Shown here in pieces: positions 1 to 64,000 of a stretch of 64,000 nucleotides of DNA. The stretch covers positions 992,001 through 1,056,000 of the forward strand of contig NZ_CP133265.1 of the NCBI RefSeq assembly GCF_030915505.1, given 5' to 3'. The notes under the pieces were generated by a model that saw only the letters and a list, made by a program, of their open reading frames with translations, did no database searches and had not been told where the DNA came from. Origin of the DNA: Neobacillus sp. OS1-2. Lineage in GTDB: Bacteria; Bacillota; Bacilli; Bacillales; Cytobacillaceae. Position 1 is the stretch's first letter, and each line of letters begins with the position of its first letter. The translations under genes were made by a program, and so were the position numbers.

Positions 1-412
1 TGAGTCCAATTACACCGATTCGCGTTCCCTTTTTTGTCTGATAAATCCTATATGGTTTTACCCACTCCGGATAGAGACCATCTTTTTTATACAGGTTAGC
101 AACCAGTACATCAAAAGCAGCATCATCGTATAGCTGGTCTAAATCTTCATATGGGAGGTTAACCCCCTCATTGTTTCCAATCGTAACCGCCGTATAATGG
201 GCATCATTTAATAGGGTAATGTTTCCCTGTCCTTTTGTTGCCTCTGTTAACGGATGCCAGCGATCAAGAAAATCACCGATATCAAACAGAAAAACATCCT
301 CTTCTTGTTGTAGGTGAAGGGCATTCTTTTGGTTTAAAAATTGTTGTATTCGCGGCCAATGTTCTAAGTGACTATGGAGATCATTTGTATGATAAAGATG
401 GATTGTTTCCAT
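1..412 (-). CDS. yunD: YunD-like metallophosphoesterase / 5'-nucleotidase (N-terminal part, cut by window edge)
   Basis: Only the first 137 codons are inside the window. The N-terminus reads HTNDLHSHLEHW, the Asp-x-His metal-binding motif of calcineurin-like phosphoesterases, followed by DIGDFLDRW and TIGNNEG, which match the second and third metal-binding blocks. These are features of the secreted or cytoplasmic 5'-nucleotidase/UDP-sugar hydrolase family. The start ATG (410-412) follows an AGGGTGA ribosome binding site that overlaps the end of yunE, so the two genes are cotranscribed, as in B. subtilis yunE-yunD. The substrate is not determined here. Confidence 0.85.
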   Translation of the reverse strand, partial: METIHLYHTNDLHSHLEHWPRIQQFLNQKNALHLQQEEDVFLFDIGDFLDRWHPLTEATKGQGNITLLNDAHYTAVTIGNNEGVNLPYEDLDQLYDDAAFDVLVANLYKKDGLYPEWVKPYRIYQTKKGTRIGVIGL

Positions 413-421
413 TTTTCACCC

Positions 422-1243
422 TTACCCTGTAATCCCTTGATAAATCAACCGGACAGCGACCACAACAAGGATGATTCTGATAATCAGGACAATCGTTTTG
501 CTCTTTAGTTTTGAATTTAATAATACGCCTACCTTTGCACCAATCCAAGCGCCAGGTATTAATGCCAGCGCATAAAGCCAATTCACATTTCCCAAAGTAA
601 TATGGGTGATCGAGCTAAGGATGGCCGTCGGTAAAATCATAAACATGGATGTCGCCGTTGCCACATGCGGTGGAAAGAAAAACAGTAAAATCATTGTGGG
701 TACCATTAGCGAGCCGCCGCCGATCCCAAAAATTCCTGATAAAAATCCAACAATGAAGGAAATGATGATGGCAGTGATTGGACTAAAACCATATTCGAAG
801 GTCTTGCCGCTATTGTCAGTAAAGCTGCGAACAATACCCTTATCTTTTCTGTACGGAAGCGGCCTTAATTTGTCTTTGACCACCATAACAATGGAAACAA
901 AAAGAATAAAGACACCAAAGTAAATATTGAACGAGTGTAAATCTAATTTTTCCGTTACCCAGGCACCAAGGATGCTACCCGGTCCACTGCCGATCAGAAA
1001 GATCAAACCACTTTTATAATCCACTGTTTTGTGTTTCATATAGGCTAACGTCGAAGATAGCCCGGTAAAAATCATCGTAAATAGGGAGGTCCCCACAACG
1101 ACCTGTGGTGTGAGGTGGCTAAATGTTGATAATGTTGCTAAGTATAGCAAGGCAGGAACAACAATGATGCCTCCCCCCATGCCGATCAACGACCCTAATG
1201 AGCTCGCAAGCAGCCCGACTAAAACTAATATAATCCATTCCAT
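422..1243 (-). CDS. yunE: TauE/SafE family membrane permease (YunE)
   Basis: This 273-residue protein is almost entirely hydrophobic with about eight membrane segments. The two halves each carry the glycine-rich TauE/SafE motif: GMGGGIIVVPAL near residue 21 and GIGGGSLMVPTM near residue 172, which points to internal duplication. The family exports or imports small sulfonates, sulfite or other anions across the cytoplasmic membrane; the substrate here is unknown. It sits between yunF and yunD on the same strand with short gaps, the order known from B. subtilis. Confidence 0.88.
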   Translation of the reverse strand: MEWIILVLVGLLASSLGSLIGMGGGIIVVPALLYLATLSTFSHLTPQVVVGTSLFTMIFTGLSSTLAYMKHKTVDYKSGLIFLIGSGPGSILGAWVTEKLDLHSFNIYFGVFILFVSIVMVVKDKLRPLPYRKDKGIVRSFTDNSGKTFEYGFSPITAIIISFIVGFLSGIFGIGGGSLMVPTMILLFFFPPHVATATSMFMILPTAILSSITHITLGNVNWLYALALIPGAWIGAKVGVLLNSKLKSKTIVLIIRIILVVVAVRLIYQGITG

Positions 1244-1271
1244 ATATTCTCACCTTCTACTGTCTGTCTTC

Positions 1272-2117
1272 TTAAAATAAATCTAACTGCCTTGGTGCGA
1301 GTCCTTCGTATTCTATTTGTAAAAGATTCATCATTTCTTTAGCGTTGTCCGCTGCATCGCCGCCGGAGTTGTTGTTAAACAGGAGATAGACGTTTTCGGT
1401 CTCCAAGGCCAATCTTTGTATATGATCCACCCATTCTGCCAGCTCTTGCTGCTTATAGCGATAAAGGTAGCGAACTTCACGCCAGTTTTCAGCAGTCCGC
1501 TTTTGCCAGCCATGGACGTTACGGCCGTGAAATCTGATAAGTACATCGTGGGGGTCAATCCCCTCAAGTACCATTGGAATCGATCCTTCGCCGGATTGGG
1601 GCTCATCACAAATGCTGTGAAGCCATTTTTCTGTTTTCATAAACTCAAGCGTTTGTTGGCGATATAACGGTGTAAACCATGATTGGTGCCGAAACTCTAA
1701 CGCACAGGGAATGTCGTCCATTTGACGTTTACACCATTTTAAATAATCAACATTTTCACGTTTACATGAAAACCACGGCGGAAATTGAAATAAGACCATG
1801 GCTAATTTATTGTGTTGTATGTATGGTTCCAGTGAATCTTTATAGGCTGCGAACATTGCTTGTTTCGTTTCAAAAGGAATTTCGCCACGTTGATGACCCG
1901 TCATTCCTTGGTAGGCTTTTACGATAAACTGGAAGCTCTCTGGGGTTTCAGTGACCCATTTTTCAGCATTTCTTGTTGGCGGAATCGCGTAAAAGGCCGT
2001 ATCTACTTCAACAATTGGAAAATGACCTGCATATACCTTTAGCTTATCACGTGGCGGAGTTTGATTCGGATATAAGCTATCATGGTCGCCCCAGCCTGTT
2101 ACACCGATATAGATCAA
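1272..2117 (-). CDS. yunF: DUF72 family protein (YunF)
   Basis: The N-terminus IYIGVTGWGDH and the length of about 281 residues are typical of the DUF72 family, a TIM-barrel protein of unknown function. I prefer the TTG start at 2115-2117 because an AGAGGTGAG ribosome binding site lies four bases upstream; an in-frame GTG nine bases earlier lies inside that site. It lies 29 bp upstream of yunE on the same strand and is probably the first gene of yunF-yunE-yunD. No catalytic residues can be assigned with confidence. Confidence 0.85.
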   Translation of the reverse strand: MIYIGVTGWGDHDSLYPNQTPPRDKLKVYAGHFPIVEVDTAFYAIPPTRNAEKWVTETPESFQFIVKAYQGMTGHQRGEIPFETKQAMFAAYKDSLEPYIQHNKLAMVLFQFPPWFSCKRENVDYLKWCKRQMDDIPCALEFRHQSWFTPLYRQQTLEFMKTEKWLHSICDEPQSGEGSIPMVLEGIDPHDVLIRFHGRNVHGWQKRTAENWREVRYLYRYKQQELAEWVDHIQRLALETENVYLLFNNNSGGDAADNAKEMMNLLQIEYEGLAPRQLDLF

Positions 2118-2205
2118 GAAACTCACCTCTATTTATTAATAATAGCAGTAAATTACCCTTATACGCTAGTAAACGAATGCTATCCGACAGTAACCCGCAA
2201 CCAGA

Positions 2206-2241
2206 CGCAAAAACCCGCCTGCCAACGCAGCAAGCGGGTAA
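2206..2241 (-). terminator. Intrinsic terminator of the suf operon
   Basis: On the minus strand ACCCGCTTGCTGC and the downstream GGCAGGCGGGT form a GC-rich stem followed by TTTTTGCG. It lies 16 bases after the sufB stop codon and closes the five-gene suf operon. Confidence 0.8.
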
Positions 2242-2256
2242 ATTTTTCAATAAATA

Positions 2257-3654
2257 TTAACCGATGGAACCTTCCATCTCAAACTTGATAAGACGATTCA
2301 TCTCAACGGCGTATTCCATTGGTAATTCTTTTGTAAATGGCTCGATGAAGCCCATAACAATCATCTCAGTTGCTTCCTGCTCAGAGATGCCGCGGCTCAT
2401 CAAGTAGAAGAGCTGCTCTTCGGAAACTTTCGAAACCTTCGCTTCATGCTCAAGAGAAATATTGTTATTTAATACTTCGTTGTATGGAATGGTATCTGAT
2501 GTAGATAGATTATCCATAATCAACGTATCACACTCGATGTTAGAACGGGCACCATCGGCTTTGCGTCCAAAATGGACCAATCCGCGATAGTTTGTTTGTC
2601 CGCCATGCTTGGAAATAGACTTAGAAACAATGGTCGAAGATGTATTTGGAGCTAAGTGAATCATCTTAGAACCCGTGTCTTGGACTTGGCCTTTGCCTGC
2701 AATCGCAATCGATAATGTCATGCCGCGGGCACCTTCACCCTTCAGAATAACCGCCGGATATTTCATGGTTAACTTGGAACCGATATTCCCGTCGACCCAT
2801 TCCATTGTCGCATTTGCTTCGCAGACAGTCCGCTTCGTTACAAGGTTATAAACATTGTTTGCCCAGTTTTGAATCGTTGTATAACGGCAGTAACCGCCTT
2901 TTTTAACGATAATTTCAACAACGGCGCTGTGAAGGGAGTTTGTTGTATAAACGGGTGCTGTACAGCCCTCTACATAGTGTACACTTGCCCCTTCATCCAC
3001 GATGATCAATGTTCTTTCAAATTGTCCCATATTCTCAGAGTTAATCCGGAAATAGGCTTGTAACGGTGTATCCACCTTAATACCTGGTGGCACATAAATG
3101 AACGAGCCGCCGGACCAAACCGCAGAGTTTAATGCTGCGAATTTATTATCCGTTGGCGGAATCACCTTTGCCCAGTGCTCACGGAAAATATCTTCATTCT
3201 CGCGTAATGCAGAATCTGTATCCTTGAAGACGATTCCTAATTCTTCCAGATCCTCTTTCATATTATGGTATACTACCTCTGATTCATATTGAGCTGACAC
3301 ACCGGAAAGATACTTTTGCTCCGCTTCAGGAATCCCGAGTTTATCAAAGGTGGCTTTAATTTCATCCGGAACTTGATCCCATGATTTCTCAGACTTTTCA
3401 GAAGGCTTAACATAATAGGTTATTTCATCAAAGTTTAATGAGTTTAAATCCCCGCCCCATTGCGGCATCGGTTTGCTGTAAAAAATTTCAAGTGATTTCA
3501 AGCGGAAATCCAGCATCCACTGTGGTTCTTTTTTCATTTTAGAAATTTCTTCGACAATCTCACGTGTTAAACCACGTTTTGATCGGAATATGGAAACGTC
3601 TTTATCGGCAAAACCATATTTATAATCACCGATCTCAGGCATTTTTTTTGCCAT
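2257..3654 (-). CDS. sufB: Fe-S cluster assembly scaffold protein SufB
   Basis: This 465-residue protein has the SufB beta-helix core and the usual family length. With SufC and SufD it forms the SufBCD complex on which iron-sulfur clusters are built in the cytosol. Recognisable blocks include the N-terminal MPQWGGDLN region, [18 protein letters not shown] in the middle and the C-terminal [11 protein letters not shown] block shared with SufD. The ATG follows a GGAGG site nine bases upstream. It is the last gene of sufCDSUB, 51 bp after sufU. Confidence 0.97.
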
Positions 3655-3705
3655 CGTCGTTTTCCTCCTTCATAAACGAAAAGGGGTACAACTCCCCTTC
3701 TTGTT

Positions 3706-6672
<2,967 letters not shown>

Positions 6673-6693
6673 TTTAATCCTCCTAACACTCTC

Positions 6694-7479
6694 TTACGCT
6701 TCTTGCCCAACTGTTTCATCTTCAATTCCGAGTTCTTGCTTGATCCAGTCATATCCTTCTGCTTCTAAGCGTTGTGCCAGTTCCGGTCCGCCTGATTTCA
6801 CGATACGGCCTTGCATCATAACGTGCACATGGTCAGGAGTGATATAGTCTAATAGACGTTGATAGTGAGTGATCACTAAGCAGCCGAACTCTTCGCCGCG
6901 CATTTCATTAATACCCTTTGAAACAACTTTTAGGGCATCGATATCGAGTCCTGAGTCGATTTCATCAAGAATTGCAATCTTAGGCTGCAGCATCATTAAT
7001 TGCAAAATTTCGTTACGCTTTTTCTCTCCGCCTGAGAAGCCTTCGTTTAAATAGCGTTGAGCCATATCGAGGTCCATTTCAAGGAATTCCATTTGTTTAT
7101 CCATTTGACGGATAAATTTCATAAGGGAAATCTCATTACCTTCGCCACGGCGGCTATTAAGGGCTGAACGTAAAAAGTCTGCATTTGTTACACCATTAAT
7201 CTCACTTGGATACTGCATTGCTAGGAATAAACCTGCACGAGCGCGCTCGTCTACTTCCATTTCAAGAACATTTTGTCCGTCTAATGTAATGTTACCGCTC
7301 GTTACTTCATATTTTGGGTGACCCATGATGGCCGATGATAACGTGGATTTACCAGTACCGTTTGGTCCCATGATGGCATGGATTTCTCCACCCTTTATTT
7401 CAAGGTTTACCCCTTTTAAAATTTCTTTCCCATCAATTTCTACATGTAAATCTTTGATCGCTAAAGTTGATCCAGCCAT
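6694..7479 (-). CDS. sufC: Fe-S cluster assembly ATPase SufC
   Basis: The 261-residue protein is an ABC-type ATPase with Walker A GPNGTGKST near residue 39, the signature FSGGEKKRNEIL and Walker B AILDEIDSGLD. SufC powers conformational change in SufBCD and is cytosolic despite its ABC-transporter ancestry. It is the first gene of the operon; the ATG follows CGGAGG at good spacing. The 392-bp gap upstream holds the operon promoter. Confidence 0.97.
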   Translation of the reverse strand: MAGSTLAIKDLHVEIDGKEILKGVNLEIKGGEIHAIMGPNGTGKSTLSSAIMGHPKYEVTSGNITLDGQNVLEMEVDERARAGLFLAMQYPSEINGVTNADFLRSALNSRRGEGNEISLMKFIRQMDKQMEFLEMDLDMAQRYLNEGFSGGEKKRNEILQLMMLQPKIAILDEIDSGLDIDALKVVSKGINEMRGEEFGCLVITHYQRLLDYITPDHVHVMMQGRIVKSGGPELAQRLEAEGYDWIKQELGIEDETVGQEA

Positions 7480-7536
7480 ATCTATACCTCCGAAAAGAAA
7501 GTTTTGTATCTTATAGACCCATGGGGACTATGTTCT

Positions 7537-7588
7537 ATTCTCATTTTATTCTCATTCCAATCTTATAACAAATGAAATGTATTAGCAA
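7537..7588 (-). promoter_or_regulatory. Candidate suf promoter with paired TGAGAAT repeats
   Basis: On the minus strand an extended -10 (TGTTATAAG, core at 7562-7567) lies 15 bases after TTGCTA (7583-7588), a short spacing. Just downstream, at the expected start site, TGAGAAT occurs twice (7548-7554 and 7537-7543) exactly 11 bp apart. The rest of the 7480-7821 gap shows no gene. Confidence 0.35.
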
Positions 7589-7817
7589 CTCCTAAACAGT
7601 AAAAACTAGGGAGCCATTTTCATTAAGCCAATCCTAAATGAGAATGGGAGTATTCCTTTAAAAAAGATTCAGACAACCGTTCTTTTATGTAAAATGCACC
7701 CGTTTAAAATCATACCTCATTTTTTAGGCTTTTCCAACTGAATTCAAGTGTAAAATCCTTTCTATTTTTACCCAACCCACTGGATTCATGTATGCGGTTA
7801 CCCTGCTCGCGTAGAAA

Positions 7818-7851
7818 CAGCAAAAGCCAGTGAAGGGTTCACCGGCTTTTG
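7818..7851 (-). terminator. Intrinsic terminator of metNPQ
   Basis: Minus strand AAAGCCGGTGAA and TTCACTGGCTTT pair around a CCC loop and are followed by a T-rich run. It lies about 20 bp after the metQ stop. Confidence 0.8.
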
Positions 7852-7871
7852 CCTTTCTTCCTATTTATATA

Positions 7872-8711
7872 TTACTCAGATACAGGTACAACGGCACCTT
7901 CATATTTTTCAAGAATGAAATCTTGAATTTCCTTTGAATGAAGGACTTCAACAAGTGTTTTAATGGCTGGCTTGCTTTCGTCACCTTTACGAACGGCAAT
8001 CACGTTTACATACGGTGATTCTTTATCTTCAATGGCAATGGAATCCTTCACAGGGTTTAAGCCGCCGTCGATCGCATAGTTTGAATTGATTAACACGGCA
8101 TCTCCTTCGCCATTGTTAAAAATTTGCGGTAATAACTTCGCTTCATAGTTAGCATCGAAATTAAGCTTCTTAGGGTTTTCGACAACATCTTTAATTTCAG
8201 CTTTTGTTTTATCGATTCCGTCTTTTAATTTGATTAAGCCTTCTTTTTCAAGTAATGAAAGTAGACGGCCATGGTCAGCGACAGAGTTACTCATGATTAA
8301 GTGGGCACCTTCTGGAAGATCGCTAAGCTTTTTGTATTTTTTTGAATAAATTCCGATTGGTTCGATGTGAATTCCGCCAGCATTAACAAAGCCATAGCCA
8401 AATTCTTTGTTTTGAGACTCTAAGTATGGAATGTGTTGGAAATAGTTAGCGTCTAATTCTTTTGACTTTAACGCTTTGTTAGGTAAGACATAGTCTGTAA
8501 ATGTTTTAATTTCAAGATCAATGCCTTTTTCTTTTAAAAGTGGTTTTGCTTTTTCAAGAATTTCTGCATGCGGAACCGTAGATGCTCCAACAACTAATTT
8601 GCTTGTTTCAGATTTATCGCTAGTCCCTTCAGACTTTTCCTCTGATTTCCCACATGCTGCTACAACAAATACAATCGATAATGCTAAAAGTAAACTAAGT
8701 ATTTTCTTCAT
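7872..8711 (-). CDS. metQ: Methionine ABC transporter substrate-binding lipoprotein MetQ
   Basis: The 279-residue protein begins with a lipoprotein signal peptide ending in the lipobox VAAC (Cys20), so it is anchored outside the membrane. The mature part has NLPA/MetQ features such as VGASTVPHAEIL, IKTFTDYVLPNKAL and DANYFQHIPYL. It binds methionine and delivers it to MetP-MetN. It is the last gene of metN-metP-metQ, 14 bp after metP, and is followed by a terminator. The SAM riboswitch upstream of metN controls the whole unit. Confidence 0.95.
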   Translation of the reverse strand: MKKILSLLLALSIVFVVAACGKSEEKSEGTSDKSETSKLVVGASTVPHAEILEKAKPLLKEKGIDLEIKTFTDYVLPNKALKSKELDANYFQHIPYLESQNKEFGYGFVNAGGIHIEPIGIYSKKYKKLSDLPEGAHLIMSNSVADHGRLLSLLEKEGLIKLKDGIDKTKAEIKDVVENPKKLNFDANYEAKLLPQIFNNGEGDAVLINSNYAIDGGLNPVKDSIAIEDKESPYVNVIAVRKGDESKPAIKTLVEVLHSKEIQDFILEKYEGAVVPVSE

Positions 8712-8725
8712 TTTGACCTCTCCTT

Positions 8726-9394
8726 TTATCGTTTATCTAATTTTGAAGTGATAAAATCACCAATAAATTGAACTATAAACACAATGATTAATATGATGAC
8801 GGTTGCGACAAACGTGACATCGTTTTGACCCCGTTGAAACCCATAATTATAGGCCAGATTCCCTAAACCACCGGCACCAATCGCACCTGCCATCGCCGTG
8901 TAACCGATAAGGGCAATCGCGGTAACTGTAATCCCGGATATAAGCGCCGGCATCGATTCTGGCAGCAAAACCTTCCAAATAATTGTTCCCGTTGTGGCAC
9001 CCATTGACTTAGCGGCTTCAATGACCCCTTTATCAATTTCTCTAAGGCCAATTTCCACCATCCTCGCATAAAACGGGGCAGCTCCGATAATCAGTGCCGG
9101 CAATGCAGCGTCTTCGCCAATCATGGTTCCTACCAAGAATGTGGTAAAAGGGATTAATAATACAATTAAGATAATAAACGGGACTGAGCGAAAAATATTG
9201 ACAATTCCACTGATTACGGCGTTAATCGGTTTATTTTCCCACATGTTTCCTTTTGTGGTTAAAAATAAGATCAATCCAAGTAATGTGCCTAAAATAAAAG
9301 TTGCTAGAACCGATATTCCCGTCATGTAAAGAGTATTTTTTGTTTCCTGCCACATGATCAGCCAATCCACATTCGGAAAATATTCTTTAATCAT
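8726..9394 (-). CDS. metP: Methionine ABC transporter permease MetP (MetI)
   Basis: The 222-residue protein has five to six membrane segments and the permease EAA-type loop EAAKSMGATTGTIIWKVLLP near residue 130, which contacts the ATPase. It forms the membrane channel of the methionine importer. The start overlaps the end of metN by 8 bp, so translation is coupled. Confidence 0.95.
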   Translation of the reverse strand: MIKEYFPNVDWLIMWQETKNTLYMTGISVLATFILGTLLGLILFLTTKGNMWENKPINAVISGIVNIFRSVPFIILIVLLIPFTTFLVGTMIGEDAALPALIIGAAPFYARMVEIGLREIDKGVIEAAKSMGATTGTIIWKVLLPESMPALISGITVTAIALIGYTAMAGAIGAGGLGNLAYNYGFQRGQNDVTFVATVIILIIVFIVQFIGDFITSKLDKR

Positions 9395-10412
9395 TTGTGA
9401 CCACCTCCACTCCTACCTGTTGTGAACGAATAAAGTCGATTGCTTTGTGAACTTCATCATCGTCCCCATCGATATGAATGAAAAGCGTTCCGTATGATCC
9501 ACTTTGTGTTTGCGAAATTTTCCCCTGCAAAATATTAACGATTACGTTATGATGGCGGATTAAATTCGTAATCAGCGGCTGCTCTGCAGATTCGCCAATA
9601 AACGTCAGTTGAACAATCCTTCCTGAACGATATTGGTCAAGTAAATGATCTGCTGTTTCCTTTGTTTCTTCAGGCTCTGAAACCTGCTGCACGAATCGTT
9701 TCGTAATCGGCTGCTGCGGGTTTTTAAATACATCGAGCACCGTACCGAGCTCCACGACACGACCGCTCTCCATCACCGCAACCCGGTGACAAATTTTCCG
9801 AATAACATGCATTTCATGTGTAATCAAAACAATCGTTAACCCAAGCCGTTTGTTGATATCTACTAACAATTCTAATATCGAATCGGTCGTTTGCGGATCC
9901 AGTGCCGAAGTTGCTTCGTCACAAAGGAGTACTTTTGGGTTATTGGCGAGTGCTCTGGCAATCCCAACTCGCTGCTTTTGTCCACCGCTCAGCTGTGAGG
10001 GGTACGCATTTTCGCGTCCTTCCAAGCCCACTAACTTTACCAACTCTTCGACTCTTTTCTTTCTTTGCGTTCCTTTAACACCCGCAATTTCAAGTGGAAA
10101 AGCAATATTTTCGCTAACTGTCCTTGACCACAGCAAGTTAAAATGCTGAAAAATCATACTGATCTCCTGACGTGCTTTTCGAAGTTCAGCGCCCTTGATT
10201 TTTGAAATGACCCGTCCGGCAACCGTGACACTTCCCTCGGTTGGCAGCTCCAGCCCATTTAACATCCGGATCAGGGTACTTTTTCCGGCACCACTGTAAC
10301 CAATTACACCGAAGATTTCTCCATTTTTAATCTCAAGGTTTACATCATCTACTGCTTTCAGTTCACCTTGCTTCGAAGGATAAATCTTGCGGACACTTTT
10401 TATTGAAATCAC
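9387..10412 (-). CDS. metN: Methionine ABC transporter ATP-binding protein MetN
   Basis: The 341-residue protein carries Walker A GYSGAGKST near residue 38, signature [15 protein letters not shown] and Walker B VLLCDEATSALD, and a C-terminal extension of about 80 residues that fits the NIL domain by which methionine inhibits transport. The start is GTG with GTAGGTGAT upstream. It is the first gene of the importer operon and is preceded by a SAM riboswitch at 10552-10717. Confidence 0.95.
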   Translation of the reverse strand: MISIKSVRKIYPSKQGELKAVDDVNLEIKNGEIFGVIGYSGAGKSTLIRMLNGLELPTEGSVTVAGRVISKIKGAELRKARQEISMIFQHFNLLWSRTVSENIAFPLEIAGVKGTQRKKRVEELVKLVGLEGRENAYPSQLSGGQKQRVGIARALANNPKVLLCDEATSALDPQTTDSILELLVDINKRLGLTIVLITHEMHVIRKICHRVAVMESGRVVELGTVLDVFKNPQQPITKRFVQQVSEPEETKETADHLLDQYRSGRIVQLTFIGESAEQPLITNLIRHHNVIVNILQGKISQTQSGSYGTLFIHIDGDDDEVHKAIDFIRSQQVGVEVVTND

Positions 10413-10495
10413 CTAAAATCACCTACTTCTTATCCTGATTATCCGTTACTTGAATATAGGGTTTGACTGTTTCTGAGAAAATATTTCAGAAAAAT

Positions 10496-10538
10496 AAAAG
10501 CGGAAAGCGCCTGAAGCTAGACAATTCTCAAAGTTGAA
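10496..10538 (+). repeat. Dispersed repeat (AAAAGCGG family), short form, copy 1
   Basis: It reads AAAAGCGGAAAGCGCC then TGAAGCTAGACAATTCTC and AAAGTTGAA. It lies between the metN riboswitch terminator and metN, so it is part of the metN leader. Seven further copies are in this window. Confidence 0.7.
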
Positions 10539-10551
10539 AATTTCTTTCCTT

Positions 10552-10591
10552 TTCCAAAATAAAATGCCTTTCTGCACAGGCAGAAAGGCAT
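10552..10591 (-). terminator. Terminator of the metN SAM riboswitch
   Basis: TGCCTTTCTG and CAGAAAGGCA form a perfect 10-bp stem (10565-10574 with 10581-10590) followed by TTTTATTTT on the minus strand. It is the expression platform of the riboswitch. Confidence 0.93.
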
Positions 10592-10717
10592 CACGAACTA
10601 GACCTTTCTCCCATCTTCCAAAGCCTACGCTTTGTGTGAATTGGCACCATTTCAATAAAATATATTGACGGTTGCCGGGCTTCATCGGGCACATCCCTCC
10701 ACCTCTCTTGATAAGAG
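10552..10717 (-). promoter_or_regulatory. SAM (S-box) riboswitch upstream of metNPQ
   Basis: On the minus strand the aptamer starts with CTCTTATCAAGAGAGG, contains GGAGGGATGTGCCC and GAAGCCCGGCAACC, the conserved SAM-I core, and closes with GATGGGAG; P1 is formed by 10710-10717 and 10608-10615. The downstream AGAAAGG can pair with CCTTTCT of the terminator stem to form the antiterminator. When SAM is bound, P1 holds and the terminator at 10552-10591 forms, shutting off methionine import. Confidence 0.95.
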
Positions 10718-10843
10718 CTAACAGCATTCTATATTCAATTAACACGTTAAATTATTTAAGTAAATTATTTTACAAAAGCTATCGTATCACGGATAAAAAA
10801 TAGTGTCAATAAAAAGATTCTTCATTTTCGGAAAATTGAGTGG

Positions 10844-10888
10844 AAAAGCGCTAGTCGCTGAAGCCGGTCCATTCTCTCAAAGTCGAAC
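10844..10888 (+). repeat. Dispersed repeat (AAAAGCGG family), short form, copy 2
   Basis: AAAAGCGCTAGTCGCTGAAG is followed by CATTCTCTCAAAGTCGAAC and a T-rich tail. It lies just beyond the 3' end of metY, on the opposite strand to that gene. The bases 10718-10843 hold the met promoter region; no gene is seen there. Confidence 0.6.
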
Positions 10889-10910
10889 GTTTTTTTCTTT
10901 TCCTTATTAC

Positions 10911-12227
10911 TTAGGCATTCGCCTTAACTGACGCCAAGCCTGTTGCTGCTTCAATTGCTGCTTCGAGATCCTCAATTAAATCCTCCACATTCTCAATACC
11001 AATGGAAAGTCGGATTAAATCCTCCGATACACCTGCCGATTTCAGTCCTTCAGCATCTAATTGCTGGTGTGTCGTACTTGCCGGGTGAATAATTAAGCTT
11101 TTTGCATCACCCACATTGGCCACATGCGCCCAAAGTGACAGGGAATCAATCAATTTAGCTCCTGCTTCTTTGCCTCCCTTAATGCCAAAGACGACCATTG
11201 ACCCTGCACCTTTTGGTAAATACTTTTTCGCTAGCTTCTGATCTGGGTGCGATGGATGCCCCGGATAGGATACCCATGCAACGGCAGGGTGATCTTCTAA
11301 ATATTCAACTACTTGCTTCGTATTAGCCACATGCTCCTTCATCCGGACATGGAGCGTTTCGAGTCCAAGCGTAAATTGGAAGGCATTAAGCGGACTTAGG
11401 GCAGGACCGAGGTCGCGCAATAATTGCACGCGGGCTTTAATAATGTAAGCTATAGCACCGAGTGCTTCGGCATAAACAAGGTCATGGTAGCTTGAGTCAG
11501 GTGTCGTGAAGCCCGGGAATTTCGGTGAATTCCAATCAAATTTGCCGCCATCAACAATAATTCCGCCAGTTGTTGTCCCATTACCTAGCAGCCATTTTGT
11601 CGCCGAGTGAATGACAATATCAGCACCGAATTCAATTGGACGGCAGAGATACGGTGTCGCAAATGTATTGTCAATAATTAATGGCACTCCCGCTTCATGT
11701 GCGATGTCCGCCACTTTTTCAATATCAAGGAGGCGTAGGCTTGGATTCCCAATCGTTTCTGCAAAAACGGCTTTTGTTTTTTCCGTAATTGCTGCACGGA
11801 AATTTTCCGGATCATCCGGGTTAACAAATTTCACGTTTATTCCATATTTAGGGAGGGTAACAGCAAATAGATTATATGTTCCGCCATAAAGGTTTGATGC
11901 AGAAACAATCTCATCCCCTGCCTGTGCAAGGTTTAGAATTGCGAGTGTGATCGCTGCCATGCCGCTGGCAACCGCAAGGGCGCCGACTCCGCCTTCTAAT
12001 AATGCTACTCTTTCTTCAAAAACCGTTGTTGTCGGATTATGAATTCGGGTGTATATGTAACCTGGCTCCGCTAAACTAAATAGATTTGCTGCGTGCTCGG
12101 TATTTTTAAATTGGTAGGCATTGTTTTGATAAATGGGAACAGCACGTGCACCTGTTACCGGATCCGGAGCTAACCCTCCATGTACACTTAATGTTTCAAA
12201 ACGATATTTCTTTTGATTTTCTGCCAT
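10911..12227 (-). CDS. metY: O-acetylhomoserine sulfhydrylase / aminocarboxypropyltransferase (MetY)
   Basis: The 438-residue protein is a Cys/Met-metabolism PLP enzyme of the length typical for O-acetylhomoserine sulfhydrylases. The PLP lysine is in [17 protein letters not shown]; the N-terminal [13 protein letters not shown] and the [15 protein letters not shown] block fit MetY. It makes homocysteine from O-acetylhomoserine and sulfide (or methionine with methanethiol). An AGGAGG-type site precedes the ATG. A SAM riboswitch lies in the leader, as expected for a methionine biosynthesis gene. Cystathionine gamma-synthase is less likely given the length. Confidence 0.92.
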
Positions 12228-12247
12228 TCTCGCTTCCTCCTTGTTTT

Positions 12248-12387
12248 AAAAGCGTAAGCGCCTTGCTCAGCCCCGACAAGCATAAGGCTAGCCCTGCAAG
12301 AAGGCGTTTTTTGCCTTCTGAAAGGGATTGACTTATGACCTCGAGGGGCTAGGCGCTGAAGCTAGATAGATTACAAATTTCAAACGG
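12248..12387 (+). repeat. Dispersed repeat (AAAAGCG family), long form, copy 3
   Basis: The copy starts AAAAGCGTAAGCGCC and ends with GGCGCTGAAGCTAGA, with about 100 bp of GC-rich middle that can fold on itself. It fills the metY leader between the riboswitch terminator and the metY ribosome binding site, on the strand opposite the gene. Confidence 0.7.
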
Positions 12388-12396
12388 TAAACTAAT

Positions 12397-12432
12397 TAAA
12401 AATATAAAACCCCACTTCATGAGAAGAGGGGT
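12397..12432 (-). terminator. Terminator of the metY SAM riboswitch
   Basis: CCCCTCTTC and GAAGTGGGG pair around a TCAT loop with one mismatch, followed by TTTTATATTTTT on the minus strand. Confidence 0.9.
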
Positions 12433-12542
12433 CACTCTCTTCTCATCTCCCAGAGCGCCATTGCTCTGCTGGATTTAGCACCGTGTTCCATACCGGTTGC
12501 CGGGCTTCAAAGGGCCAGTCCCTCCGCCACTCTTGATAAGAA
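12397..12542 (-). promoter_or_regulatory. SAM (S-box) riboswitch upstream of metY
   Basis: On the minus strand TTCTTATCAAGAGTGG, GGAGGGACTGGCCC and GAAGCCCGGCAACCGG form the S-box core. P1 pairs 12535-12542 with 12440-12447. The sequence ATGAGAAGAG at the P1 3' side is perfectly complementary to CTCTTCTCAT in the terminator stem, giving a clean antiterminator. It turns off metY when SAM is abundant. Confidence 0.95.
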
Positions 12543-12622
12543 TGCTTTATTAAGTTATCTTAATTGATTGAATATTTAAGTAATACATTACAGCAAGTTC
12601 AATTCCGAGTCAATAACTTTGT

Positions 12623-12988
12623 TTAAATTATTTTTGCAAGTGGATGTTCCTGTGCTTTTGTTAAAAAGAAGATCGATTCTAGTAATAGTATGGTTCTTAA
12701 TGGTGCTGAAACTTTTAGCCGCCCCTGCTGTTCAAGAACACGCAGCCTTTCCGTCCCATTGAGCAGCTGCTTCATTGCGGCAGGGGAGCCAGTGATCTCG
12801 TATTTCGACGGTTGTACTTCTGAATTTTGCAGGCTCATGATGGTGCTATTTTTGATTATTAATTGGACGATCTGTTCCCCACATCTTAGGTTAATTTGTA
12901 CGTCCGCTTGATGAATGAGGGGAAGGACATGGGCTTGGTCCTGGATTTTTACTAAAAAGGTATTTAGCACTTCGATCATGTTCACCAC
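12623..12988 (-). CDS. yusD: SCP2-like sterol-carrier-domain protein (YusD-like)
   Basis: The 121-residue protein has the pattern of a stand-alone SCP2 lipid-binding fold: an NLRCGEQIVQLIIKN strand region and PSKYEITGSPAAMKQLL, which is a common SCP2 block. Position next to the methionine importer matches yusD of B. subtilis. The function is unknown; it may bind a hydrophobic ligand. The first possible start is GTG at 12988 with AAGGAG nine bases upstream; ATG at 12979 is also possible. Confidence 0.65.
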   Translation of the reverse strand: MVNMIEVLNTFLVKIQDQAHVLPLIHQADVQINLRCGEQIVQLIIKNSTIMSLQNSEVQPSKYEITGSPAAMKQLLNGTERLRVLEQQGRLKVSAPLRTILLLESIFFLTKAQEHPLAKII

Positions 12989-13186
12989 TCCGGTCTCCTT
13001 GCTTATAAAGTACTAATTCAGCAAGCAGATACGGAATCCTTTTATTATCACTCGACAATTTCCTGAGAAATATGTCGGATTTACATGAGAAGGCCTTTTT
13101 TTTGGAAAGTGTTAAAAAGTATTCAAATCTTCATCTTCCTTCGCTAAGTTATTTTTATAAAATGAAAGTTAGAAAGGACGTGGAAT

Positions 13187-14095
13187 ATGTGTTATAAACC
13201 TCGAGCGAAACCAATGGAAGCAATTATTCTAGAATTCCTAAATGGTAGAATGTTTTTGGCTGAAAAGGACAAACAGCGCCTGCATTATCTCGTCAAAGGC
13301 TATGAGGGTGAAGTGATGTTTGACGCATTAACAGAGAAGCTTCACTGTCAAAGGTATACGCTAAATGACTTATTGCTTGATTCTAGCGGCAGTACCTTTC
13401 AAATTGATTCATTGATGGTAACTCAAGAGCCTTTATACCTTTTCGAAGTGAAAAATTTTGAAGGAGATTATTTTTATGAAAATGGCAGGTTCCATCTAGT
13501 TTACAAGGATAAGGAGATTAAGAATCCATTGCAACAACTAGAACGAAGCGAATCCTTACTCCGGCAATTTCTTCAGAATTTGGGTTATAAACTCCCAATT
13601 GAGGCGTACGTTGTCTTTATCAACCCCGAGTTTCACCTATATCAAGCCCCTCAAAACTTACCTATTATTTATCCAAATCAACTCAATCGTTTTATGAATA
13701 AAGTGAATAAAAGGCCATCTACTTTAAATGGCTTCCATAAAAAGCTTGCAGACCAATTAGTTTCTATGCATCAAGTTAAGTCCCCCAATGATAAGTTACC
13801 CCCATATGATTATGCAGGTCTGAAAAAGGGTAATTTGTGTGCTGCTTGCCACTCCCTTAAAACTTCTGTTGTTGAACGTAAACTTTTTTGTGATGTATGT
13901 GGTCACATAGAATTGCTTGATCATGCTGTTTTGCGAGGTGTGGAGGAGTTAAGACTACTTTTTCCTGGGATGAAGATCACCACTGTTGTCGTTTATGATT
14001 GGTGTGGTATGGCAGTGTCGATGAAGACCATTAGGAGGGTTTTGATGCAGAACCTTAGAATTAGTGGAAAAACAAAGGGATCCTTTTTTATGTAA
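13187..14095 (+). CDS. NERD-domain (nuclease-related) protein
   Basis: The 302-residue protein has a NERD domain around residues 37-150 with the PD-(D/E)xK-type elements GYEGEVMFD, FQIDSLMV and LFEVKNFEGDY (Asp and Glu-x-Lys). The C-terminal part has two Cys-x-x-Cys pairs (about residues 218-221 and 235-238), probably a zinc ribbon. NERD proteins are thought to process DNA, but no role is proven. It is transcribed against its neighbours and has no operon partner. Its last codons run into the repeat array. Confidence 0.8.
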   Translation: MCYKPRAKPMEAIILEFLNGRMFLAEKDKQRLHYLVKGYEGEVMFDALTEKLHCQRYTLNDLLLDSSGSTFQIDSLMVTQEPLYLFEVKNFEGDYFYENGRFHLVYKDKEIKNPLQQLERSESLLRQFLQNLGYKLPIEAYVVFINPEFHLYQAPQNLPIIYPNQLNRFMNKVNKRPSTLNGFHKKLADQLVSMHQVKSPNDKLPPYDYAGLKKGNLCAACHSLKTSVVERKLFCDVCGHIELLDHAVLRGVEELRLLFPGMKITTVVVYDWCGMAVSMKTIRRVLMQNLRISGKTKGSFFM

Positions 14096-14139
14096 TTTTG
14101 TTGATTTGCATTTTCCGGGGTATAAATCACTTTTTTTTA

Positions 14140-14680
14140 GCGACAGTGGCTTCTTTTTCCGGCTACTAGGCACAATTATTTTTTTTGTGCCCGCGGCGGC
14201 TCTTTTTTCCGGCTATCGGTCACAATTTATCTTTTTTGTGACCGTGGCGGCCCTTTTTTTCGGCTACCGGTCACAATTATTTTTTTGTGCCCGCGGCGGC
14301 TCTTTTTTCCGGCTATCGGTCACAATTTTCCTTTTTTGTGACCGCGGCGGCCCCTTTTTCGGCCTCCGGTCACAATTATTTTTTTGTGCCCGCGGCGGCT
14401 CTTTTTTCCGGCTACCGGTCACAATTTTCCTTTTTTGTGACCGTGGCGCACTTTTTTCCGGCCTCCGGTCACAATTATTTTTTTTGTGCCCGCGGCGGCC
14501 CTTTTTTCCGGCCTCCGGTCACAATTATTTTTTTGTGCCCGCGGCGGCTCTTTTTTCTGGCTATCGGTCACAATTTTCCTTTTTTGTGACCGCGGCGGCT
14601 CTTTTTTCCGGCTACCGGTCACAATTTATCTTTTTTATGACCGCGGCGGCCCTTTTTTCCGGCTATCGGTCACAATTACT
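14140..14680 (+). repeat. Tandem array of about ten 50-bp units
   Basis: CACAATT recurs at 14171, 14221, 14272, 14321, 14371, 14420, 14470, 14520, 14569, 14620 and 14671, so the period is 49-51 bp. Each unit has CGGTCACAATT, a T-run, TTGTGACCG or TTGTGCCCG, then GCGGCGGC, a second T-run and CCGGCTACCGG. The GTGCCC and GTGACC types mostly alternate, giving a 100-bp higher-order period. The 14096-14139 stretch before it holds nothing else. Confidence 0.95.
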
Positions 14681-14698
14681 ACCACGAATCCCCACACC

Positions 14699-14726
14699 AA
14701 AAAGCAGATGCTACCCGCATCTGCTT
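14699..14726 (-). terminator. Intrinsic terminator after yusE
   Basis: GCAGATGC and GCATCTGC pair around GGGTA, followed by TTTTTGG on the minus strand; the stem begins at the yusE stop codon. Confidence 0.8.
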
Positions 14727-15033
14727 AAGTTAAATATTCTTTTATTTTTTCCAACAAATAGGGCACGGAATGAAATGCGTAAAGGGTCTCTTTCACTTGG
14801 CCGCCTCGTACAATTAATAAACACGGCACACTTTCTACCGCAAATTCTGCTGCTACATCAGGATAAAAATTCAAGTTCATTTTTCCCATTTTAACGTCTA
14901 CGAGTTCCTCAACCACAGATAGCATCTTTGACGCTACCTGACAGGTGCCGCATAGGGGGGTATAAAAATATAGTATCCCGCTTTCCTCATTGCCAAGGAA
15001 AGCAGTCAAATCCTTTCGATTCCATTCGTTCAT
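14725..15033 (-). CDS. yusE: Thioredoxin-like protein YusE
   Basis: The 102-residue protein has a thioredoxin fold with the redox motif CGTC in YTPLCGTCQ (Cys28 and Cys31) and a cis-proline region ESVPCLLIV. It is a cytosolic thiol-disulfide protein of unknown partner. It starts six bases after the yusF stop, so the two are cotranscribed, as in B. subtilis. Confidence 0.85.
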   Translation of the reverse strand: MNEWNRKDLTAFLGNEESGILYFYTPLCGTCQVASKMLSVVEELVDVKMGKMNLNFYPDVAAEFAVESVPCLLIVRGGQVKETLYAFHSVPYLLEKIKEYLT

Positions 15034-15039
15034 AACTAT

Positions 15040-15396
15040 TTAACCCATTTCTAAAAACTCAGTATGCACATCGATATTCGCTCCTAGGAGAACGGTTGCC
15101 AAGTGGTGTACTGGCGCGGTCGCTACCTCGCGATACATGCGATCAATATATAAATGTTCAGCCTGTGGAAACTCCCTTTTAAAGCGTTTGCGAAGCTTCT
15201 CACCGGCAGCATCAGCATCAACAAGAATATAGACATCTTTGTCCTCGAGAAAATCAATCAATTCATCCAATTTGGTGTGACTGATGGTCCCGTTTGTACA
15301 AATGATTTCAACCGGTTCCTTAACAATATTCTTTACCTTATTTTTATCCGATTTCCCTTCGACAATTAGAACTTTGTCAACATACGAATCATTCAT
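15040..15396 (-). CDS. yusF: Toprim-domain protein YusF
   Basis: The protein of about 118 residues is a single Toprim domain: the glutamate motif VLIVEGKSDKNK near the N-terminus and the Asp-x-Asp motif YILVDADAAGEKLR. Related domains are found in topoisomerases, primases and RNase M5; YusF has no assigned function. The ATG at 15394-15396 has AGGTGAT six bases upstream, better than the GTG two codons earlier. Confidence 0.83.
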   Translation of the reverse strand: MNDSYVDKVLIVEGKSDKNKVKNIVKEPVEIICTNGTISHTKLDELIDFLEDKDVYILVDADAAGEKLRKRFKREFPQAEHLYIDRMYREVATAPVHHLATVLLGANIDVHTEFLEMG

Positions 15397-15602
15397 ATCC
15401 ACATCACCTGTATTAGAAAGTTGTTTATGTTAACATATTCTAAAATATTGATTCCGTGTGCATCTTTAACTATAGCATTATTGTTATGATAAAAGTAGGG
15501 TTTTGCATACTCATGAGGTCTACCTGCCCTTAGATTCAACCCGTCACACGTTCATTTTATTATAGGCTTCCCGATTTTAGTAGAAGAAAAAGTGGGAATT
15601 TA

Positions 15603-15636
15603 AGAGAAAAAGCACCCAACAAGGTGCTTTTTCAAA
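15603..15636 (-). terminator. Intrinsic terminator after gcvH
   Basis: AAAAAGCACC and GGTGCTTTTT form a near-perfect stem around TTGTTG; the T-run works on the minus strand after gcvH and could also work in the other direction. Confidence 0.8.
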
Positions 15637-15643
15637 TGTATGA

Positions 15644-16027
15644 TTAGTCTTCTTTTGTCATTGCTTCATATTGTTCCGCAGTCATTAGCTTGTCTAACTC
15701 ACTTGAATCAGAAAGCTCCACAACAACCATCCATGCTTTTTCGTATGGAGATTCATTGACAAATTCGGGGCTGTCGCTTAGATCTTCGTTTACTTCAACA
15801 ACTTTACCGGTGACTGGTGCGTAAAGCTCAGAAACAGTTTTAACGGATTCAACGCTACCAAATGGTTCGTCAGCAGTTACTTCATCGCCTACTTCTGGAA
15901 GCTCAACGAAAACGATGTCGCCTAATTCATGCTGAGCAAAGTCAGTAATTCCAACACGGACTCTTTCCCCTTCAACCTTTACCCACTCATGTTCTTCAGA
16001 ATAACGCAATTCTTTTGGTGTACTCAT
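15644..16027 (-). CDS. gcvH: Glycine cleavage system H protein / lipoyl carrier GcvH
   Basis: The 127-residue protein has the H-protein fold with the lipoyl-lysine motif [15 protein letters not shown]. It carries the aminomethyl group in glycine cleavage, and in Bacilli it is also the platform from which lipoyl groups are passed to the 2-oxoacid dehydrogenases. The ATG at 16025-16027 follows GGAGGG by ten bases; an earlier in-frame ATG lies within that site and is rejected. It is monocistronic here. Confidence 0.95.
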
Positions 16028-16098
16028 TAGCTCAAATCCCTCCATTATTTTTTCTTAAATCTATCATCGAAATAAATCGATTTCCCATTAATCATAAC

Positions 16099-16455
16099 TT
16101 AAAGCCACATCTTCTCAAACTCTTCTTCTTTAAAGCCCACTGTGACACGTTCACCATCTGTTACTATCGGTCTTTTGAGTAACATTCCGTCAGATGCAAG
16201 CAAATCAAGCAGTTCGTCCTCGGAGGCAGATTTCATTTTATCCTTGATCCCTAATTCCCGATATTTCAAACCACTCGTGTTAAAAAATTTCTTTAATTCT
16301 AAGCCGCTTTTTTGATAAAACGCCTGCAACTCGTCACGGGTTGGGGGCTGTTCCACAATATGTATTTCTTCATAGGAAATCTGGTGCGCATCAAGCCATT
16401 TCTTTGCGTTTCGGCATGTGCCGCATTTGGGATACCAGTAAAAAGTCAGAGACAC
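16099..16455 (-). CDS. yusI: ArsC/Spx-family protein YusI
   Basis: The protein of about 118 residues has the ArsC/Spx thioredoxin-like fold with CGTC in WYPKCGTCRNAKKW and the C-terminal LLKRPIVTDGERVTVGF block of the arsenate-reductase-like group. Its role is unknown; arsenate reduction is not shown. I use the GTG at 16453-16455 with AAGGCGGTG eight bases upstream; a GTG three codons earlier is too close to the site. Confidence 0.85.
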   Translation of the reverse strand: MSLTFYWYPKCGTCRNAKKWLDAHQISYEEIHIVEQPPTRDELQAFYQKSGLELKKFFNTSGLKYRELGIKDKMKSASEDELLDLLASDGMLLKRPIVTDGERVTVGFKEEEFEKMWL

Positions 16456-16611
16456 TTGTTTCACCGCCTTTTACTAAAATGTGATCGCGTCAATAGAATA
16501 GTACCATAACGTTTTTTAAAATCCTAACAAGTGGCCTTAAAAGTTCTCCCTAACAAAAATTCGACTAATTTCGTAAAAACCCTTCCCTATTCTAAAATTA
16601 TTTTTTCAAAA

Positions 16612-16641
16612 AGGAAAACTCCCTTCAAGAAAGAAGGGAGC
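16612..16641 (-). terminator. Intrinsic terminator of fadNAE
   Basis: CTCCCTTC and GAAGGGAG pair around TTTCTT, followed by TTTTCC on the minus strand, ten bases after the fadE stop. Confidence 0.8.
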
Positions 16642-16650
16642 CTTGCTCAA

Positions 16651-18432
16651 TTAAACAATATAACGTTCAGCTTCGATTAATACATCTGCTGCTTCACGTT
16701 TTTTCGCAATCACGTTGATTGGGGTATGACGTGTAAATTTGCGAAGGGAAGACAACATCATGCGAAGTGTGTCTCCATGTTCAACCGCTACTAAAGTTTC
16801 TTTCGCAGTAGCTTCGATTTCATTGAATGCTTCTTGACAGAAAATCTGTGTATAAAGAAGTTTTTGCTTGCTCTTTTCTAATCCGTCTTTGGCGATGGCC
16901 TTTTCTGTACGTAAAACGACAGATTCCATTGCGTAAACAGCAGAGACAATGTCAGCAATATTCGCTAGCACTTCTTGCTCTCTTTCGAGGGCCTTGCCAA
17001 ATTTCTGTGCCGCTAAACCAGCAGATAGTAACGCAATCTTTTTCGCATTTTTTACAAGGTATTTTTCTTGTGCAAGTGGCTCATCACCTGGCTCCTCCGG
17101 CATGAGCATCATAAGTTCCTCTTGAAGCGCCATAGCTTTTTGGAATAGTGGAAGCTCACCCTTCATTGCTTTTTTCACAAGAGTTCCCGGAACAAGAAGG
17201 CGGTTAATTTCGTTTGTACCTTCGAAAATACGGTTAATACGGGCGTCACGATATGCTCTTTCAATCGGATATTCTTGCATGAAGCCATAGCCGCCATGAA
17301 TTTGGACACCTTCATCTACAACGTATGATAATACTTCACTTGCGAAGAATTTGTTAACCGAGCACTCAATGGCATATTCTGCAATTGAATTTGCCACCTT
17401 CTTTAAGTCCTTTGCTTCTTCCGTAGAAAGCTGGCCTTGGTTGTCTTCATATAAACCAATGGTACGATAGACTGAGCTTTCAGCGGCATAGATTTTAGAT
17501 CCCATTGTTCCAAACTTTTCTTTTGTCAAATTAAACTGGGAGATTGGTGTTTTAAATTGCTTGCGGCCGTTTGCATATTTTACCGTCATATCAAATGCCT
17601 TTTTAGAGCCGCCGACACCGCCAACTGCTAATTTGTAACGTCCAATATTTAAGATGTTAAAGGCAATGACGTGACCTTTGCCATATTCACCTAATAGGTT
17701 TTCAACAGGGACCGCAACGTCTTCTAAAATGAGTGTACGAGTGGATGAACTCTTGATTCCCATTTTCTTCTCTTCTGCTCCAGTAGATACACCCGGATAC
17801 TCTCTTTCCACGATAAATGCGGAGAAATGTTCGCCATCTATCTTTGCATAGACAACAAAGACATCTGCAAAACCAGCATTAGTAATCCATTGCTTTTCAC
17901 CATTTAGAACATAGTGAGTACCCGCCGCATTTAATTTTGCCGTTGTTCTGGCACCAAGGGCATCTGAACCGGATCCCGGCTCTGTTAAAGCATAGGCAGC
18001 AATCTTTTCACCTGATGCTAATGCAGGTAAATATTTTTTCTTTTGCTCATCGTTTCCGAATAAAACGATTGGCAGCGAGCCAATCCCCACGTGGGCGCCA
18101 TAAGATAGAGAAAAACCGCCAGCCCCAGACATTTTCTCTGTAATGACAGATGAGGTCACCTTATCTAATCCTAAGCCTTCAAACTCTTCCGGAACGTCAA
18201 CAGCTAAAAGACCAAGCTCACCCATTTTCTTTAACAGCTTTACCGTACGATCAAATTCATGGTTTTCCAAGTGTTCTATTTGTGGAGCCACTTCTTTTTC
18301 AATAAAATCGGCTGCTGTTTGCGCAATCATTAAGTGCTCTTCAGAGAAATCCTCTGGTGTAAAAATATCTTCAAATGACAAATCTTCAATTAAAAAGCTT
18401 CCGCCTTTAACGAATTTTTTAGTTTCAGTCAT
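16651..18432 (-). CDS. fadE: Acyl-CoA dehydrogenase FadE
   Basis: The 593-residue flavoprotein catalyses the first oxidation step of fatty-acid degradation. The acyl-CoA dehydrogenase core covers about residues 30-420, with AYALTEPGSGSDA, WITNAG and RIFEGTNEINRLL visible. The C-terminal 170 residues are an extra helical domain, which is normal for the Bacillus FadE (YusJ) group and not for short-chain dehydrogenases. An AGGAGG site precedes the ATG. Third gene of fadN-fadA-fadE. Confidence 0.95.
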   Translation of the reverse strand: MTETKKFVKGGSFLIEDLSFEDIFTPEDFSEEHLMIAQTAADFIEKEVAPQIEHLENHEFDRTVKLLKKMGELGLLAVDVPEEFEGLGLDKVTSSVITEKMSGAGGFSLSYGAHVGIGSLPIVLFGNDEQKKKYLPALASGEKIAAYALTEPGSGSDALGARTTAKLNAAGTHYVLNGEKQWITNAGFADVFVVYAKIDGEHFSAFIVEREYPGVSTGAEEKKMGIKSSSTRTLILEDVAVPVENLLGEYGKGHVIAFNILNIGRYKLAVGGVGGSKKAFDMTVKYANGRKQFKTPISQFNLTKEKFGTMGSKIYAAESSVYRTIGLYEDNQGQLSTEEAKDLKKVANSIAEYAIECSVNKFFASEVLSYVVDEGVQIHGGYGFMQEYPIERAYRDARINRIFEGTNEINRLLVPGTLVKKAMKGELPLFQKAMALQEELMMLMPEEPGDEPLAQEKYLVKNAKKIALLSAGLAAQKFGKALEREQEVLANIADIVSAVYAMESVVLRTEKAIAKDGLEKSKQKLLYTQIFCQEAFNEIEATAKETLVAVEHGDTLRMMLSSLRKFTRHTPINVIAKKREAADVLIEAERYIV

Positions 18433-18492
18433 GAAAAATTCCTCCTAATCCTTTTTTCATGGGGCTAGAGTTGAAAGCCCCATGGTTGTAAT

Positions 18493-19668
18493 TTAAAGTA
18501 ATTCGAATACCCCGGCAGCACCCATACCGCCGCCGATACACATGGTAACAACACCAAATTGCTGATTTCTACGTTTCAATTCATGGATTAAGCTTAACGT
18601 CAGCTTTGCACCCGTACAGCCTAGCGGGTGACCAAGCGCAATTGCTCCACCATTAACGTTAACGATTTCTTCGTTAAGTCCTAGTTCACGAATAACTTGC
18701 AGTGATTGCGAGGCAAATGCTTCATTCAATTCAAACAAATTAATATCGGATAACTCTAAACCAGCTAGTTTAACGGCTTTTGGAATGGCGACAACAGGGC
18801 CGACACCCATAATTTCCGGTGGAACGCCGCCAACAGCAAATGATCTGAATTTGGCTAATGGCTTTAAGCCAAGTGATTCTGCTTTTTCACGATCCATTAC
18901 CATCACTGCTGCAGCCCCATCACTTGTTTGCGAAGCATTTCCAGCTGTTACTGAGCCCGTTACGGAGAAGGCTGGACGTAACTTTCCGAGTGTTTGCAGG
19001 TTTGTATCCGGACGAACCCCTTCATCCTGTGAAAACTGAATCGTTTTTTCAACAAGTTTATTATCATTTCCAACCGTGCGAATCGTTACATCAACCGGTA
19101 CGATTTCATCCACGAATTTACCTTCAGCAATGGCTTTAGCAGCACGCTGGTGACTTCTTACCGCAAAAGCATCTTGATCTTCGCGGGAAATACCATATTT
19201 CTGTGCAACTTGCTCCGCTGTATGTCCCATTCCCATATAATATTGCGGAGCTGTTTCGGCAAGTTTAATATTCGGACGAACCACATGCCCCATCATCGGG
19301 ATCATGCTCATTGATTCCGCGCCGCCGGCAATCGCTGTATCTGTGTGACCAAGCATGATTCCTTGCGCCGCATAGGCGATGGCCTGCAAGCCAGACGAAC
19401 AGAAACGATTAATAGTAATAGCAGGGACTGTATATGGCAGTCCTGCCAAGGCACCAATGTTACGAGCCATGTTATTTCCTTGTTCCGCTTCCGGCATCGC
19501 ACAGCCGATAATTAAATCATCTATATTTCCTTCATAGTTTCCCGCACGTTTTAATGTTTCTTTTACAACTAACGCTCCCAAGTCATCAGGGCGAACATGG
19601 GCAAGCGTTCCTTTCTTTGCCTTACCAACCGGGGTACGCGCTCCGGCAACGATTACCGCTTCTCTCAT
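18493..19668 (-). CDS. fadA: Acetyl-CoA C-acyltransferase (3-ketoacyl-CoA thiolase) FadA
   Basis: The 391-residue thiolase shows the nucleophilic cysteine in [11 protein letters not shown], the histidine in GHPLGCTGA and the second cysteine in [10 protein letters not shown]. It cleaves 3-ketoacyl-CoA to acetyl-CoA in the last step of beta-oxidation. The ATG at 19666-19668 follows GAGGGA by seven bases and gives the family start [15 protein letters not shown]; an upstream in-frame start is not needed. Confidence 0.96.
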
Positions 19669-19714
19669 GCAAGTTCCCTCGCTTTCTCTCAAATTAGGGG
19701 GTCAGACCCCTTGT

Positions 19715-22102
19715 TTAGTTTCTTAACGGTTTGCCCTTCACAAGCATGTGCTGCATGCGCTGCTGTGATTTTGGTTCTGCAATCAGGCTAAGGAAAGCTT
19801 CTCTTTCTAGATCTAATAGATATTGCTCATCCACTTCTGTTCCAAACGGTACTTTACCACCGGCGATGACATAGGCAATTTTCTTCGCAATCTTCATGTC
19901 ATGTTCAGAAAGATAGCCGGATAAGCGCATTCCTTCTGCGCCCAGTAACAATGTCGCATAGCCCGTTTCTCCCACTACCGGAACCTTTTTGCGCACTTTT
20001 GGTTTATAGCCCTGTTCATGGAGGGCAAGTACGGCCTGTTTCGCATCATAGATCAGATGATCGCTATTGAAGCTGATACCATCTGAAGCATCTAAGAAGT
20101 TATTTTCACGTGCTTCTTCAGCAGAAGTTGAAACCTTCGCCATCGCAATCGTTTCAAACACTTTATTGGCTACATTTTGTAGATCAAATGGAATGCCATT
20201 TGGCAGGTTCTCTAAATGCTTCATGTAAAGCTCTTTATTACCGCCTCCGCCAGGCAGTAAGCCAACACCGACTTCGACAAGACCCATATACGTTTCAGCA
20301 GATGCTTGGATATGTGCTGTCGGCAGGCAAACCTCTGCACCTCCGCCGAGTGTCATTCCAAATGGTGCCGCGACCACCGGCTTCGCGCTGTATTTCACTT
20401 TCAACAACGCACTATGAAGGTGGCGGACAATCATATCAAGTTCATAAATATTATCATCCTGCACTTCCATTAACATCATCGCCAGGTTCGCGCCAACACA
20501 GAAGTTTTTGCCCTGGTTGCCAATCACAAGACCTTTATAATTTTTCTCAACTTCATCCACCGCATAATTAATCATTTGCACGATATCGAGACCAATCGCA
20601 TTGTTTGGTGAATGGAATTCTAAGAGGGCAACACCGTCGCCAAGGTCAATTAAACTTGCGCCACTATTCTTTTTAATAACACCCTTTTGTTTTTTTAGTT
20701 TTTTAAGATCAATTGCTTTTGGATTATATTCCACTAGTCTATATTGACCGTTATCATAGTAGAACTGCTCCCCGTTTTCTTCTAAGTAGAAAGAGGAATT
20801 TCCTTTTTCAAGCATTTCTGTCACCCATGCTGGAACTTCTATACCTGCTTCTTGCATCTTTTTAACAGATTTTTCAACGCCAATTGCATCCCATGCTTCG
20901 AATGGACCCATTTCCCAGCCAAAGCCCCACTTCATCGCACGGTCGATTGCTACGATATCATCGGCGATTTCACCTAACAGCTGTGCAGAGTAGACAAATG
21001 ACGCTGTGAAGGTGTTCCATAAAAATTGTCCAGCTTTGTCATTTGCATATACAAGCGCTTTCAATTTATTCCCTGTGCCTTTTTCCTGCTTTGCTAACTC
21101 AACGGCAGGTGTAGACAGCTTTTTACGTGGGCCATATTCTAATGTATTTGGATCTAATTCCAGAATTTCTTTTCCTTTTTTCAAAAAGAATCCTTGTCCG
21201 GATTTGCTTCCAAGCCAGCCTTTTTCAACCATTGCTTTTAAGAAGGCGGGTACTTCAAATACTTCTTTCTCCTTGCCATCCACTTGGTCATACACATTCC
21301 CGGCAACATGATAGAAGGTATCTAAACCAACTACATCAAGGGTACGGAAGGTAGCACTTTTAGCGCGGCCAATTAATGGTCCAGTTATCGAGTCGACTTC
21401 GCCAACACTTAAACCGGCTTTCAGCATTTCTTGCACAGTGACAAGCAGGCCGTATGTCCCAATCCGGTTAGCAATAAAGTTTGGTGTATCTTTCGCCACT
21501 ACCACACCTTTTCCAAGTACATCCTCACCGAATGTTTTCATGAAGGAGAGAACTTCCGGGTCTGTGTATTGGGTTGGAATGACTTCTAATAATTTCAGGT
21601 AGCGCGGCGGGTTAAAGAAGTGGGTGCCAAGGAAATGCTTTTGGAAGTCGTCAGAACGGCCTTCTACCATTGCTTCTACCGATATTCCCGAAGTATTAGA
21701 GCTGATAATGCTGCCTGGCTTACGGTATTGGTCCACTTTTTCAAATACCTGTCTTTTAACGTTAAGGTTCTCGACAACGACTTCGATGACCCAGTCAACC
21801 TCTTTTAATTTAACTAAATCATCTTCTAAATTTCCTGCTTCGATAAGGGCTATGTTCTTTTTCGCCGCTAGTGGTGCCGGCTTTTGCTTCAATAATTTTT
21901 GAATGTTTCCTGCACTGATGCGATTACGTACTTGTTTGTCAGCTAATGTGAGCCCTTTTGCTTCCTCATCTTTGGTTAATTCTCGCGGCACAATATCCAG
22001 TAATAATGTTGGAATGCCGATATTTGCGAGGTGGGCAGCAATTCCTGAGCCCATTACTCCAGATCCTAGGACAGCTGCTTTTTTTATCAATTGGTTCAAC
22101 AT
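19715..22102 (-). CDS. fadN: 3-hydroxyacyl-CoA dehydrogenase / enoyl-CoA hydratase FadN
   Basis: The 795-residue protein is bifunctional. The N-terminal half is a 3-hydroxyacyl-CoA dehydrogenase with the NAD-binding AVLGSGVMGSGIAAHLA; the C-terminal part from about residue 480 is a crotonase-type hydratase. This order is the reverse of E. coli FadB and is typical of Bacillus FadN. The ATG at 22100-22102 follows a GGGGGAG site. It heads the operon and lies 20 bp behind a FadR operator. Confidence 0.96.
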   Translation of the reverse strand: MLNQLIKKAAVLGSGVMGSGIAAHLANIGIPTLLLDIVPRELTKDEEAKGLTLADKQVRNRISAGNIQKLLKQKPAPLAAKKNIALIEAGNLEDDLVKLKEVDWVIEVVVENLNVKRQVFEKVDQYRKPGSIISSNTSGISVEAMVEGRSDDFQKHFLGTHFFNPPRYLKLLEVIPTQYTDPEVLSFMKTFGEDVLGKGVVVAKDTPNFIANRIGTYGLLVTVQEMLKAGLSVGEVDSITGPLIGRAKSATFRTLDVVGLDTFYHVAGNVYDQVDGKEKEVFEVPAFLKAMVEKGWLGSKSGQGFFLKKGKEILELDPNTLEYGPRKKLSTPAVELAKQEKGTGNKLKALVYANDKAGQFLWNTFTASFVYSAQLLGEIADDIVAIDRAMKWGFGWEMGPFEAWDAIGVEKSVKKMQEAGIEVPAWVTEMLEKGNSSFYLEENGEQFYYDNGQYRLVEYNPKAIDLKKLKKQKGVIKKNSGASLIDLGDGVALLEFHSPNNAIGLDIVQMINYAVDEVEKNYKGLVIGNQGKNFCVGANLAMMLMEVQDDNIYELDMIVRHLHSALLKVKYSAKPVVAAPFGMTLGGGAEVCLPTAHIQASAETYMGLVEVGVGLLPGGGGNKELYMKHLENLPNGIPFDLQNVANKVFETIAMAKVSTSAEEARENNFLDASDGISFNSDHLIYDAKQAVLALHEQGYKPKVRKKVPVVGETGYATLLLGAEGMRLSGYLSEHDMKIAKKIAYVIAGGKVPFGTEVDEQYLLDLEREAFLSLIAEPKSQQRMQHMLVKGKPLRN

Positions 22103-22121
22103 TGTCTCCCCCTTCAAACTT

Positions 22122-22139
22122 TGAATGAATACTCATTCA
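22122..22139. promoter_or_regulatory. FadR operator of the fadNAE promoter
   Basis: TGAATGAATACTCATTCA matches the Bacillus FadR (TetR family) palindrome without a mismatch. A degenerate second half-site, ATGAATGAG, is at 22165-22173. On the minus strand a TTGACA lies just upstream, so the operator covers the promoter. Long-chain acyl-CoA is the known inducer. Confidence 0.9.
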
Positions 22140-22310
22140 TTTTTATGTCAAAAAAAATTCACTTATGAATGAGTTCTGCTACTACTTACTATAAAATATT
22201 TCGAAAATTTGTGCAATCCATAAACGCGGAAAATTGAAATTTTTTTGAACTTTTCTTTTTAGCAAAATAAAAGTTCCTGATTGGGCATGCTATTACGTGA
22301 GGTGATAACG

Positions 22311-22442
22311 ATGGCGAAAATGAAAAAAGATCCTTCCAAAGCAGGCGTTAGTGCCGCTAGTGTGAAGGGAAATGCCGGGCCTGGCAACGAAGAGGCTCAT
22401 TTAGATAAGAAAAACAGCCAAAATAATCAATATAAAAGATAG
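22311..22442 (+). CDS. yuzL: Small YuzL family protein
   Basis: The 43-residue protein begins MAKMKKDPSKAGVSAASVKG and is very basic and hydrophilic, matching the YuzL-like family of small Bacillus proteins of unknown function. It starts with a good GAGGTGA site. The upstream CATGCTA resembles a sigma-G -10 element, but the -35 is poor. Position next to spore-coat genes suggests a sporulation role, which is an inference. Confidence 0.8.
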   Translation: MAKMKKDPSKAGVSAASVKGNAGPGNEEAHLDKKNSQNNQYKR

Positions 22443-22460
22443 GAAATCGGAGGGATAACG

Positions 22461-22754
22461 ATGCAGCAGCAAAATATGAATATGCCAAACATGAATGCAC
22501 AAAACCAACAAATGAAGATGCAGCAGCCCCCTGGGGTGGTTTCAACAAAAGATGCACTTTACTTAACCGACATGATGTCATGGAATTTACTATCTGCCAA
22601 AAAGGCACACTTCTTTGCCGGCCAATGTCAGGATCCTGAGGTAAAAGCAGCGGCGGCAAAATGCGGGCAAATGCATCAACGTCATTACCAGCAGCTCCTT
22701 CAACACATGGGTCAGCACGCTAGTCAGCAGCAGCCGTTAAACAACATGCAATGA
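22461..22754 (+). CDS. yusN: Spore coat-type protein (YusN-like)
   Basis: The 97-residue protein is rich in Gln, Met and Asn at both ends with a central helical block STKDALYLTDMMSWNLLSAK, a pattern of small CotF-related spore-coat proteins. It is 18 bp after yuzL and is followed by a second coat-type gene, so the three probably form one sporulation operon. YusN of B. subtilis occupies the same place. Confidence 0.7.
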   Translation: MQQQNMNMPNMNAQNQQMKMQQPPGVVSTKDALYLTDMMSWNLLSAKKAHFFAGQCQDPEVKAAAAKCGQMHQRHYQQLLQHMGQHASQQQPLNNMQ

Positions 22755-22772
22755 GAAATGGAGGTTTTTATG

Positions 22773-23111
22773 ATGAATCAAAACCAGCAAAAAATTCAAA
22801 ATCCAGAAACGCAAGTACCAAAGACACCGCAAATGAATGATCGTGATTTCATTAACGATTTATTGACAACAGAGAAATATATGACGACTTCCTATAGCAT
22901 GGCAATGCATGAGGCGAGTCATCAAGGGCTATACCAGGATATCATGCAAATTTTCAACGAAACTGAGCAATGCCAGCGCGAACTTTATAATTTGATGTTC
23001 CAAAAAGGCTGGTATGCCATTGAAGCAGCTGACCAGCAGAAACTGCAACAATCGTATCAGCAATTCCAAGGGTATACCAATCAATTTCCTAATGGCGGGA
23101 CGCTGCAATAA
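22773..23111 (+). CDS. CotF-domain spore coat protein
   Basis: The protein of about 112 residues has a CotF/coat-F domain: NDRDFINDLLTTEKYMTTSY followed by a long four-helix region ending in QRELYNLMFQKGWYAIEAA. Such proteins are structural components of the Bacillus spore coat. GGAGG lies eight bases before the ATG at 22773; the ATG at 22770 is an equal alternative. Confidence 0.8.
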   Translation: MNQNQQKIQNPETQVPKTPQMNDRDFINDLLTTEKYMTTSYSMAMHEASHQGLYQDIMQIFNETEQCQRELYNLMFQKGWYAIEAADQQKLQQSYQQFQGYTNQFPNGGTLQ

Positions 23112-23114
23112 AAT

Positions 23115-23153
23115 AAGAAACCGGGGGATTTAAAATCCTCCGGTTTCTTATTT
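23115..23153 (+). terminator. Intrinsic terminator after the coat genes
   Basis: AAGAAACCGGGGGAT pairs with ATCCTCCGGTTTCTT (23115-23129 with 23135-23149, one G-T pair), followed by ATTT. Confidence 0.85.
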
Positions 23154-23171
23154 ACTAGAATTTTTTTCATT

Positions 23172-23225
23172 GGACTTTGAGAAATGTCCAGGCCATACGC
23201 CGCTGACCAGGGCACTTCCGCTTTT
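23172..23225 (-). repeat. Dispersed repeat (AAAAGCGG family), copy 4
   Basis: On the minus strand AAAAGCGGAAGTGCCCTGG starts directly after the DUF2573 stop codon and ends with ACATTTCTCAAAGTCCAA. Confidence 0.65.
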
Positions 23226-23226
23226 C

Positions 23227-23475
23227 TTATTTCGCTGATTTCCGATGTTCTTCATTCAATTGTTTGATTTCCTGAATCATTTGCTTCATTTCTTCCCGTG
23301 CATCAGGGTATAGTGAACTCCAATGGTTGATTAATGCCGGCATCGACTTGGCAATATGAGAGTACAGCGCCCAGGCCTTTACCTTTTCCTTTGTTTCGGC
23401 ACCCGATTCCCCAACTAATAGTTCACTATATTTTTCAAGCAAAGCGTTGAACTGCTCCGCAAATACTTTCTCCAT
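23227..23475 (-). CDS. yusU: DUF2573 family protein (YusU-like)
   Basis: The 82-residue acidic helical protein (EQFNALLEKYSELLVGE at the start) fits the DUF2573 family, to which B. subtilis YusU belongs. No function is known. The start at 23475 has GGAAGG seven bases upstream and lies within the 3' end of the FhuF-like gene, an overlap of 41 bp in another frame, so the pair is likely cotranscribed. Confidence 0.65.
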   Translation of the reverse strand: MEKVFAEQFNALLEKYSELLVGESGAETKEKVKAWALYSHIAKSMPALINHWSSLYPDAREEMKQMIQEIKQLNEEHRKSAK

Positions 23476-24232
23476 CATGACACCTTCCATCTTTCGCCAA
23501 ATGAGTACATGGACATGTTTTGCAGCGTTTCCCTGCAGGTAGCTGATAGGTAAAACAGCATGTCTTTCTAATTCTAATCTCTTCATCTCGCTCTTCTACA
23601 TACGTCTTTTCAGTAAAGTATTTATGCAATGGGTTTAAATGGTAATCCCCAAACAGTTGTCCTTCTGCTTCTAGCAATAAATAGCGAAAATCATCTCTCA
23701 CGTTAGCATTCTCGCTATCTTTCCATTCACTTTCATAAAGCCAGAATATGTATATAGCGATATTCTCCCACAGAATCAGTTTAGAAATTCTGACTGTCTT
23801 TTCCATCTGTGCAATAATGGGGTAAATATTTTTCGCAAACAGATCCTTCAGAATATGATCGCGCCATTCGGAACGATTCTCACTTGCATCCAATTCTTCC
23901 ACAGCTGAATCCACCAAAGTTAAGGACGGGAGCCAATTTTCCCCTTGTACCGGTAGCTCCATCTCCACATTTTCCAATGACACATTCAATTTTTTATTCC
24001 AGGCGGTCATCGCATAAAGCGCCATTACTGCTATGAAGGCATACCTTTTGATGAAAATCGATGCCGCTACTTTTTCATTCGGTGCCCCGAGCGTCTCTGC
24101 TAATTTTTTCAAATAGTCCTTGAGGAACGACTCATCCAGCAGTTTGGCAACGCAGACAGAATGATTTAAACTGGCATCGAACCTGTATTTTTTTAACTGA
24201 ATTCTTTCTTGATCTGTCATTGGGTTAGCCAT
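23435..24232 (-). CDS. FhuF-like ferric siderophore reductase
   Basis: The 265-residue protein ends with CC-x10-C-x2-C (CCFTYQLP then RCKTCPC), the [2Fe-2S] cluster motif of FhuF-type siderophore reductases. The rest is the weakly conserved FhuF/IucA-C-like domain. It probably releases iron from imported siderophores in the cytosol. It overlaps the last codons of the ATPase gene by 8 bp, which ties it to the importer. Confidence 0.83.
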   Translation of the reverse strand: MANPMTDQERIQLKKYRFDASLNHSVCVAKLLDESFLKDYLKKLAETLGAPNEKVAASIFIKRYAFIAVMALYAMTAWNKKLNVSLENVEMELPVQGENWLPSLTLVDSAVEELDASENRSEWRDHILKDLFAKNIYPIIAQMEKTVRISKLILWENIAIYIFWLYESEWKDSENANVRDDFRYLLLEAEGQLFGDYHLNPLHKYFTEKTYVEERDEEIRIRKTCCFTYQLPAGKRCKTCPCTHLAKDGRCHDGESICGAVQRFA

Positions 24233-25046
24233 TTATCGCTACCGCCTTATCAATAATACATCTGCCTTTACCGTAAGGGATGCACAATGGAGTTCCAAAT
24301 AGCGGATCCATCGTTACCTCACAGTCCATGCCAAAGACATTTTTGACCAAGCCGCAGTTGATGACATGCTCGGGTTTCCCTTGTGCGTAAACCTTCTTGT
24401 CCTTAATGGCAACCACATTATGGGCATAGCGGCAGGCAAGGTTGAGGTCGTGAAGCACCATCACAACGGTTCTATTTTTCATTTCATTTAATTCAAACAG
24501 CAAATCAAGAATTTCAATTTGGTGGGTCATATCCAAATATGTCGTCGGTTCGTCCAAAAGGATAATATCCGTATCCTGTGCCAAAGTCATCGCAATCCAT
24601 GCCCGCTGTCTCTGCCCTCCGGAAAGAGAATCAACTGTTCTCCCTTTTAACTCTTCCAAACGAGTGGCTTTAAGGGCATCATTGACCTTTTTTTCATCTT
24701 CCTCAGACCATTGTTTGAGCCAGGTTTGATGCGGGTAACGACCTTGTTTGACGAGTTGAAGAACGGTTAACCCCTCCGGAGCAGTCGGTGACTGCGGCAG
24801 TATCGCCATCTTTTTGGCAATTTCTTTTGTAGAAAGCTTAGCAATTGCCTTTCCTTCAAGGAGGACTCCCCCGGACTTCGGCTTTAGGAGACGGGCAATT
24901 GAACGAAGCAAAGTGGATTTCCCGCAGCCATTCCCGCCAATAAAAACGGTAATTTCACCCTTTGGAATTTTCAAATCCAACTCATTAATAATGAGTGTCT
25001 CTCCGTAGGAGAGGGATAAATTTTTCGTTTCAATCGCATTCATCAT
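24225..25046 (-). CDS. yusV: Siderophore ABC transporter ATP-binding protein (YusV-like)
   Basis: The 273-residue ATPase has Walker A GGNGCGKST, signature LSGGQRQRAWIAMTLA and Walker B IILLDEPTTYLD, the FecE/FepC pattern. In B. subtilis YusV serves several siderophore permeases. Here it follows both permease genes and precedes the FhuF-like reductase on the same strand, so it belongs to one iron-uptake operon. Confidence 0.9.
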   Translation of the reverse strand: MMNAIETKNLSLSYGETLIINELDLKIPKGEITVFIGGNGCGKSTLLRSIARLLKPKSGGVLLEGKAIAKLSTKEIAKKMAILPQSPTAPEGLTVLQLVKQGRYPHQTWLKQWSEEDEKKVNDALKATRLEELKGRTVDSLSGGQRQRAWIAMTLAQDTDIILLDEPTTYLDMTHQIEILDLLFELNEMKNRTVVMVLHDLNLACRYAHNVVAIKDKKVYAQGKPEHVINCGLVKNVFGMDCEVTMDPLFGTPLCIPYGKGRCIIDKAVAING

Positions 25047-25073
25047 CCTGCCAGCTCCTTTATGACTTTTATC

Positions 25074-26129
25074 TTAAGCGTTCCTCGTTTTAAATAGTAA
25101 GTAAATAAAGTACGGTGCGCCGATTCCGGCCGTAAACACTCCTGCAGGCACTTCTAACGGTGAAAACATCGTTCGACCGATTAAATCAGCCACCATCACT
25201 AAGATTCCGCCCAGCAGTGCTGAGGTCGGAAGCAATGCGCCAAAAGACGATCCCACTAACCTTCGGGCCATATGCGGTGCCATCAACCCAACAAAGCCGA
25301 TGCCCCCGGCAAAAGCAACCGAACTGCCAATCAAAGCCGTACTGATCATTAACAGTAGAAAACGTTGTCTTTGCACCTTGCCACCTAAACCGGTTGCCAC
25401 CTCATCACCTAGCTCTTGAATATTAATCGCTCTTGCTGCCACCATTGCAATGATGAGAAAAATGACCGTCCACGGAACAAGTGTCGCGACATTTTTCCAA
25501 TTGGATCCATAAACCGTGCCAGTAATCCAAATATTTGCTTGGCTCGCCTGGTAAATCGGCCCCATAATCATCATTAAAGTCGTTAACGCCTGCATCAAGG
25601 TGGAAATTCCAATACCAATCAATACAAGTCTAATTGGCGAGACCCCATTTTTCCAGGCTAGGAAGTAAACGAGCAGCGCCACAATCCCTGCACCCAAAAA
25701 GGCGGCTAACGGCAACCAGGCTATGCTGATGGTTAACGCATTATTTTTGTCACTAAATAGGGCTAAGAAGGCCACTACCGCAACTGCGGCTCCCCCGGTA
25801 ATCCCAAGGATATCCGGTGAGGCAAGCGGGTTACGAATCATCCCTTGTAAGATGCCGCCCGCTACCGCTAAAGACATTCCTACCATTAAGGCGACAATAA
25901 TTCGTGGTAAACGAAAGGATGTAATGATTAGCTTTTCCATTTCAGGGCCGCCACCAAATAAAACTTTAACCACCGTTAACGGGTTAATTTTCATTTCCCC
26001 TATACCGGTACTAGTTACAAATACGATGAAGGTAACAAGTAGCAGAATGATAAAGATAAATGCAGCCCTTTGGTCGATTAAAAAGGACAGTTTGCCCTTA
26101 AACGGACGAAAATTTTTATATTTACTCAT
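25074..26129 (-). CDS. FecCD-type siderophore permease, second subunit
   Basis: The 351-residue protein has about ten membrane segments and the FecCD blocks NPLASPDILGITGGAAV and GFVGLMAPHMARRLVG. It forms the membrane channel with the preceding permease. Length and order resemble B. subtilis YfhA, a hydroxamate siderophore (schizokinen-type) permease; the exact ligand is inferred only. Its start overlaps the upstream permease stop by four bases (ATGA). Confidence 0.9.
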   Translation of the reverse strand: MSKYKNFRPFKGKLSFLIDQRAAFIFIILLLVTFIVFVTSTGIGEMKINPLTVVKVLFGGGPEMEKLIITSFRLPRIIVALMVGMSLAVAGGILQGMIRNPLASPDILGITGGAAVAVVAFLALFSDKNNALTISIAWLPLAAFLGAGIVALLVYFLAWKNGVSPIRLVLIGIGISTLMQALTTLMMIMGPIYQASQANIWITGTVYGSNWKNVATLVPWTVIFLIIAMVAARAINIQELGDEVATGLGGKVQRQRFLLLMISTALIGSSVAFAGGIGFVGLMAPHMARRLVGSSFGALLPTSALLGGILVMVADLIGRTMFSPLEVPAGVFTAGIGAPYFIYLLFKTRNA

Positions 26130-27130
26130 CGGCCATTGAACCCCCTTCTCGCAATGTAGATAAAGAATGGAGTTCCAATAATGGCTGTCATGACTCCGAC
26201 GGGTACTTCGGAGGGCATTAAAATATATCGTGCAGCGATATCGGCGGCAAGTAACAGGATTGCCCCCAGAACACCAGATAAAGGAATTACCCAGCGATGA
26301 TCAATACCAATGATCGACCTCGCAATATGGGGAATGACGATTCCGACGAAGCCTATCGGCCCTGCCACTGCCACGGAACCACCGGCCAATAAAATGACTA
26401 TCACACCAATGGCAATTTTAATTAATCCTGTGTTGAGCCCAAGACCCTTTGCGACATCTTCCCCCATGGACAGGATATTCATTTTTCCAGCAATCAGAAC
26501 GGCACCTAACCAGCCAACGCCGATAAATGGTAACACGGACATAAGCGTCGAAAGCTTCCGGCCTTGTACAGACCCGGCAAGCCAAAACAATACCTGCTCA
26601 AGTGCCGCTTCATCTACAACCAGTAAACCTTGGGTAAAAGATGAAAACATCGCGGCTATTGCAGCACCCGCCAAGGTAAGCTTCATCGGTGTTAATCCCT
26701 CCAGGCCGAAGGAACCAATCCCGTAAACACTAATGGCCGCAACTGTTGCGCCAAGAAAGGCGAGACCGTTGAAGGCTGTTAAATCATTGACTGAAAATAA
26801 GGTAACGGCTGCAACGACAGCAAAGCCTGCACCGGCATTAATCCCGAAGATTCCCGGTGAAGCGAGCGGGTTCTTGGTTAATGTCTGCATCAAAACCCCT
26901 GCTATTGCTAGGCTTGCTCCTACTGCTGATGCAATTAACGCACGTGGAAGTCTAACAGTTTGAATAATAATATGTTCGTTTGAGCCATTATAATGCGTAA
27001 AGGAATCCATTGCCGTTCGCCAGCTAGTATCTGTATAGCCGAAAATAACACTGGCACACATTAATAGAAGCATGACTAGAACCGCGGTTATAAACCCAAC
27101 CCATTTTAATGATATATTTTTTAACAGCAT
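26126..27130 (-). CDS. FecCD-type siderophore permease, first subunit
   Basis: The 334-residue protein shows the same FecCD blocks, NPLASPGIFGINAGAGF and GFVGIVIPHIARSIIG, and resembles YfiZ in length and order. GGAAGG precedes the ATG. It heads the minus-strand operon permease-permease-ATPase-reductase, whose promoter region carries two Fur-box-like sequences. Confidence 0.9.
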   Translation of the reverse strand: MLLKNISLKWVGFITAVLVMLLLMCASVIFGYTDTSWRTAMDSFTHYNGSNEHIIIQTVRLPRALIASAVGASLAIAGVLMQTLTKNPLASPGIFGINAGAGFAVVAAVTLFSVNDLTAFNGLAFLGATVAAISVYGIGSFGLEGLTPMKLTLAGAAIAAMFSSFTQGLLVVDEAALEQVLFWLAGSVQGRKLSTLMSVLPFIGVGWLGAVLIAGKMNILSMGEDVAKGLGLNTGLIKIAIGVIVILLAGGSVAVAGPIGFVGIVIPHIARSIIGIDHRWVIPLSGVLGAILLLAADIAARYILMPSEVPVGVMTAIIGTPFFIYIARRGFNGR

Positions 27131-27186
27131 TTGCTTGAAACCTTCCTACCAGCTTTATTGTTCATTACCATTAGTCTATCTTTAAT

Positions 27187-27223
27187 TGATAACCATTGTC
27201 AATGAATTTGATAATCACTTTCA
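27187..27223. promoter_or_regulatory. Two Fur boxes at the permease promoter
   Basis: TGATAACCATTGTCA (27187-27201) and TGATAATCACTTTCA (27209-27223) each resemble the 7-1-7 Fur box with two or three mismatches. The minus-strand TTGACA of the permease promoter (complement of 27197-27202) lies inside the first. Confidence 0.75.
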
Positions 27224-27231
27224 ATTAGTCA

Positions 27232-27286
27232 TTGACAACTTGTGCAAGGCACATTATGATAAAAATGTCATTGAAAATGATTATCA
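27232..27286 (+). promoter_or_regulatory. Sigma-A promoter and Fur box of the siderophore lipoprotein
   Basis: TTGACA (27232-27237) and TATGAT (27255-27260) are 17 bp apart. TGAAAATGATTATCA (27272-27286) just downstream is a 7-1-7 Fur box with a single mismatch, covering the start site; this explains repression by iron. Confidence 0.88.
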
Positions 27287-27318
27287 TTTACATTTATAAA
27301 AGGAGGATACATACTTAT

Positions 27319-28287
27319 ATGAAGTCAGTAAAAACAGTACTTTCTCTTTTCTCGGTCATGGCGCTTCTTTTATTAGCGGCTTGTGGTGGAAATGAGGAAA
27401 AGACAACAGACAAGAAAGATACACCAAAAACAACGGAAGAAACGTCCTATACCGTTGAACATGCGATGGGTTCTACTCCTATTAAGGGTACCCCAAAAAG
27501 AGTTGTCATTCTCACGAACGAAGGAACGGAAGCACTTTTGGCAATGGGGGTAACTCCTGTCGGTGCTGTTAAATCTTTTACTGGTGATCCTTGGTACGAT
27601 CATATTGCCGATAAGATGAAAGATGTAAAGGTAGTTGGGGTGGAAAGTGAAGTAAACGTAGAGGCCATAGCAGCACTAAAGCCTGATTTGATTATCGGTA
27701 ATAAAATGCGTCAGGAAAAAATTTACGATCAATTAAAAGCGATTGCACCAACTGTATTTGCGGAAACCCTTCGTGGTGATTGGAAAGAGAACTTTAAGTT
27801 ATATGCTAAAGCACTTAATAAGGTAGATAAAGGCAATGAAGTCATTGAAAAATATGACGCCCGCATTGCTGACATGAAAGAAAAACTTGGTGATCGGAAA
27901 AATATGAAGGTGTCTATGGTCCGCTTTATGGCCGGCGAGGTTCGTATTTATCACAAAGATACCTTCTCAGGTGTTATCTTAAATGACCTTGGCTTCGCCC
28001 GTCCGGAAAGTCAAAATGTTGAGGATTTTGCCGAAAGAAACGTGACGAAGGAACGGATTCCAGCAATGGAGGGAGATATTCTTTTCTACTTCACGTATGA
28101 AACAGGTGATGGCAAAGGTTCTGAATTGGAGAAAGAATGGATTAATGATCCATTGTTCAAGAATCTAGAGGTAGCTAAGAAGGGTGAAGTTCACAAAGTG
28201 AGCGATACGATTTGGAATACCGCAGGCGGCGTCCTTGCTGCCAACCTGATGCTTGATGATATTGAAAAGATCTTTTTGAAAAAATAA
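27319..28287 (+). CDS. Iron-siderophore substrate-binding lipoprotein
   Basis: The 322-residue protein has a lipoprotein signal peptide with lipobox LAAC and a helical-backbone (class III) binding domain starting YTVEHAMGSTPIKGTPKRVV and including GVTPVGAVKSF. It resembles B. subtilis YfiY. It captures ferric siderophore outside the membrane for the divergent permease operon. The ATG at 27319 is the first in good context; AGGAGG is 12 bases upstream, somewhat far. It has its own Fur-controlled promoter. Confidence 0.9.
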   Translation: MKSVKTVLSLFSVMALLLLAACGGNEEKTTDKKDTPKTTEETSYTVEHAMGSTPIKGTPKRVVILTNEGTEALLAMGVTPVGAVKSFTGDPWYDHIADKMKDVKVVGVESEVNVEAIAALKPDLIIGNKMRQEKIYDQLKAIAPTVFAETLRGDWKENFKLYAKALNKVDKGNEVIEKYDARIADMKEKLGDRKNMKVSMVRFMAGEVRIYHKDTFSGVILNDLGFARPESQNVEDFAERNVTKERIPAMEGDILFYFTYETGDGKGSELEKEWINDPLFKNLEVAKKGEVHKVSDTIWNTAGGVLAANLMLDDIEKIFLKK

Positions 28288-28293
28288 GCTTCA

Positions 28294-28327
28294 AGGACCG
28301 CCTATGTGATGGGCGGTCCTTTTTTTA
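28294..28327 (+). terminator. Intrinsic terminator after the siderophore lipoprotein
   Basis: AGGACCGCC and GGCGGTCCT form a perfect 9-bp stem followed by seven T. Confidence 0.93.
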
Positions 28328-28365
28328 TTCTGCGTTTTTTTGGATTTATTCCGCCAAACACGTTT

Positions 28366-28405
28366 AACAGCATCAAAAAAGAGCGAAACAAACCTCGCTC
28401 TTTAA
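28366..28405 (-). terminator. Intrinsic terminator after rodA
   Basis: AAAGAGCGAGG and TTTCGCTCTTT pair on the minus strand, followed by TTTTTTGATG. Confidence 0.8.
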
Positions 28406-28412
28406 AATAGCC

Positions 28413-29582
28413 TTATGCGGTTGTCGAAAACATGTATTTTTTATAATGGTAGCGAATCGAAAAAATCAAGCCTAGTGCGAGCATGTTCCCCATTAACGCG
28501 CTCCCGCCGTAGCTAATGAACGGCAACGGGATTCCTGTGATTGGCAGGACGCCAATCGTCATCCCAATATTTTGGAAAACGTGGAAGGTAATCATGCTGA
28601 TGACCCCGACACAAATATACGTATAAAAGTTATTCTTCGTTTCCATGCCAACTTTTGTAATATGGTAGATCAATAAGAAAAATAAACTGATTAATACGCT
28701 CGCACCAATAAAGCCATATTCCTCGCCGACCACACTAAAGATAAAATCGGTTTGGCTTTCCGGTAAATAAACTTCGCGGTTGCCGAACCCTTTGCCGCCT
28801 GTTTGCCCTGAGCCAATGGCAAGCAGGGATTTCGTCAGCTGGTAGGCATCCGTCCCTTGATAGCTATATGGATCAAGCCATGAATAAATCCGGCGAAGCT
28901 GGTATTCGCCCACGCCAAGATACTTTGCCAAAAATTCAGGATTCCATAGGACAAAATAAAAAACAGTTCCAATCAGGACTACCCCGGCAGAAAACATCGG
29001 CACCAATATCTTCCACGAAATACCAGAGATAAAAATCATCCCTATCAAAATGGCAATAAAGACAAGTGCTGTTCCTAAGTCCTGCTTAATGATCAGCACT
29101 AGTGGGGCCATTGCGACAATCCCCATTTTGATCAATAGCCAGAAATCAGACTGCATGGTCTTGACCGCATTTTTTTGATGATGTTGATCGATAACCCGTG
29201 CCAACCCTAAGATAATAAAGATTTTGACAAACTCCGATGGCTGCAAAGAGCCAATCCCTGGAAGCACGAACCAGTTTTTCGCACCGTTGATAACCGGAGC
29301 GATACTTGCTGGTGCAACAATTAGAAAACAAAGCAGGAAAATACCAAATCCATAGGCATACCAGGTGAGCTTTCGCAGCTGGTCCGAATCAAGCGTCATA
29401 ACAGCTGCGATAATCCCGCCGCCGACACCATACCACACAATTTGCTTAATTAAGAAATTTTCCTTATACTGCCCACTCGCCTGCGCACTATAAATGGCCA
29501 AACAGCTAGCTAAGAAAAGTAAGATCAATATAAATACCAGATTATAATCGAGTTTTGTAGTTGCGTTATTTTTTGAAGTCAT
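28413..29582 (-). CDS. rodA: Rod-shape SEDS protein RodA (FtsW/RodA/SpoVE family)
   Basis: The 389-residue protein has about ten membrane segments and the SEDS signature near the C-terminus (PLPFISYGGSALMGNMLALG). These proteins are peptidoglycan glycosyltransferases; RodA acts in side-wall elongation. GSLQPSEFVKIFIILGLA and VGEEYGFIGA are family blocks. No penicillin-binding partner is next to it. RodA is preferred to FtsW because of the short N-terminus; this is not certain. Confidence 0.85.
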   Translation of the reverse strand: MTSKNNATTKLDYNLVFILILLFLASCLAIYSAQASGQYKENFLIKQIVWYGVGGGIIAAVMTLDSDQLRKLTWYAYGFGIFLLCFLIVAPASIAPVINGAKNWFVLPGIGSLQPSEFVKIFIILGLARVIDQHHQKNAVKTMQSDFWLLIKMGIVAMAPLVLIIKQDLGTALVFIAILIGMIFISGISWKILVPMFSAGVVLIGTVFYFVLWNPEFLAKYLGVGEYQLRRIYSWLDPYSYQGTDAYQLTKSLLAIGSGQTGGKGFGNREVYLPESQTDFIFSVVGEEYGFIGASVLISLFFLLIYHITKVGMETKNNFYTYICVGVISMITFHVFQNIGMTIGVLPITGIPLPFISYGGSALMGNMLALGLIFSIRYHYKKYMFSTTA

Positions 29583-29681
29583 TTACGTTCCACCTTACTA
29601 AGAACTTGTCCATTCCTTCATTATATTTTTAATAACAACAAATCTCAACTTCTAACCCTATAATGGTTTAATTTACATAGT

Positions 29682-29843
29682 AAAAGCGGAAGACGCCCGT
29701 TTATCGGCGTATGGACTGGAGCGCTTCGACTGAGATAAAGGAAACACGGAGAGCGTAGCGCATCCGTGCTTGACTTATCGTAGGGAGAAGAGCGAAGTAC
29801 ACTAGCCGATGGCGTCTGAAGCTGGATCATTCGCAAAGTCGAA
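29682..29843 (+). repeat. Dispersed repeat (AAAAGCGG family), long form, copy 5
   Basis: It starts AAAAGCGGAAGACGCC and ends GGCGTCTGAAGCTGGA then CGCAAAGTCGAA; AGACGCC and GGCGTCT form an inverted pair. With about 160 bp it is the longest copy and fills the rodA to DUF4931 gap. Confidence 0.75.
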
Positions 29844-29854
29844 ATTCGTATTGC

Positions 29855-30619
29855 TTATCTCTTAAAATAAATCCGCCGCACTTCTTCTGCCATCCACTGT
29901 AAATTACTTGGTACCTGGGGGATGCCATAGCCAATATAAAGTGGGGTGGTGACAAAACGGGAAACAATTTTCGCATAGATTTTATCGTCAATATGATGAA
30001 AAAATACATTGTAGCTTGTTGCTCTGAAGGGAAAATGGTTTAGGATATAGTCGACCGCCACCTGCATATATTCCGAAAACTTCTCTTGATAGGCGGTATC
30101 AGGCATTTCTACATTAAATTCATAAAACCCCACGCGAGGCTTTGTCGACAGTGTAAACCGAACACTATCTGCTTCGGCAATCACAATCCCCTCAAACATT
30201 TCATGGGTTACCGTTTCTTTGTAATCAATATCATGTAAACCAATGATTTGCATATGTGGATGGGCAAGCGTCCCGCCAGACAATGGTCCATGGTTTTTGA
30301 AAAAAATGACCGAATGATAGTTGCCGGTTTCCTCCATTGCTAACCAATGCTGCAAGCCGAACCTAATCAATTTATGTAGATGCTCTTTTGAATAGGTTGA
30401 TAAATCGGCGTGACAATCGTCTGTTTCTATTAATACGGTTTGGTAGGCATTTTCTAATACAGGATATTTATTTTTCAAAAGAATAATGGATCCATCCACA
30501 GCGATGAGATCCGTCAGTTTGTCTCTTTCGCAAAACGGGCAGGCCTGCTCTTTGTTTCGAATATTTTCCGGTTTCTTGACACCGATGGATGTATTAAAAT
30601 GCAGATGTTTCGTTTCCAA
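29855..30619 (-). CDS. DUF4931 / galactose-1-phosphate uridylyltransferase-like protein
   Basis: The 254-residue protein has a zinc-type CPFC near residue 28 and the HIT-superfamily histidine motif AHPHMQIIG near residue 122, as in GalT. It lacks other gal genes nearby, so it is probably a nucleotidyl transferase or phosphorylase on an unknown substrate. The start is TTG with GGGGATAAACG upstream. It stands alone between two gene-free gaps. Confidence 0.75.
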   Translation of the reverse strand: METKHLHFNTSIGVKKPENIRNKEQACPFCERDKLTDLIAVDGSIILLKNKYPVLENAYQTVLIETDDCHADLSTYSKEHLHKLIRFGLQHWLAMEETGNYHSVIFFKNHGPLSGGTLAHPHMQIIGLHDIDYKETVTHEMFEGIVIAEADSVRFTLSTKPRVGFYEFNVEMPDTAYQEKFSEYMQVAVDYILNHFPFRATSYNVFFHHIDDKIYAKIVSRFVTTPLYIGYGIPQVPSNLQWMAEEVRRIYFKR

Positions 30620-30739
30620 ACGTTTATCCCCTCTCCAAAAGGCTATAGTTCTATTTTATGGGAGGAAGTGTTTCATTTGCACTTAATTTGTTCTAACAGC
30701 TTATTATTTTTATTTACCTTATTGGAGAAATTTCATTAA

Positions 30740-30767
30740 TTGAAAGATATTTGCATATCTTTACATT
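30740..30767 (+). promoter_or_regulatory. uppP promoter with internal palindrome
   Basis: TTGAAA (30740-30745) and TACATT (30762-30767) are 16 bp apart. The spacer contains a perfect inverted repeat, AAAGATAT-TTGC-ATATCTTT (30743-30762), that overlaps both elements. Confidence 0.55.
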
Positions 30768-30805
30768 GTACAGGCATATGAATACTTTAGAATGTGAGGG
30801 ACCTT

Positions 30806-31588
30806 ATGTTAACAAAACTAGAAGCATTGATCCTCGGGATTATTCAGGGGTTAACGGAATTTTTGCCGATCAGCAGTACCGGACATCTTTATTTAGGAAG
30901 GAATTTATTCGGCTTACAGGAAGCGGGGCTTTTGCTCGATACAATGCTTCATGTCGGGACACTCTTGGCAGTCTTTGTTTTTTATAAGGATGAATTTATA
31001 AAGGTCATCAAAAATCCTTTTAGCAAATTAACGTTTTTATTGATTGTGGGGACACTGCCCGCGGTCATTTTTGGACTTGCCTTTAAGGATTATATTGATG
31101 AGATTTCAAAGACAGGGGTGACGATTGGCTGGGAGTTTTTAATTACAGGATTATTTCTGTGGCTCGCCGATTCCGCAAAAAATGGTTATAAGAAAATGGA
31201 TGATATTACCTACAAGGATGCCCTTATCATTGGAACATTCCAGGCAGTTGCGATTATGCCCGCAATTTCCCGTTCCGGAATGACGATTGTTGCGGCACTT
31301 TGGCGAAAATTAGATAGAGAAACGGCCGCTTATTTCTCCTTCTTATTATCGACACCCGCGATTGCCGGCGCGATTGTCTTACAAACGAAGGATTTACTTG
31401 GCGGCCAAGGAGAAGAAATCTCTTTATCTGCCTTGCTTGTCGGCATCATCGCCTCGGCTATCTTTGGATATATTGCCGTGAAATGGATGATTGGTTACTT
31501 GAAGAATCATTCTTTAAAGCCGTTTGCGATTTATGTATGGGCACTAGGCCTACTCGTATTGTTTTTTCAATTTACAGGGAAGTTCTAG
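30806..31588 (+). CDS. uppP: Undecaprenyl-diphosphatase UppP (BacA family)
   Basis: The 260-residue membrane protein dephosphorylates undecaprenyl diphosphate to recycle the lipid carrier of cell-wall synthesis and gives bacitracin tolerance. The family motifs GIIQGLTEFLPISSTGHL and MPAISRSGMT are present. The ATG at 30806 follows GAGGGA; a GTG 12 bases earlier overlaps that site and is less likely. The gene is monocistronic. Confidence 0.95.
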   Translation: MLTKLEALILGIIQGLTEFLPISSTGHLYLGRNLFGLQEAGLLLDTMLHVGTLLAVFVFYKDEFIKVIKNPFSKLTFLLIVGTLPAVIFGLAFKDYIDEISKTGVTIGWEFLITGLFLWLADSAKNGYKKMDDITYKDALIIGTFQAVAIMPAISRSGMTIVAALWRKLDRETAAYFSFLLSTPAIAGAIVLQTKDLLGGQGEEISLSALLVGIIASAIFGYIAVKWMIGYLKNHSLKPFAIYVWALGLLVLFFQFTGKF

Positions 31589-31596
31589 GAATGTGG

Positions 31597-31692
31597 TTTC
31601 GCAAATAAATTGGTTGTTTTCGCAAACAAACTCATCAGTTTCGCAAACAAATAGCCGAGTTTCGCAAATAAACTCATCAGTTCCGCAAATAA
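31597..31692 (+). repeat. Tandem array of 21-bp units (TTTCGCAAA)
   Basis: TTTCGCAAAYAAA starts at 31597, 31618, 31639 and 31660, with a degenerate copy at 31681. The spacing is exactly 21 bp each time; the second half of the unit varies (CTCATCAG in two copies). Confidence 0.92.
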
Positions 31693-31732
31693 CGTAATCG
31701 ATTAGAGCCTTCATCGTTAATTTTAAATTCAA

Positions 31733-31768
31733 AAAAGCGACTCGATGGACTCGAGTCGCTCTTTTCAA
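31733..31768 (-). terminator. Intrinsic terminator after azoR (possibly bidirectional)
   Basis: GCGACTCGA and TCGAGTCGC pair around GTCCA, followed by TTTTTT on the minus strand and by CTCTTTT on the plus strand. Confidence 0.85.
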
Positions 31769-32427
31769 CTATTAACAGGTTGTTTTGCCATTTCTCTTGC
31801 TGCTTCCGCTGCTTCTTTCTTTGCTTTTGCCATAATTTCCGGAACCTTTTTCGGAAAATGATCCATTCCTTCGGCAACGACGGTATCACAAATTTCAAAT
31901 CCGAGGAATTGAAATACCTTTTGGAGGTACCGGTCCCCCATTTCGAATTCCACCATTGGTCCACTGGAATAAATACCGCCACGGGTTTGAATGTGAAGGG
32001 CTTTTCTGCCGGTCAAGAGCCCTTTTGGTCCTGCTTCCGTATTGGTAAATGTCTTTTCTACAATAAATAAGTTATCAATAAACTTTTTCAAAATCGACGG
32101 GGCACCGAGATTCCAAATCGGTGTCACAAACACATAATAATCGGCGGCGATAAAGCGATCGGCTAGTGCATGCATATTTTCCAGCTTTGTCCGCTCTGCT
32201 TCCGATAGCTGTTCCTTCGTATAACCCATAAACGATAATTTTGCCCGGGCATAGAGCAAATCCATATCGATATCAGGGATATCCATATCATATAAGTGCC
32301 AGCGTTCGATCTCTACATCCGGCTGTGCTGCCTTAAACTCCTCTAAAAATACCTCACCGATTTGCATCCCTTTAGATAACTTACTATCATTTTTCGGATT
32401 TGCTGTAATATACAACAGTTTTGACAT
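31765..32427 (-). CDS. azoR: FMN-dependent NADH-azoreductase
   Basis: The 220-residue flavodoxin-fold protein matches AzoR: KLLYITANPKNDSKLSKG binds the FMN phosphate, FVTPIWNLGAPSILKKFID and HIQTRGGIYS are family blocks. It reduces azo bonds and quinones in the cytosol with FMN. The ATG at 32427 has AAGGGATG upstream; the ATG two codons earlier is inside it. Confidence 0.9.
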   Translation of the reverse strand: MSKLLYITANPKNDSKLSKGMQIGEVFLEEFKAAQPDVEIERWHLYDMDIPDIDMDLLYARAKLSFMGYTKEQLSEAERTKLENMHALADRFIAADYYVFVTPIWNLGAPSILKKFIDNLFIVEKTFTNTEAGPKGLLTGRKALHIQTRGGIYSSGPMVEFEMGDRYLQKVFQFLGFEICDTVVAEGMDHFPKKVPEIMAKAKKEAAEAAREMAKQPVNS

Positions 32428-32560
32428 ATACATCCCTTCCCTTTAGCTACAATTTTCTCGACTATTATTATTTTACAACAAACTTTCTTGCTCACCATTG
32501 AACGATATGGAAAAATTGTGAATTCTGGGTGATTCCTTTGAACTATTTGTGACAATCCTA

Positions 32561-32600
32561 AACAAAACTAAATGAAACTTAACAAAACTTAACAAAAGTC
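32561..32600 (+). promoter_or_regulatory. Four 10-bp phased repeats upstream of the tup regulator
   Basis: AACAAAACTA, AATGAAACTT, AACAAAACTT and AACAAAAGTC follow each other at 32561, 32571, 32581 and 32591. The A-tracts are in phase with the DNA helix. Candidate -10 elements (TATGCT, TATTCT) lie just downstream. Confidence 0.5.
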
Positions 32601-32653
32601 ACATTTATTATGCTATTCTTTTACTAAAATAAACGGGAAAAGGAGGTACCTAA

Positions 32654-33595
32654 ATGGATGTGAAGGCGTATACGCCCGATGATGTCGCACAAATCTTTCA
32701 AATCTCAAAACATACTGTTTATGAGCTGATAAAAAGAGGCGAGCTGCAAGCCTTTAAAATCGGTAATAAAATGAGAATTGAACATACCGAAATAGAAAGA
32801 TTTAAAGAGAACATGAAAGCTCCTGCAAAAAAACAGCCCGCAGAACAAACAAGCACGGGGAGCCAGACCAACCCACCTATCCGGCTTTCCGGCAGTCATG
32901 ATTTCCTTGTCGAACATTTTGCCAAACAAGCGGGAAAGAAGTTAGATATGCAAATTCAGCCATCCTTCATCGGCAGTTTAGAAGGGCTGATGATGCTTTA
33001 CCGCGGGCAGTGCGATATTGCCGCAATTCATCTGTTAGATCCAGCATCACAAGAGTACAATCTGCCATTTATCCATCAACTATTTGTCTACGAATCAATC
33101 TTGGTGGTGCGATTGGCCGAGAGAGAACAAGGCTTTATTGTCGCAAAAGGCAATCCGAAAAGCATTCTTGATTTTTCAGACCTGACGAGAAAAGAGATTC
33201 AATTTATTAACCGTCAAAAAGGGTCAGGTACCCGCTTTTTACTAGATTCCAAGCTTTCTAGCTGCGGAATTGCCCCTAGTAAGATTAACGGCTACGGCAA
33301 TGAAGAATGGAATCATTTGTCGGCGGCTTCTTACATTAGCCGGGGCATTGCCAATGTGACCTTTGGGATTCAGTCTGCCGCCAGTCATTTAGGACTTGAT
33401 TTCGTACCGGTAGCGAAGGAACAGTTTGATCTTGTTTTCCGCTTTACCGATGAGAACAAACAAAGGTTAACAGACTTACTTCAATACTTACAGTCGGCCA
33501 GTTTCAAAAATAGCCTGCAAGATTTAGAAGGCTATTCGATTCACGATCTAGGAACAATCATCTATCAAACTACTCAGACGGAGGAACTCGTATGA
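32654..33595 (+). CDS. Excisionase-type HTH plus PBP-like domain regulator of tungstate uptake
   Basis: The 313-residue protein has an excisionase/MerR-like helix-turn-helix at residues 5-53 (YTPDDVAQIFQISKHTVYEL) joined by a Pro/Gln linker to a periplasmic-binding-like domain (about residues 75-300, with GSLEGLMMLYRGQCDIAAIH and RQKGSGTRFLLD). Such fusions are one-component regulators next to tupABC or molybdate genes, with the binding domain sensing the oxyanion. Its stop overlaps the tupA start by four bases. Confidence 0.85.
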   Translation: MDVKAYTPDDVAQIFQISKHTVYELIKRGELQAFKIGNKMRIEHTEIERFKENMKAPAKKQPAEQTSTGSQTNPPIRLSGSHDFLVEHFAKQAGKKLDMQIQPSFIGSLEGLMMLYRGQCDIAAIHLLDPASQEYNLPFIHQLFVYESILVVRLAEREQGFIVAKGNPKSILDFSDLTRKEIQFINRQKGSGTRFLLDSKLSSCGIAPSKINGYGNEEWNHLSAASYISRGIANVTFGIQSAASHLGLDFVPVAKEQFDLVFRFTDENKQRLTDLLQYLQSASFKNSLQDLEGYSIHDLGTIIYQTTQTEELV

Positions 33596-34461
33596 AAAAA
33601 AATCGCTTATTCATCGCATTAATTGCATTAATGCTCCTAGTTTTATCAGCTTGCGGAAATTCTGACACAAAAGATGCTGCCGCAAAAGAGACAAAGAAAC
33701 CTGCATCAAAACCGGCTCCAACAGAAATGATTCTGGCCACGACAACAAGTACACAGGACAGTGGCTTGCTTGAAGTATTAATCCCCATGTTTGAAAAAGA
33801 AAATAATGTAAAAGTGAAGACGATTGCCGTTGGGACAGGCCAAGCATTAGAAATGGGAACAAAAGGGGAAGCCGATGTCCTTCTTGTTCATGCTCCAGCA
33901 GCTGAAAAAGAAGTTGTCGATGCAGGTGATGCGATTAACTACAAACGTGTGATGTATAACGACTTTATTTTAGTAGGACCAAAGGAAAATCCAGCGGGTG
34001 TAAGCGGGAACGATATTAAGGACGCTTTCAAAACATTAGCTGGTACAAAATCTATTTTCGTTTCACGCGGGGACGACTCTGGTACACATAAGAAAGAACT
34101 TGGCATCTGGACTGCTGCCGCCGTTCAACCAGCCGGTGATTGGTATGTGTCAACAGGTCAAGGTATGGGACAAACTCTCCAAGTTGCAGCCGAAAAAAAA
34201 GGCTACGTGTTAACTGACCGTGCCACATGGCTCGCCCAAGAAAAGAATTTGGATACTCTCAAGATTGCCGTTGAAGGCGGAAATGATTTAATGAATATTT
34301 ATCACGTTATGCAAGTAAATCCTGAAAAACATGATAAAGTGAATAGCAAAGATGCCGAAAAGTTTGTAAACTTTATGGTAGATGCGAAAACACAAGACGT
34401 AATCGAAAACTTCGGTAAGAAAGAATACGGACAATCCCTATTCTTTAAATATACGGAGTAA
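33592..34461 (+). CDS. tupA: Tungstate ABC transporter substrate-binding lipoprotein TupA
   Basis: The 289-residue protein has a lipoprotein signal with lipobox LSAC and the TupA motif ATTTSTQDSGLLEVL, whose Thr/Ser residues bind the oxyanion. GDDSGTHKKELGIW is a second typical block. It binds tungstate with high affinity on the outer face of the membrane. It is translationally coupled to the regulator upstream. Confidence 0.93.
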   Translation: MKKNRLFIALIALMLLVLSACGNSDTKDAAAKETKKPASKPAPTEMILATTTSTQDSGLLEVLIPMFEKENNVKVKTIAVGTGQALEMGTKGEADVLLVHAPAAEKEVVDAGDAINYKRVMYNDFILVGPKENPAGVSGNDIKDAFKTLAGTKSIFVSRGDDSGTHKKELGIWTAAAVQPAGDWYVSTGQGMGQTLQVAAEKKGYVLTDRATWLAQEKNLDTLKIAVEGGNDLMNIYHVMQVNPEKHDKVNSKDAEKFVNFMVDAKTQDVIENFGKKEYGQSLFFKYTE

Positions 34462-34465
34462 TTTT

Positions 34466-34507
34466 AAAAGCGCAAGCGCCCTGATCAGCGGCGCATGGCA
34501 TCCTGGA
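34466..34507 (+). repeat. Dispersed repeat (AAAAGCGC family), copy 6, inside the tup operon
   Basis: AAAAGCGCAAGCGCCCTGA followed by CAGCGGCGCATGG lies four bases after the tupA stop. The tupB ribosome binding site (GGAGG, 34505-34509) is at its end. Confidence 0.7.
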
Positions 34508-34519
34508 GGCATTGCAAGT

Positions 34520-35218
34520 ATGGAACTACTACTAGATGGACTCAAAAAAGCGATAGAAATGATCTTTTCCGGTGATCAAGAAATTTTTGCGATTACCTGG
34601 CTTACGCTCAAGGTCTGTCTCATTTCCATTCTAATTAGTACTCTGATTGGATTGCCGCTAGGGATTTTCCTTGGTTTAACTAGATTCAAAGGGCGCAGGA
34701 TTCTATTATTATTGATCAATATTGGTATGGGCCTGCCCCCGGTTGTTGCCGGACTATGGATTACGATGCTGTTATGGCGTTCTGGTCCATTAGGCGACTT
34801 AACCCTGCTCTATTCACCGACCGCGATTGTGATGGCACAAATATTAGTCAGCCTGCCGATTGTCACGAGCCTGACATGCACAGCTTTTCAGCAAATCAGT
34901 GAGAAGATGCTCTTACAAATTAAAGCGCTCGGAGCTACAAAGCTGCAGACATTAATGATTCTTATTAAGCAATTAAAAATTGCGATTTTAGCGGCGGTAA
35001 TGGCTGGCTTTGGACGCGTCATTGCAGAGGTTGGTGCCGCAATGATGGTCGGCGGAAATATTCAGGGCGATACGCGAATCTTAACCACAACGATTGTGAT
35101 GGAAGTTTCCAAAGGGAACTTTGACATTGCCTTAGCCCTTTCGTTTATTCTCTTAACTGTTGCCCTATTGATTACGGCTGCCTTAACATTTTTACAGCAA
35201 AGGAAGCGAATATCATGA
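34520..35218 (+). CDS. tupB: Tungstate ABC transporter permease TupB
   Basis: The 232-residue protein has five membrane segments and the binding-protein-dependent permease loop KALGATKLQTLMILIKQLK near residue 137. It is the channel for tungstate. GGAGG lies ten bases before the ATG. Its end overlaps tupC by four bases (ATGA). Confidence 0.92.
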   Translation: MELLLDGLKKAIEMIFSGDQEIFAITWLTLKVCLISILISTLIGLPLGIFLGLTRFKGRRILLLLINIGMGLPPVVAGLWITMLLWRSGPLGDLTLLYSPTAIVMAQILVSLPIVTSLTCTAFQQISEKMLLQIKALGATKLQTLMILIKQLKIAILAAVMAGFGRVIAEVGAAMMVGGNIQGDTRILTTTIVMEVSKGNFDIALALSFILLTVALLITAALTFLQQRKRIS

Positions 35219-35958
35219 ACCCGTTAATTGAGCTAAAAAATATTACTTTTAACGCCCATATGAAAACGATTCTAGATATTCAGGAATTCCAGGTTTATGA
35301 TGGCGAATTTCTCGGAATTATGGGGCCAAATGGCGCCGGGAAAAGTACTCTGTTAAAGCTGTTAGCATTTCTCGATCAGCAAACGAGCGGTGATATTCTT
35401 TTTCGTGGGCAGAGCATTCCCAAGGGAAATGCCCCGCTCGATTTACGACGGAAATTCTCGATTGCCCTTCAGCAATCGTTGCTGTTAGATGGAACTGTTT
35501 TTCATAATATCGCAATTGGTTTAACGTTACGAAAGATTCCGAAAAGCATTATAAAGGACAAAGTGGCCCATTGGATGGAGCTGTTTGGCATCAGCCATTT
35601 GGCCAAAAAAAATGCGCTGTATTTATCCGGCGGCGAGGCGCAGCGCGTCAACTTAGCGCGGGCGATGATTGTTGAACCGGAGATTCTATTTCTTGATGAG
35701 CCTTTTTCCGCATTGGATTTTCCGACCAAAATAAAATTAATGGAAGATTTCAAGGGCATTATCGAAAAGGCCCAAACAACAGCCGTGTTTGTCAGCCATG
35801 ATTTAATGGAAATTAACTACCTCACGAATCGGCTGGCCATTATTGTGAATGGTGAAGTGAAGCAATCCGGGCCCACCCCTCGGGTCCTAGAACATCCTAA
35901 TTCTTCTACTCAATCCTTCCTAAATGAGTGGAAGAAATTTTATCCCTTAGCACGTTAA
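35215..35958 (+). CDS. tupC: Tungstate ABC transporter ATP-binding protein TupC
   Basis: The 247-residue ATPase has Walker A GPNGAGKST, signature LSGGEAQRVNLARAM and Walker B ILFLDEPFSALD. It powers TupB. A terminator follows. The operon order regulator-tupA-tupB-tupC is complete; no molybdopterin genes are next to it, so tungsten-enzyme use must be encoded elsewhere. Confidence 0.92.
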   Translation: MNPLIELKNITFNAHMKTILDIQEFQVYDGEFLGIMGPNGAGKSTLLKLLAFLDQQTSGDILFRGQSIPKGNAPLDLRRKFSIALQQSLLLDGTVFHNIAIGLTLRKIPKSIIKDKVAHWMELFGISHLAKKNALYLSGGEAQRVNLARAMIVEPEILFLDEPFSALDFPTKIKLMEDFKGIIEKAQTTAVFVSHDLMEINYLTNRLAIIVNGEVKQSGPTPRVLEHPNSSTQSFLNEWKKFYPLAR

Positions 35959-35961
35959 CTT

Positions 35962-35988
35962 GCAGTTCCCATTGGGACTGCCTTTTTA
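35962..35988 (+). terminator. Intrinsic terminator of the tup operon
   Basis: GCAGTTCCC and GGGACTGC pair around ATT, followed by CTTTTT. Confidence 0.8.
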
Positions 35989-36060
35989 TTTGCTTTAAAA
36001 ATTTGTGAGACATAAAATGGAGATACATAATGTAACTGGATCCAAAGGGGGAGTATTACG

Positions 36061-36819
36061 ATGAAATACGCAATCATTACCGGTGCATCAAGAGGTTTAG
36101 GTGAAGCGATTGCTAAACGACTTATTCACGAACAAATCTCTATCGTTTCGGTTTCACGGACAGAGAATGAAGAAATTAAAAGTCTGGCAATCAAACATGG
36201 AATTGATTATAAGCATCTTTCCTGTAATCTTTCATTAGAACAAGAAGTTCAGGAAGTTTTCATGGAAATTGCTCATTGTATTTTTCAAAAGGATCCGAAA
36301 GAAATTCTTCTATTTAATAATGCCGGTGTGATTGATCCCATCCAAAAGGTTGGCAATTTAGACCAAACGCCAATCATCGGGAACATTCAGGTCAATTTAA
36401 TTGCACCGATTCTGATTACGAATTTATTTTTTAACAAGGCGCAATTAACCAATACAAAGGTAACGGTTATTAATGTATCCTCAGGTGCGGCAGTTCGTTC
36501 GATAGAAGGCTGGAGTGTGTATTGCAGCGCAAAGGCGGGATTAAATATGTTCACGCAAACCGCTGCATTAGAGCAAGTCGGGTTGAAAACAACCAACAAA
36601 ATTATTGCGTTTAGCCCTGGTGTGATGGATACGAACATGCAGGAAACGATTCGTTCGTCCCACGAGGAGGCATTTAAAGATCTAGAACAGTTTAAAGAAT
36701 ATAAAGAAAAGAATCTGCTTTTAAAGGCAGATGTGGTCGCGGATGCCTTAGTCGATCTCGTTCTAAGGGGTGAGTTTGAAAGTGGGAAACTATACACTAT
36801 CAAAGACCTGTTAAAATAA
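36061..36819 (+). CDS. Short-chain dehydrogenase (YueD/sepiapterin-reductase type)
   Basis: The 252-residue protein has the SDR cofactor motif TGASRGLGEAIA, the NNAG motif and the catalytic Ser and Tyr-x3-Lys (VSSGAA, YCSAKAG). The sequence resembles B. subtilis YueD, a benzil reductase, and sepiapterin reductases. It is probably NADPH-dependent; the natural substrate is unknown. It stands alone with a shared terminator downstream. Confidence 0.83.
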   Translation: MKYAIITGASRGLGEAIAKRLIHEQISIVSVSRTENEEIKSLAIKHGIDYKHLSCNLSLEQEVQEVFMEIAHCIFQKDPKEILLFNNAGVIDPIQKVGNLDQTPIIGNIQVNLIAPILITNLFFNKAQLTNTKVTVINVSSGAAVRSIEGWSVYCSAKAGLNMFTQTAALEQVGLKTTNKIIAFSPGVMDTNMQETIRSSHEEAFKDLEQFKEYKEKNLLLKADVVADALVDLVLRGEFESGKLYTIKDLLK

Positions 36820-36823
36820 TGAT

Positions 36824-36853
36824 AAGGCCGCTTCAGATAGGCGGCCTTTTAGT
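36824..36853. terminator. Bidirectional terminator between SDR gene and histidine kinase
   Basis: AAGGCCGC and GCGGCCTT pair around a short loop; T-runs lie on both outer sides. Confidence 0.75.
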
Positions 36854-38222
36854 CTTCCCGTGGAAACCATAGGATGATACTGGTTCCCTTATTCAACCTG
36901 CTTTTGACCTTGATGATGCCTTTATGGGAATCCATCAAGGCTTTTACAATCGACAGGCCAATTCCGACACCGCCCGTTTTGCGGTCACGGGATTTGTCAC
37001 CGCGATAAAAGCGTTCGAAGATATGCGGAATATCCTCCTCTTTCATCCCCGAACCTTCATCTTGAATCCTAAAGCCGACATACCCTTCCTTTTCTGTCAC
37101 CACCGATAACGTAACATTCTTCCCTTCTGGTGTGTACTTCAGAGCATTATTGAGGATATTGGAAAGAATTTGCATTATGCGATCCTTATCAGCAGCAAAT
37201 ATTTCTTCTTGAGCAGGCTCTTCAATTTGCAGCCCCACACCTTTTTCTTTAAAAATAGGCAAAAACATTTCCCATAAGGCTGCCAATACACTACCGGCTT
37301 CAAGTTCGATCTTTTCCAGCCTGATTTGCGGGTTCTCGGCCGCTAATAATTTTTCTAATTCATTCACGAGCCGTACTAAGCGCATCAGTTCTTCGTGACT
37401 TACCTCTAACCGTTGTGGTGTTGGCTCCCAGATCCCGTCCTGAAAGGCCTCAATCTGGCTCCTTAAAGTGGCAAGCGGCGTCCTTAATTCGTGAGCCAGG
37501 TCACCGGTAAATTGCTTCCGCAGCATTTCCTCCTTTGCTAGTGATTCAGCAAGATTATTGAAGGATATGGCAATCTGCTTTACCTCTGTGGGCAAGCCTG
37601 ATAAAGGAATGCGGATATCCAAGTTATGCTGCTGCAGCTCACCAGCAGCAAATGACAGTTTTTTCAATCCAGAGGTTAATTTTTTTGAAAAAATCATGCT
37701 AAAGACAATTGCCAGCACAATCGTTAGACAGACAGCGGCTAAAATATATAACTGAATCGTTTGGATAAATGTGTATTCATCGTCAATTAATCCCTCTGGG
37801 TAGATGGCCACTAGTTTGCCAATAATAGCATGATCGATTTTGAGTGTATAGGTTTTGGAGTGCCACTCTTCCTCATCAGGTGCTGGTTCTGTTAAGCCAA
37901 AGCTATTCAACATGCCACGAATATTGGAAGAATCCATCTGAATTTGCCCAAGGCGGTCATATAATTGAAAATAAAGCTGATCTGTCATTGCATGCTCATG
38001 GAGCAGTCCAAACACCGGATCACTGGTAAAATGGCCATTTTTTCGATAGTCTTTCTCAATTTCAGTAATAATTCGATCTATTTTTTTTTCACGATTACGG
38101 TCTAAATAACTATGAAAACTTTCCTCAAAGCCATATTGAATAAAAAAGCTGACAATTAAAATACCAATCATTGAGATGAGAACTAGATAAAACAGGATCT
38201 TAGACCGGAGTGTTTGCAGCAT
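36849..38222 (-). CDS. Sensor histidine kinase (BaeS-like)
   Basis: The 457-residue protein has membrane segments at about residues 10-32 and 155-180 around an extracellular sensor, a HAMP linker, the phospho-acceptor box GDLAHELRTPLATLRSQ, an N-box with NALKYTPEGK and the G-boxes GSGMKEED and GGVGIGLSIVKAL. Its start overlaps the response regulator gene by 23 bp and has its own GGAGGGG site. The signal is unknown; the family often responds to envelope stress. Confidence 0.9.
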   Translation of the reverse strand: MLQTLRSKILFYLVLISMIGILIVSFFIQYGFEESFHSYLDRNREKKIDRIITEIEKDYRKNGHFTSDPVFGLLHEHAMTDQLYFQLYDRLGQIQMDSSNIRGMLNSFGLTEPAPDEEEWHSKTYTLKIDHAIIGKLVAIYPEGLIDDEYTFIQTIQLYILAAVCLTIVLAIVFSMIFSKKLTSGLKKLSFAAGELQQHNLDIRIPLSGLPTEVKQIAISFNNLAESLAKEEMLRKQFTGDLAHELRTPLATLRSQIEAFQDGIWEPTPQRLEVSHEELMRLVRLVNELEKLLAAENPQIRLEKIELEAGSVLAALWEMFLPIFKEKGVGLQIEEPAQEEIFAADKDRIMQILSNILNNALKYTPEGKNVTLSVVTEKEGYVGFRIQDEGSGMKEEDIPHIFERFYRGDKSRDRKTGGVGIGLSIVKALMDSHKGIIKVKSRLNKGTSIILWFPRED

Positions 38223-38910
38223 CTAGGACCCCTCCAAATTTATAGCCCATCCCAAAAACAGTTACGATAAAATCTGGCTGCCGCGAATCTGATTCAATTT
38301 TTTTTCGAAGATTTTTGATATGCGTATCGACACTCCGCTCATACCCTTCATAATACATTCCTTCATCTTGAATCTTTTCCAGTAAATCCATCCGGCTGTA
38401 TACTCGGCCGGGATTGACTGCCATATTGGTTAACAATTTATACTCAATCGGTGTTAAGGTAACATCCTCACCGTTTACCATCACTTCTTTTTTAATTAAA
38501 TCAATGGCTAGTTTCCTTCTATTAAATTCGAGTCTCTCCATTTTCTCGGTCTTTTTCACTCGTCTTAAAATCGCTTGGACACGGACAACCACTTCCCGCG
38601 GGCTGAATGGCTTTGTTAAATAATCGTCGGCACCCATGACAATCCCGTTGATGCGATCATCTTCAGCTGATTTTGCCGTCAGCATCAGGATTGGCACATC
38701 CGACTCTTTTCGGACTAAGCGGCAAACTTCTTCACCTGAAATATCAGGCAGCATTAAATCTAATATGATTAAGTCTGGGTTGATTGTTTTGGCTTTTTTC
38801 AAGGCATCAATTCCATTATCGGCACTATGAATTTCATAGCCTTCTCTTTCTAAATAGGCTTCGAGAACTTCTATGATTCTGCGTTCATCGTCAACTAATA
38901 AAATCTTCAT
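38200..38910 (-). CDS. OmpR-family response regulator
   Basis: The 236-residue protein has a receiver domain with the phosphorylated Asp in LIILDLMLPDISG and Lys in DDYLTKPFSPRE, and a C-terminal winged helix ending in RSVDTHIKNLRKKI. It is the partner of the kinase encoded just downstream. The gene for an InhA-type protease lies upstream on the same strand, about 280 bp away and behind a terminator, so direct control is only a guess. Confidence 0.93.
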   Translation of the reverse strand: MKILLVDDERRIIEVLEAYLEREGYEIHSADNGIDALKKAKTINPDLIILDLMLPDISGEEVCRLVRKESDVPILMLTAKSAEDDRINGIVMGADDYLTKPFSPREVVVRVQAILRRVKKTEKMERLEFNRRKLAIDLIKKEVMVNGEDVTLTPIEYKLLTNMAVNPGRVYSRMDLLEKIQDEGMYYEGYERSVDTHIKNLRKKIESDSRQPDFIVTVFGMGYKFGGVLDAANTPV

Positions 38911-39014
38911 GAATCACCACTCCCCATACCATTACTATATCATCTTGGGTCTGTGATTTTTGTAACTTCACAAATTCACCACAACTTCTCCATAACATCT
39001 TCAATTTTTCCCGC

Positions 39015-39135
39015 TAAAATGTGATTGTAGTTAAGTTGTTGTAGTACATGGTTCGTAGCCATCTTACTCATCCCAAATTTAACCTCTCTCTTCCTATAGT
39101 TAGGGTGCCGCGATTTACGAGGCGCCTATTTTTTT
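39015..39135 (+). ncRNA. Candidate small RNA ending at an orphan terminator
   Basis: A weak promoter (ATAACA at 38992, 17 bp, TAAAAT at 39015-39020) would start a transcript of about 110 nt with a pyrimidine-rich, unstructured middle (AACCTCTCTCTTCC at 39080-39093) and the terminator at 39102-39133. No open reading frame with a ribosome binding site is seen. The evidence is structural only. Confidence 0.3.
39102..39133 (+). terminator. Orphan intrinsic terminator
   Basis: GGTGCC and GGCGCC pair (one G-T) around a loop of 11, followed by TATTTTTTT on the plus strand. No plus-strand gene lies upstream for more than 2 kb. Confidence 0.65.
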
Positions 39136-39145
39136 GATTTTAAAA

Positions 39146-39182
39146 ACCAGAAAAGAGACATCGGTGAATTCCGATGTCTCTT
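39146..39182 (-). terminator. Intrinsic terminator after the InhA protease gene
   Basis: AAGAGACATCGG and CCGATGTCTCTT form a 12-bp stem around AATTCA, followed by TTCTGGTTTTT on the minus strand. Confidence 0.85.
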
Positions 39183-39189
39183 CCATTTC

Positions 39190-41583
39190 CTATTTATGGA
39201 TCCAAACTGCACCAGCAGAGTTATCTTTTGCTTCGCCGATGACTTGGACTTTAAGTGGGTACTGTGCTGGAACTTTAACTCCGGCATCAGGAATCACTGT
39301 GTTAATGTACGATTTAGTAGAATCAAACTCCGTTATGCTTGGAAGGCCTTTGTAATCATAGATTCCACGACTTGGAGAATTTACACTCCATGCAGGTGAC
39401 TTGTCTAATGAGAACGCAGCATCTGCCACTTGGTAGCGAGTTGTTTGGCTAATAGAGTCCTTACCATTTAGGTTAAATACAAGTGCTTCAGGATGAGAAT
39501 CCACTACACTTAGGAATCCTTCACCTGGGTGGACGCCACCCCAGTTATCTGTAAATGTATCATCCCCATACCAAACTACTAAACCAGTATTATATTTTGC
39601 GTCACGAGAGAATTGAAGTGCTGTATCAGAACCAGCATAATTTCTCCACTCTAAATAGTAGTAGTGTGGTTTGTTGATCCAGCCGTCAGATACTTCGAAA
39701 CCGTTTAGGAATACTTGAGGTGTACCTTCCGCATCGTCAGAGAATGTAACTTGCCCATCTACTGTTAATGAAAGGTTATCAAGCGCGAAACCGTTTGGAG
39801 CAAGACCGCCGTCCGTTACATATTCAAATACCAGTTTTACCTTTTTACCTGCAAATTGGCTTAAATCAAGCTTTCCATCTACCCATTTGCCTTGGGAAGT
39901 TTCAAGCCCGCCTGCCGTGTTTTCATCACCGATCACATCTAGGTCCACGCTCTTGCCATCTTCAGTTACTGCACTCACTGAAAGATAATCATAATCAGTT
40001 TCAACCTCATACCACTGTTTATAGTCGAACGTTGCAGTTGTAGCACTTGTTAAATCAAACACTGGTGTTTCTAAAACAGTGTGAAGGTCATCCCCTTTTG
40101 TACTGTAATAGTATTTGGCCCCAAATTCTGGCGCAATGCCTGGAACCCTCTTATTAGGCAAGTTTACCTTCACAATACCCGGGTTCTTAGATTTTGTGAC
40201 ACTCTGATCGATAACTGTTGCTAAACCGTTTTTATCGATATCTTGATAGTTTACTTCCGTTATATTAGCCCAGTTACCGCCAATTGTTTTTTGATAGAAT
40301 TCTTTGACCTGCGGTGAGAAGCTTGGCGGTTGTGTGCCGGCAATATGACCGCTCCAGCTGCCGCCGCTCATAATAGACCACTGTGCAACCGTATCACCAT
40401 TGCCGGTATATTGGGTATCATACTCATCCGGGGCACCTAAGTCATGACCATATTCGTGTGCGAATACACCAACTGCTCCATCTTCCGGCTCAACTGTATA
40501 ATCGAATGCAGCCATATTTCCGCCCCAGTAATCTACTGTAGCTGTTGTGTTTGCAACTGGATAAACGCCATTTAATGTCCAGCGGTGTGACCAGATGGCA
40601 TTATCGCCAAGAGCTCCGCCCCCTGCTTCCTGACCAACACCAGCATGAATGACCATTAAGTGGTCAACCAAACCGTCCGGCTCGTTAATATTTCCATCGC
40701 CATCAAGGTCATAGATATCTAACTTATCGTAATCTCCTAAGTTAATTCCAGATGCAACCGCAGCATTTAAGGAATCCTTAATAAATCCACGTGGTCCTTT
40801 TGTGCCTGGCATGTTATCATTGCCACCTTCCGGACTATCACTGCCGTAATCTGCCGCATTTCCCGGTACTGTCAGCCAATTTGAAACAGTTCCATCAACC
40901 GTATAGCTGCCGCCAGATTGTTCTTCATAATATTGTTTAAACGTTTTTACCTTCTCACCATTAAACAGGGTAAAATCTTGATCGCCAAATAACATTTTTT
41001 GATAGTGTTCTTTACTGAAGTCACTTGCATACATATAGCCAGGTTCTTGTTCGACATTATTATGCTTAAAATCAGCATACTCAACTAAAAGAACTAGTAC
41101 TTCATCTTTTCGTACATCTCCGTTATAAGCAGCCTGTTTGGCAGAATCTACTTTAACAGCCCCGTTTGGCTTGCCTTTTTTGAAGTTTTCATGACCTTTG
41201 GCTAGCTGCTTCGCAAGCTTGTCCTTTTGTTTAGTAAGAAAGTCCTTTGCTTTTTTATCTAACTTCTGTTCTTCCTTCGTTTGAGCCTTGCCTGCTTTAC
41301 CAGGCCTTTGGCCTTGTTTTTTCTCTATGTAGTTCTTTGCAGCTTTGGTAATTTCAGCAGGTGTTGCATTCTTTGCAATGAGCCCTCTTTTTTGCAATGC
41401 TTCACCAAGGCGATCCAAATCCACTACATTTAAATCAATCGGAGCTGATTCGACTGTTGCTGCCGCAGATGCCGGTTTTGGTGCAACCGTACTGCCAGCA
41501 AATGCGCCTGCAAACATGGTAGTAGCTACCATTGTACTAGCTGCAAGGCTGGAAAAGACTTTTAAAGTATTTTTCTTCTTCAA
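39190..41583 (-). CDS. inhA: Immune inhibitor A-type secreted metalloprotease (M6)
   Basis: The 797-residue protein starts with a signal peptide of about 40 residues ending in PKPASA, then a Lys-rich pro-region (to about residue 140), and the M6 zinc motif [15 protein letters not shown] calcium-binding-like [13 protein letters not shown] lies before it, and a beta-rich MAM-like domain ([14 protein letters not shown] region) and a C-terminal domain follow. It is exported and degrades host or environmental proteins; InhA of B. cereus group is the model. Length fits the family. Confidence 0.93.
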
Positions 41584-41660
41584 CTGATTATTCCCCCCAT
41601 ACTCTATATCTCTGACCGCCCCTTTAAAGAAACGGTGCTCTATTATTCTATCAGTTGAGT

Positions 41661-41703
41661 ACGAATATTATAAATAGTCTGAATTCAGTGTTGTAAACTA
41701 TTA
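41661..41703 (-). promoter_or_regulatory. Candidate inhA promoter
   Basis: On the minus strand TTTACA lies 17-19 bp before the overlapping TTTATA/TATAAT. The spacer holds the palindrome CTGAATTCAG (41679-41688). The remaining gap to 41865 shows no gene. Confidence 0.4.
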
Positions 41704-41864
41704 CAATAGAATCACTTTAGTAGTAAATCAAGGGAAACTTAGGTACTATAGCACATAAAAAGCCGGTTAGATCCACAGTTAACCCACTTTTTACCCTTTC
41801 CTCTATTAAACAAGAATATTTCGGTATGCTAAAGATGAATATTTAGACCCACTCGAAACTACTA

Positions 41865-41897
41865 AAAGGACCTTAACAATGGTTAAGGCCTTTTTGG
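41865..41897 (-). terminator. Intrinsic terminator after floT
   Basis: AAAAGGCCTTAAC and GTTAAGGTCCTTTT pair around CATT; T-rich sequence follows on the minus strand. Confidence 0.8.
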
Positions 41898-41903
41898 TGG
41901 TAT

Positions 41904-43424
41904 TTATTCAGTTTTATTCTTTACCTCGTCAGTTAGTTCCTCAATGCTCTTTCTTACATTCCCTTTACCAGAATAGTTCTCGATTAGCTCCTTCACGTCA
42001 ATCCCGCTTGAAGCTTTTAATGACTCTTGAAGGCTTGCCATTAAATTGGTTGCATAGCTGGTAATCTTATTGGCGCCGCCATTTTCTCCTGAACCGCCAC
42101 CCGTATCGACAACGGTAATTTTATCAATATTGGACAATGGAGCAGCGACTTGCTTCGCATATTCCGGAAGCATTTTGATAACCATGTCGAGAATGGCCGC
42201 TTGGCCGAATTGTTCGAATGCTTCCGCGATTTTTTCCTTCGCTTCGGCCTCCGCTAAACCTTTTAAACGGATTATTTCTGCCTCTGATGACCCTTGAGCC
42301 TTTTGTGCTTCTGCTTTGGCAAGACCGTCGAGACGAATCCGCTCCGCTTCCGCCTTTGCCATTGCTTCAATCCGGTATTTATTTGCCTCTGCTTCGGCCA
42401 TCTCTCTTGCCTTGTTAGCAGCAGCGGATTGCTCGACAGAATAGCGATCGGCATCCGCTTTTTTCTTCACTTCAGAATCGTATTGACGCTCGCGGCGTTG
42501 AATTTCTTTTTCTTCTAATTCAATTTGCTTTTGTCTCTCAATAATCTTAATTTGCATTTCCTGTTCCATAACGTCTTGTTTTGATCGAGCCGTTTCAAGG
42601 TCATACGCTTGGTCGGCTTTCGCTTTAGCGATATCCTGTTCGCGGCGGAACTCAGCAATTTTTAACTGGTTAATTTTTTCAGCTTCAGCGATTTCTGTTG
42701 CACGCTCTAATTCGTTACGCTTTGCTTCCTTAGAAGCCTCGGCTTTTTTGATACGGGTTTCTTTTTCCGCTTCAGCTGTGGCGATATCGGCATCACGCTT
42801 CACTTGTGCAATCCGTGGTTTACCAAGGGAATCAAGATAGCCATTTTTATCACGGACATCTTTAATGGTGAACGATACAATCACGAGACCCATTTTAGCA
42901 AGATCTTGCGAGGCAACCCTTTGGACTTCTTGTGAAAATTTATCACGATTTTTATAAATTTCTTCCACCGTCATCGAACCGAGGATAGACCGTAGATGAC
43001 CCTCTAGGACTTCTCTGGCTTCATTTTCACGATCTTCCTTCGGCTTTCCAAGGAACTGCTCAGCAGCAGTGGCAATTTCACTAATTGAACCGCCAATTTT
43101 TATAATGGCAACCCCATCGGCCATGACCGGCACACCCTGCTCCGTGTATACTTCTGGTGTGGTAACTTCTAGTTTACTAGATAACAAGCTAAGCGGCTTT
43201 GCCTGCTGGAATACTGGTAAAATAAAGCTACCGCCGCCACGGATAATTTTAATTTTATTGCCAGCTTCATCTACATGGACATTTCCGTTTCCAAGAAAAC
43301 TACCAGTTACAATCAAGGCCTCATCCGGTCCAGCAGTCCTGTACTTTGTAATAAAAACGCCAATTAATGCTAGGAAAATAAGTACGACAATCCCAACGAT
43401 AACCCAAATAATGTTAAAATCCAT
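41904..43424 (-). CDS. floT: Flotillin FloT
   Basis: The 506-residue protein has an N-terminal membrane segment (residues 5-25), an SPFH/PHB domain (about 30-200) and a long coiled coil rich in Glu-Ala repeats (AEAEKETRIKKAEASKEAKR region to about 400). Flotillins organise membrane microdomains and membrane fluidity. It follows the NfeD gene by 18 bp; in B. subtilis the pair yuaF-floT belongs to the sigma-W envelope-stress regulon, in line with the promoter found here. Confidence 0.95.
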   Translation of the reverse strand: MDFNIIWVIVGIVVLIFLALIGVFITKYRTAGPDEALIVTGSFLGNGNVHVDEAGNKIKIIRGGGSFILPVFQQAKPLSLLSSKLEVTTPEVYTEQGVPVMADGVAIIKIGGSISEIATAAEQFLGKPKEDRENEAREVLEGHLRSILGSMTVEEIYKNRDKFSQEVQRVASQDLAKMGLVIVSFTIKDVRDKNGYLDSLGKPRIAQVKRDADIATAEAEKETRIKKAEASKEAKRNELERATEIAEAEKINQLKIAEFRREQDIAKAKADQAYDLETARSKQDVMEQEMQIKIIERQKQIELEEKEIQRRERQYDSEVKKKADADRYSVEQSAAANKAREMAEAEANKYRIEAMAKAEAERIRLDGLAKAEAQKAQGSSEAEIIRLKGLAEAEAKEKIAEAFEQFGQAAILDMVIKMLPEYAKQVAAPLSNIDKITVVDTGGGSGENGGANKITSYATNLMASLQESLKASSGIDVKELIENYSGKGNVRKSIEELTDEVKNKTE

Positions 43425-43442
43425 TTTTTTATTCCCCCTACT

Positions 43443-43988
43443 CTATATAAAACTTTCTAATTGATGATGAACCGTTACCTGGAGCACTCCATCTTTCACC
43501 TGGACAACTAACACACTTGTTCCATTAGGTATTTGGTCGCCATCAAAGCTTACAGCTGGTTTAGCAATTCTTCCACTTGTACTCTCAATCATCACTTCAC
43601 CAAAGCCATCTGCCGGGATCGAGGTAATGACTGTCCCGATTCGGCCTTGTAAATCTGATTCTTTATAAACAAGTGATTCCTCCGCGGAAGACAGTGGCAA
43701 GAGAACAAAGACATTTAATAATGTAACCACAATAATAGCGATGACTGCAGATATAGCCAAAATGAGTAAATAATGCAGCGATGACAAACGTTCAAACAAG
43801 TAACCGCTCGCTGACAAAATGGTCACGAAGGCAAAGATTAGGACCGGGTTTAGGAAGTGCAGCCCGCCATCCCCTGCTCCGTGAAAATGAAACACATCGG
43901 CAAATAAAACATAGAGTACCGTCAAAACACCAGAAATAATTAATCCATATAAATAAATTGTTTCTAAAGGTATGCTGAAAGGTTCCAT
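43443..43988 (-). CDS. yuaF: NfeD-like membrane protein (YuaF)
   Basis: The 181-residue protein has about four membrane segments followed by a soluble OB-fold-like domain (SDLQGRIGTVITSIPADGFG). NfeD proteins work with flotillins or stomatins. I choose the ATG at 43986-43988, nine bases after AAAGGA; an ATG two codons earlier is too close. It is the first gene of yuaF-floT. Confidence 0.88.
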   Translation of the reverse strand: MEPFSIPLETIYLYGLIISGVLTVLYVLFADVFHFHGAGDGGLHFLNPVLIFAFVTILSASGYLFERLSSLHYLLILAISAVIAIIVVTLLNVFVLLPLSSAEESLVYKESDLQGRIGTVITSIPADGFGEVMIESTSGRIAKPAVSFDGDQIPNGTSVLVVQVKDGVLQVTVHHQLESFI

Positions 43989-44114
43989 AAGCATCAATCC
44001 TTTTTTTGATTATGGTAAATAGACAAAGGAAAGTGTACCTTCTGACTGGAATTTCACGAAAACTCAAAGCATAGTGCATCCTTCCCTTCCCCATAAGTTA
44101 TGTATGTTAGGTAA

Positions 44115-44140
44115 TACGGATAAACATGTAAAAGGTTTCA
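44115..44140 (-). promoter_or_regulatory. Sigma-W promoter of yuaF-floT
   Basis: On the minus strand TGAAAC (44135-44140) and CGTA (44115-44118) are 16 bp apart, an exact match to the Bacillus sigma-W consensus. It lies about 125 bp before the yuaF start. Confidence 0.88.
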
Positions 44141-44282
44141 CACATAATACAATTTTATCATTATTTTCCAATTAATAATATAGCAATCTTCGACAAACCT
44201 TGGTGACATTGTTGATTCGAAAATATTTAAACAGGTAGATGTTTTGGAGGATTCAAAGGTTACACTTTACTGAGGCATTACA

Positions 44283-44507
44283 ATTCGTTTTCATTTACCG
44301 TTTTGGATCCTGATATGCTTTATCGGGCAATGAACCGCCATTTCATTTACCTTCTATGCCGAATTTTTCTTCAATCGGTCAATGTAAGTCGTTTTCATTT
44401 ACCGTTTGTGCTGAATTTTCCCTTTTCGGTCAATGTAACTCCTTTTCATTTACCGTTTGTGCTGAATTTTTCTCATGCGGTCACGTAGACCCTTTCTACG
44501 TGACCGC
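44283..44507 (+). repeat. Four-unit 52-bp repeat array ending in a long hairpin
   Basis: TTTCATTTAC occurs at 44289, 44341, 44393 and 44444, so the period is 51-52 bp. Units read CATTTACCGTTTGTGCTGAA then CGGTCAATG; the ends are an imperfect inverted pair. The array ends with a perfect 13-bp stem, GCGGTCACGTAGA with TCTACGTGACCGC (44477-44507). No gene is seen in 43998-44602. Confidence 0.88.
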
Positions 44508-44565
44508 CAACAACCCTCTTGGTCACATAGAGTAACTCACTTAAACTTCTTCCCGTGGAAAGGCA

Positions 44566-44600
44566 CAAAAAAAATGCCATAGCCCCCATGAGCTACAGCA
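44566..44600 (-). terminator. Intrinsic terminator after tcyC
   Basis: TGCTGTAGC and GGCTATGGCA pair with G-T pairs, followed by eight T on the minus strand. Confidence 0.85.
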
Positions 44601-44602
44601 CC

Positions 44603-45340
44603 TTACTGAATCATATTCAAAAACTTCTTTGTTCGTTCTTCCTTTGGATTGGTGAATATCTCTGCTGGCTTGTCTCGTTCGACAATGACACCCTGATCCA
44701 TAAAAATGACCTCATCGGCAGCATCGCGGGCAAAGCGCATTTCATGGGTCACGACAATCATCGTCATTCCTTCAGCGGCAAGATCCTTCATTACTTTTAA
44801 CACCTCGCCGACAAGCTCGGGATCAAGGGCAGATGTCGGTTCATCAAACAGCATGACCTCCGGTTCCATCGCGAGCGCCCGGGCAATCCCGACACGCTGC
44901 TGCTGGCCGCCTGAAAGCTGGGCAGGATAATAATCCTGCTTATCACCAAGACCGACTTTTTCTAAAAGTGCCGAGGCATTTTTGCGTGCCGCCTCTTTAC
45001 TTTCCCCTTTAACAATCACTGGGCCTTCCATGACATTTTCTAGGGCCGTTTTATGTGGAAAAAGATTGTACCCTTGAAAGACCATTCCCGTTAACCGGCG
45101 GAAGGAAGTAATATTCTTTTTCGGGACGGCCTTTGAAAAATCCAAACTTTGACCTTCAATCGAAATCATCCCTTTGGTAGGCACCTCCAACGCATTTAAA
45201 CAGCGGAGCATGGTGGTCTTCCCGGAACCGGATGGACCGATGATAACCACTACTTTTCCTTTTTCCACCTCAAGGTCAATTCCCTTTAAAACTTCTAATT
45301 GGCCGAATTGTTTATATAAACCTTTAATTGAAATCATCAT
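44603..45340 (-). CDS. tcyC: Amino-acid (cystine-type) ABC transporter ATP-binding protein
   Basis: The 245-residue ATPase has Walker [10 protein letters not shown], signature [15 protein letters not shown] and Walker [13 protein letters not shown], the polar amino-acid uptake type. It is the last gene of a three-gene importer whose lengths (274, 232 and 245) match B. subtilis tcyABC for cystine. Two start ATGs are adjacent after AAGGGAG. The cystine assignment rests on resemblance only. Confidence 0.8.
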
Positions 45341-45352
45341 AAAACTCCCTTA

Positions 45353-46051
45353 CTATGATGCGTAGCGATCCAATCTTTTTTCCATAAATCCTTGGATCAT
45401 GGAAAGGAAAAAGCAGATTATCCAATAAAGGAGGGCCGCTTCGATATAGACCAACAAAAATTCATAATTGGTTGCCGCAATTTCTTGGGCACGGCGAAAC
45501 ATCTCAGTTACAAGCACAAGTGACGCTAGTGATGTATCTTTGACAAGACTAATAAAGGTATTCGATAATGGCGGGATTGATACCTTTGCAGCCTGTGGCA
45601 AAATAATCCGTTTTAATGCCTGTGTATAGGTCATACCAATCGAATAACCAGCTTCCCACTGCCCTTTTGGAATCGACAGAATGGCAGCACGGATCACTTC
45701 AGACGCATACGCACCAACACTTAGGGAAAAGCCAATGACAGCAGACGGAAACGGATCAATCGTTATCCCAATATTGGGAAGGCCATAAAAAATAATAAAT
45801 AATTGCACTAGTAATGGCGTACCGCGGATGGCTGAAACATACACTCTTGCGATGATCTGAAATACCTTCACATTGGAAATCCGGGCTAGGGCTGTCAGTA
45901 CAGCCAGAATAATGCCAATGATAAACGAAATAAGTGTTAAGGGAATCGTGTTCATAATAGCACCCTCCAGCATCGGCTGGAGGGAGGTTTTGGCGATATC
46001 AATCAGTCTTGAATCTCGTTCCGGGTCAGCAAAAATACTATTTAAGTACAT
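45353..46051 (-). CDS. tcyB: Amino-acid (cystine-type) ABC transporter permease
   Basis: The 232-residue protein has about five membrane segments and the HisMQ-type loop [20 protein letters not shown] followed by [31 protein letters not shown] is typical of polar amino-acid permeases. It starts within the last codons of the binding-protein gene (14-bp overlap). Confidence 0.83.
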
Positions 46052-46862
46052 CTACACCAAACCATTTCTCAGAGATTTTTTTGTATGTGCCATCATCGAC
46101 CATGTCTTTCAATGCTTTATTAACAGCATCTACAAGAGTGTCATTTTTCTTTCTGAACATAAAGCCACTTGTCGACGCATCATCAGCTGTAGCCACAATC
46201 TTGATTGGTGCATCAGGCTTTTGTTTTGTATAGTCTAAAAAGGCAATTTTATCATTGACCGTGACGTCAACACGTTTTTGCGCAAGCAGTTCAACCGCTT
46301 GTTGGAAACCATCGACACCCACAATATTGGCACCGTTCTTTTTCGCAATATCTGCATAGTTACTTGTTAACGATTGTGCTGAATTTAACCCCTTCATGTC
46401 CTCAAATGATTTCACATTATCATTGTCCTTTGAAGCAATTAGAACAGCCGCAGACGTAATATACGGATCAGAGAAATCATATTTTTCTTGGCGGTCTGGG
46501 CGAATTCCCACCTGGTTGGCAATCATATCGAAACGCTTTGCATCAAGTCCGGCAAAGATGGCATCCCATTGTGTTTCCTTGAACTCTGCCTTCACGCCTA
46601 AACGTTTTGCTACTTCTTCGGCAAGCTCTACATCAAATCCGGTAAGCTTTCCGCTTGGATCATGGAAGGTGAAAGGAGAGTATGTACCTTCTGTCCCAAT
46701 GACAAGTTTTCCTTCATCTTTTACCTTCGCCAATAAATCCTTGTCAGCCTTTTCAGCTGTTTTGTTATCATTCTTTTTCTCAGCATTATCATCCTTACCA
46801 CATGCTGACATTACAACCATAAAGCTTAATAATAAGGCAAAAATAACCGTTAGTTTTTTCAT
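46038..46862 (-). CDS. tcyA: Amino-acid (cystine-type) ABC transporter substrate-binding lipoprotein
   Basis: The 274-residue protein has a lipoprotein signal with lipobox MSAC, a short Asn/Lys-rich linker and a class 3 amino-acid binding domain ([38 protein letters not shown]). It resembles TcyA/TcyK cystine receptors. A strong sigma-A promoter lies upstream. A CymR site could be expected in such a gene, but I do not see a clear one. Confidence 0.8.
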
Positions 46863-46909
46863 GTTACATGTAAACCCCCTAATTCTGATTGTTCTTCTTG
46901 GATTTAATC

Positions 46910-46938
46910 ATCATATAATATCCCTAACATCCTGTCAA
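46910..46938 (-). promoter_or_regulatory. Sigma-A promoter of the cystine-type importer
   Basis: On the minus strand TTGACA (46933-46938) and TATGAT (46910-46915) are exactly 17 bp apart. Confidence 0.85.
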
Positions 46939-46977
46939 AAGATATATTTCAAAAAGACTAGGTTTATTTTACCCTTT

Positions 46978-47017
46978 TATAAAAAATAAAAACCTATCAG
47001 AGAGGATCTGATAGGTT
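46978..47017 (-). terminator. Intrinsic terminator after the permease pseudogene
   Basis: AACCTATCAGA and TCTGATAGGTT form a perfect 11-bp stem around TCCTC, followed by TTTATTTTTT on the minus strand. Confidence 0.9.
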
Positions 47018-48441
47018 AAGCGGTAAGAGCTTCTTTTTGATCGATTCTTTTACGCCTTTTCCTTAGCGGCCCATAAAACAGAATGCCGCTAGCGATCAGG
47101 ATAATGCCATACGTGAACGTTTTGGTGTCCGCGGTTCCGGCAATAATAACCCAAACTGAATAGATGGTGGAAAGCAGTGCCACCACACCATCTATAACCC
47201 GGGAACGAACGCTCTGATACGTTTCACCGGCTATAACCAATTTAAGCTGGTAAATAGATGAAATAAAGTAAGGCACTAAATAAGCCAGCGTAGCAATCAG
47301 AATAATAAAATCAAATGCACCGAGAAATCGACTTTGAAACCGTTGAAAAAATAAACAACTGGCCAATTCCACTTGTCAGTAGAAGCGAAAACGATGGCAG
47401 GCCCTTCTTATTTTCTTTTAAGAAAACCGGTAGAAATACTCCCTGTTTTGCAGCCTGATACGGCACTTCCGCACTTAGCATTACCCAGCCGATTGTTGAG
47501 CCAAAAAGACTGATTAAGCCGATTGCCGCCAACACCTTGCCGCTAAGTGGTCCTAAAACAGATTGAATCGCATCAATCATCGGTTTGTCAGAGTGGATAA
47601 GCGTATTTTGATCTAACATCCCCATCACAAGGGTGCTGATCCCCATATAGATGGCAAGGGCTATAAATAAACCAAGGATTGTTGCTCTTTTAACATCATT
47701 TTGTTTCTTTGCACGGCCGGCAAACACAACCGCGGTCTCGATACCAATAAATGCCCATAATGTGTTCACCGCTGCATTATTCACTTGCGACATCATCCCG
47801 AGGGCATGTCCTGCCTCATCTGCCCTAACGGCTACGAACGGGAGAATATTGCTTTTTTCAAACGCGAACAAACCGATGAGGATAAACAAGAAGAAGCCGA
47901 TGACTTTTGCCGCTGTTGCCACAAAATTTAATTTGCCGGCCCCTTCCATCCCGCGCATAATGATCAAGTGAATCCCCCATAACATCAGCGAACAAACAAT
48001 AAACGTTAGTCCGTTGCCAACCATAAGAGTGAAACCGCCGATGGTAAACCACGGGGTCTTACTTGTTAGTATCGGAAAGAACGTGGATAAGTAGCTTGCG
48101 AAGGTGGTAATAACGGCCACAATCCCGGCAACATTTCCAATCCAGTATCCCCAAGAAGACATAAATCCTGATAGGATAGATGCCTGTGAACCTGATTTAA
48201 AAAGTTCTTTCGCATAAATCTGCGGGCCGCCGGTTAATCCTGGTTTACGCTTCGCTAAATTACCAAACACAAGGGCAATCATTAAAACACCTAAGCCTGT
48301 CAATAGCCAAGCCATAATCACCCCTGCCGGACTAGCTGCCTCTGATAATGACCTGGGCAGCATAAAAATTCCTGAACCAACCATATTGCCAACGACGAGT
48401 GCCGTTAATATCCAAAATCCTAATTGATTTGTTTTCCCCAT
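47016..48441 (-). pseudogene. APC-family amino-acid permease (arginine/ornithine antiporter type), frameshifted
   Basis: The first 375 residues (48441 down to about 47325) are a normal APC permease: NMVGSGIFMLPRSLSEAAS at the start and ten or so membrane segments. Near 47321-47327 one extra base shifts the frame; the intended continuation GAFDFIILIATLAYLVPYF is read in another frame to 47016. Together they would give about 475 residues, the length of APA-type antiporters. It could be a true mutation or a sequence error. Its start and terminator are intact. Confidence 0.8.
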
Positions 48442-48628
48442 TGTGAGAACCCCTCTCGCTGCAACTCTCTCTTTTTATGATTTCCATATACTAATTATGT
48501 AACTAGGATACGCCTGGAGCAATTCTTTGTCAATGGAAAATTTTATCGTGATAAAGTATTAGAGAACTAAAATATCCGGACAAAAAATAATTAGTAACCT
48601 CAAAGGGTTACCTAGCAATTGAAACGTA

Positions 48629-48666
48629 AAAAAGAAGAGATTACCCTTTTTCAAAAGTAATCTCCC
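48629..48666 (-). terminator. Intrinsic terminator after nadE
   Basis: GAGATTAC and GTAATCTC pair, followed by TTCTTTTTT on the minus strand. The gap to 48592 also has a small GTAACC/GGTTAC hairpin. Confidence 0.75.
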
Positions 48667-48679
48667 ATTGTACTCGATT

Positions 48680-49501
48680 TTATTGCCACCATTCATCAAA
48701 CAAACTGGCAGGCATATTCCGCTTATGTTCCGTTAGGAGATAGCGTTTTTCAACCTTTTCCGCCACTTCTTTGGAAACAGGTTTACCTTCGAGATAATCA
48801 TCAAGTTCATCATAGGTGATCCCCAATTCAGTTTCATCCGCTTGCCCCGGTTTCTGATCAAGCAAGTCCGCTGTCGGAACCTTTAAATATAAACGTTCAT
48901 CTGCTCCCAGCTCTTTCAGCAATGCTTTGCCCTGCCGTTTCGTTAAGCCTGTCAATGGCAGGACGTCAGCTCCGCCATCGCCATACTTTGTATAGAAGCC
49001 GGTAACCGCCTCCGCCGCATGGTCTGTCCCGATCACAAGCAGTCCTTCCATACCGCCAATGGCATATTGAGCAATCATTCTCATCCTTGCCTTGACATTG
49101 CCTTTATGATAATCGCTTAACGGGCTGCCATCATAACTCTGGTCATATTCGCTTTGCACCTCATCGACAGCTGCTTTAATATTAAAGCTTGTTTCACGAT
49201 CAGCTCGGATAAAAGCTAGCGACAGTTTCGCATCTTCCTCATCCTGTTGAACGCCGTAGGGAAGTCGAACCGCAATAAACAAGGCTTCTGTTCCTGCCTC
49301 CCGCAATTCCTCCACAGCCATTTGTGCCAGACGACCCGCAAGTGTCGAGTCCTGTCCGCCACTGACACCTAATACATACCCATTTGCCTTCGTTTTTAAC
49401 AGATAATTTTTTAAAAAGTCAATTCGCATTCGAATTTCTTCTTGCGGCTGAATATTTGATTTGACATGTAAATCCTTCATAATCTGTGCTTGTAAGCTCA
49501 T
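48680..49501 (-). CDS. nadE: Ammonia-dependent NAD+ synthetase NadE
   Basis: The 273-residue protein has the ATP-pyrophosphatase P-loop [11 protein letters not shown] near residue 46 and other NadE blocks ([36 protein letters not shown]). It amidates deamido-NAD+ with ammonia, the last step of NAD synthesis. Length is typical of the homodimeric Bacillus enzyme without a glutaminase domain. Confidence 0.97.
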
Positions 49502-49622
49502 TAATTGATCCCCCTACCACTTATTGATATAAATGTAATGTACCACAAAAGCCTCTATTTCACTAAATCAAACAAATACATCTGGGTAAACTAAAAACAG
49601 GTAACTATAGGAGGAATTCATA

Positions 49623-50135
49623 GTGGAAGCAAAAACATGTAATGAATCAAGAGTTGTGAGAACGAGCAGGATTTTTCCAAACGATGTAAATAATCATAAT
49701 ACTTTGTTTGGCGGGAAGTTAATTAGCGATATTGATATGATTGCCTCTATTTCGGCAGTAAGGCATTCTAGAGCGGAATGTGTAACAGCCTCGATTGATT
49801 CTGTCGATTTCTTGAGTCCAATCACACCAAAGGACTCTGTTTGCATTGAAACCTTTGTTACATCGACGGGTTCTTCCTCCATGGAGATTTTCGTCAAAGT
49901 TATTGCAGAAAATCTCATTTCCGGTGATCGAAAAATTGCCGCTACTGCCTTTTTAACCTTTGTCGCGTTAGATGATAATGGAAAGCCAACAAAGGTTCCT
50001 GGCATCATCCCTGAAACCGACGAAGAGAAAAAGCTTCATGAAACCGGTAAGGAACGAGCGGAGAAACGAAAAGTGCATCGAAAGAGCAGTAAAGAGTTAG
50101 CGATGGTTTTTACTACTCATAAGCCTTGGGAATAA
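49623..50135 (+). CDS. Hotdog-fold acyl-CoA thioesterase (YkhA-like)
   Basis: The 170-residue protein has a single hotdog domain with the acyl-CoA thioesterase pattern FPNDVNNHNTLFGGKLISDID and VDFLSPI. It hydrolyses acyl-CoA; the chain length is unknown. The start is GTG, eight bases after GGAGG. The C-terminal tail is strongly basic. Confidence 0.87.
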   Translation: MEAKTCNESRVVRTSRIFPNDVNNHNTLFGGKLISDIDMIASISAVRHSRAECVTASIDSVDFLSPITPKDSVCIETFVTSTGSSSMEIFVKVIAENLISGDRKIAATAFLTFVALDDNGKPTKVPGIIPETDEEKKLHETGKERAEKRKVHRKSSKELAMVFTTHKPWE

Positions 50136-50136
50136 G

Positions 50137-50180
50137 AAAAGCGGAAGGCGCCTGGAGCTGGACAATTCTCAAGGCCGAAC
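50137..50180 (+). repeat. Dispersed repeat (AAAAGCGG family), short form, copy 7
   Basis: AAAAGCGGAAGGCGCCTGG then AGCTGGACAATTCTCAAGG starts one base after the thioesterase stop codon and is followed by a T-rich tail. Confidence 0.75.
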
Positions 50181-50204
50181 TTTATTTTTTCTTGTATTTG
50201 AAGA

Positions 50205-50237
50205 CACAAAAGGTTCGCACATGTTAGTGCGAACCTA
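50205..50237 (-). terminator. Intrinsic terminator after the DUF3231 gene
   Basis: TAGGTTCGCAC and GTGCGAACCT pair around a short loop, followed by TTTTGTG on the minus strand. Confidence 0.75.
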
Positions 50238-51236
50238 TTTCAAACGCTGAAGATCTCTTCTACTAGGTGCATGGGGCGGTTCTTGCGCCCAACCACGGTC
50301 AACCAAAATATCAAAACCCTTTGCCGAGTAAACCAAAATATCTACAATATACTTCTGATAATAAGCGGTAAGGTCCGTTCTCATGGACAATGATAATGCA
50401 TGTCCAATCAACGTAATATCAATCGCGTTTAACGAATGAAACAGTGTGACCACAAGCCTATCAGAAAAAGGTGAAACCGTTGAATCCGTCACTTCCATAT
50501 CGGTCGAAATATTACCAAGCAGTTCTTCCTTCATGAATATATCATTAAACGTTTTAATTTGTTTTTCCGAAATCTTTTTACCCTCTTCAATATATGAATG
50601 AATCTCCTTGTCTTTTACCACCTGAAGCAAACCCATACATAATAAAATCGAAAAGTAATTCCGTTTCGTATTGAAGAAAAGTTCGGTTATCTCAGCGACA
50701 TTTAATGGTCGCTTTTTCCCAAAACCACTTAAATAAGAAAGTTTTTCTACGTATTCCACTTCTTTAGGATAAGGAACCATCGGCGGGCGATCATAGATTC
50801 CTTTTGAAAGCATTATGGTTGTAGACTCCTTATATAACAGCGAAAATTCCTGAATCATTTTTACAAATAATTCCTGAATATCTTTACGTACAACACTTGT
50901 GGTAATAAATCCCGTGCTAATCATACTCATACGCGACATCGAATAAATAAAGCTTAGGCCGAACATATCATAAAATAATGGCGGCACTGTCAAATCCAGA
51001 TCCTTTTCCGTAAATCCATCAGGGATGGGGATGCCTTCCTCCGTAAAAATAGTCGTAATTTGCTTTACATGACCATCGGAAATATCAAAGGCATGCCGTA
51101 AGATCTTTTTTACCTCTTCATCTTGATTGTGGTGGAGAAAATAGGTAATTAAACAAACAGCCATATTTTCCTGCAGATAGGTTGCCCATAAACCACCAAT
51201 CTCTGCACTAGATAGTCTATTATTATATACTGCCAC
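50235..51236 (-). CDS. DUF3231 family protein
   Basis: The 333-residue protein consists of two similar helical halves (from about residues 1 and 170), the DUF3231 pattern. Function is unknown; the ferritin-like helix bundle appearance is only a suggestion. The start is GTG after AGGAGG. It is monocistronic. Confidence 0.75.
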   Translation of the reverse strand: MAVYNNRLSSAEIGGLWATYLQENMAVCLITYFLHHNQDEEVKKILRHAFDISDGHVKQITTIFTEEGIPIPDGFTEKDLDLTVPPLFYDMFGLSFIYSMSRMSMISTGFITTSVVRKDIQELFVKMIQEFSLLYKESTTIMLSKGIYDRPPMVPYPKEVEYVEKLSYLSGFGKKRPLNVAEITELFFNTKRNYFSILLCMGLLQVVKDKEIHSYIEEGKKISEKQIKTFNDIFMKEELLGNISTDMEVTDSTVSPFSDRLVVTLFHSLNAIDITLIGHALSLSMRTDLTAYYQKYIVDILVYSAKGFDILVDRGWAQEPPHAPSRRDLQRLK

Positions 51237-51312
51237 GAAAAAATCCTCCTACTAAAAACACTTTAGGGATAGATTACCTAGCAATGGAACAAATTATTCA
51301 AATTCCTTCAAT

Positions 51313-52287
51313 CTATTCTGCCGGCGATTCACCGCGGCTTTTCCACGTCATCACACCATCTTCTTCATCAATCTCAATCGTGACATCCACAACCCCTTTT
51401 TCCGCCATGATTTTTTCTTCCAGTCGATCTTTAATATCATCGGCCGCAGCGACTGTTAGATTTGGGTCGATCTCAATTTCCAATTCTACGTGCAAGTCTT
51501 CTCCTTCTTTAATGACGGTGATGTCTTGAATATCCTTAACATCAGGATCTGCCATAACCATCGTCCCAATTATGTTTTCCATCTCCTCATCCGCCTGACC
51601 AATCACCCCGGCAGCATTGTCTAAAAAGACCTTTCCTACTACAAAGAACATCATTCCGCCAATCAACATTGAGGCAATCCCCTCTAATTGATGAATGTTT
51701 GTATAGTGAGCAATCACGACAGCAAGGATTGCTAGTAACCCACCCGCGGAAGCCACAAGATCCTCCATAAACACAAGCTTCGTCGCCGGCTTCGCTCTAC
51801 CCAAATTTGCAAAGCTTTTTGTAAACACACTCAAACCACTTGCTTTGACGTCAATATCATGTAAAATTTCTTTCATTGCCTTAAACAAGACAACCGTTTC
51901 AAGCATCGTCGACACAGCTAGAACAAGAATATTAATTAAAAACCCGCCAGACTTTGTCGGATGGATAGTATGATGCCAGCCTTCTTTTATCGTTTCAAAA
52001 GCCATAATGCCGACAATCAAGACTGCCCCTAAAAGGACTAAATTAACCAAGCGACCAAATCCATTAGGAAATTTCTCCGTTGGTGCCTTTTTACTTAAGG
52101 CGGAGCCGATAAACACAAAAAACTGATTCGCCGCATCCCCGAGACTATGCATCGTTTCGGCAAACATCGCAACGTTGCCTGTAAACATAAAGGCTACACC
52201 TTTAATGATCGAAATAATTGTATTAATAATGGCGGCAAGCATGGCCGATTTATTTCCCCGCTTCAAAAGCTGTATTAATTCTCCCAC
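51313..52287 (-). CDS. Cation diffusion facilitator (CDF) family transporter
   Basis: The protein of about 324 residues has five to six membrane segments and a C-terminal cytosolic domain (DITVIKEGEDLHVELEIEID). The first metal-site motif is AETMHSLGDAANQ, and KLVFMEDLVASAGG holds a second Asp. The family exports zinc, manganese or iron; which metal is not shown. The GTG at 52285-52287 has AGAGGA upstream, better than the ATG 21 codons earlier. Confidence 0.85.
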   Translation of the reverse strand: MGELIQLLKRGNKSAMLAAIINTIISIIKGVAFMFTGNVAMFAETMHSLGDAANQFFVFIGSALSKKAPTEKFPNGFGRLVNLVLLGAVLIVGIMAFETIKEGWHHTIHPTKSGGFLINILVLAVSTMLETVVLFKAMKEILHDIDVKASGLSVFTKSFANLGRAKPATKLVFMEDLVASAGGLLAILAVVIAHYTNIHQLEGIASMLIGGMMFFVVGKVFLDNAAGVIGQADEEMENIIGTMVMADPDVKDIQDITVIKEGEDLHVELEIEIDPNLTVAAADDIKDRLEEKIMAEKGVVDVTIEIDEEDGVMTWKSRGESPAE

Positions 52288-52445
52288 CTGAATCCTCTTT
52301 CCTTTTTGAAATTTATTAAAGTTACTATTTTCTAAAATACCATATTTCATTAAAAATTACTTTTTTTAGGGATAACATAATGAGACTTTTTCCAACAGGC
52401 TATAATGAATGTTAAAATTAGGATAAGTGATGAGGAGGAATTAAA

Positions 52446-53153
52446 ATGACGGTTGAGGAAATCATGTGGAAGCTGGCAGAGTTGGGGTCGGAACAAACCA
52501 AGAAGACATTTATCAACCATGGTGCACATGGATCGTTATTCGGAGTGAAGGTAGGCGATTTAAAAAAGCTGGTAAAGTACGTGAAAAAGGATCAAGATTT
52601 AGCATTAGCACTATACAATACTGGTAATTCCGACGCCATGTATTTAGCTGGATTATCCGTCAACCCAAAATTAATGACGAAAAAAACGCTGCAGGATTGG
52701 GTCAGTCATGCCAACTGGTATATGCTTGCTGAATATACGGTGGCCTGGGTTGCGGCAGAAAGTCCGTTTGCACTCGAACTGGCTCGAGATTGGATGAAAT
52801 CGGATATCGAAATGACGGCAGTAGCTGGGTGGAGTACATATGCAAACTACTTATCGATTACACCTGATGAAAAATTAGATCTTGAAGAAATTCGCACTCT
52901 TTTGCATCAGGTGGAAACGACGATTCATGGAGAAAAAAACCGGGTCCGCTATGTAATGAACGGCTTTGTCATTAGTGTTGGCGGCTATGTTACGGCCTTG
53001 CATCAGGAAGCAACCAGGGTAGGAGAAAAGATCGGCAAGGTGCATGTAGACGTTGGAAAAACCGCTTGTAAGGTGCCTTTAGCCACGGAATATATTAAAA
53101 AGATGGAGCTTCGGGATAAGATTGGGGTAAAGAAGAAAACATGTATCTGTTGA
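52446..53153 (+). CDS. AlkD-type DNA alkylation repair protein
   Basis: The 235-residue protein has the HEAT-like helical repeat fold of AlkC/AlkD-type enzymes, with SDAMYLAGLSVNP and DWVSHANWYMLAEYT as family blocks. It probably recognises alkylated bases as a DNA glycosylase, or belongs to the less studied AlkD2 side group. GAGGAGG precedes the ATG. Confidence 0.8.
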   Translation: MTVEEIMWKLAELGSEQTKKTFINHGAHGSLFGVKVGDLKKLVKYVKKDQDLALALYNTGNSDAMYLAGLSVNPKLMTKKTLQDWVSHANWYMLAEYTVAWVAAESPFALELARDWMKSDIEMTAVAGWSTYANYLSITPDEKLDLEEIRTLLHQVETTIHGEKNRVRYVMNGFVISVGGYVTALHQEATRVGEKIGKVHVDVGKTACKVPLATEYIKKMELRDKIGVKKKTCIC

Positions 53154-53189
53154 AGTTACATGTAAAGAATAAAGTAGCAAAACTCAGAA

Positions 53190-53222
53190 TCAGACCACTG
53201 CCAGTGTGCAGCGGTCTGATTC
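53190..53222 (+). terminator. Intrinsic terminator after the alkD-like gene
   Basis: AATCAGACCACTGC and GCAGCGGTCTGATT form a long stem with one wobble, followed by a weak T-run. Confidence 0.75.
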
Positions 53223-53223
53223 C

Positions 53224-53457
53224 TTATACGTTTCTTAAAACCAAATATAACCGATTATTTCGTTCATTCTGTTCCTCCGCTGAGGCCAAATCATATTTTT
53301 TCAAGAGATGAAATACCTCATTTAAAAGATTTTGAGTATGCTCCGTGGCGAAAAACTGATCGAATAAGGGTTTCATTTCCTCCGGTAAAAAGTCTGCTTG
53401 GGCATCATATTTACTTTTTACATCTTCATGGGTGTGATCTAATTTGCATTCGCTCAT
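53224..53457 (-). CDS. Small hypothetical protein, 77 residues
   Basis: I do not recognise the family. The protein is acidic and helical, with a hydrophilic N-terminus (MSECKLDHTHEDVK) and a C-terminal NNRLYLVLRNV. It has a GGAGG site well placed before its ATG and a normal codon pattern, so it is likely real. No signal peptide or membrane segment is present. Confidence 0.7.
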   Translation of the reverse strand: MSECKLDHTHEDVKSKYDAQADFLPEEMKPLFDQFFATEHTQNLLNEVFHLLKKYDLASAEEQNERNNRLYLVLRNV

Positions 53458-53508
53458 CTAAAAATCCTCCTAATCAATGAATACACTTAGCATAGCAGAA
53501 ATGGGCCA

Positions 53509-53535
53509 ACAAAAAAAAGCCCAGTAACCAGGCTT
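53509..53535 (-). terminator. Intrinsic terminator after the AI-2E family gene
   Basis: AAGCCTGG and CTGGGCTT pair around TTA, followed by six T on the minus strand. Confidence 0.75.
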
Positions 53536-53537
53536 AT

Positions 53538-54542
53538 TTACTTAACCTTTTTAGTCTCCGTTACTTCTAGAACATCCAAAAGGAAAACAAATACGGGAAT
53601 TCCAATAATCAACCCCCACACCCCAAAGAAATGCTCCGAGAAGATCAAGACTATAAATGTATAAAAAACAGGAAGATTTGTTTTTGAACTCATTAAATTT
53701 GGATTTAAAATATAGGCTTCAATACCATGAATAATCGCAATCGCAATTCCGACATAGAGAACCTTAATCATGCCGCCAATACTATAGGCGATAATCACAA
53801 GCGGAATTAACGAAATGATCACACCAGCAACCGGAATTAAGCCCAAAACAAAAATCATTATCGATAAACCGCCAAGCTGCGGGAAATCCAAGATCCACAA
53901 GAAAATCGTAGTAAGAACACAATTCACTAAGGCAATGATTAATTGTGCTTCAATTACTTTACCAAACGTTCCAACGAATTTATGAGCAAAGAACTCAATT
54001 TCTACGTAAATAGATGAGATTTTACTCGTTCTAAATTTCTTCGTAAATGCAATTAAGCGTGGTTTCTCTAATAAACAAAATAGGCTCAACAGCAGCGCCA
54101 ATAACACTTGTAACGTGATTTTACTTATATCAGTAAAATATTTAATTAAAAAGGTAAAGCCTTGCTCAAGGTAATTAGAAATTTGATTTTCCTCAATGCG
54201 GCTCATCAGATAATTCAACACAATATTTTCATGATTCGTGGTGTAAAAAGCCGTTAACTGCTTAATCAACGCAGTAATTTCACCAGCAATCATCGGCAAG
54301 TACATCACTAACCCATATGAGAACAAACCGACTATACAGGCGTAGGATACCACCACAATCAATCTGCGATTAAGCGGAACCTTTTTTTCAATAAATTGGA
54401 CCAAGCGATCCATTAAAAACGTAAAAATAAACGTGAGTAAAATCAAATTAATCATCGATCGCATCGAATATAAAATGATCGCAATGAACACAAAAATGGC
54501 TATTCTTTTAAATCCGCTGCTTTGCATAAGTTTATTTATCAT
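53538..54542 (-). CDS. AI-2E family transporter
   Basis: The protein of about 334 residues has about eight membrane segments and the AI-2E family pattern, including GLIPVAGVIISLIPLVIIA and the C-terminal FGVWGLIIGIPVFVFLLDVL. Members include autoinducer-2 exporters and Na+/H+ antiporters; the role here is open. No strong ribosome binding site precedes the ATG at 54542; an in-frame TTG lies two codons upstream. Confidence 0.85.
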   Translation of the reverse strand: MINKLMQSSGFKRIAIFVFIAIILYSMRSMINLILLTFIFTFLMDRLVQFIEKKVPLNRRLIVVVSYACIVGLFSYGLVMYLPMIAGEITALIKQLTAFYTTNHENIVLNYLMSRIEENQISNYLEQGFTFLIKYFTDISKITLQVLLALLLSLFCLLEKPRLIAFTKKFRTSKISSIYVEIEFFAHKFVGTFGKVIEAQLIIALVNCVLTTIFLWILDFPQLGGLSIMIFVLGLIPVAGVIISLIPLVIIAYSIGGMIKVLYVGIAIAIIHGIEAYILNPNLMSSKTNLPVFYTFIVLIFSEHFFGVWGLIIGIPVFVFLLDVLEVTETKKVK

Positions 54543-54627
54543 AGGCAATTATCGAACCCCATTATGTTTACTAGTAAATACATGTTTATTATATCAAATG
54601 ATAAGGTAATCTGTCCTTTTTAACTTG

Positions 54628-55638
54628 CTATCTTGCATTAAATTGGACAGGTGTCATCGAATTGTCAATTGCTTTACCTGTAAAGCCCTGTGCACGTAAA
54701 TAATCTAACAGCGCTGGCAGATGTGCAAGTGTTTCCGGTCGTTCATGTAAAAGAATAACAATTGGACCATTATGTTCTGCCAATTTAGTTAATTGCTCAA
54801 TGACACTCGTGACATATCGTCCATCCTTATAATACCAATCCTTACTGTCAATATTCCAATCCCACATGAAGTATCCATGGTCCTTAACAGCTTGCCGGTA
54901 CTCGACTGTCATTTGTGGAACACTGCCATATGGCGTTCTCATAATATAAGAATCAATCCCGGAAATTTCTTTTAAGGTGTTCCGATTTTGGGTTAATTCC
55001 GATATGATCGAATCCACTGATGCATAAAAAGCTTTCTGGTTATGAGAAACACTATGGAGACCCACTGTTTCCCCGTTCTGTACCATCAATTTGACTGCAT
55101 CAGGATATCTGCGAATATTCCCATCTATCATAAAAAATGTCGCTTTGTATTGATATTTCTCTAGAAGTGCGATGATTTCAGCGGAAAATGGTGCCGGACC
55201 ATCATCAAAGGTTAAATAAATCGTCTTGTTGTTCCCCTGTGGCAGCGTATTATTTTGCTCCTGCTGGTCCCCAGTTGTTTCATTTTCGGGTGTCTGGGGA
55301 GTTCCTGTTTCTTGTGTCGCGGGTGGTTCTTTGCTTGTTTCAGGTGGAATCGTATCAGGCACTTGTTCTTGCTTATTTCTCCAACTTTCTGCTTGATCCT
55401 GCTGTTTTTGCATCTGTTCTTTTTCCAATCTTGAGTCCTTTGTGTTCATGGCAATTGAACCTGTTGTTGGCCCTTTTGCTGCGGCACGCTTTATATGTTC
55501 ACTTTTTGAGTGATTGCTAGATTGGCCTGTTGCCTTCGCAAAAAAATAATTGCTCAAAAATACCCCTGTAAATAAGAACCCAATAGCAATAATGACAATG
55601 ACTGTCCCTCTTGACCATCCGCTCTTTTGTTTCCTCAT
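54628..55638 (-). CDS. Membrane-anchored polysaccharide deacetylase
   Basis: The 336-residue protein has an N-terminal membrane anchor (about residues 9-30), a Gln/Glu/Thr/Pro-rich linker (50-125) and a NodB-type deacetylase domain with TFDDGPAPFS and the metal histidines in GLHSVSHNQ. It probably removes acetyl groups from peptidoglycan or another extracellular glycan, as PgdA/YjeA-type proteins do. The ATG at 55638 has GAGGGAG upstream; an ATG 12 codons earlier has none. The 330-bp gap upstream shows only TCTATTAAAA repeated twice. Confidence 0.85.
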   Translation of the reverse strand: MRKQKSGWSRGTVIVIIAIGFLFTGVFLSNYFFAKATGQSSNHSKSEHIKRAAAKGPTTGSIAMNTKDSRLEKEQMQKQQDQAESWRNKQEQVPDTIPPETSKEPPATQETGTPQTPENETTGDQQEQNNTLPQGNNKTIYLTFDDGPAPFSAEIIALLEKYQYKATFFMIDGNIRRYPDAVKLMVQNGETVGLHSVSHNQKAFYASVDSIISELTQNRNTLKEISGIDSYIMRTPYGSVPQMTVEYRQAVKDHGYFMWDWNIDSKDWYYKDGRYVTSVIEQLTKLAEHNGPIVILLHERPETLAHLPALLDYLRAQGFTGKAIDNSMTPVQFNAR

Positions 55639-55968
55639 TGCTTCTCCCTCTTTGTTGTATTTTCCTTCCTCCATTATAGACGAATTTATGGCTAAATTGT
55701 TTCAAATCTATTAAAAATATTACAATTCTATTAAAATCAATGGATATTACTAGTAAATCCGACAGCATCGTTTGACAAAAATCTATAATTTTCGTGCCAA
55801 TGTGAGAATTGCAACTTTTTACCAATTCATTATAACAGGAAAAACATGAAAAAAGGGGCTAGCGAAAAAAATTAATCAGAAATATCCAAAAGAGGTACAG
55901 GCAAATTCTATGACTTAGTAACATACAAATCATTGAGGCGGATTTTCCGTATCCCGGAGGTGAGATTT

Positions 55969-56190
55969 GTGTCTGGTGGGCAAAAAGCACTCTTTTACAT
56001 CTTATCGATTTTTATTCCAATTGTTGGCATTATCTTAGGAATTATTTGGATGAGTGATCACGATCTTGAAAAGAAAGTGGTCGGCAAAAACTGTTTAATT
56101 ATTGCCATTGCTGTAACAGTCTTAAGCTGTATTTGTTGGTTTGCACTTTCTGCCTTCTCGATTGTCCCCGCAGTTATGACGGGGTATTAG
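55969..56190 (+). CDS. Small membrane protein with two helices
   Basis: The 73-residue protein has two hydrophobic segments (about residues 7-26 and 41-64) separated by a charged SDHDLEKKVVGKN loop. I do not recognise a named family. The GTG start follows GGAGGTGA at good spacing; the frame is open further upstream but without a site. A dispersed repeat starts right after the stop. Confidence 0.72.
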   Translation: MSGGQKALFYILSIFIPIVGIILGIIWMSDHDLEKKVVGKNCLIIAIAVTVLSCICWFALSAFSIVPAVMTGY

Positions 56191-56191
56191 T

Positions 56192-56235
56192 AAAAGCGGA
56201 GGGCTTCTTGAGCTGGATATTCCTCAAAGTGAACC
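56192..56235 (+). repeat. Dispersed repeat (AAAAGCGG family), short form, copy 8
   Basis: AAAAGCGGAGGGCTTCTTG then AGCTGGATATTCCTCAAAG follows the stop codon of the preceding gene within two bases, and a T-rich tail follows. A stem AACCCAATTCA/TGAATTGGGTT lies at 56264-56291. Confidence 0.65.
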
Positions 56236-56311
56236 TTTTCATTTTCTTTTATTAAAGGCAAGAAACCCAATTCAGGTGAATGAATTGGGTTCATTGTCAT
56301 AGGAGTGATTC

Positions 56312-56959
56312 GTGTTGATACAAGAAGTGCTGCACTTCTTCGGAAGAGCCATCTGCCACCAATTAGAAGAACGATCACTTCTTGCTTCTGGTGAAACATT
56401 GTCCGTTTGTGCCCGTGATACCGGTATTTATATCGGTGTCATTTCAACACTGGCATATTTACATCTGTTTAAGCGAAGGAAGAAAATGACGATTCCTACT
56501 ATAAAAACGAGCTTGTTTCTTCTATTATTTATGGTGCCAATGGCAGTCGACGGCTTTGGGTCTTACGCCCATTTATTTAGGAGTACTAATCTGAGAAGGT
56601 TGGTGTCAGGCACCAGCTTTGGATTTGTTTTACCTTATTTTGTTTATCCGCTGTTGTCCGCTGCTGCCTTGCAAAACAAAAGCGAGCCGGTTGTAACGTG
56701 CAGGAAAGATGTACTTTTGCCAATGCTTCTAGGCAGTATCCTAAGTGTTTTAGTTTATTGGGGGCTGCTCCCCTATTTCGTTATTGATAGCTTGATCATC
56801 TTTACCATTATCATGTGGTTCTGCTTATTATCGTCATTTATTTTTTCATGGATTCAAACTAGCAGCATTGGTCTAAAGTGGGCTCTTTCCATTATTAGTG
56901 GGATCGTGTTTCTTTCTTTATTTTCCCTCTTACACGGTTATGCCTTTTCTTACTTGTAA
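56312..56959 (+). CDS. DUF2085 family membrane protein
   Basis: The 215-residue protein has the DUF2085 block AICHQLEERSLLASGETLSV with CARDTGIYIG (conserved Cys, His and Cys) and about five membrane segments. The family has no established function; conserved cysteines suggest metal or redox binding. The start is GTG after AGGAG. Confidence 0.83.
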   Translation: MLIQEVLHFFGRAICHQLEERSLLASGETLSVCARDTGIYIGVISTLAYLHLFKRRKKMTIPTIKTSLFLLLFMVPMAVDGFGSYAHLFRSTNLRRLVSGTSFGFVLPYFVYPLLSAAALQNKSEPVVTCRKDVLLPMLLGSILSVLVYWGLLPYFVIDSLIIFTIIMWFCLLSSFIFSWIQTSSIGLKWALSIISGIVFLSLFSLLHGYAFSYL

Positions 56960-57076
56960 GACTCATAGACGAAATTGGGACAGGTTTCCTGTCACCAGAT
57001 TATCTAACAAGGTAAATTTTCATTTTGTCTGGACTAAAATACTGGTTTTTTAGGGAAAGTCAATGCGACAGGGCCT

Positions 57077-57205
57077 GTTGATTTCCGCTCCAGGTGCTTC
57101 GCTTTCCGCGGGCGTGCCGGGGAGCCTCCTCGTCGCTTCGCTCCTGCGGGGTCTCCCCTGCCCCGTACTCCCGCAGGAGTCTTCGCACCTTCCGCTCCAA
57201 TCAAC
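57077..57205 (-). repeat. 130-bp GC-rich dispersed element, copy A
   Basis: On the minus strand it begins GTTGATTGGAGCGGAAGG and ends GGAGCGGAAATCAAC; GTTGATT and AATCAAC are terminal inverted repeats. The interior (GACTCCTGCGGGAG, GACCCCGCAGGAGCG, GAGGAGGCTCCCC) folds strongly. It is much richer in GC than the genes around it. The rest of the gap 56960-57463 shows no gene. Confidence 0.85.
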
Positions 57206-57463
57206 AGGGGACAATCACCCAAAAGAAATGCTACACACCTTTTTAGGTATAGTTAACTGTGTGGCAATCCTTATATTTAAGCAGGCTGCAGTAGGGATAG
57301 CTAGTACTCTTGCATTCATCCTACAAGTAACCGCTTTGAGAACAAGTTCATCAATAGGTGCAAAAATTTTTTTTAGAGTTAATCTCTGTTAGATAATATT
57401 GTTGATAATTGATAACCTCAGATCGGATCCTTAATTTATCTCATAAAAGTAAAGCATGTTGAC

Positions 57464-57946
57464 TTAAACATATGCTACGAAAGAGCTATCTAAATTCCAC
57501 AATTTATGTCCCAAATTTTCTATTAATTCATTTGCTCTTTTTTCAATGTTATCCGGAAGATTATCTTTACTGAAATACTTAAGCCTAAGACTCTCCCCAT
57601 CATTCATTTCTAATGTTCCACATACATTTTTTGCACGAAATAGGTTAATTACACTATATGTTTCATCACCATTTGGATACTGAAAATAAAAACGTGGACC
57701 AGAAAAAACACCTATTAACTCAAACTGATTCGCTACAAGTCCCGTTTCTTCTTTCAATTCACGAGAAGCAGCTTCTTCTAAAGTTTCACTTAGTTCCATT
57801 GAACCGCCAGGTAAGCCCCAATCTAATGTATCTGAGCGATGTTGAAAAAGAATTTCCTTTTTCTCATTTATAACAAGTATCGTTGCTCCAACACTTATAA
57901 TTGGTCTACTACCGATATATTTTCGTAATTCAGTGATGTACCCCAC
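57464..57946 (-). CDS. Nudix hydrolase
   Basis: The 160-residue protein has the complete Nudix box, GGSMELSETLEEAASRELKE followed by ETGL, which binds the catalytic metal. It hydrolyses a nucleoside diphosphate linked to another group; substrate unknown. The start is GTG after GGAGGGGG. It is flanked by two copies of a 130-bp element in opposite orientation. Confidence 0.9.
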   Translation of the reverse strand: MGYITELRKYIGSRPIISVGATILVINEKKEILFQHRSDTLDWGLPGGSMELSETLEEAASRELKEETGLVANQFELIGVFSGPRFYFQYPNGDETYSVINLFRAKNVCGTLEMNDGESLRLKYFSKDNLPDNIEKRANELIENLGHKLWNLDSSFVAYV

Positions 57947-58098
57947 TTTTCCCCCTCCTATTTATCAAATGTTTATTTATTTCTACTTTACGAACCAGAA
58001 ACAGCAAAAAGGCTCCAGCTTGAATCACGAGGGATGGTCTTATGGATTAGAAAAGGATAAATACGGTAGGTAATAAAAAAAAACTATAATAAAAAGCG

Positions 58099-58228
58099 GT
58101 TGATTGGAGCGGAAGGTGCGAGACTCCTGCGGGATCAGCGGGACAGGTGAGACCCCACAGGCGCTCTAGCGCCGAGGAGGCTCACCGCCCGCCCCGCGGA
58201 AAGCGAGCATCCTGGAGCGGAAATCAAC
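58099..58228 (+). repeat. 130-bp GC-rich dispersed element, copy B
   Basis: Same family as the element at 57077-57205 but on the plus strand: GTTGATTGGAGCGGAAGGTG at the start, TGGAGCGGAAATCAAC at the end. It is 130 bp long, against 129 bp for copy A. Confidence 0.87.
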
Positions 58229-58363
58229 CACTCTGGTCATTAGCAACAACCTTTACGAAAACAGCCATAAAGAAAATAAAATATATGACTATCGAAAGTT
58301 TTTTGACAGCCTGAAGAATGGTTTCCTGCCTTTTTACTTTTTCATCGTTTTTAAATTTGTCAT

Positions 58364-58435
58364 TATTTATACATACCATTGATAAAATATGTTCACTTTT
58401 TATACATACCAATTACTTGTAATTGGCAATATGAT
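58364..58435 (+). promoter_or_regulatory. argR promoter region with two ARG-box-like sites and a palindrome
   Basis: TATTTATACA (58364-58373) and TTTTTATACA (58397-58406) are exactly 33 bp apart, each in the AT-rich context of an 18-bp ARG box (about 9 of 12 consensus positions). CCAATTAC-TT-GTAATTGG (58409-58426) is a perfect palindrome just before the -10 TATGAT (58430-58435). Confidence 0.5.
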
Positions 58436-58471
58436 GTAACTAAGGAACTCTTAAGAAAGTGAGTATGGAAG

Positions 58472-58924
58472 ATGAATAAAGAGATGAGATTGCAAACGAT
58501 TTCAAGACTTATCTCTGAACATGAGATAAAGACACAGGAAGAACTCGGGCAATGGCTTTTTGACAGTGGCTTACAGGTGACACAAGCAACAATCTCTAGA
58601 GACATCCGCGAGTTGAAGTTGATTAAGGTCCCTTCCAAAGATGGGAGTCAGAAGTATAGTTTTAAAATAGATCAGGATCATTTAATTTCTGAAAAGCTGC
58701 GCCATAAATTGCGGGATGCCCTTGTTAGTATGGAGATCATTCAATATTTCGTTATCATTAAAACGCTGCCTGGACATGCCCATGCGTTTGGAGCATTGCT
58801 GGATTCGATGGAGATTGATGGGAAAGCGGGAACGATTTGCGGGAATGACACGTGTTTAATTATTTGCCGTTCCCCTAAAGAGGCAGTTGACATTAAACAA
58901 AAGATCGATTTATATCAAGAATAA
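58472..58924 (+). CDS. argR: ArgR-family arginine-type repressor
   Basis: The 150-residue protein has the N-terminal winged helix with QVTQATISRDIREL and the C-terminal ligand-binding, hexamer-forming domain. The family motif GDDT is changed to GNDT here: Asn125-Asp126. The first Asp of this motif contacts the arginine side chain in other members, so ligand preference may differ. The gene heads the arc cluster and is followed 23 bp later by arcR. It may be a second ArgR paralogue. Confidence 0.92.
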   Translation: MNKEMRLQTISRLISEHEIKTQEELGQWLFDSGLQVTQATISRDIRELKLIKVPSKDGSQKYSFKIDQDHLISEKLRHKLRDALVSMEIIQYFVIIKTLPGHAHAFGALLDSMEIDGKAGTICGNDTCLIICRSPKEAVDIKQKIDLYQE

Positions 58925-58947
58925 TCACACGAAAGGGAGAGATAATC

Positions 58948-59646
58948 ATGCTCAACTCAGCTGTGATCAATATGGATGTACTTGCGGATTTACAACAATT
59001 CGATACTTTTTCCAACCTTTCAGCTAAAACATTGAAAAAATACCTGCCTTATTTTTATTTTCGCAGCTACAAGAAAAACCAATGTCTGTTTATGCAGGGT
59101 GACCCGCGCGACAAAATCTTTTTTCTGCTCGATGGGTATGTGATGTTTGAACGTGCCAGTGAAGAGGGCAGTATGCTTTATTTAGACGTTATTAAAAAAA
59201 ATCAAATGTTTCCCACTGGCGGGATTTTTAAGGATAAGGTCTACCAAGATACCGCCATCGCCGTGACCGATGTTCATTTGTACTTCATTCAAACCCATAT
59301 AGTAGAGGAACTGCTTAAGTCGAATCCCAAGCAATTACTCTATATTATTTCGAAACTCTCAGATATTCTCAACCTACATCAAAAACGTGTACAGCGAATC
59401 CTCATCCCGCATGCCCAGGAACGGGTTTTGCATTCGATTCAATTTTTAATGGAAGATCTAGGCGTGAAGGATGGCTGTGAGATTGTGATTCCTTGTCCCC
59501 TTACAGCAGCTGATATTTCCAAGATATCTGGAACAACCAGGGAAACCGTTAGTTTGCTGATTAATCAGTTGAAAAGAGAAAAGATCCTCTCGGTAACTTC
59601 CAAAAAACTGAGAATCCATCAACCGGATTATTTTAATGAACTATAA
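58948..59646 (+). CDS. arcR: Crp/Fnr-family activator ArcR
   Basis: The 232-residue protein has a cyclic-nucleotide-type beta-barrel (about residues 20-130) and a C-terminal HTH with the recognition helix GTTRETVSLLINQLK, which has the Arg-Glu pair of CRP. There is no Fnr-type N-terminal cysteine cluster. In B. licheniformis, ArcR activates the arginine deiminase operon under anaerobiosis. It lies between argR and arcA on the same strand. Confidence 0.88.
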   Translation: MLNSAVINMDVLADLQQFDTFSNLSAKTLKKYLPYFYFRSYKKNQCLFMQGDPRDKIFFLLDGYVMFERASEEGSMLYLDVIKKNQMFPTGGIFKDKVYQDTAIAVTDVHLYFIQTHIVEELLKSNPKQLLYIISKLSDILNLHQKRVQRILIPHAQERVLHSIQFLMEDLGVKDGCEIVIPCPLTAADISKISGTTRETVSLLINQLKREKILSVTSKKLRIHQPDYFNEL

Positions 59647-59649
59647 ACG

Positions 59650-59684
59650 AGGCTGACTCCATTTTGGGTCGGTCTTTTATTTTG
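59650..59684 (+). terminator. Probable terminator after arcR
   Basis: GGCTGACTC and GGGTCGGTC pair around CATTTT with G-T pairs, followed by TTTTATTTT. It separates arcR from arcA. Confidence 0.55.
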
Positions 59685-59851
59685 CCTCGATAATTTTCTT
59701 AATTTTAGAACTTTATCTGTGAACTTATTATGTCATTCAGCCATTATTCAGGCAATTCCTATCGAAAAGACCTTTTTGCATAAAAGTATACATATTTATA
59801 CAACTCCATTTATGTTTTCGACAAAAAAGCGTTAAGATTATTACATTTTGA

Positions 59852-59895
59852 TTGTAAGGATGCTTACAAAGGAAAGGGGTTACATCGCTTAGAAT
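59852..59895 (+). promoter_or_regulatory. arcA promoter with CRP-spaced ArcR site
   Basis: TGTAA-GGATGC-TTACA (59853-59868; flanked by T and A) has the 5-6-5 layout of CRP/FNR sites. A -10 TAGAAT is at 59890-59895 without a good -35. With the start site at about 59902, the centre of the palindrome lies at -41.5, the class II activator position. An ARG-box-like TATTTATACA is at 59793-59802. Confidence 0.6.
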
Positions 59896-59936
59896 GAAGG
59901 TGTAGCAAGGATAGATTAAATAAAGGAGGAAGAAAG

Positions 59937-61223
59937 ATGAGCAGTATAACAGAAATGACTACTCCCCAGGATATACAAAATCAATTAAAGCACCCGATCC
60001 ATGTTACCTCAGAAATCGGTAGTTTAAGAACCGTTTTACTCAAGAGGCCTGGTAAAGAGGTAGAGAATCTAACACCTGAATACCTGCAACGACTTTTATT
60101 CGATGATATTCCTTATTTACCGATTATCCAGAGAGAGCATGATTATTTTGCCGAGACATTAAAAAACCGAGGCATAGAAGTCCTATACCTCGAAAAGTTG
60201 GTTGTCGAAACCTTAAGTAATGTAGAGATAAAAAAACAATTTGTTGATGATATATTACGAGAAAGCAAGGCTAATGTCAACGGTGCAGCCAGTGTATTAA
60301 AGGAATATCTTCTATCTTTTTCGACGGCAGACATGGTTGACAAAGTGATGAGCGGGATTCTTAAGAGAGAGATAGAACCCGAGAAAAAATCGCACCTTTA
60401 TGAATTGATGGAGGATCACTATCCATTTTATCTTGACCCGATGCCAAACCTTTATTTCACCCGTGACCCTGCAGCAAGTATCGGAAACGGCTTATCGATT
60501 AACCGAATGAGGGAACCGGCACGAAGGCGTGAATCATTATTCATGCAATACATTATAAACCATCATCCACGATTTGCTAGACACAATGTTCCTGTTTGGT
60601 TAGACCGTGACTTTGGCTTCTCGATTGAAGGCGGTGATGAACTCGTACTAAATGATGAAGTAGTGGCCATTGGCGTTTCTGCCCGTACATCTGCACGAGC
60701 GATTGAAAAATTAGCGCTAAATTTATTTAAGAGACAGGACACTATTAAAAAAGTAGTTGCTGTAGAAATTCCTAAATGTCGCGCCTTTATGCATCTTGAT
60801 ACAGTGTTTACGATGGTAGATTACGATAAATTCACCATCCACCCTGAAATACAAGGACCACAAGGCAATATGAATGTATATATTCTGGAAAAAGGTGCAG
60901 ATGATGCGCACGTTACGATCACACATCGTACAAATCTTCAAGAAACCTTAAAAGAGGTTTTAGGATTAAATGAATTGATTTTAATCCCATGCGGCGGTGG
61001 TGATGAAATCGCAGCTTCTCGTGAGCAATGGAATGATGGCTCCAATACTTTAGCGATTGCACCAGGCGTCGTTGTCACCTATGACCGGAACTACATCTCC
61101 AATGATTTATTACGTCAGCACGGTATAGAGGTCCTTGAAATCTCAAGCTCGGAATTATCCCGTGGCCGTGGGGGCCCACGCTGCATGAGCATGCCGATTG
61201 TCAGAGAGGATTTACACAAATAA
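59937..61223 (+). CDS. arcA: Arginine deiminase ArcA
   Basis: The 428-residue protein hydrolyses arginine to citrulline and ammonia. The catalytic Cys is in [11 protein letters not shown] at the C-terminus; [11 protein letters not shown] and [12 protein letters not shown] carry the other active-site residues (Asp, His). Length is slightly above the usual 410. TAAAGGAGG precedes the ATG. First gene of the structural arc genes. Confidence 0.97.
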
Positions 61224-61249
61224 TTTTAACAAAAAGGAGAATGATCAAT

Positions 61250-62260
61250 ATGTTAATGACTGCACCGAAATTTAATGGGAAAAGCTTTCTTTGCGAAAAG
61301 GATTTTTCAAAAGAGGAATTTGTTTATTTGATCGATTTAGCGATGAAATTAAAAGATGAGAAAAAGCATGGAATTACCCATCGTCATCTTGAAGGAAAGA
61401 ACATTGCGCTGCTTTTTGAAAAGCCATCCACTCGCACACGCTGTGCTTTCACGGTAGCCTGTACCGACCTAGGGGCGCATCCTGAATATCTAGGAAAAGA
61501 TGATATTCAGCTTGGGAAAAAGGAATCGGTGGAAGATACCGCAAAGGTTTTGGGCCGCATGTTTGACGGCATCGAGTTCCGTGGCTTCGAGCACAAAAAG
61601 GTAGAAATGCTAGCGGAGCATTCGGGAGTGCCGGTTTGGAATGGTCTAACCGATTTATGGCATCCAACCCAGACACTTGCTGATTTCTTAACCGTAAAAG
61701 AAAACTTTGGCCGCCTCGAAGGAATTAAATTCGTCTATGTTGGTGATGGTAGAAATAATGTAGCCAACAGTCTGCTCGTTGGCGGTGCCCTTGTTGGTAT
61801 GGACGTTCGAATTTGTGCACCTGAATCATTGTTCCCAGCACCGGAAATCGTGGAATTGGCTCGTGAGTTGGCCGAAAAATCAGGCGGACGTGTAACGGTT
61901 ACCGCTGATGTTGAAGAAGGTGTTTCAGGTGCAGATGTCATTTATACCGATGTGTGGGTGTCAATGGGCGAAGAATCGAAGTTCGCAGAACGGATCGCCC
62001 TTCTCTCTCCGTACCAAGTGACAATGGACATGGTGAAAATGACAGGCAATGACAACATGATATTCCTGCACTGCCTCCCTGCCTTCCATGACCAGGAAAC
62101 AAGCTATGGGAAGGACATATTCGAAAAACATGGGCTTGCTGAAATGGAAGTAACTGACGAAGTATTCCGCGGCGAGCATTCAAAGGTATTTGATCAAGCT
62201 GAAAATAGAATGCATACGATTAAAGCGGTGATGGCAGCAACACTTGGTCACTTAGAATAA
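61250..62260 (+). CDS. arcB: Ornithine carbamoyltransferase, catabolic (ArcB)
   Basis: The 336-residue protein has the carbamoyl-phosphate motif STRTR ([12 protein letters not shown]), HPTQ ([11 protein letters not shown]) and the ornithine-binding HCLPAFHD. In the arc cluster it converts citrulline and phosphate to ornithine and carbamoyl phosphate. AAGGAG lies ten bases before the ATG at 61250; an ATG three codons earlier is too close. It starts 26 bp after arcA. Confidence 0.95.
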
Positions 62261-62315
62261 GAGGTTACCGTGGGGAAGATGCGGAGTATTCGCCTCTCCC
62301 CTCTTTCTAAATTAG

Positions 62316-62399
62316 ATTCGCTCATTGGAGGCCAAAATTCGCTCATAGAATACCGAAATTCGCTCATTGGACTGTGAAATTCGCTCATTGAACTCCCGA
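62316..62399 (+). repeat. Tandem array of 21-bp units (ATTCGCTCA)
   Basis: ATTCGCTCATTGGA-like cores start at 62316, 62337, 62358 and 62379, with exact 21-bp spacing; the last 7-8 bases of each unit vary. It fills the arcB to peptidase gap inside the operon. Confidence 0.92.
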
Positions 62400-62453
62400 A
62401 TATTTGATTGGTAAGCAAAGACAGCTAAAATAACTGTGAAATGGAGGAATAGT

Positions 62454-63797
62454 ATGGACCATTTAATTCCAGAACTCCGCAAAATAGAGAAGGGTTTCCA
62501 TCAATCGTTAATCGAGCTAATTGAGATCCCAAGTGTGATAAATGAAACCGACAAGGATACCCCTTTCGGAAAACACATTGACCAAGCCTTGAAAAAGACT
62601 CTAGAGATTTGCGATCAGCTGGGATTTCGCACCTATTACGATCCAAAGGGATATTACGGCTATGCTGAAATCGGTGCCGGCGAAGAAATGATTGGTATTC
62701 TTGGACATCTTGATGTCGTTCCACCCGGAAGCAGCGAAGAATGGGAAACACCTCCCTTTCAAGCAGCCATCATCGACGGAAACATGTTTGGCAGAGGGAC
62801 ACAGGATGACAAGGGTCCGACACTTGCCGCCCTTTTTGCTACGAAAGCGTTAATGAATCTTGGAATAAATTTTAATAAACGTGTCCGCTTTATTTTTGGA
62901 ACAGATGAAGAAACACTGTGGCGTTGCATGAACCGCTATTGCAAATTGGAGGAAATTCCAAGCATGGGCTTTGCTCCAGACTCCGTTTTCCCGCTTGTTT
63001 ACGCTGAAAAAGGACTGCTCCAGCTTCATTTAGAAGGGAAAAATGAAACAAAACTTCGACTGCAAGCTGGCAATGCCTTTAATGCGGTGCCCGACATGGC
63101 AACCTATACGGGTGAAAAACAACAAGAATTGAAGGCTGCATTGGATAGGTTTGGGTTCGCTTATGAAGCAACCAACGATAATGTGAATGTACTAGGTAAA
63201 GCGGTACATGCCCAAGTAACTGAAAAAGGGATCAACGCCATTAATCGCCTTTTAATCGGATTAAAGCACATCGGCTACACTTCCAAAATCATTGAATTCA
63301 TTAATGACATGGTCGAAGAGGATCCATTTGCGATGAAGATTTTTGACGAATGCGAAGATGAAGCATCCGGAAAATTGAAATTCAATGTTGGAAAAATAGA
63401 GTTAAATGAGGAAATCGAGAGGCTCTCGGTTGATATTCGTATCCCGGTGACAGCCGATAAACAAGTGATTGTAAATACACTCACACAAATTGCTAAGGAA
63501 TACGGATTAGAGTACAAAGAGTTCGACTATTTAAAATCAATCTATGTGCCGAAGGAACACTTCTTAATTCAGACATTAATGAATGTGTATCAAGAGGTAA
63601 CTGGTGATCTCGTTTCCGAGCCCATCTCGTCAGGCGGGGCCACTTATGCTAGAGCCATGAACAACTTTGTTGCCTTTGGAGCTATTTTCCCACAGCAAAT
63701 GAAAACGGAGCATCAGCCGAACGAACACATTGAGCTTGAGGAAATGTTTAAGGCGATGCACATTTACGCCAAAGCCATCTACCATTTAACCCGTTAA
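62454..63797 (+). CDS. M20 family dipeptidase (PepV/Sapep type)
   Basis: The 447-residue protein shows the M20 zinc ligands: GHLDVV (His, Asp), RGTQDDKGP (Asp), GTDEETLWR (the catalytic Glu pair) and APDSVFPLVYAEKG (Asp). It is close to the Xaa-His dipeptidase/Sapep group and not to ArgE by length. In an arc cluster it could supply arginine from peptides; this is inference. ATG at 62454 has GGAGG six bases upstream; an earlier ATG has no site. Confidence 0.87.
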   Translation: MDHLIPELRKIEKGFHQSLIELIEIPSVINETDKDTPFGKHIDQALKKTLEICDQLGFRTYYDPKGYYGYAEIGAGEEMIGILGHLDVVPPGSSEEWETPPFQAAIIDGNMFGRGTQDDKGPTLAALFATKALMNLGINFNKRVRFIFGTDEETLWRCMNRYCKLEEIPSMGFAPDSVFPLVYAEKGLLQLHLEGKNETKLRLQAGNAFNAVPDMATYTGEKQQELKAALDRFGFAYEATNDNVNVLGKAVHAQVTEKGINAINRLLIGLKHIGYTSKIIEFINDMVEEDPFAMKIFDECEDEASGKLKFNVGKIELNEEIERLSVDIRIPVTADKQVIVNTLTQIAKEYGLEYKEFDYLKSIYVPKEHFLIQTLMNVYQEVTGDLVSEPISSGGATYARAMNNFVAFGAIFPQQMKTEHQPNEHIELEEMFKAMHIYAKAIYHLTR

Positions 63798-63821
63798 AAC
63801 TAATTTTATGGGGGAATTCCT

Positions 63822-64000
63822 ATGAAAAAATTCAAGATGCCTACTGCCTATACGTTATTATTCTTGATTATTGTGATCATTGCGGCATTAACCTGGGCGA
63901 TTCCAGGAGGAAAATATGAAACAAAGGTAGACAAAGCAACACAGCAAGAAATTCCTGTATCCGGGACCTATCACCAGTTAGCTGGTAAAGAACAAACTCC
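63822..64000 (+). CDS. arcD: YfcC/ArcD-type transporter, N-terminal part (cut by window edge)
   Basis: The first 59 codons are visible: MKKFKMPTAYTLLFLIIVII, a membrane segment and the ALTWAIPGGKYE block characteristic of the YfcC family of arginine/ornithine-type antiporters. GGGGG lies eight bases upstream. It follows the dipeptidase by 24 bp and is presumably the arginine-ornithine exchanger of the cluster; arcC is expected beyond the edge. Confidence 0.8.
   Translation, partial: MKKFKMPTAYTLLFLIIVIIAALTWAIPGGKYETKVDKATQQEIPVSGTYHQLAGKEQT

Follow-up and report, generated by a model that had tools for sequence, protein, structure and literature searches.

Asn125 in place of the arginine-contacting Asp in an arc-linked ArgR paralogue of Neobacillus sp. 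OS1-2

Arginine repressors and their ligand pocket

In the AhrC of Bacillus subtilis, the arginine pocket takes Gln104, Asp111 and Thr121 from one subunit, a second subunit contributes Asp125 (through its backbone), Asp126 and Thr127 (PMC7248756), and the O-delta of Asp125 of a third subunit (monomer F) contacts N-eta, the guanidino nitrogens of the ligand (PMC7248756, Table 2). This Asp125 corresponds to Asp128 in the E. coli ArgR (PMC7248756), the numbering used in the earlier note on this DNA, and Asp128 has been placed in the other trimer, across the trimer interface (PMC2880562). The number of ArgR paralogues in a genome can range from one to three (PMC12341379), and the ArgR/AhrC pair of Lactococcus lactis has been described as a DNA binder and an arginine sensor (PMC6586332).

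The arc cluster and its repressor

The window, a stretch of 64,000 nucleotides of Neobacillus sp. OS1-2 (NZ_CP133265.1, positions 992,001 to 1,056,000), holds an argR gene at 58472..58924 (+), the reading frame of which starts with ATG at 58472 and encodes an arc-linked ArgR paralogue of 150 aa. The product carries both domains of the ArgR/AhrC family above the Pfam cut-off, Arg_repressor (PF01316, 72 bits) and Arg_repressor_C (PF02863, 81.2 bits), and scores 133.2 bits with TIGR01529 (cut-off 130.45). It stays below the AhrC equivalog model NF003281 (159.8 bits against a cut-off of 182), and aligns with B. subtilis AhrC (1F9N) over residues 1-145 with an E value of 2.4e-38. Gly124-Asp125-Asp126-Thr127 of AhrC lies opposite Gly124-Asn125-Asp126-Thr127 in this alignment, the latter encoded by GGG AAT GAC ACG at 58841..58852 (+), with the AAT codon of Asn125, which replaces the guanidino-contacting Asp, at 58844..58846 (+). 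The reading of GNDT instead of the GDD(T) ligand motif with Asp125 is thus borne out by the codons as well as by the alignment. The lost Asp is also the arginine-contacting one, as had been claimed, its side chain in AhrC meeting the guanidino group (PMC7248756, Table 2).

The window ArgR retains the other contacts Asp111, Asp126 and Thr127. Judged from the sequence, Asn125 removes the guanidino-pairing carboxylate and leaves the contacts to the alpha-amino group. Arginine could still be the ligand at a lower affinity, and the arc repressor would then react only to high arginine, suiting a breakdown pathway. Such an explanation is consistent with the change of a single contact residue of Table 2, besides position 104, itself variable in AhrC; however, the Phe or Tyr found at 125 in related arc-linked copies would abolish the contact entirely, and weakened arginine binding is considered quite unlikely.

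The repressor had been said to sit beside arginine deiminase, and the genes downstream of argR agree with this. They comprise arcR (58948..59646, +), a Crp/Fnr-type regulator with Pfam cNMP_binding and HTH_Crp_2 domains, arcA for arginine deiminase (59937..61223, +; Pfam ADI, E 2e-149) and arcB for ornithine carbamoyltransferase (61241..62260, +; TIGR00658, 435.2 bits). An M20-family dipeptidase-like gene of the cluster lies at 62436..63797 (+; NF005542, 657.5 bits), and past the window end there are a DcuC-family carrier, an amino acid permease and a gene of the amino acid kinase family, which by its place is probably carbamate kinase. The ArcA of Bacillus sp. MM2020_4 shows 100% identity to the window ArcA. 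Two genomes of the genus carry a further arcA (G476:C371:262513-263748 and G478:C68:42536-43765), with 64-65% identity to the window ArcA. An inverted pair of similar stretches (57077-57205 and 58099-58228; arms of 61 nt at 84% and 23 nt at 100%), which resembles a short interspersed repeat in two copies, flanks a gene at 57464-57946 that we take to be Nudix-like.

A candidate operator block, TTCACTTTTTATACAT, lies upstream of argR at 58392..58407 (+). Its pattern, TTCAYnnTTTRTWCAT about 80 bases before argR, is present in 13 of 19 upstream regions of the group and gave zero matches in base shuffles; it was built post hoc, after some of the sequences had been viewed, and serves as a lead only, to a candidate site with no experimental precedent. 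The ARG-box consensus has 10 matches across the window against 11.1 expected by chance, and zero in the upstream stretches of argR and arcA with two mismatches allowed. The sole one-mismatch match in the window lies inside arcA, at 60530.

Two ArgR places in all are found in the source genome, the window copy and L001, which reads GDDT, scores 271.1 bits with NF003281 (cut-off 182) and is, by motif and score, the usual AhrC. Its adjoining gene looks like one for a TlyA-type RNA methyltransferase, presumably. The GDDT of this second copy supports the view that the window ArgR is a paralogue separate from the biosynthetic AhrC, and an Asp125-bearing AhrC is thereby present in the same genome as the arc copy, as in a two-repressor system of the L. 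lactis type.

A gene for arcA was found in 18 of the 61 genomes of the genus, and 19 hold an ArgR closely related to that of the window (E at most 1e-42), namely all 18 with arcA and G010. Both genes share one contig in 17 of the 18 genomes, and in G463 each is close to the end of a contig of its own; this co-occurrence says little on function, because argR belongs to the arc cluster. The informative point is taken to be the Asn in every arc copy and the Asp in the single copy outside. All 18 ArgRs from arcA-bearing genomes read GNDT, so that Asn125 is not a matter of chance, and the ArgR of G010 (L009/L180) reads GDDV. G010 has zero arcA matches genome-wide, and neither arcA nor arcR was found in the 18 kb around its ArgR gene (L180:11111-11584); the neighbours of this gene resemble, by sequence, an amino acid permease and an M20 amidohydrolase. 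L009 has Asp125 yet carries Glu88, Phe106 and Gly117 like the arc copies of its group. The GDDT form gave exactly one match in each of the 61 genomes in a pattern count, as distinct from a gene-by-gene reading.

Residue 125 across arc clusters and biosynthetic copies

Eighty loci were kept by an ArcA similarity search, flanks of up to 6 kb were fetched on each side (some shortened by contig ends), and ArgR was sought in them by profile, not by motif. A nearby ArgR was present in 30 of the 80 loci and Asp125 in none of these 30, residue 125 being Asn in 20, Phe in 4, Tyr in 4 and His in 2; L033, L034 and L035 of these loci overlap the genus sample (G488, G481 and G478), and L107 and L112 duplicate other rows, with which they were merged in the tree. 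All 15 copies from Bacillales (Bacillus, Mesobacillus, Paenibacillus, B. licheniformis relatives and Staphylococcus) have Asn. The 15 from Lactobacillales have Asn (5), Phe (4), Tyr (4) or His (2), the last three belonging to enterococci and many lactobacilli. Asp111 and Asp126 are retained in 30/30. Among the copies read, a single further paralogue bearing Asp125 accompanies the arc-linked copy in every one of the 30 genomes; this count leaves aside three weak extra matches (G049, G051 and G060; E about 4e-4).

The class sample served as a control: one ArgR gene was read in each of 60 genomes covering many families, and Asp125 was found in 60/60; these genes are the higher-scoring among the matches listed and lean towards typical AhrC. 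An arcA match occurs in 8 of the 60 control genomes, none of them within 100 kb of the control ArgR gene. Asn at 125 is thus not common in biosynthetic ArgR (0/60), a point on which the earlier note had let its idea depend. The CGNDT pattern occurs in 2 of 398 genomes across the class, the window's own and G442, where the match falls outside any ArgR. Two AhrC-type genes of one genus (L253 and L257; f47 g57) read GDNT, with Asn at 126 instead of 125.

Twelve further genomes were chosen from about 36 that combine arcA with at least two ArgR places, linkage being defined as the same contig and within about 7 kb of arcA. An arcA-linked ArgR was obtained from 11 of them, the linkage in G310 not being readable, and residue 125 is Asn in four, Phe in one and Asp in six. 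The four Asn copies look like Bacillales copies. Five arc-linked copies read GDDV, and by inference their genomes look like Streptococcus; the sixth Asp125 copy, in G181, reads GDDT. The five streptococcus-like genomes have more than one ArgR copy with Asp125 each, and their arc-linked copies have Asp111, Asp125 and Asp126 all together. A general rule that arc-linked ArgRs always lack Asp125, which had held in 30/30 at first, was broken by these 6 of 11 further copies and given up; the first 30 loci missed the exceptions because the 80 ArcA-similarity loci did not reach those genomes. The loss of Asp125 is therefore read as a feature that some arc clusters show and others do not. The alignment of arc ArgRs against AhrC of the same genomes, proposed in the earlier note, supports the expected split between arc copy and biosynthetic copy in Bacillales, where the distinction by residue 125 holds in the sequences compared, but elsewhere it gives Asn, Phe, Tyr, His or Asp.

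A tree of 101 rows places the arc-linked copies in several groups (Neobacillus/Mesobacillus; Paenibacillus with B. licheniformis relatives; Staphylococcus; Enterococcus with lactobacilli) and the AhrC-type copies in one group of 51 rows with support of 91/80; its deep forks are weak and long branches are present. Forcing all 49 rows without Asp125 into one clade, a group named after the tree had been built, was borderline rejected (p-AU 0.042), and keeping the 18 Neobacillus/Mesobacillus-type rows together without L009 was not rejected (p 0.452). Asp125 may thus have disappeared in a single event or in several, and L009 may either have regained or have kept it.

A position scan found Asn125 in 31/31 Bacillales arc-type ArgRs (18 of Neobacillus/Mesobacillus, 5 of Paenibacillus/B. 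licheniformis and 8 of Staphylococcus type); clade membership and arc linkage defined this set, from which L009 and repeat rows (L181, L186 and L189, for example) were excluded, and two of its eight Staphylococcus-type sequences, L171 and L173, are extra copies whose arc linkage is not established. Among the positions that differ between the groups, only 125 separates all 31 copies from every AhrC in the set, and position 41 (Val to Ile) nearly does so. Asn125 persists where Thr127 became Met, Val or Ala. The AhrC side of the scan (Asp125 in 40/40) was rejected as proof, its group having been selected by the GDDT motif, which makes it circular; the 30-genome paralogue comparison and the 60 class-wide ArgR genes are the non-circular controls.

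The invariance of Asn in the Bacillales arc-type ArgRs (31 sequences and 4/4 further genomes) is the best argument for citrulline as the ligand, an idea in which Asn125 would hydrogen-bond the neutral ureido group of citrulline, which ArcA produces, and the repressor would report arginine deiminase flux. The persistence of Asn125 beside an altered Thr127 points the same way, as does the Asp125 of a relative outside any arc cluster (L009/L180), which is one case, and the conserved alpha-amino contacts Asp111 and Asp126 make an amino-acid ligand plausible. The D128N form of E. coli ArgR, reportedly described by Niersbach and others in 1998, is said to be a citrulline-responding superrepressor and would be a precedent. 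To our knowledge, this ligand switch is so far known only as an E. coli laboratory mutant, and no passage on D128N or on a citrulline-binding ArgR was found in a literature search. However, enterococcus and many lactobacillus arc-linked ArgRs have Phe, Tyr or His at 125 and the streptococcus-like ones have Asp, and a tight turn could also be the reason why Asn stays. Citrulline sensing by the window ArgR is judged unlikely, and so is the wider proposal of natural citrulline sensing by the arc-linked ArgRs of Bacillales, in which Asn125 is fixed across three divergent groups of sequences and which would report arginine deiminase flux.

In 11 lactobacillus genomes, the ArgR that keeps Asp125 (L163, L164, L167-L170, L174 and L176-L179) is without Asp111, the reverse of the pattern in the arc-linked copies of the same genomes, and 10 of the 11 are also without Asp126, a count that rests on a gapless alignment. 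A mixed hexamer with a split arginine site would explain this lactobacillus pattern, the arc ArgR trimer providing Asp111 and Asp126 and the AhrC trimer supplying Asp125 from across. The origin of the Asp125 O-delta in a third subunit (PMC7248756, Table 2), the position of E. coli Asp128 in the other trimer (PMC2880562) and the reciprocal losses in 11/11 genomes are in line with such a site. Against it, AhrC of Bacillales is complete, with no visible need for sharing there, the enterococcus copy with Asp125 retains Asp111 and Asp126 in 4/4 genomes, the streptococcus-like arc-linked copies are complete for all three residues, and the Asp126 losses hinge on the gapless alignment. For the window ArgR a split site is held to be distinctly unlikely.

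Readings of the Asn125 repressor and comparison with known systems

The window ArgR probably does not sense arginine in the usual way. Without the Asp125 carboxylate, the salt bridge across the trimers to the guanidino group of arginine would be impossible, and the window ArgR alone would be unresponsive to arginine. It would then bind the arc operators either ligand-free or jointly with AhrC, which would supply the arginine signal as reported for the L. lactis ArgR/AhrC pair. The reading tentatively preferred, at slightly below an even chance, is thus a local arc regulator specialised away from AhrC, with ligand-free or AhrC-assisted operator binding. The variety of replacements at 125 (20 Asn, 4 Phe, 4 Tyr and 2 His) is better explained by a lost guanidino contact than by a single new ligand shared by all; Phe, Tyr and His in the relatives favour the loss of lone arginine sensing as the common theme, and suggest a wider one, perhaps with AhrC as the sensor.

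Several observations count against this reading. The Bacillales replacement is always Asn (15/15, an overlapping set of 31/31, and 4/4 further genomes that look like Bacillales), a uniformity that loss by itself would not require. The arc-linked copies of the streptococcus-like genomes (5/5) and of G181 keep Asp125, which also weighs against it. No ARG-box match lies upstream of argR or arcA. In S. aureus, a mutant of argR1, which lies beside the native arc operon, was without a growth phenotype in the absence of arginine (PMC9239276), and by analogy this too may speak against the preferred reading. Mutation of argR2, upstream of the second arc operon, allowed growth without arginine (PMC9239276), an outcome compatible with a repressor that acts in the absence of this amino acid. 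Overall, the interpretation given in the earlier note is partly supported.

The ligands of ArgR paralogues are often assumed from model proteins, and here a single residue splits the arc copy from the biosynthetic copy in Bacillales. Residue 125 gives a testable statement on which ArgR copy senses what, with a bearing on how arginine breakdown gets switched on in Bacillus and Staphylococcus; for S. aureus ArgR2, further studies of its role have been called for (PMC9239276).

As compared with B. subtilis AhrC (1F9N, 2P5M), the window ArgR is homologous over residues 1-145, including the DNA-binding and hexamer domains, and keeps Asp111, Thr121, Cys123, Asp126 and Thr127, but differs in Asn for Asp125, in its lower NF003281 score and in its arc-cluster location. 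It resembles the L. lactis pair in having an ArgR gene upstream of the arc operon together with a separate AhrC, a likeness of gene arrangement. The E. coli ArgR D128N has the same substitution at the same place, but is a laboratory mutant. ArgR1 and ArgR2 of S. aureus are each encoded upstream of an arginine deiminase operon (PMC9239276). The arc-linked Staphylococcus copies read here, which include S. schweitzeri and not S. aureus, have Gly-Asn-Asp at 124-126 in 6/6 like the window ArgR, but form a separate, long-branched clade in the tree.
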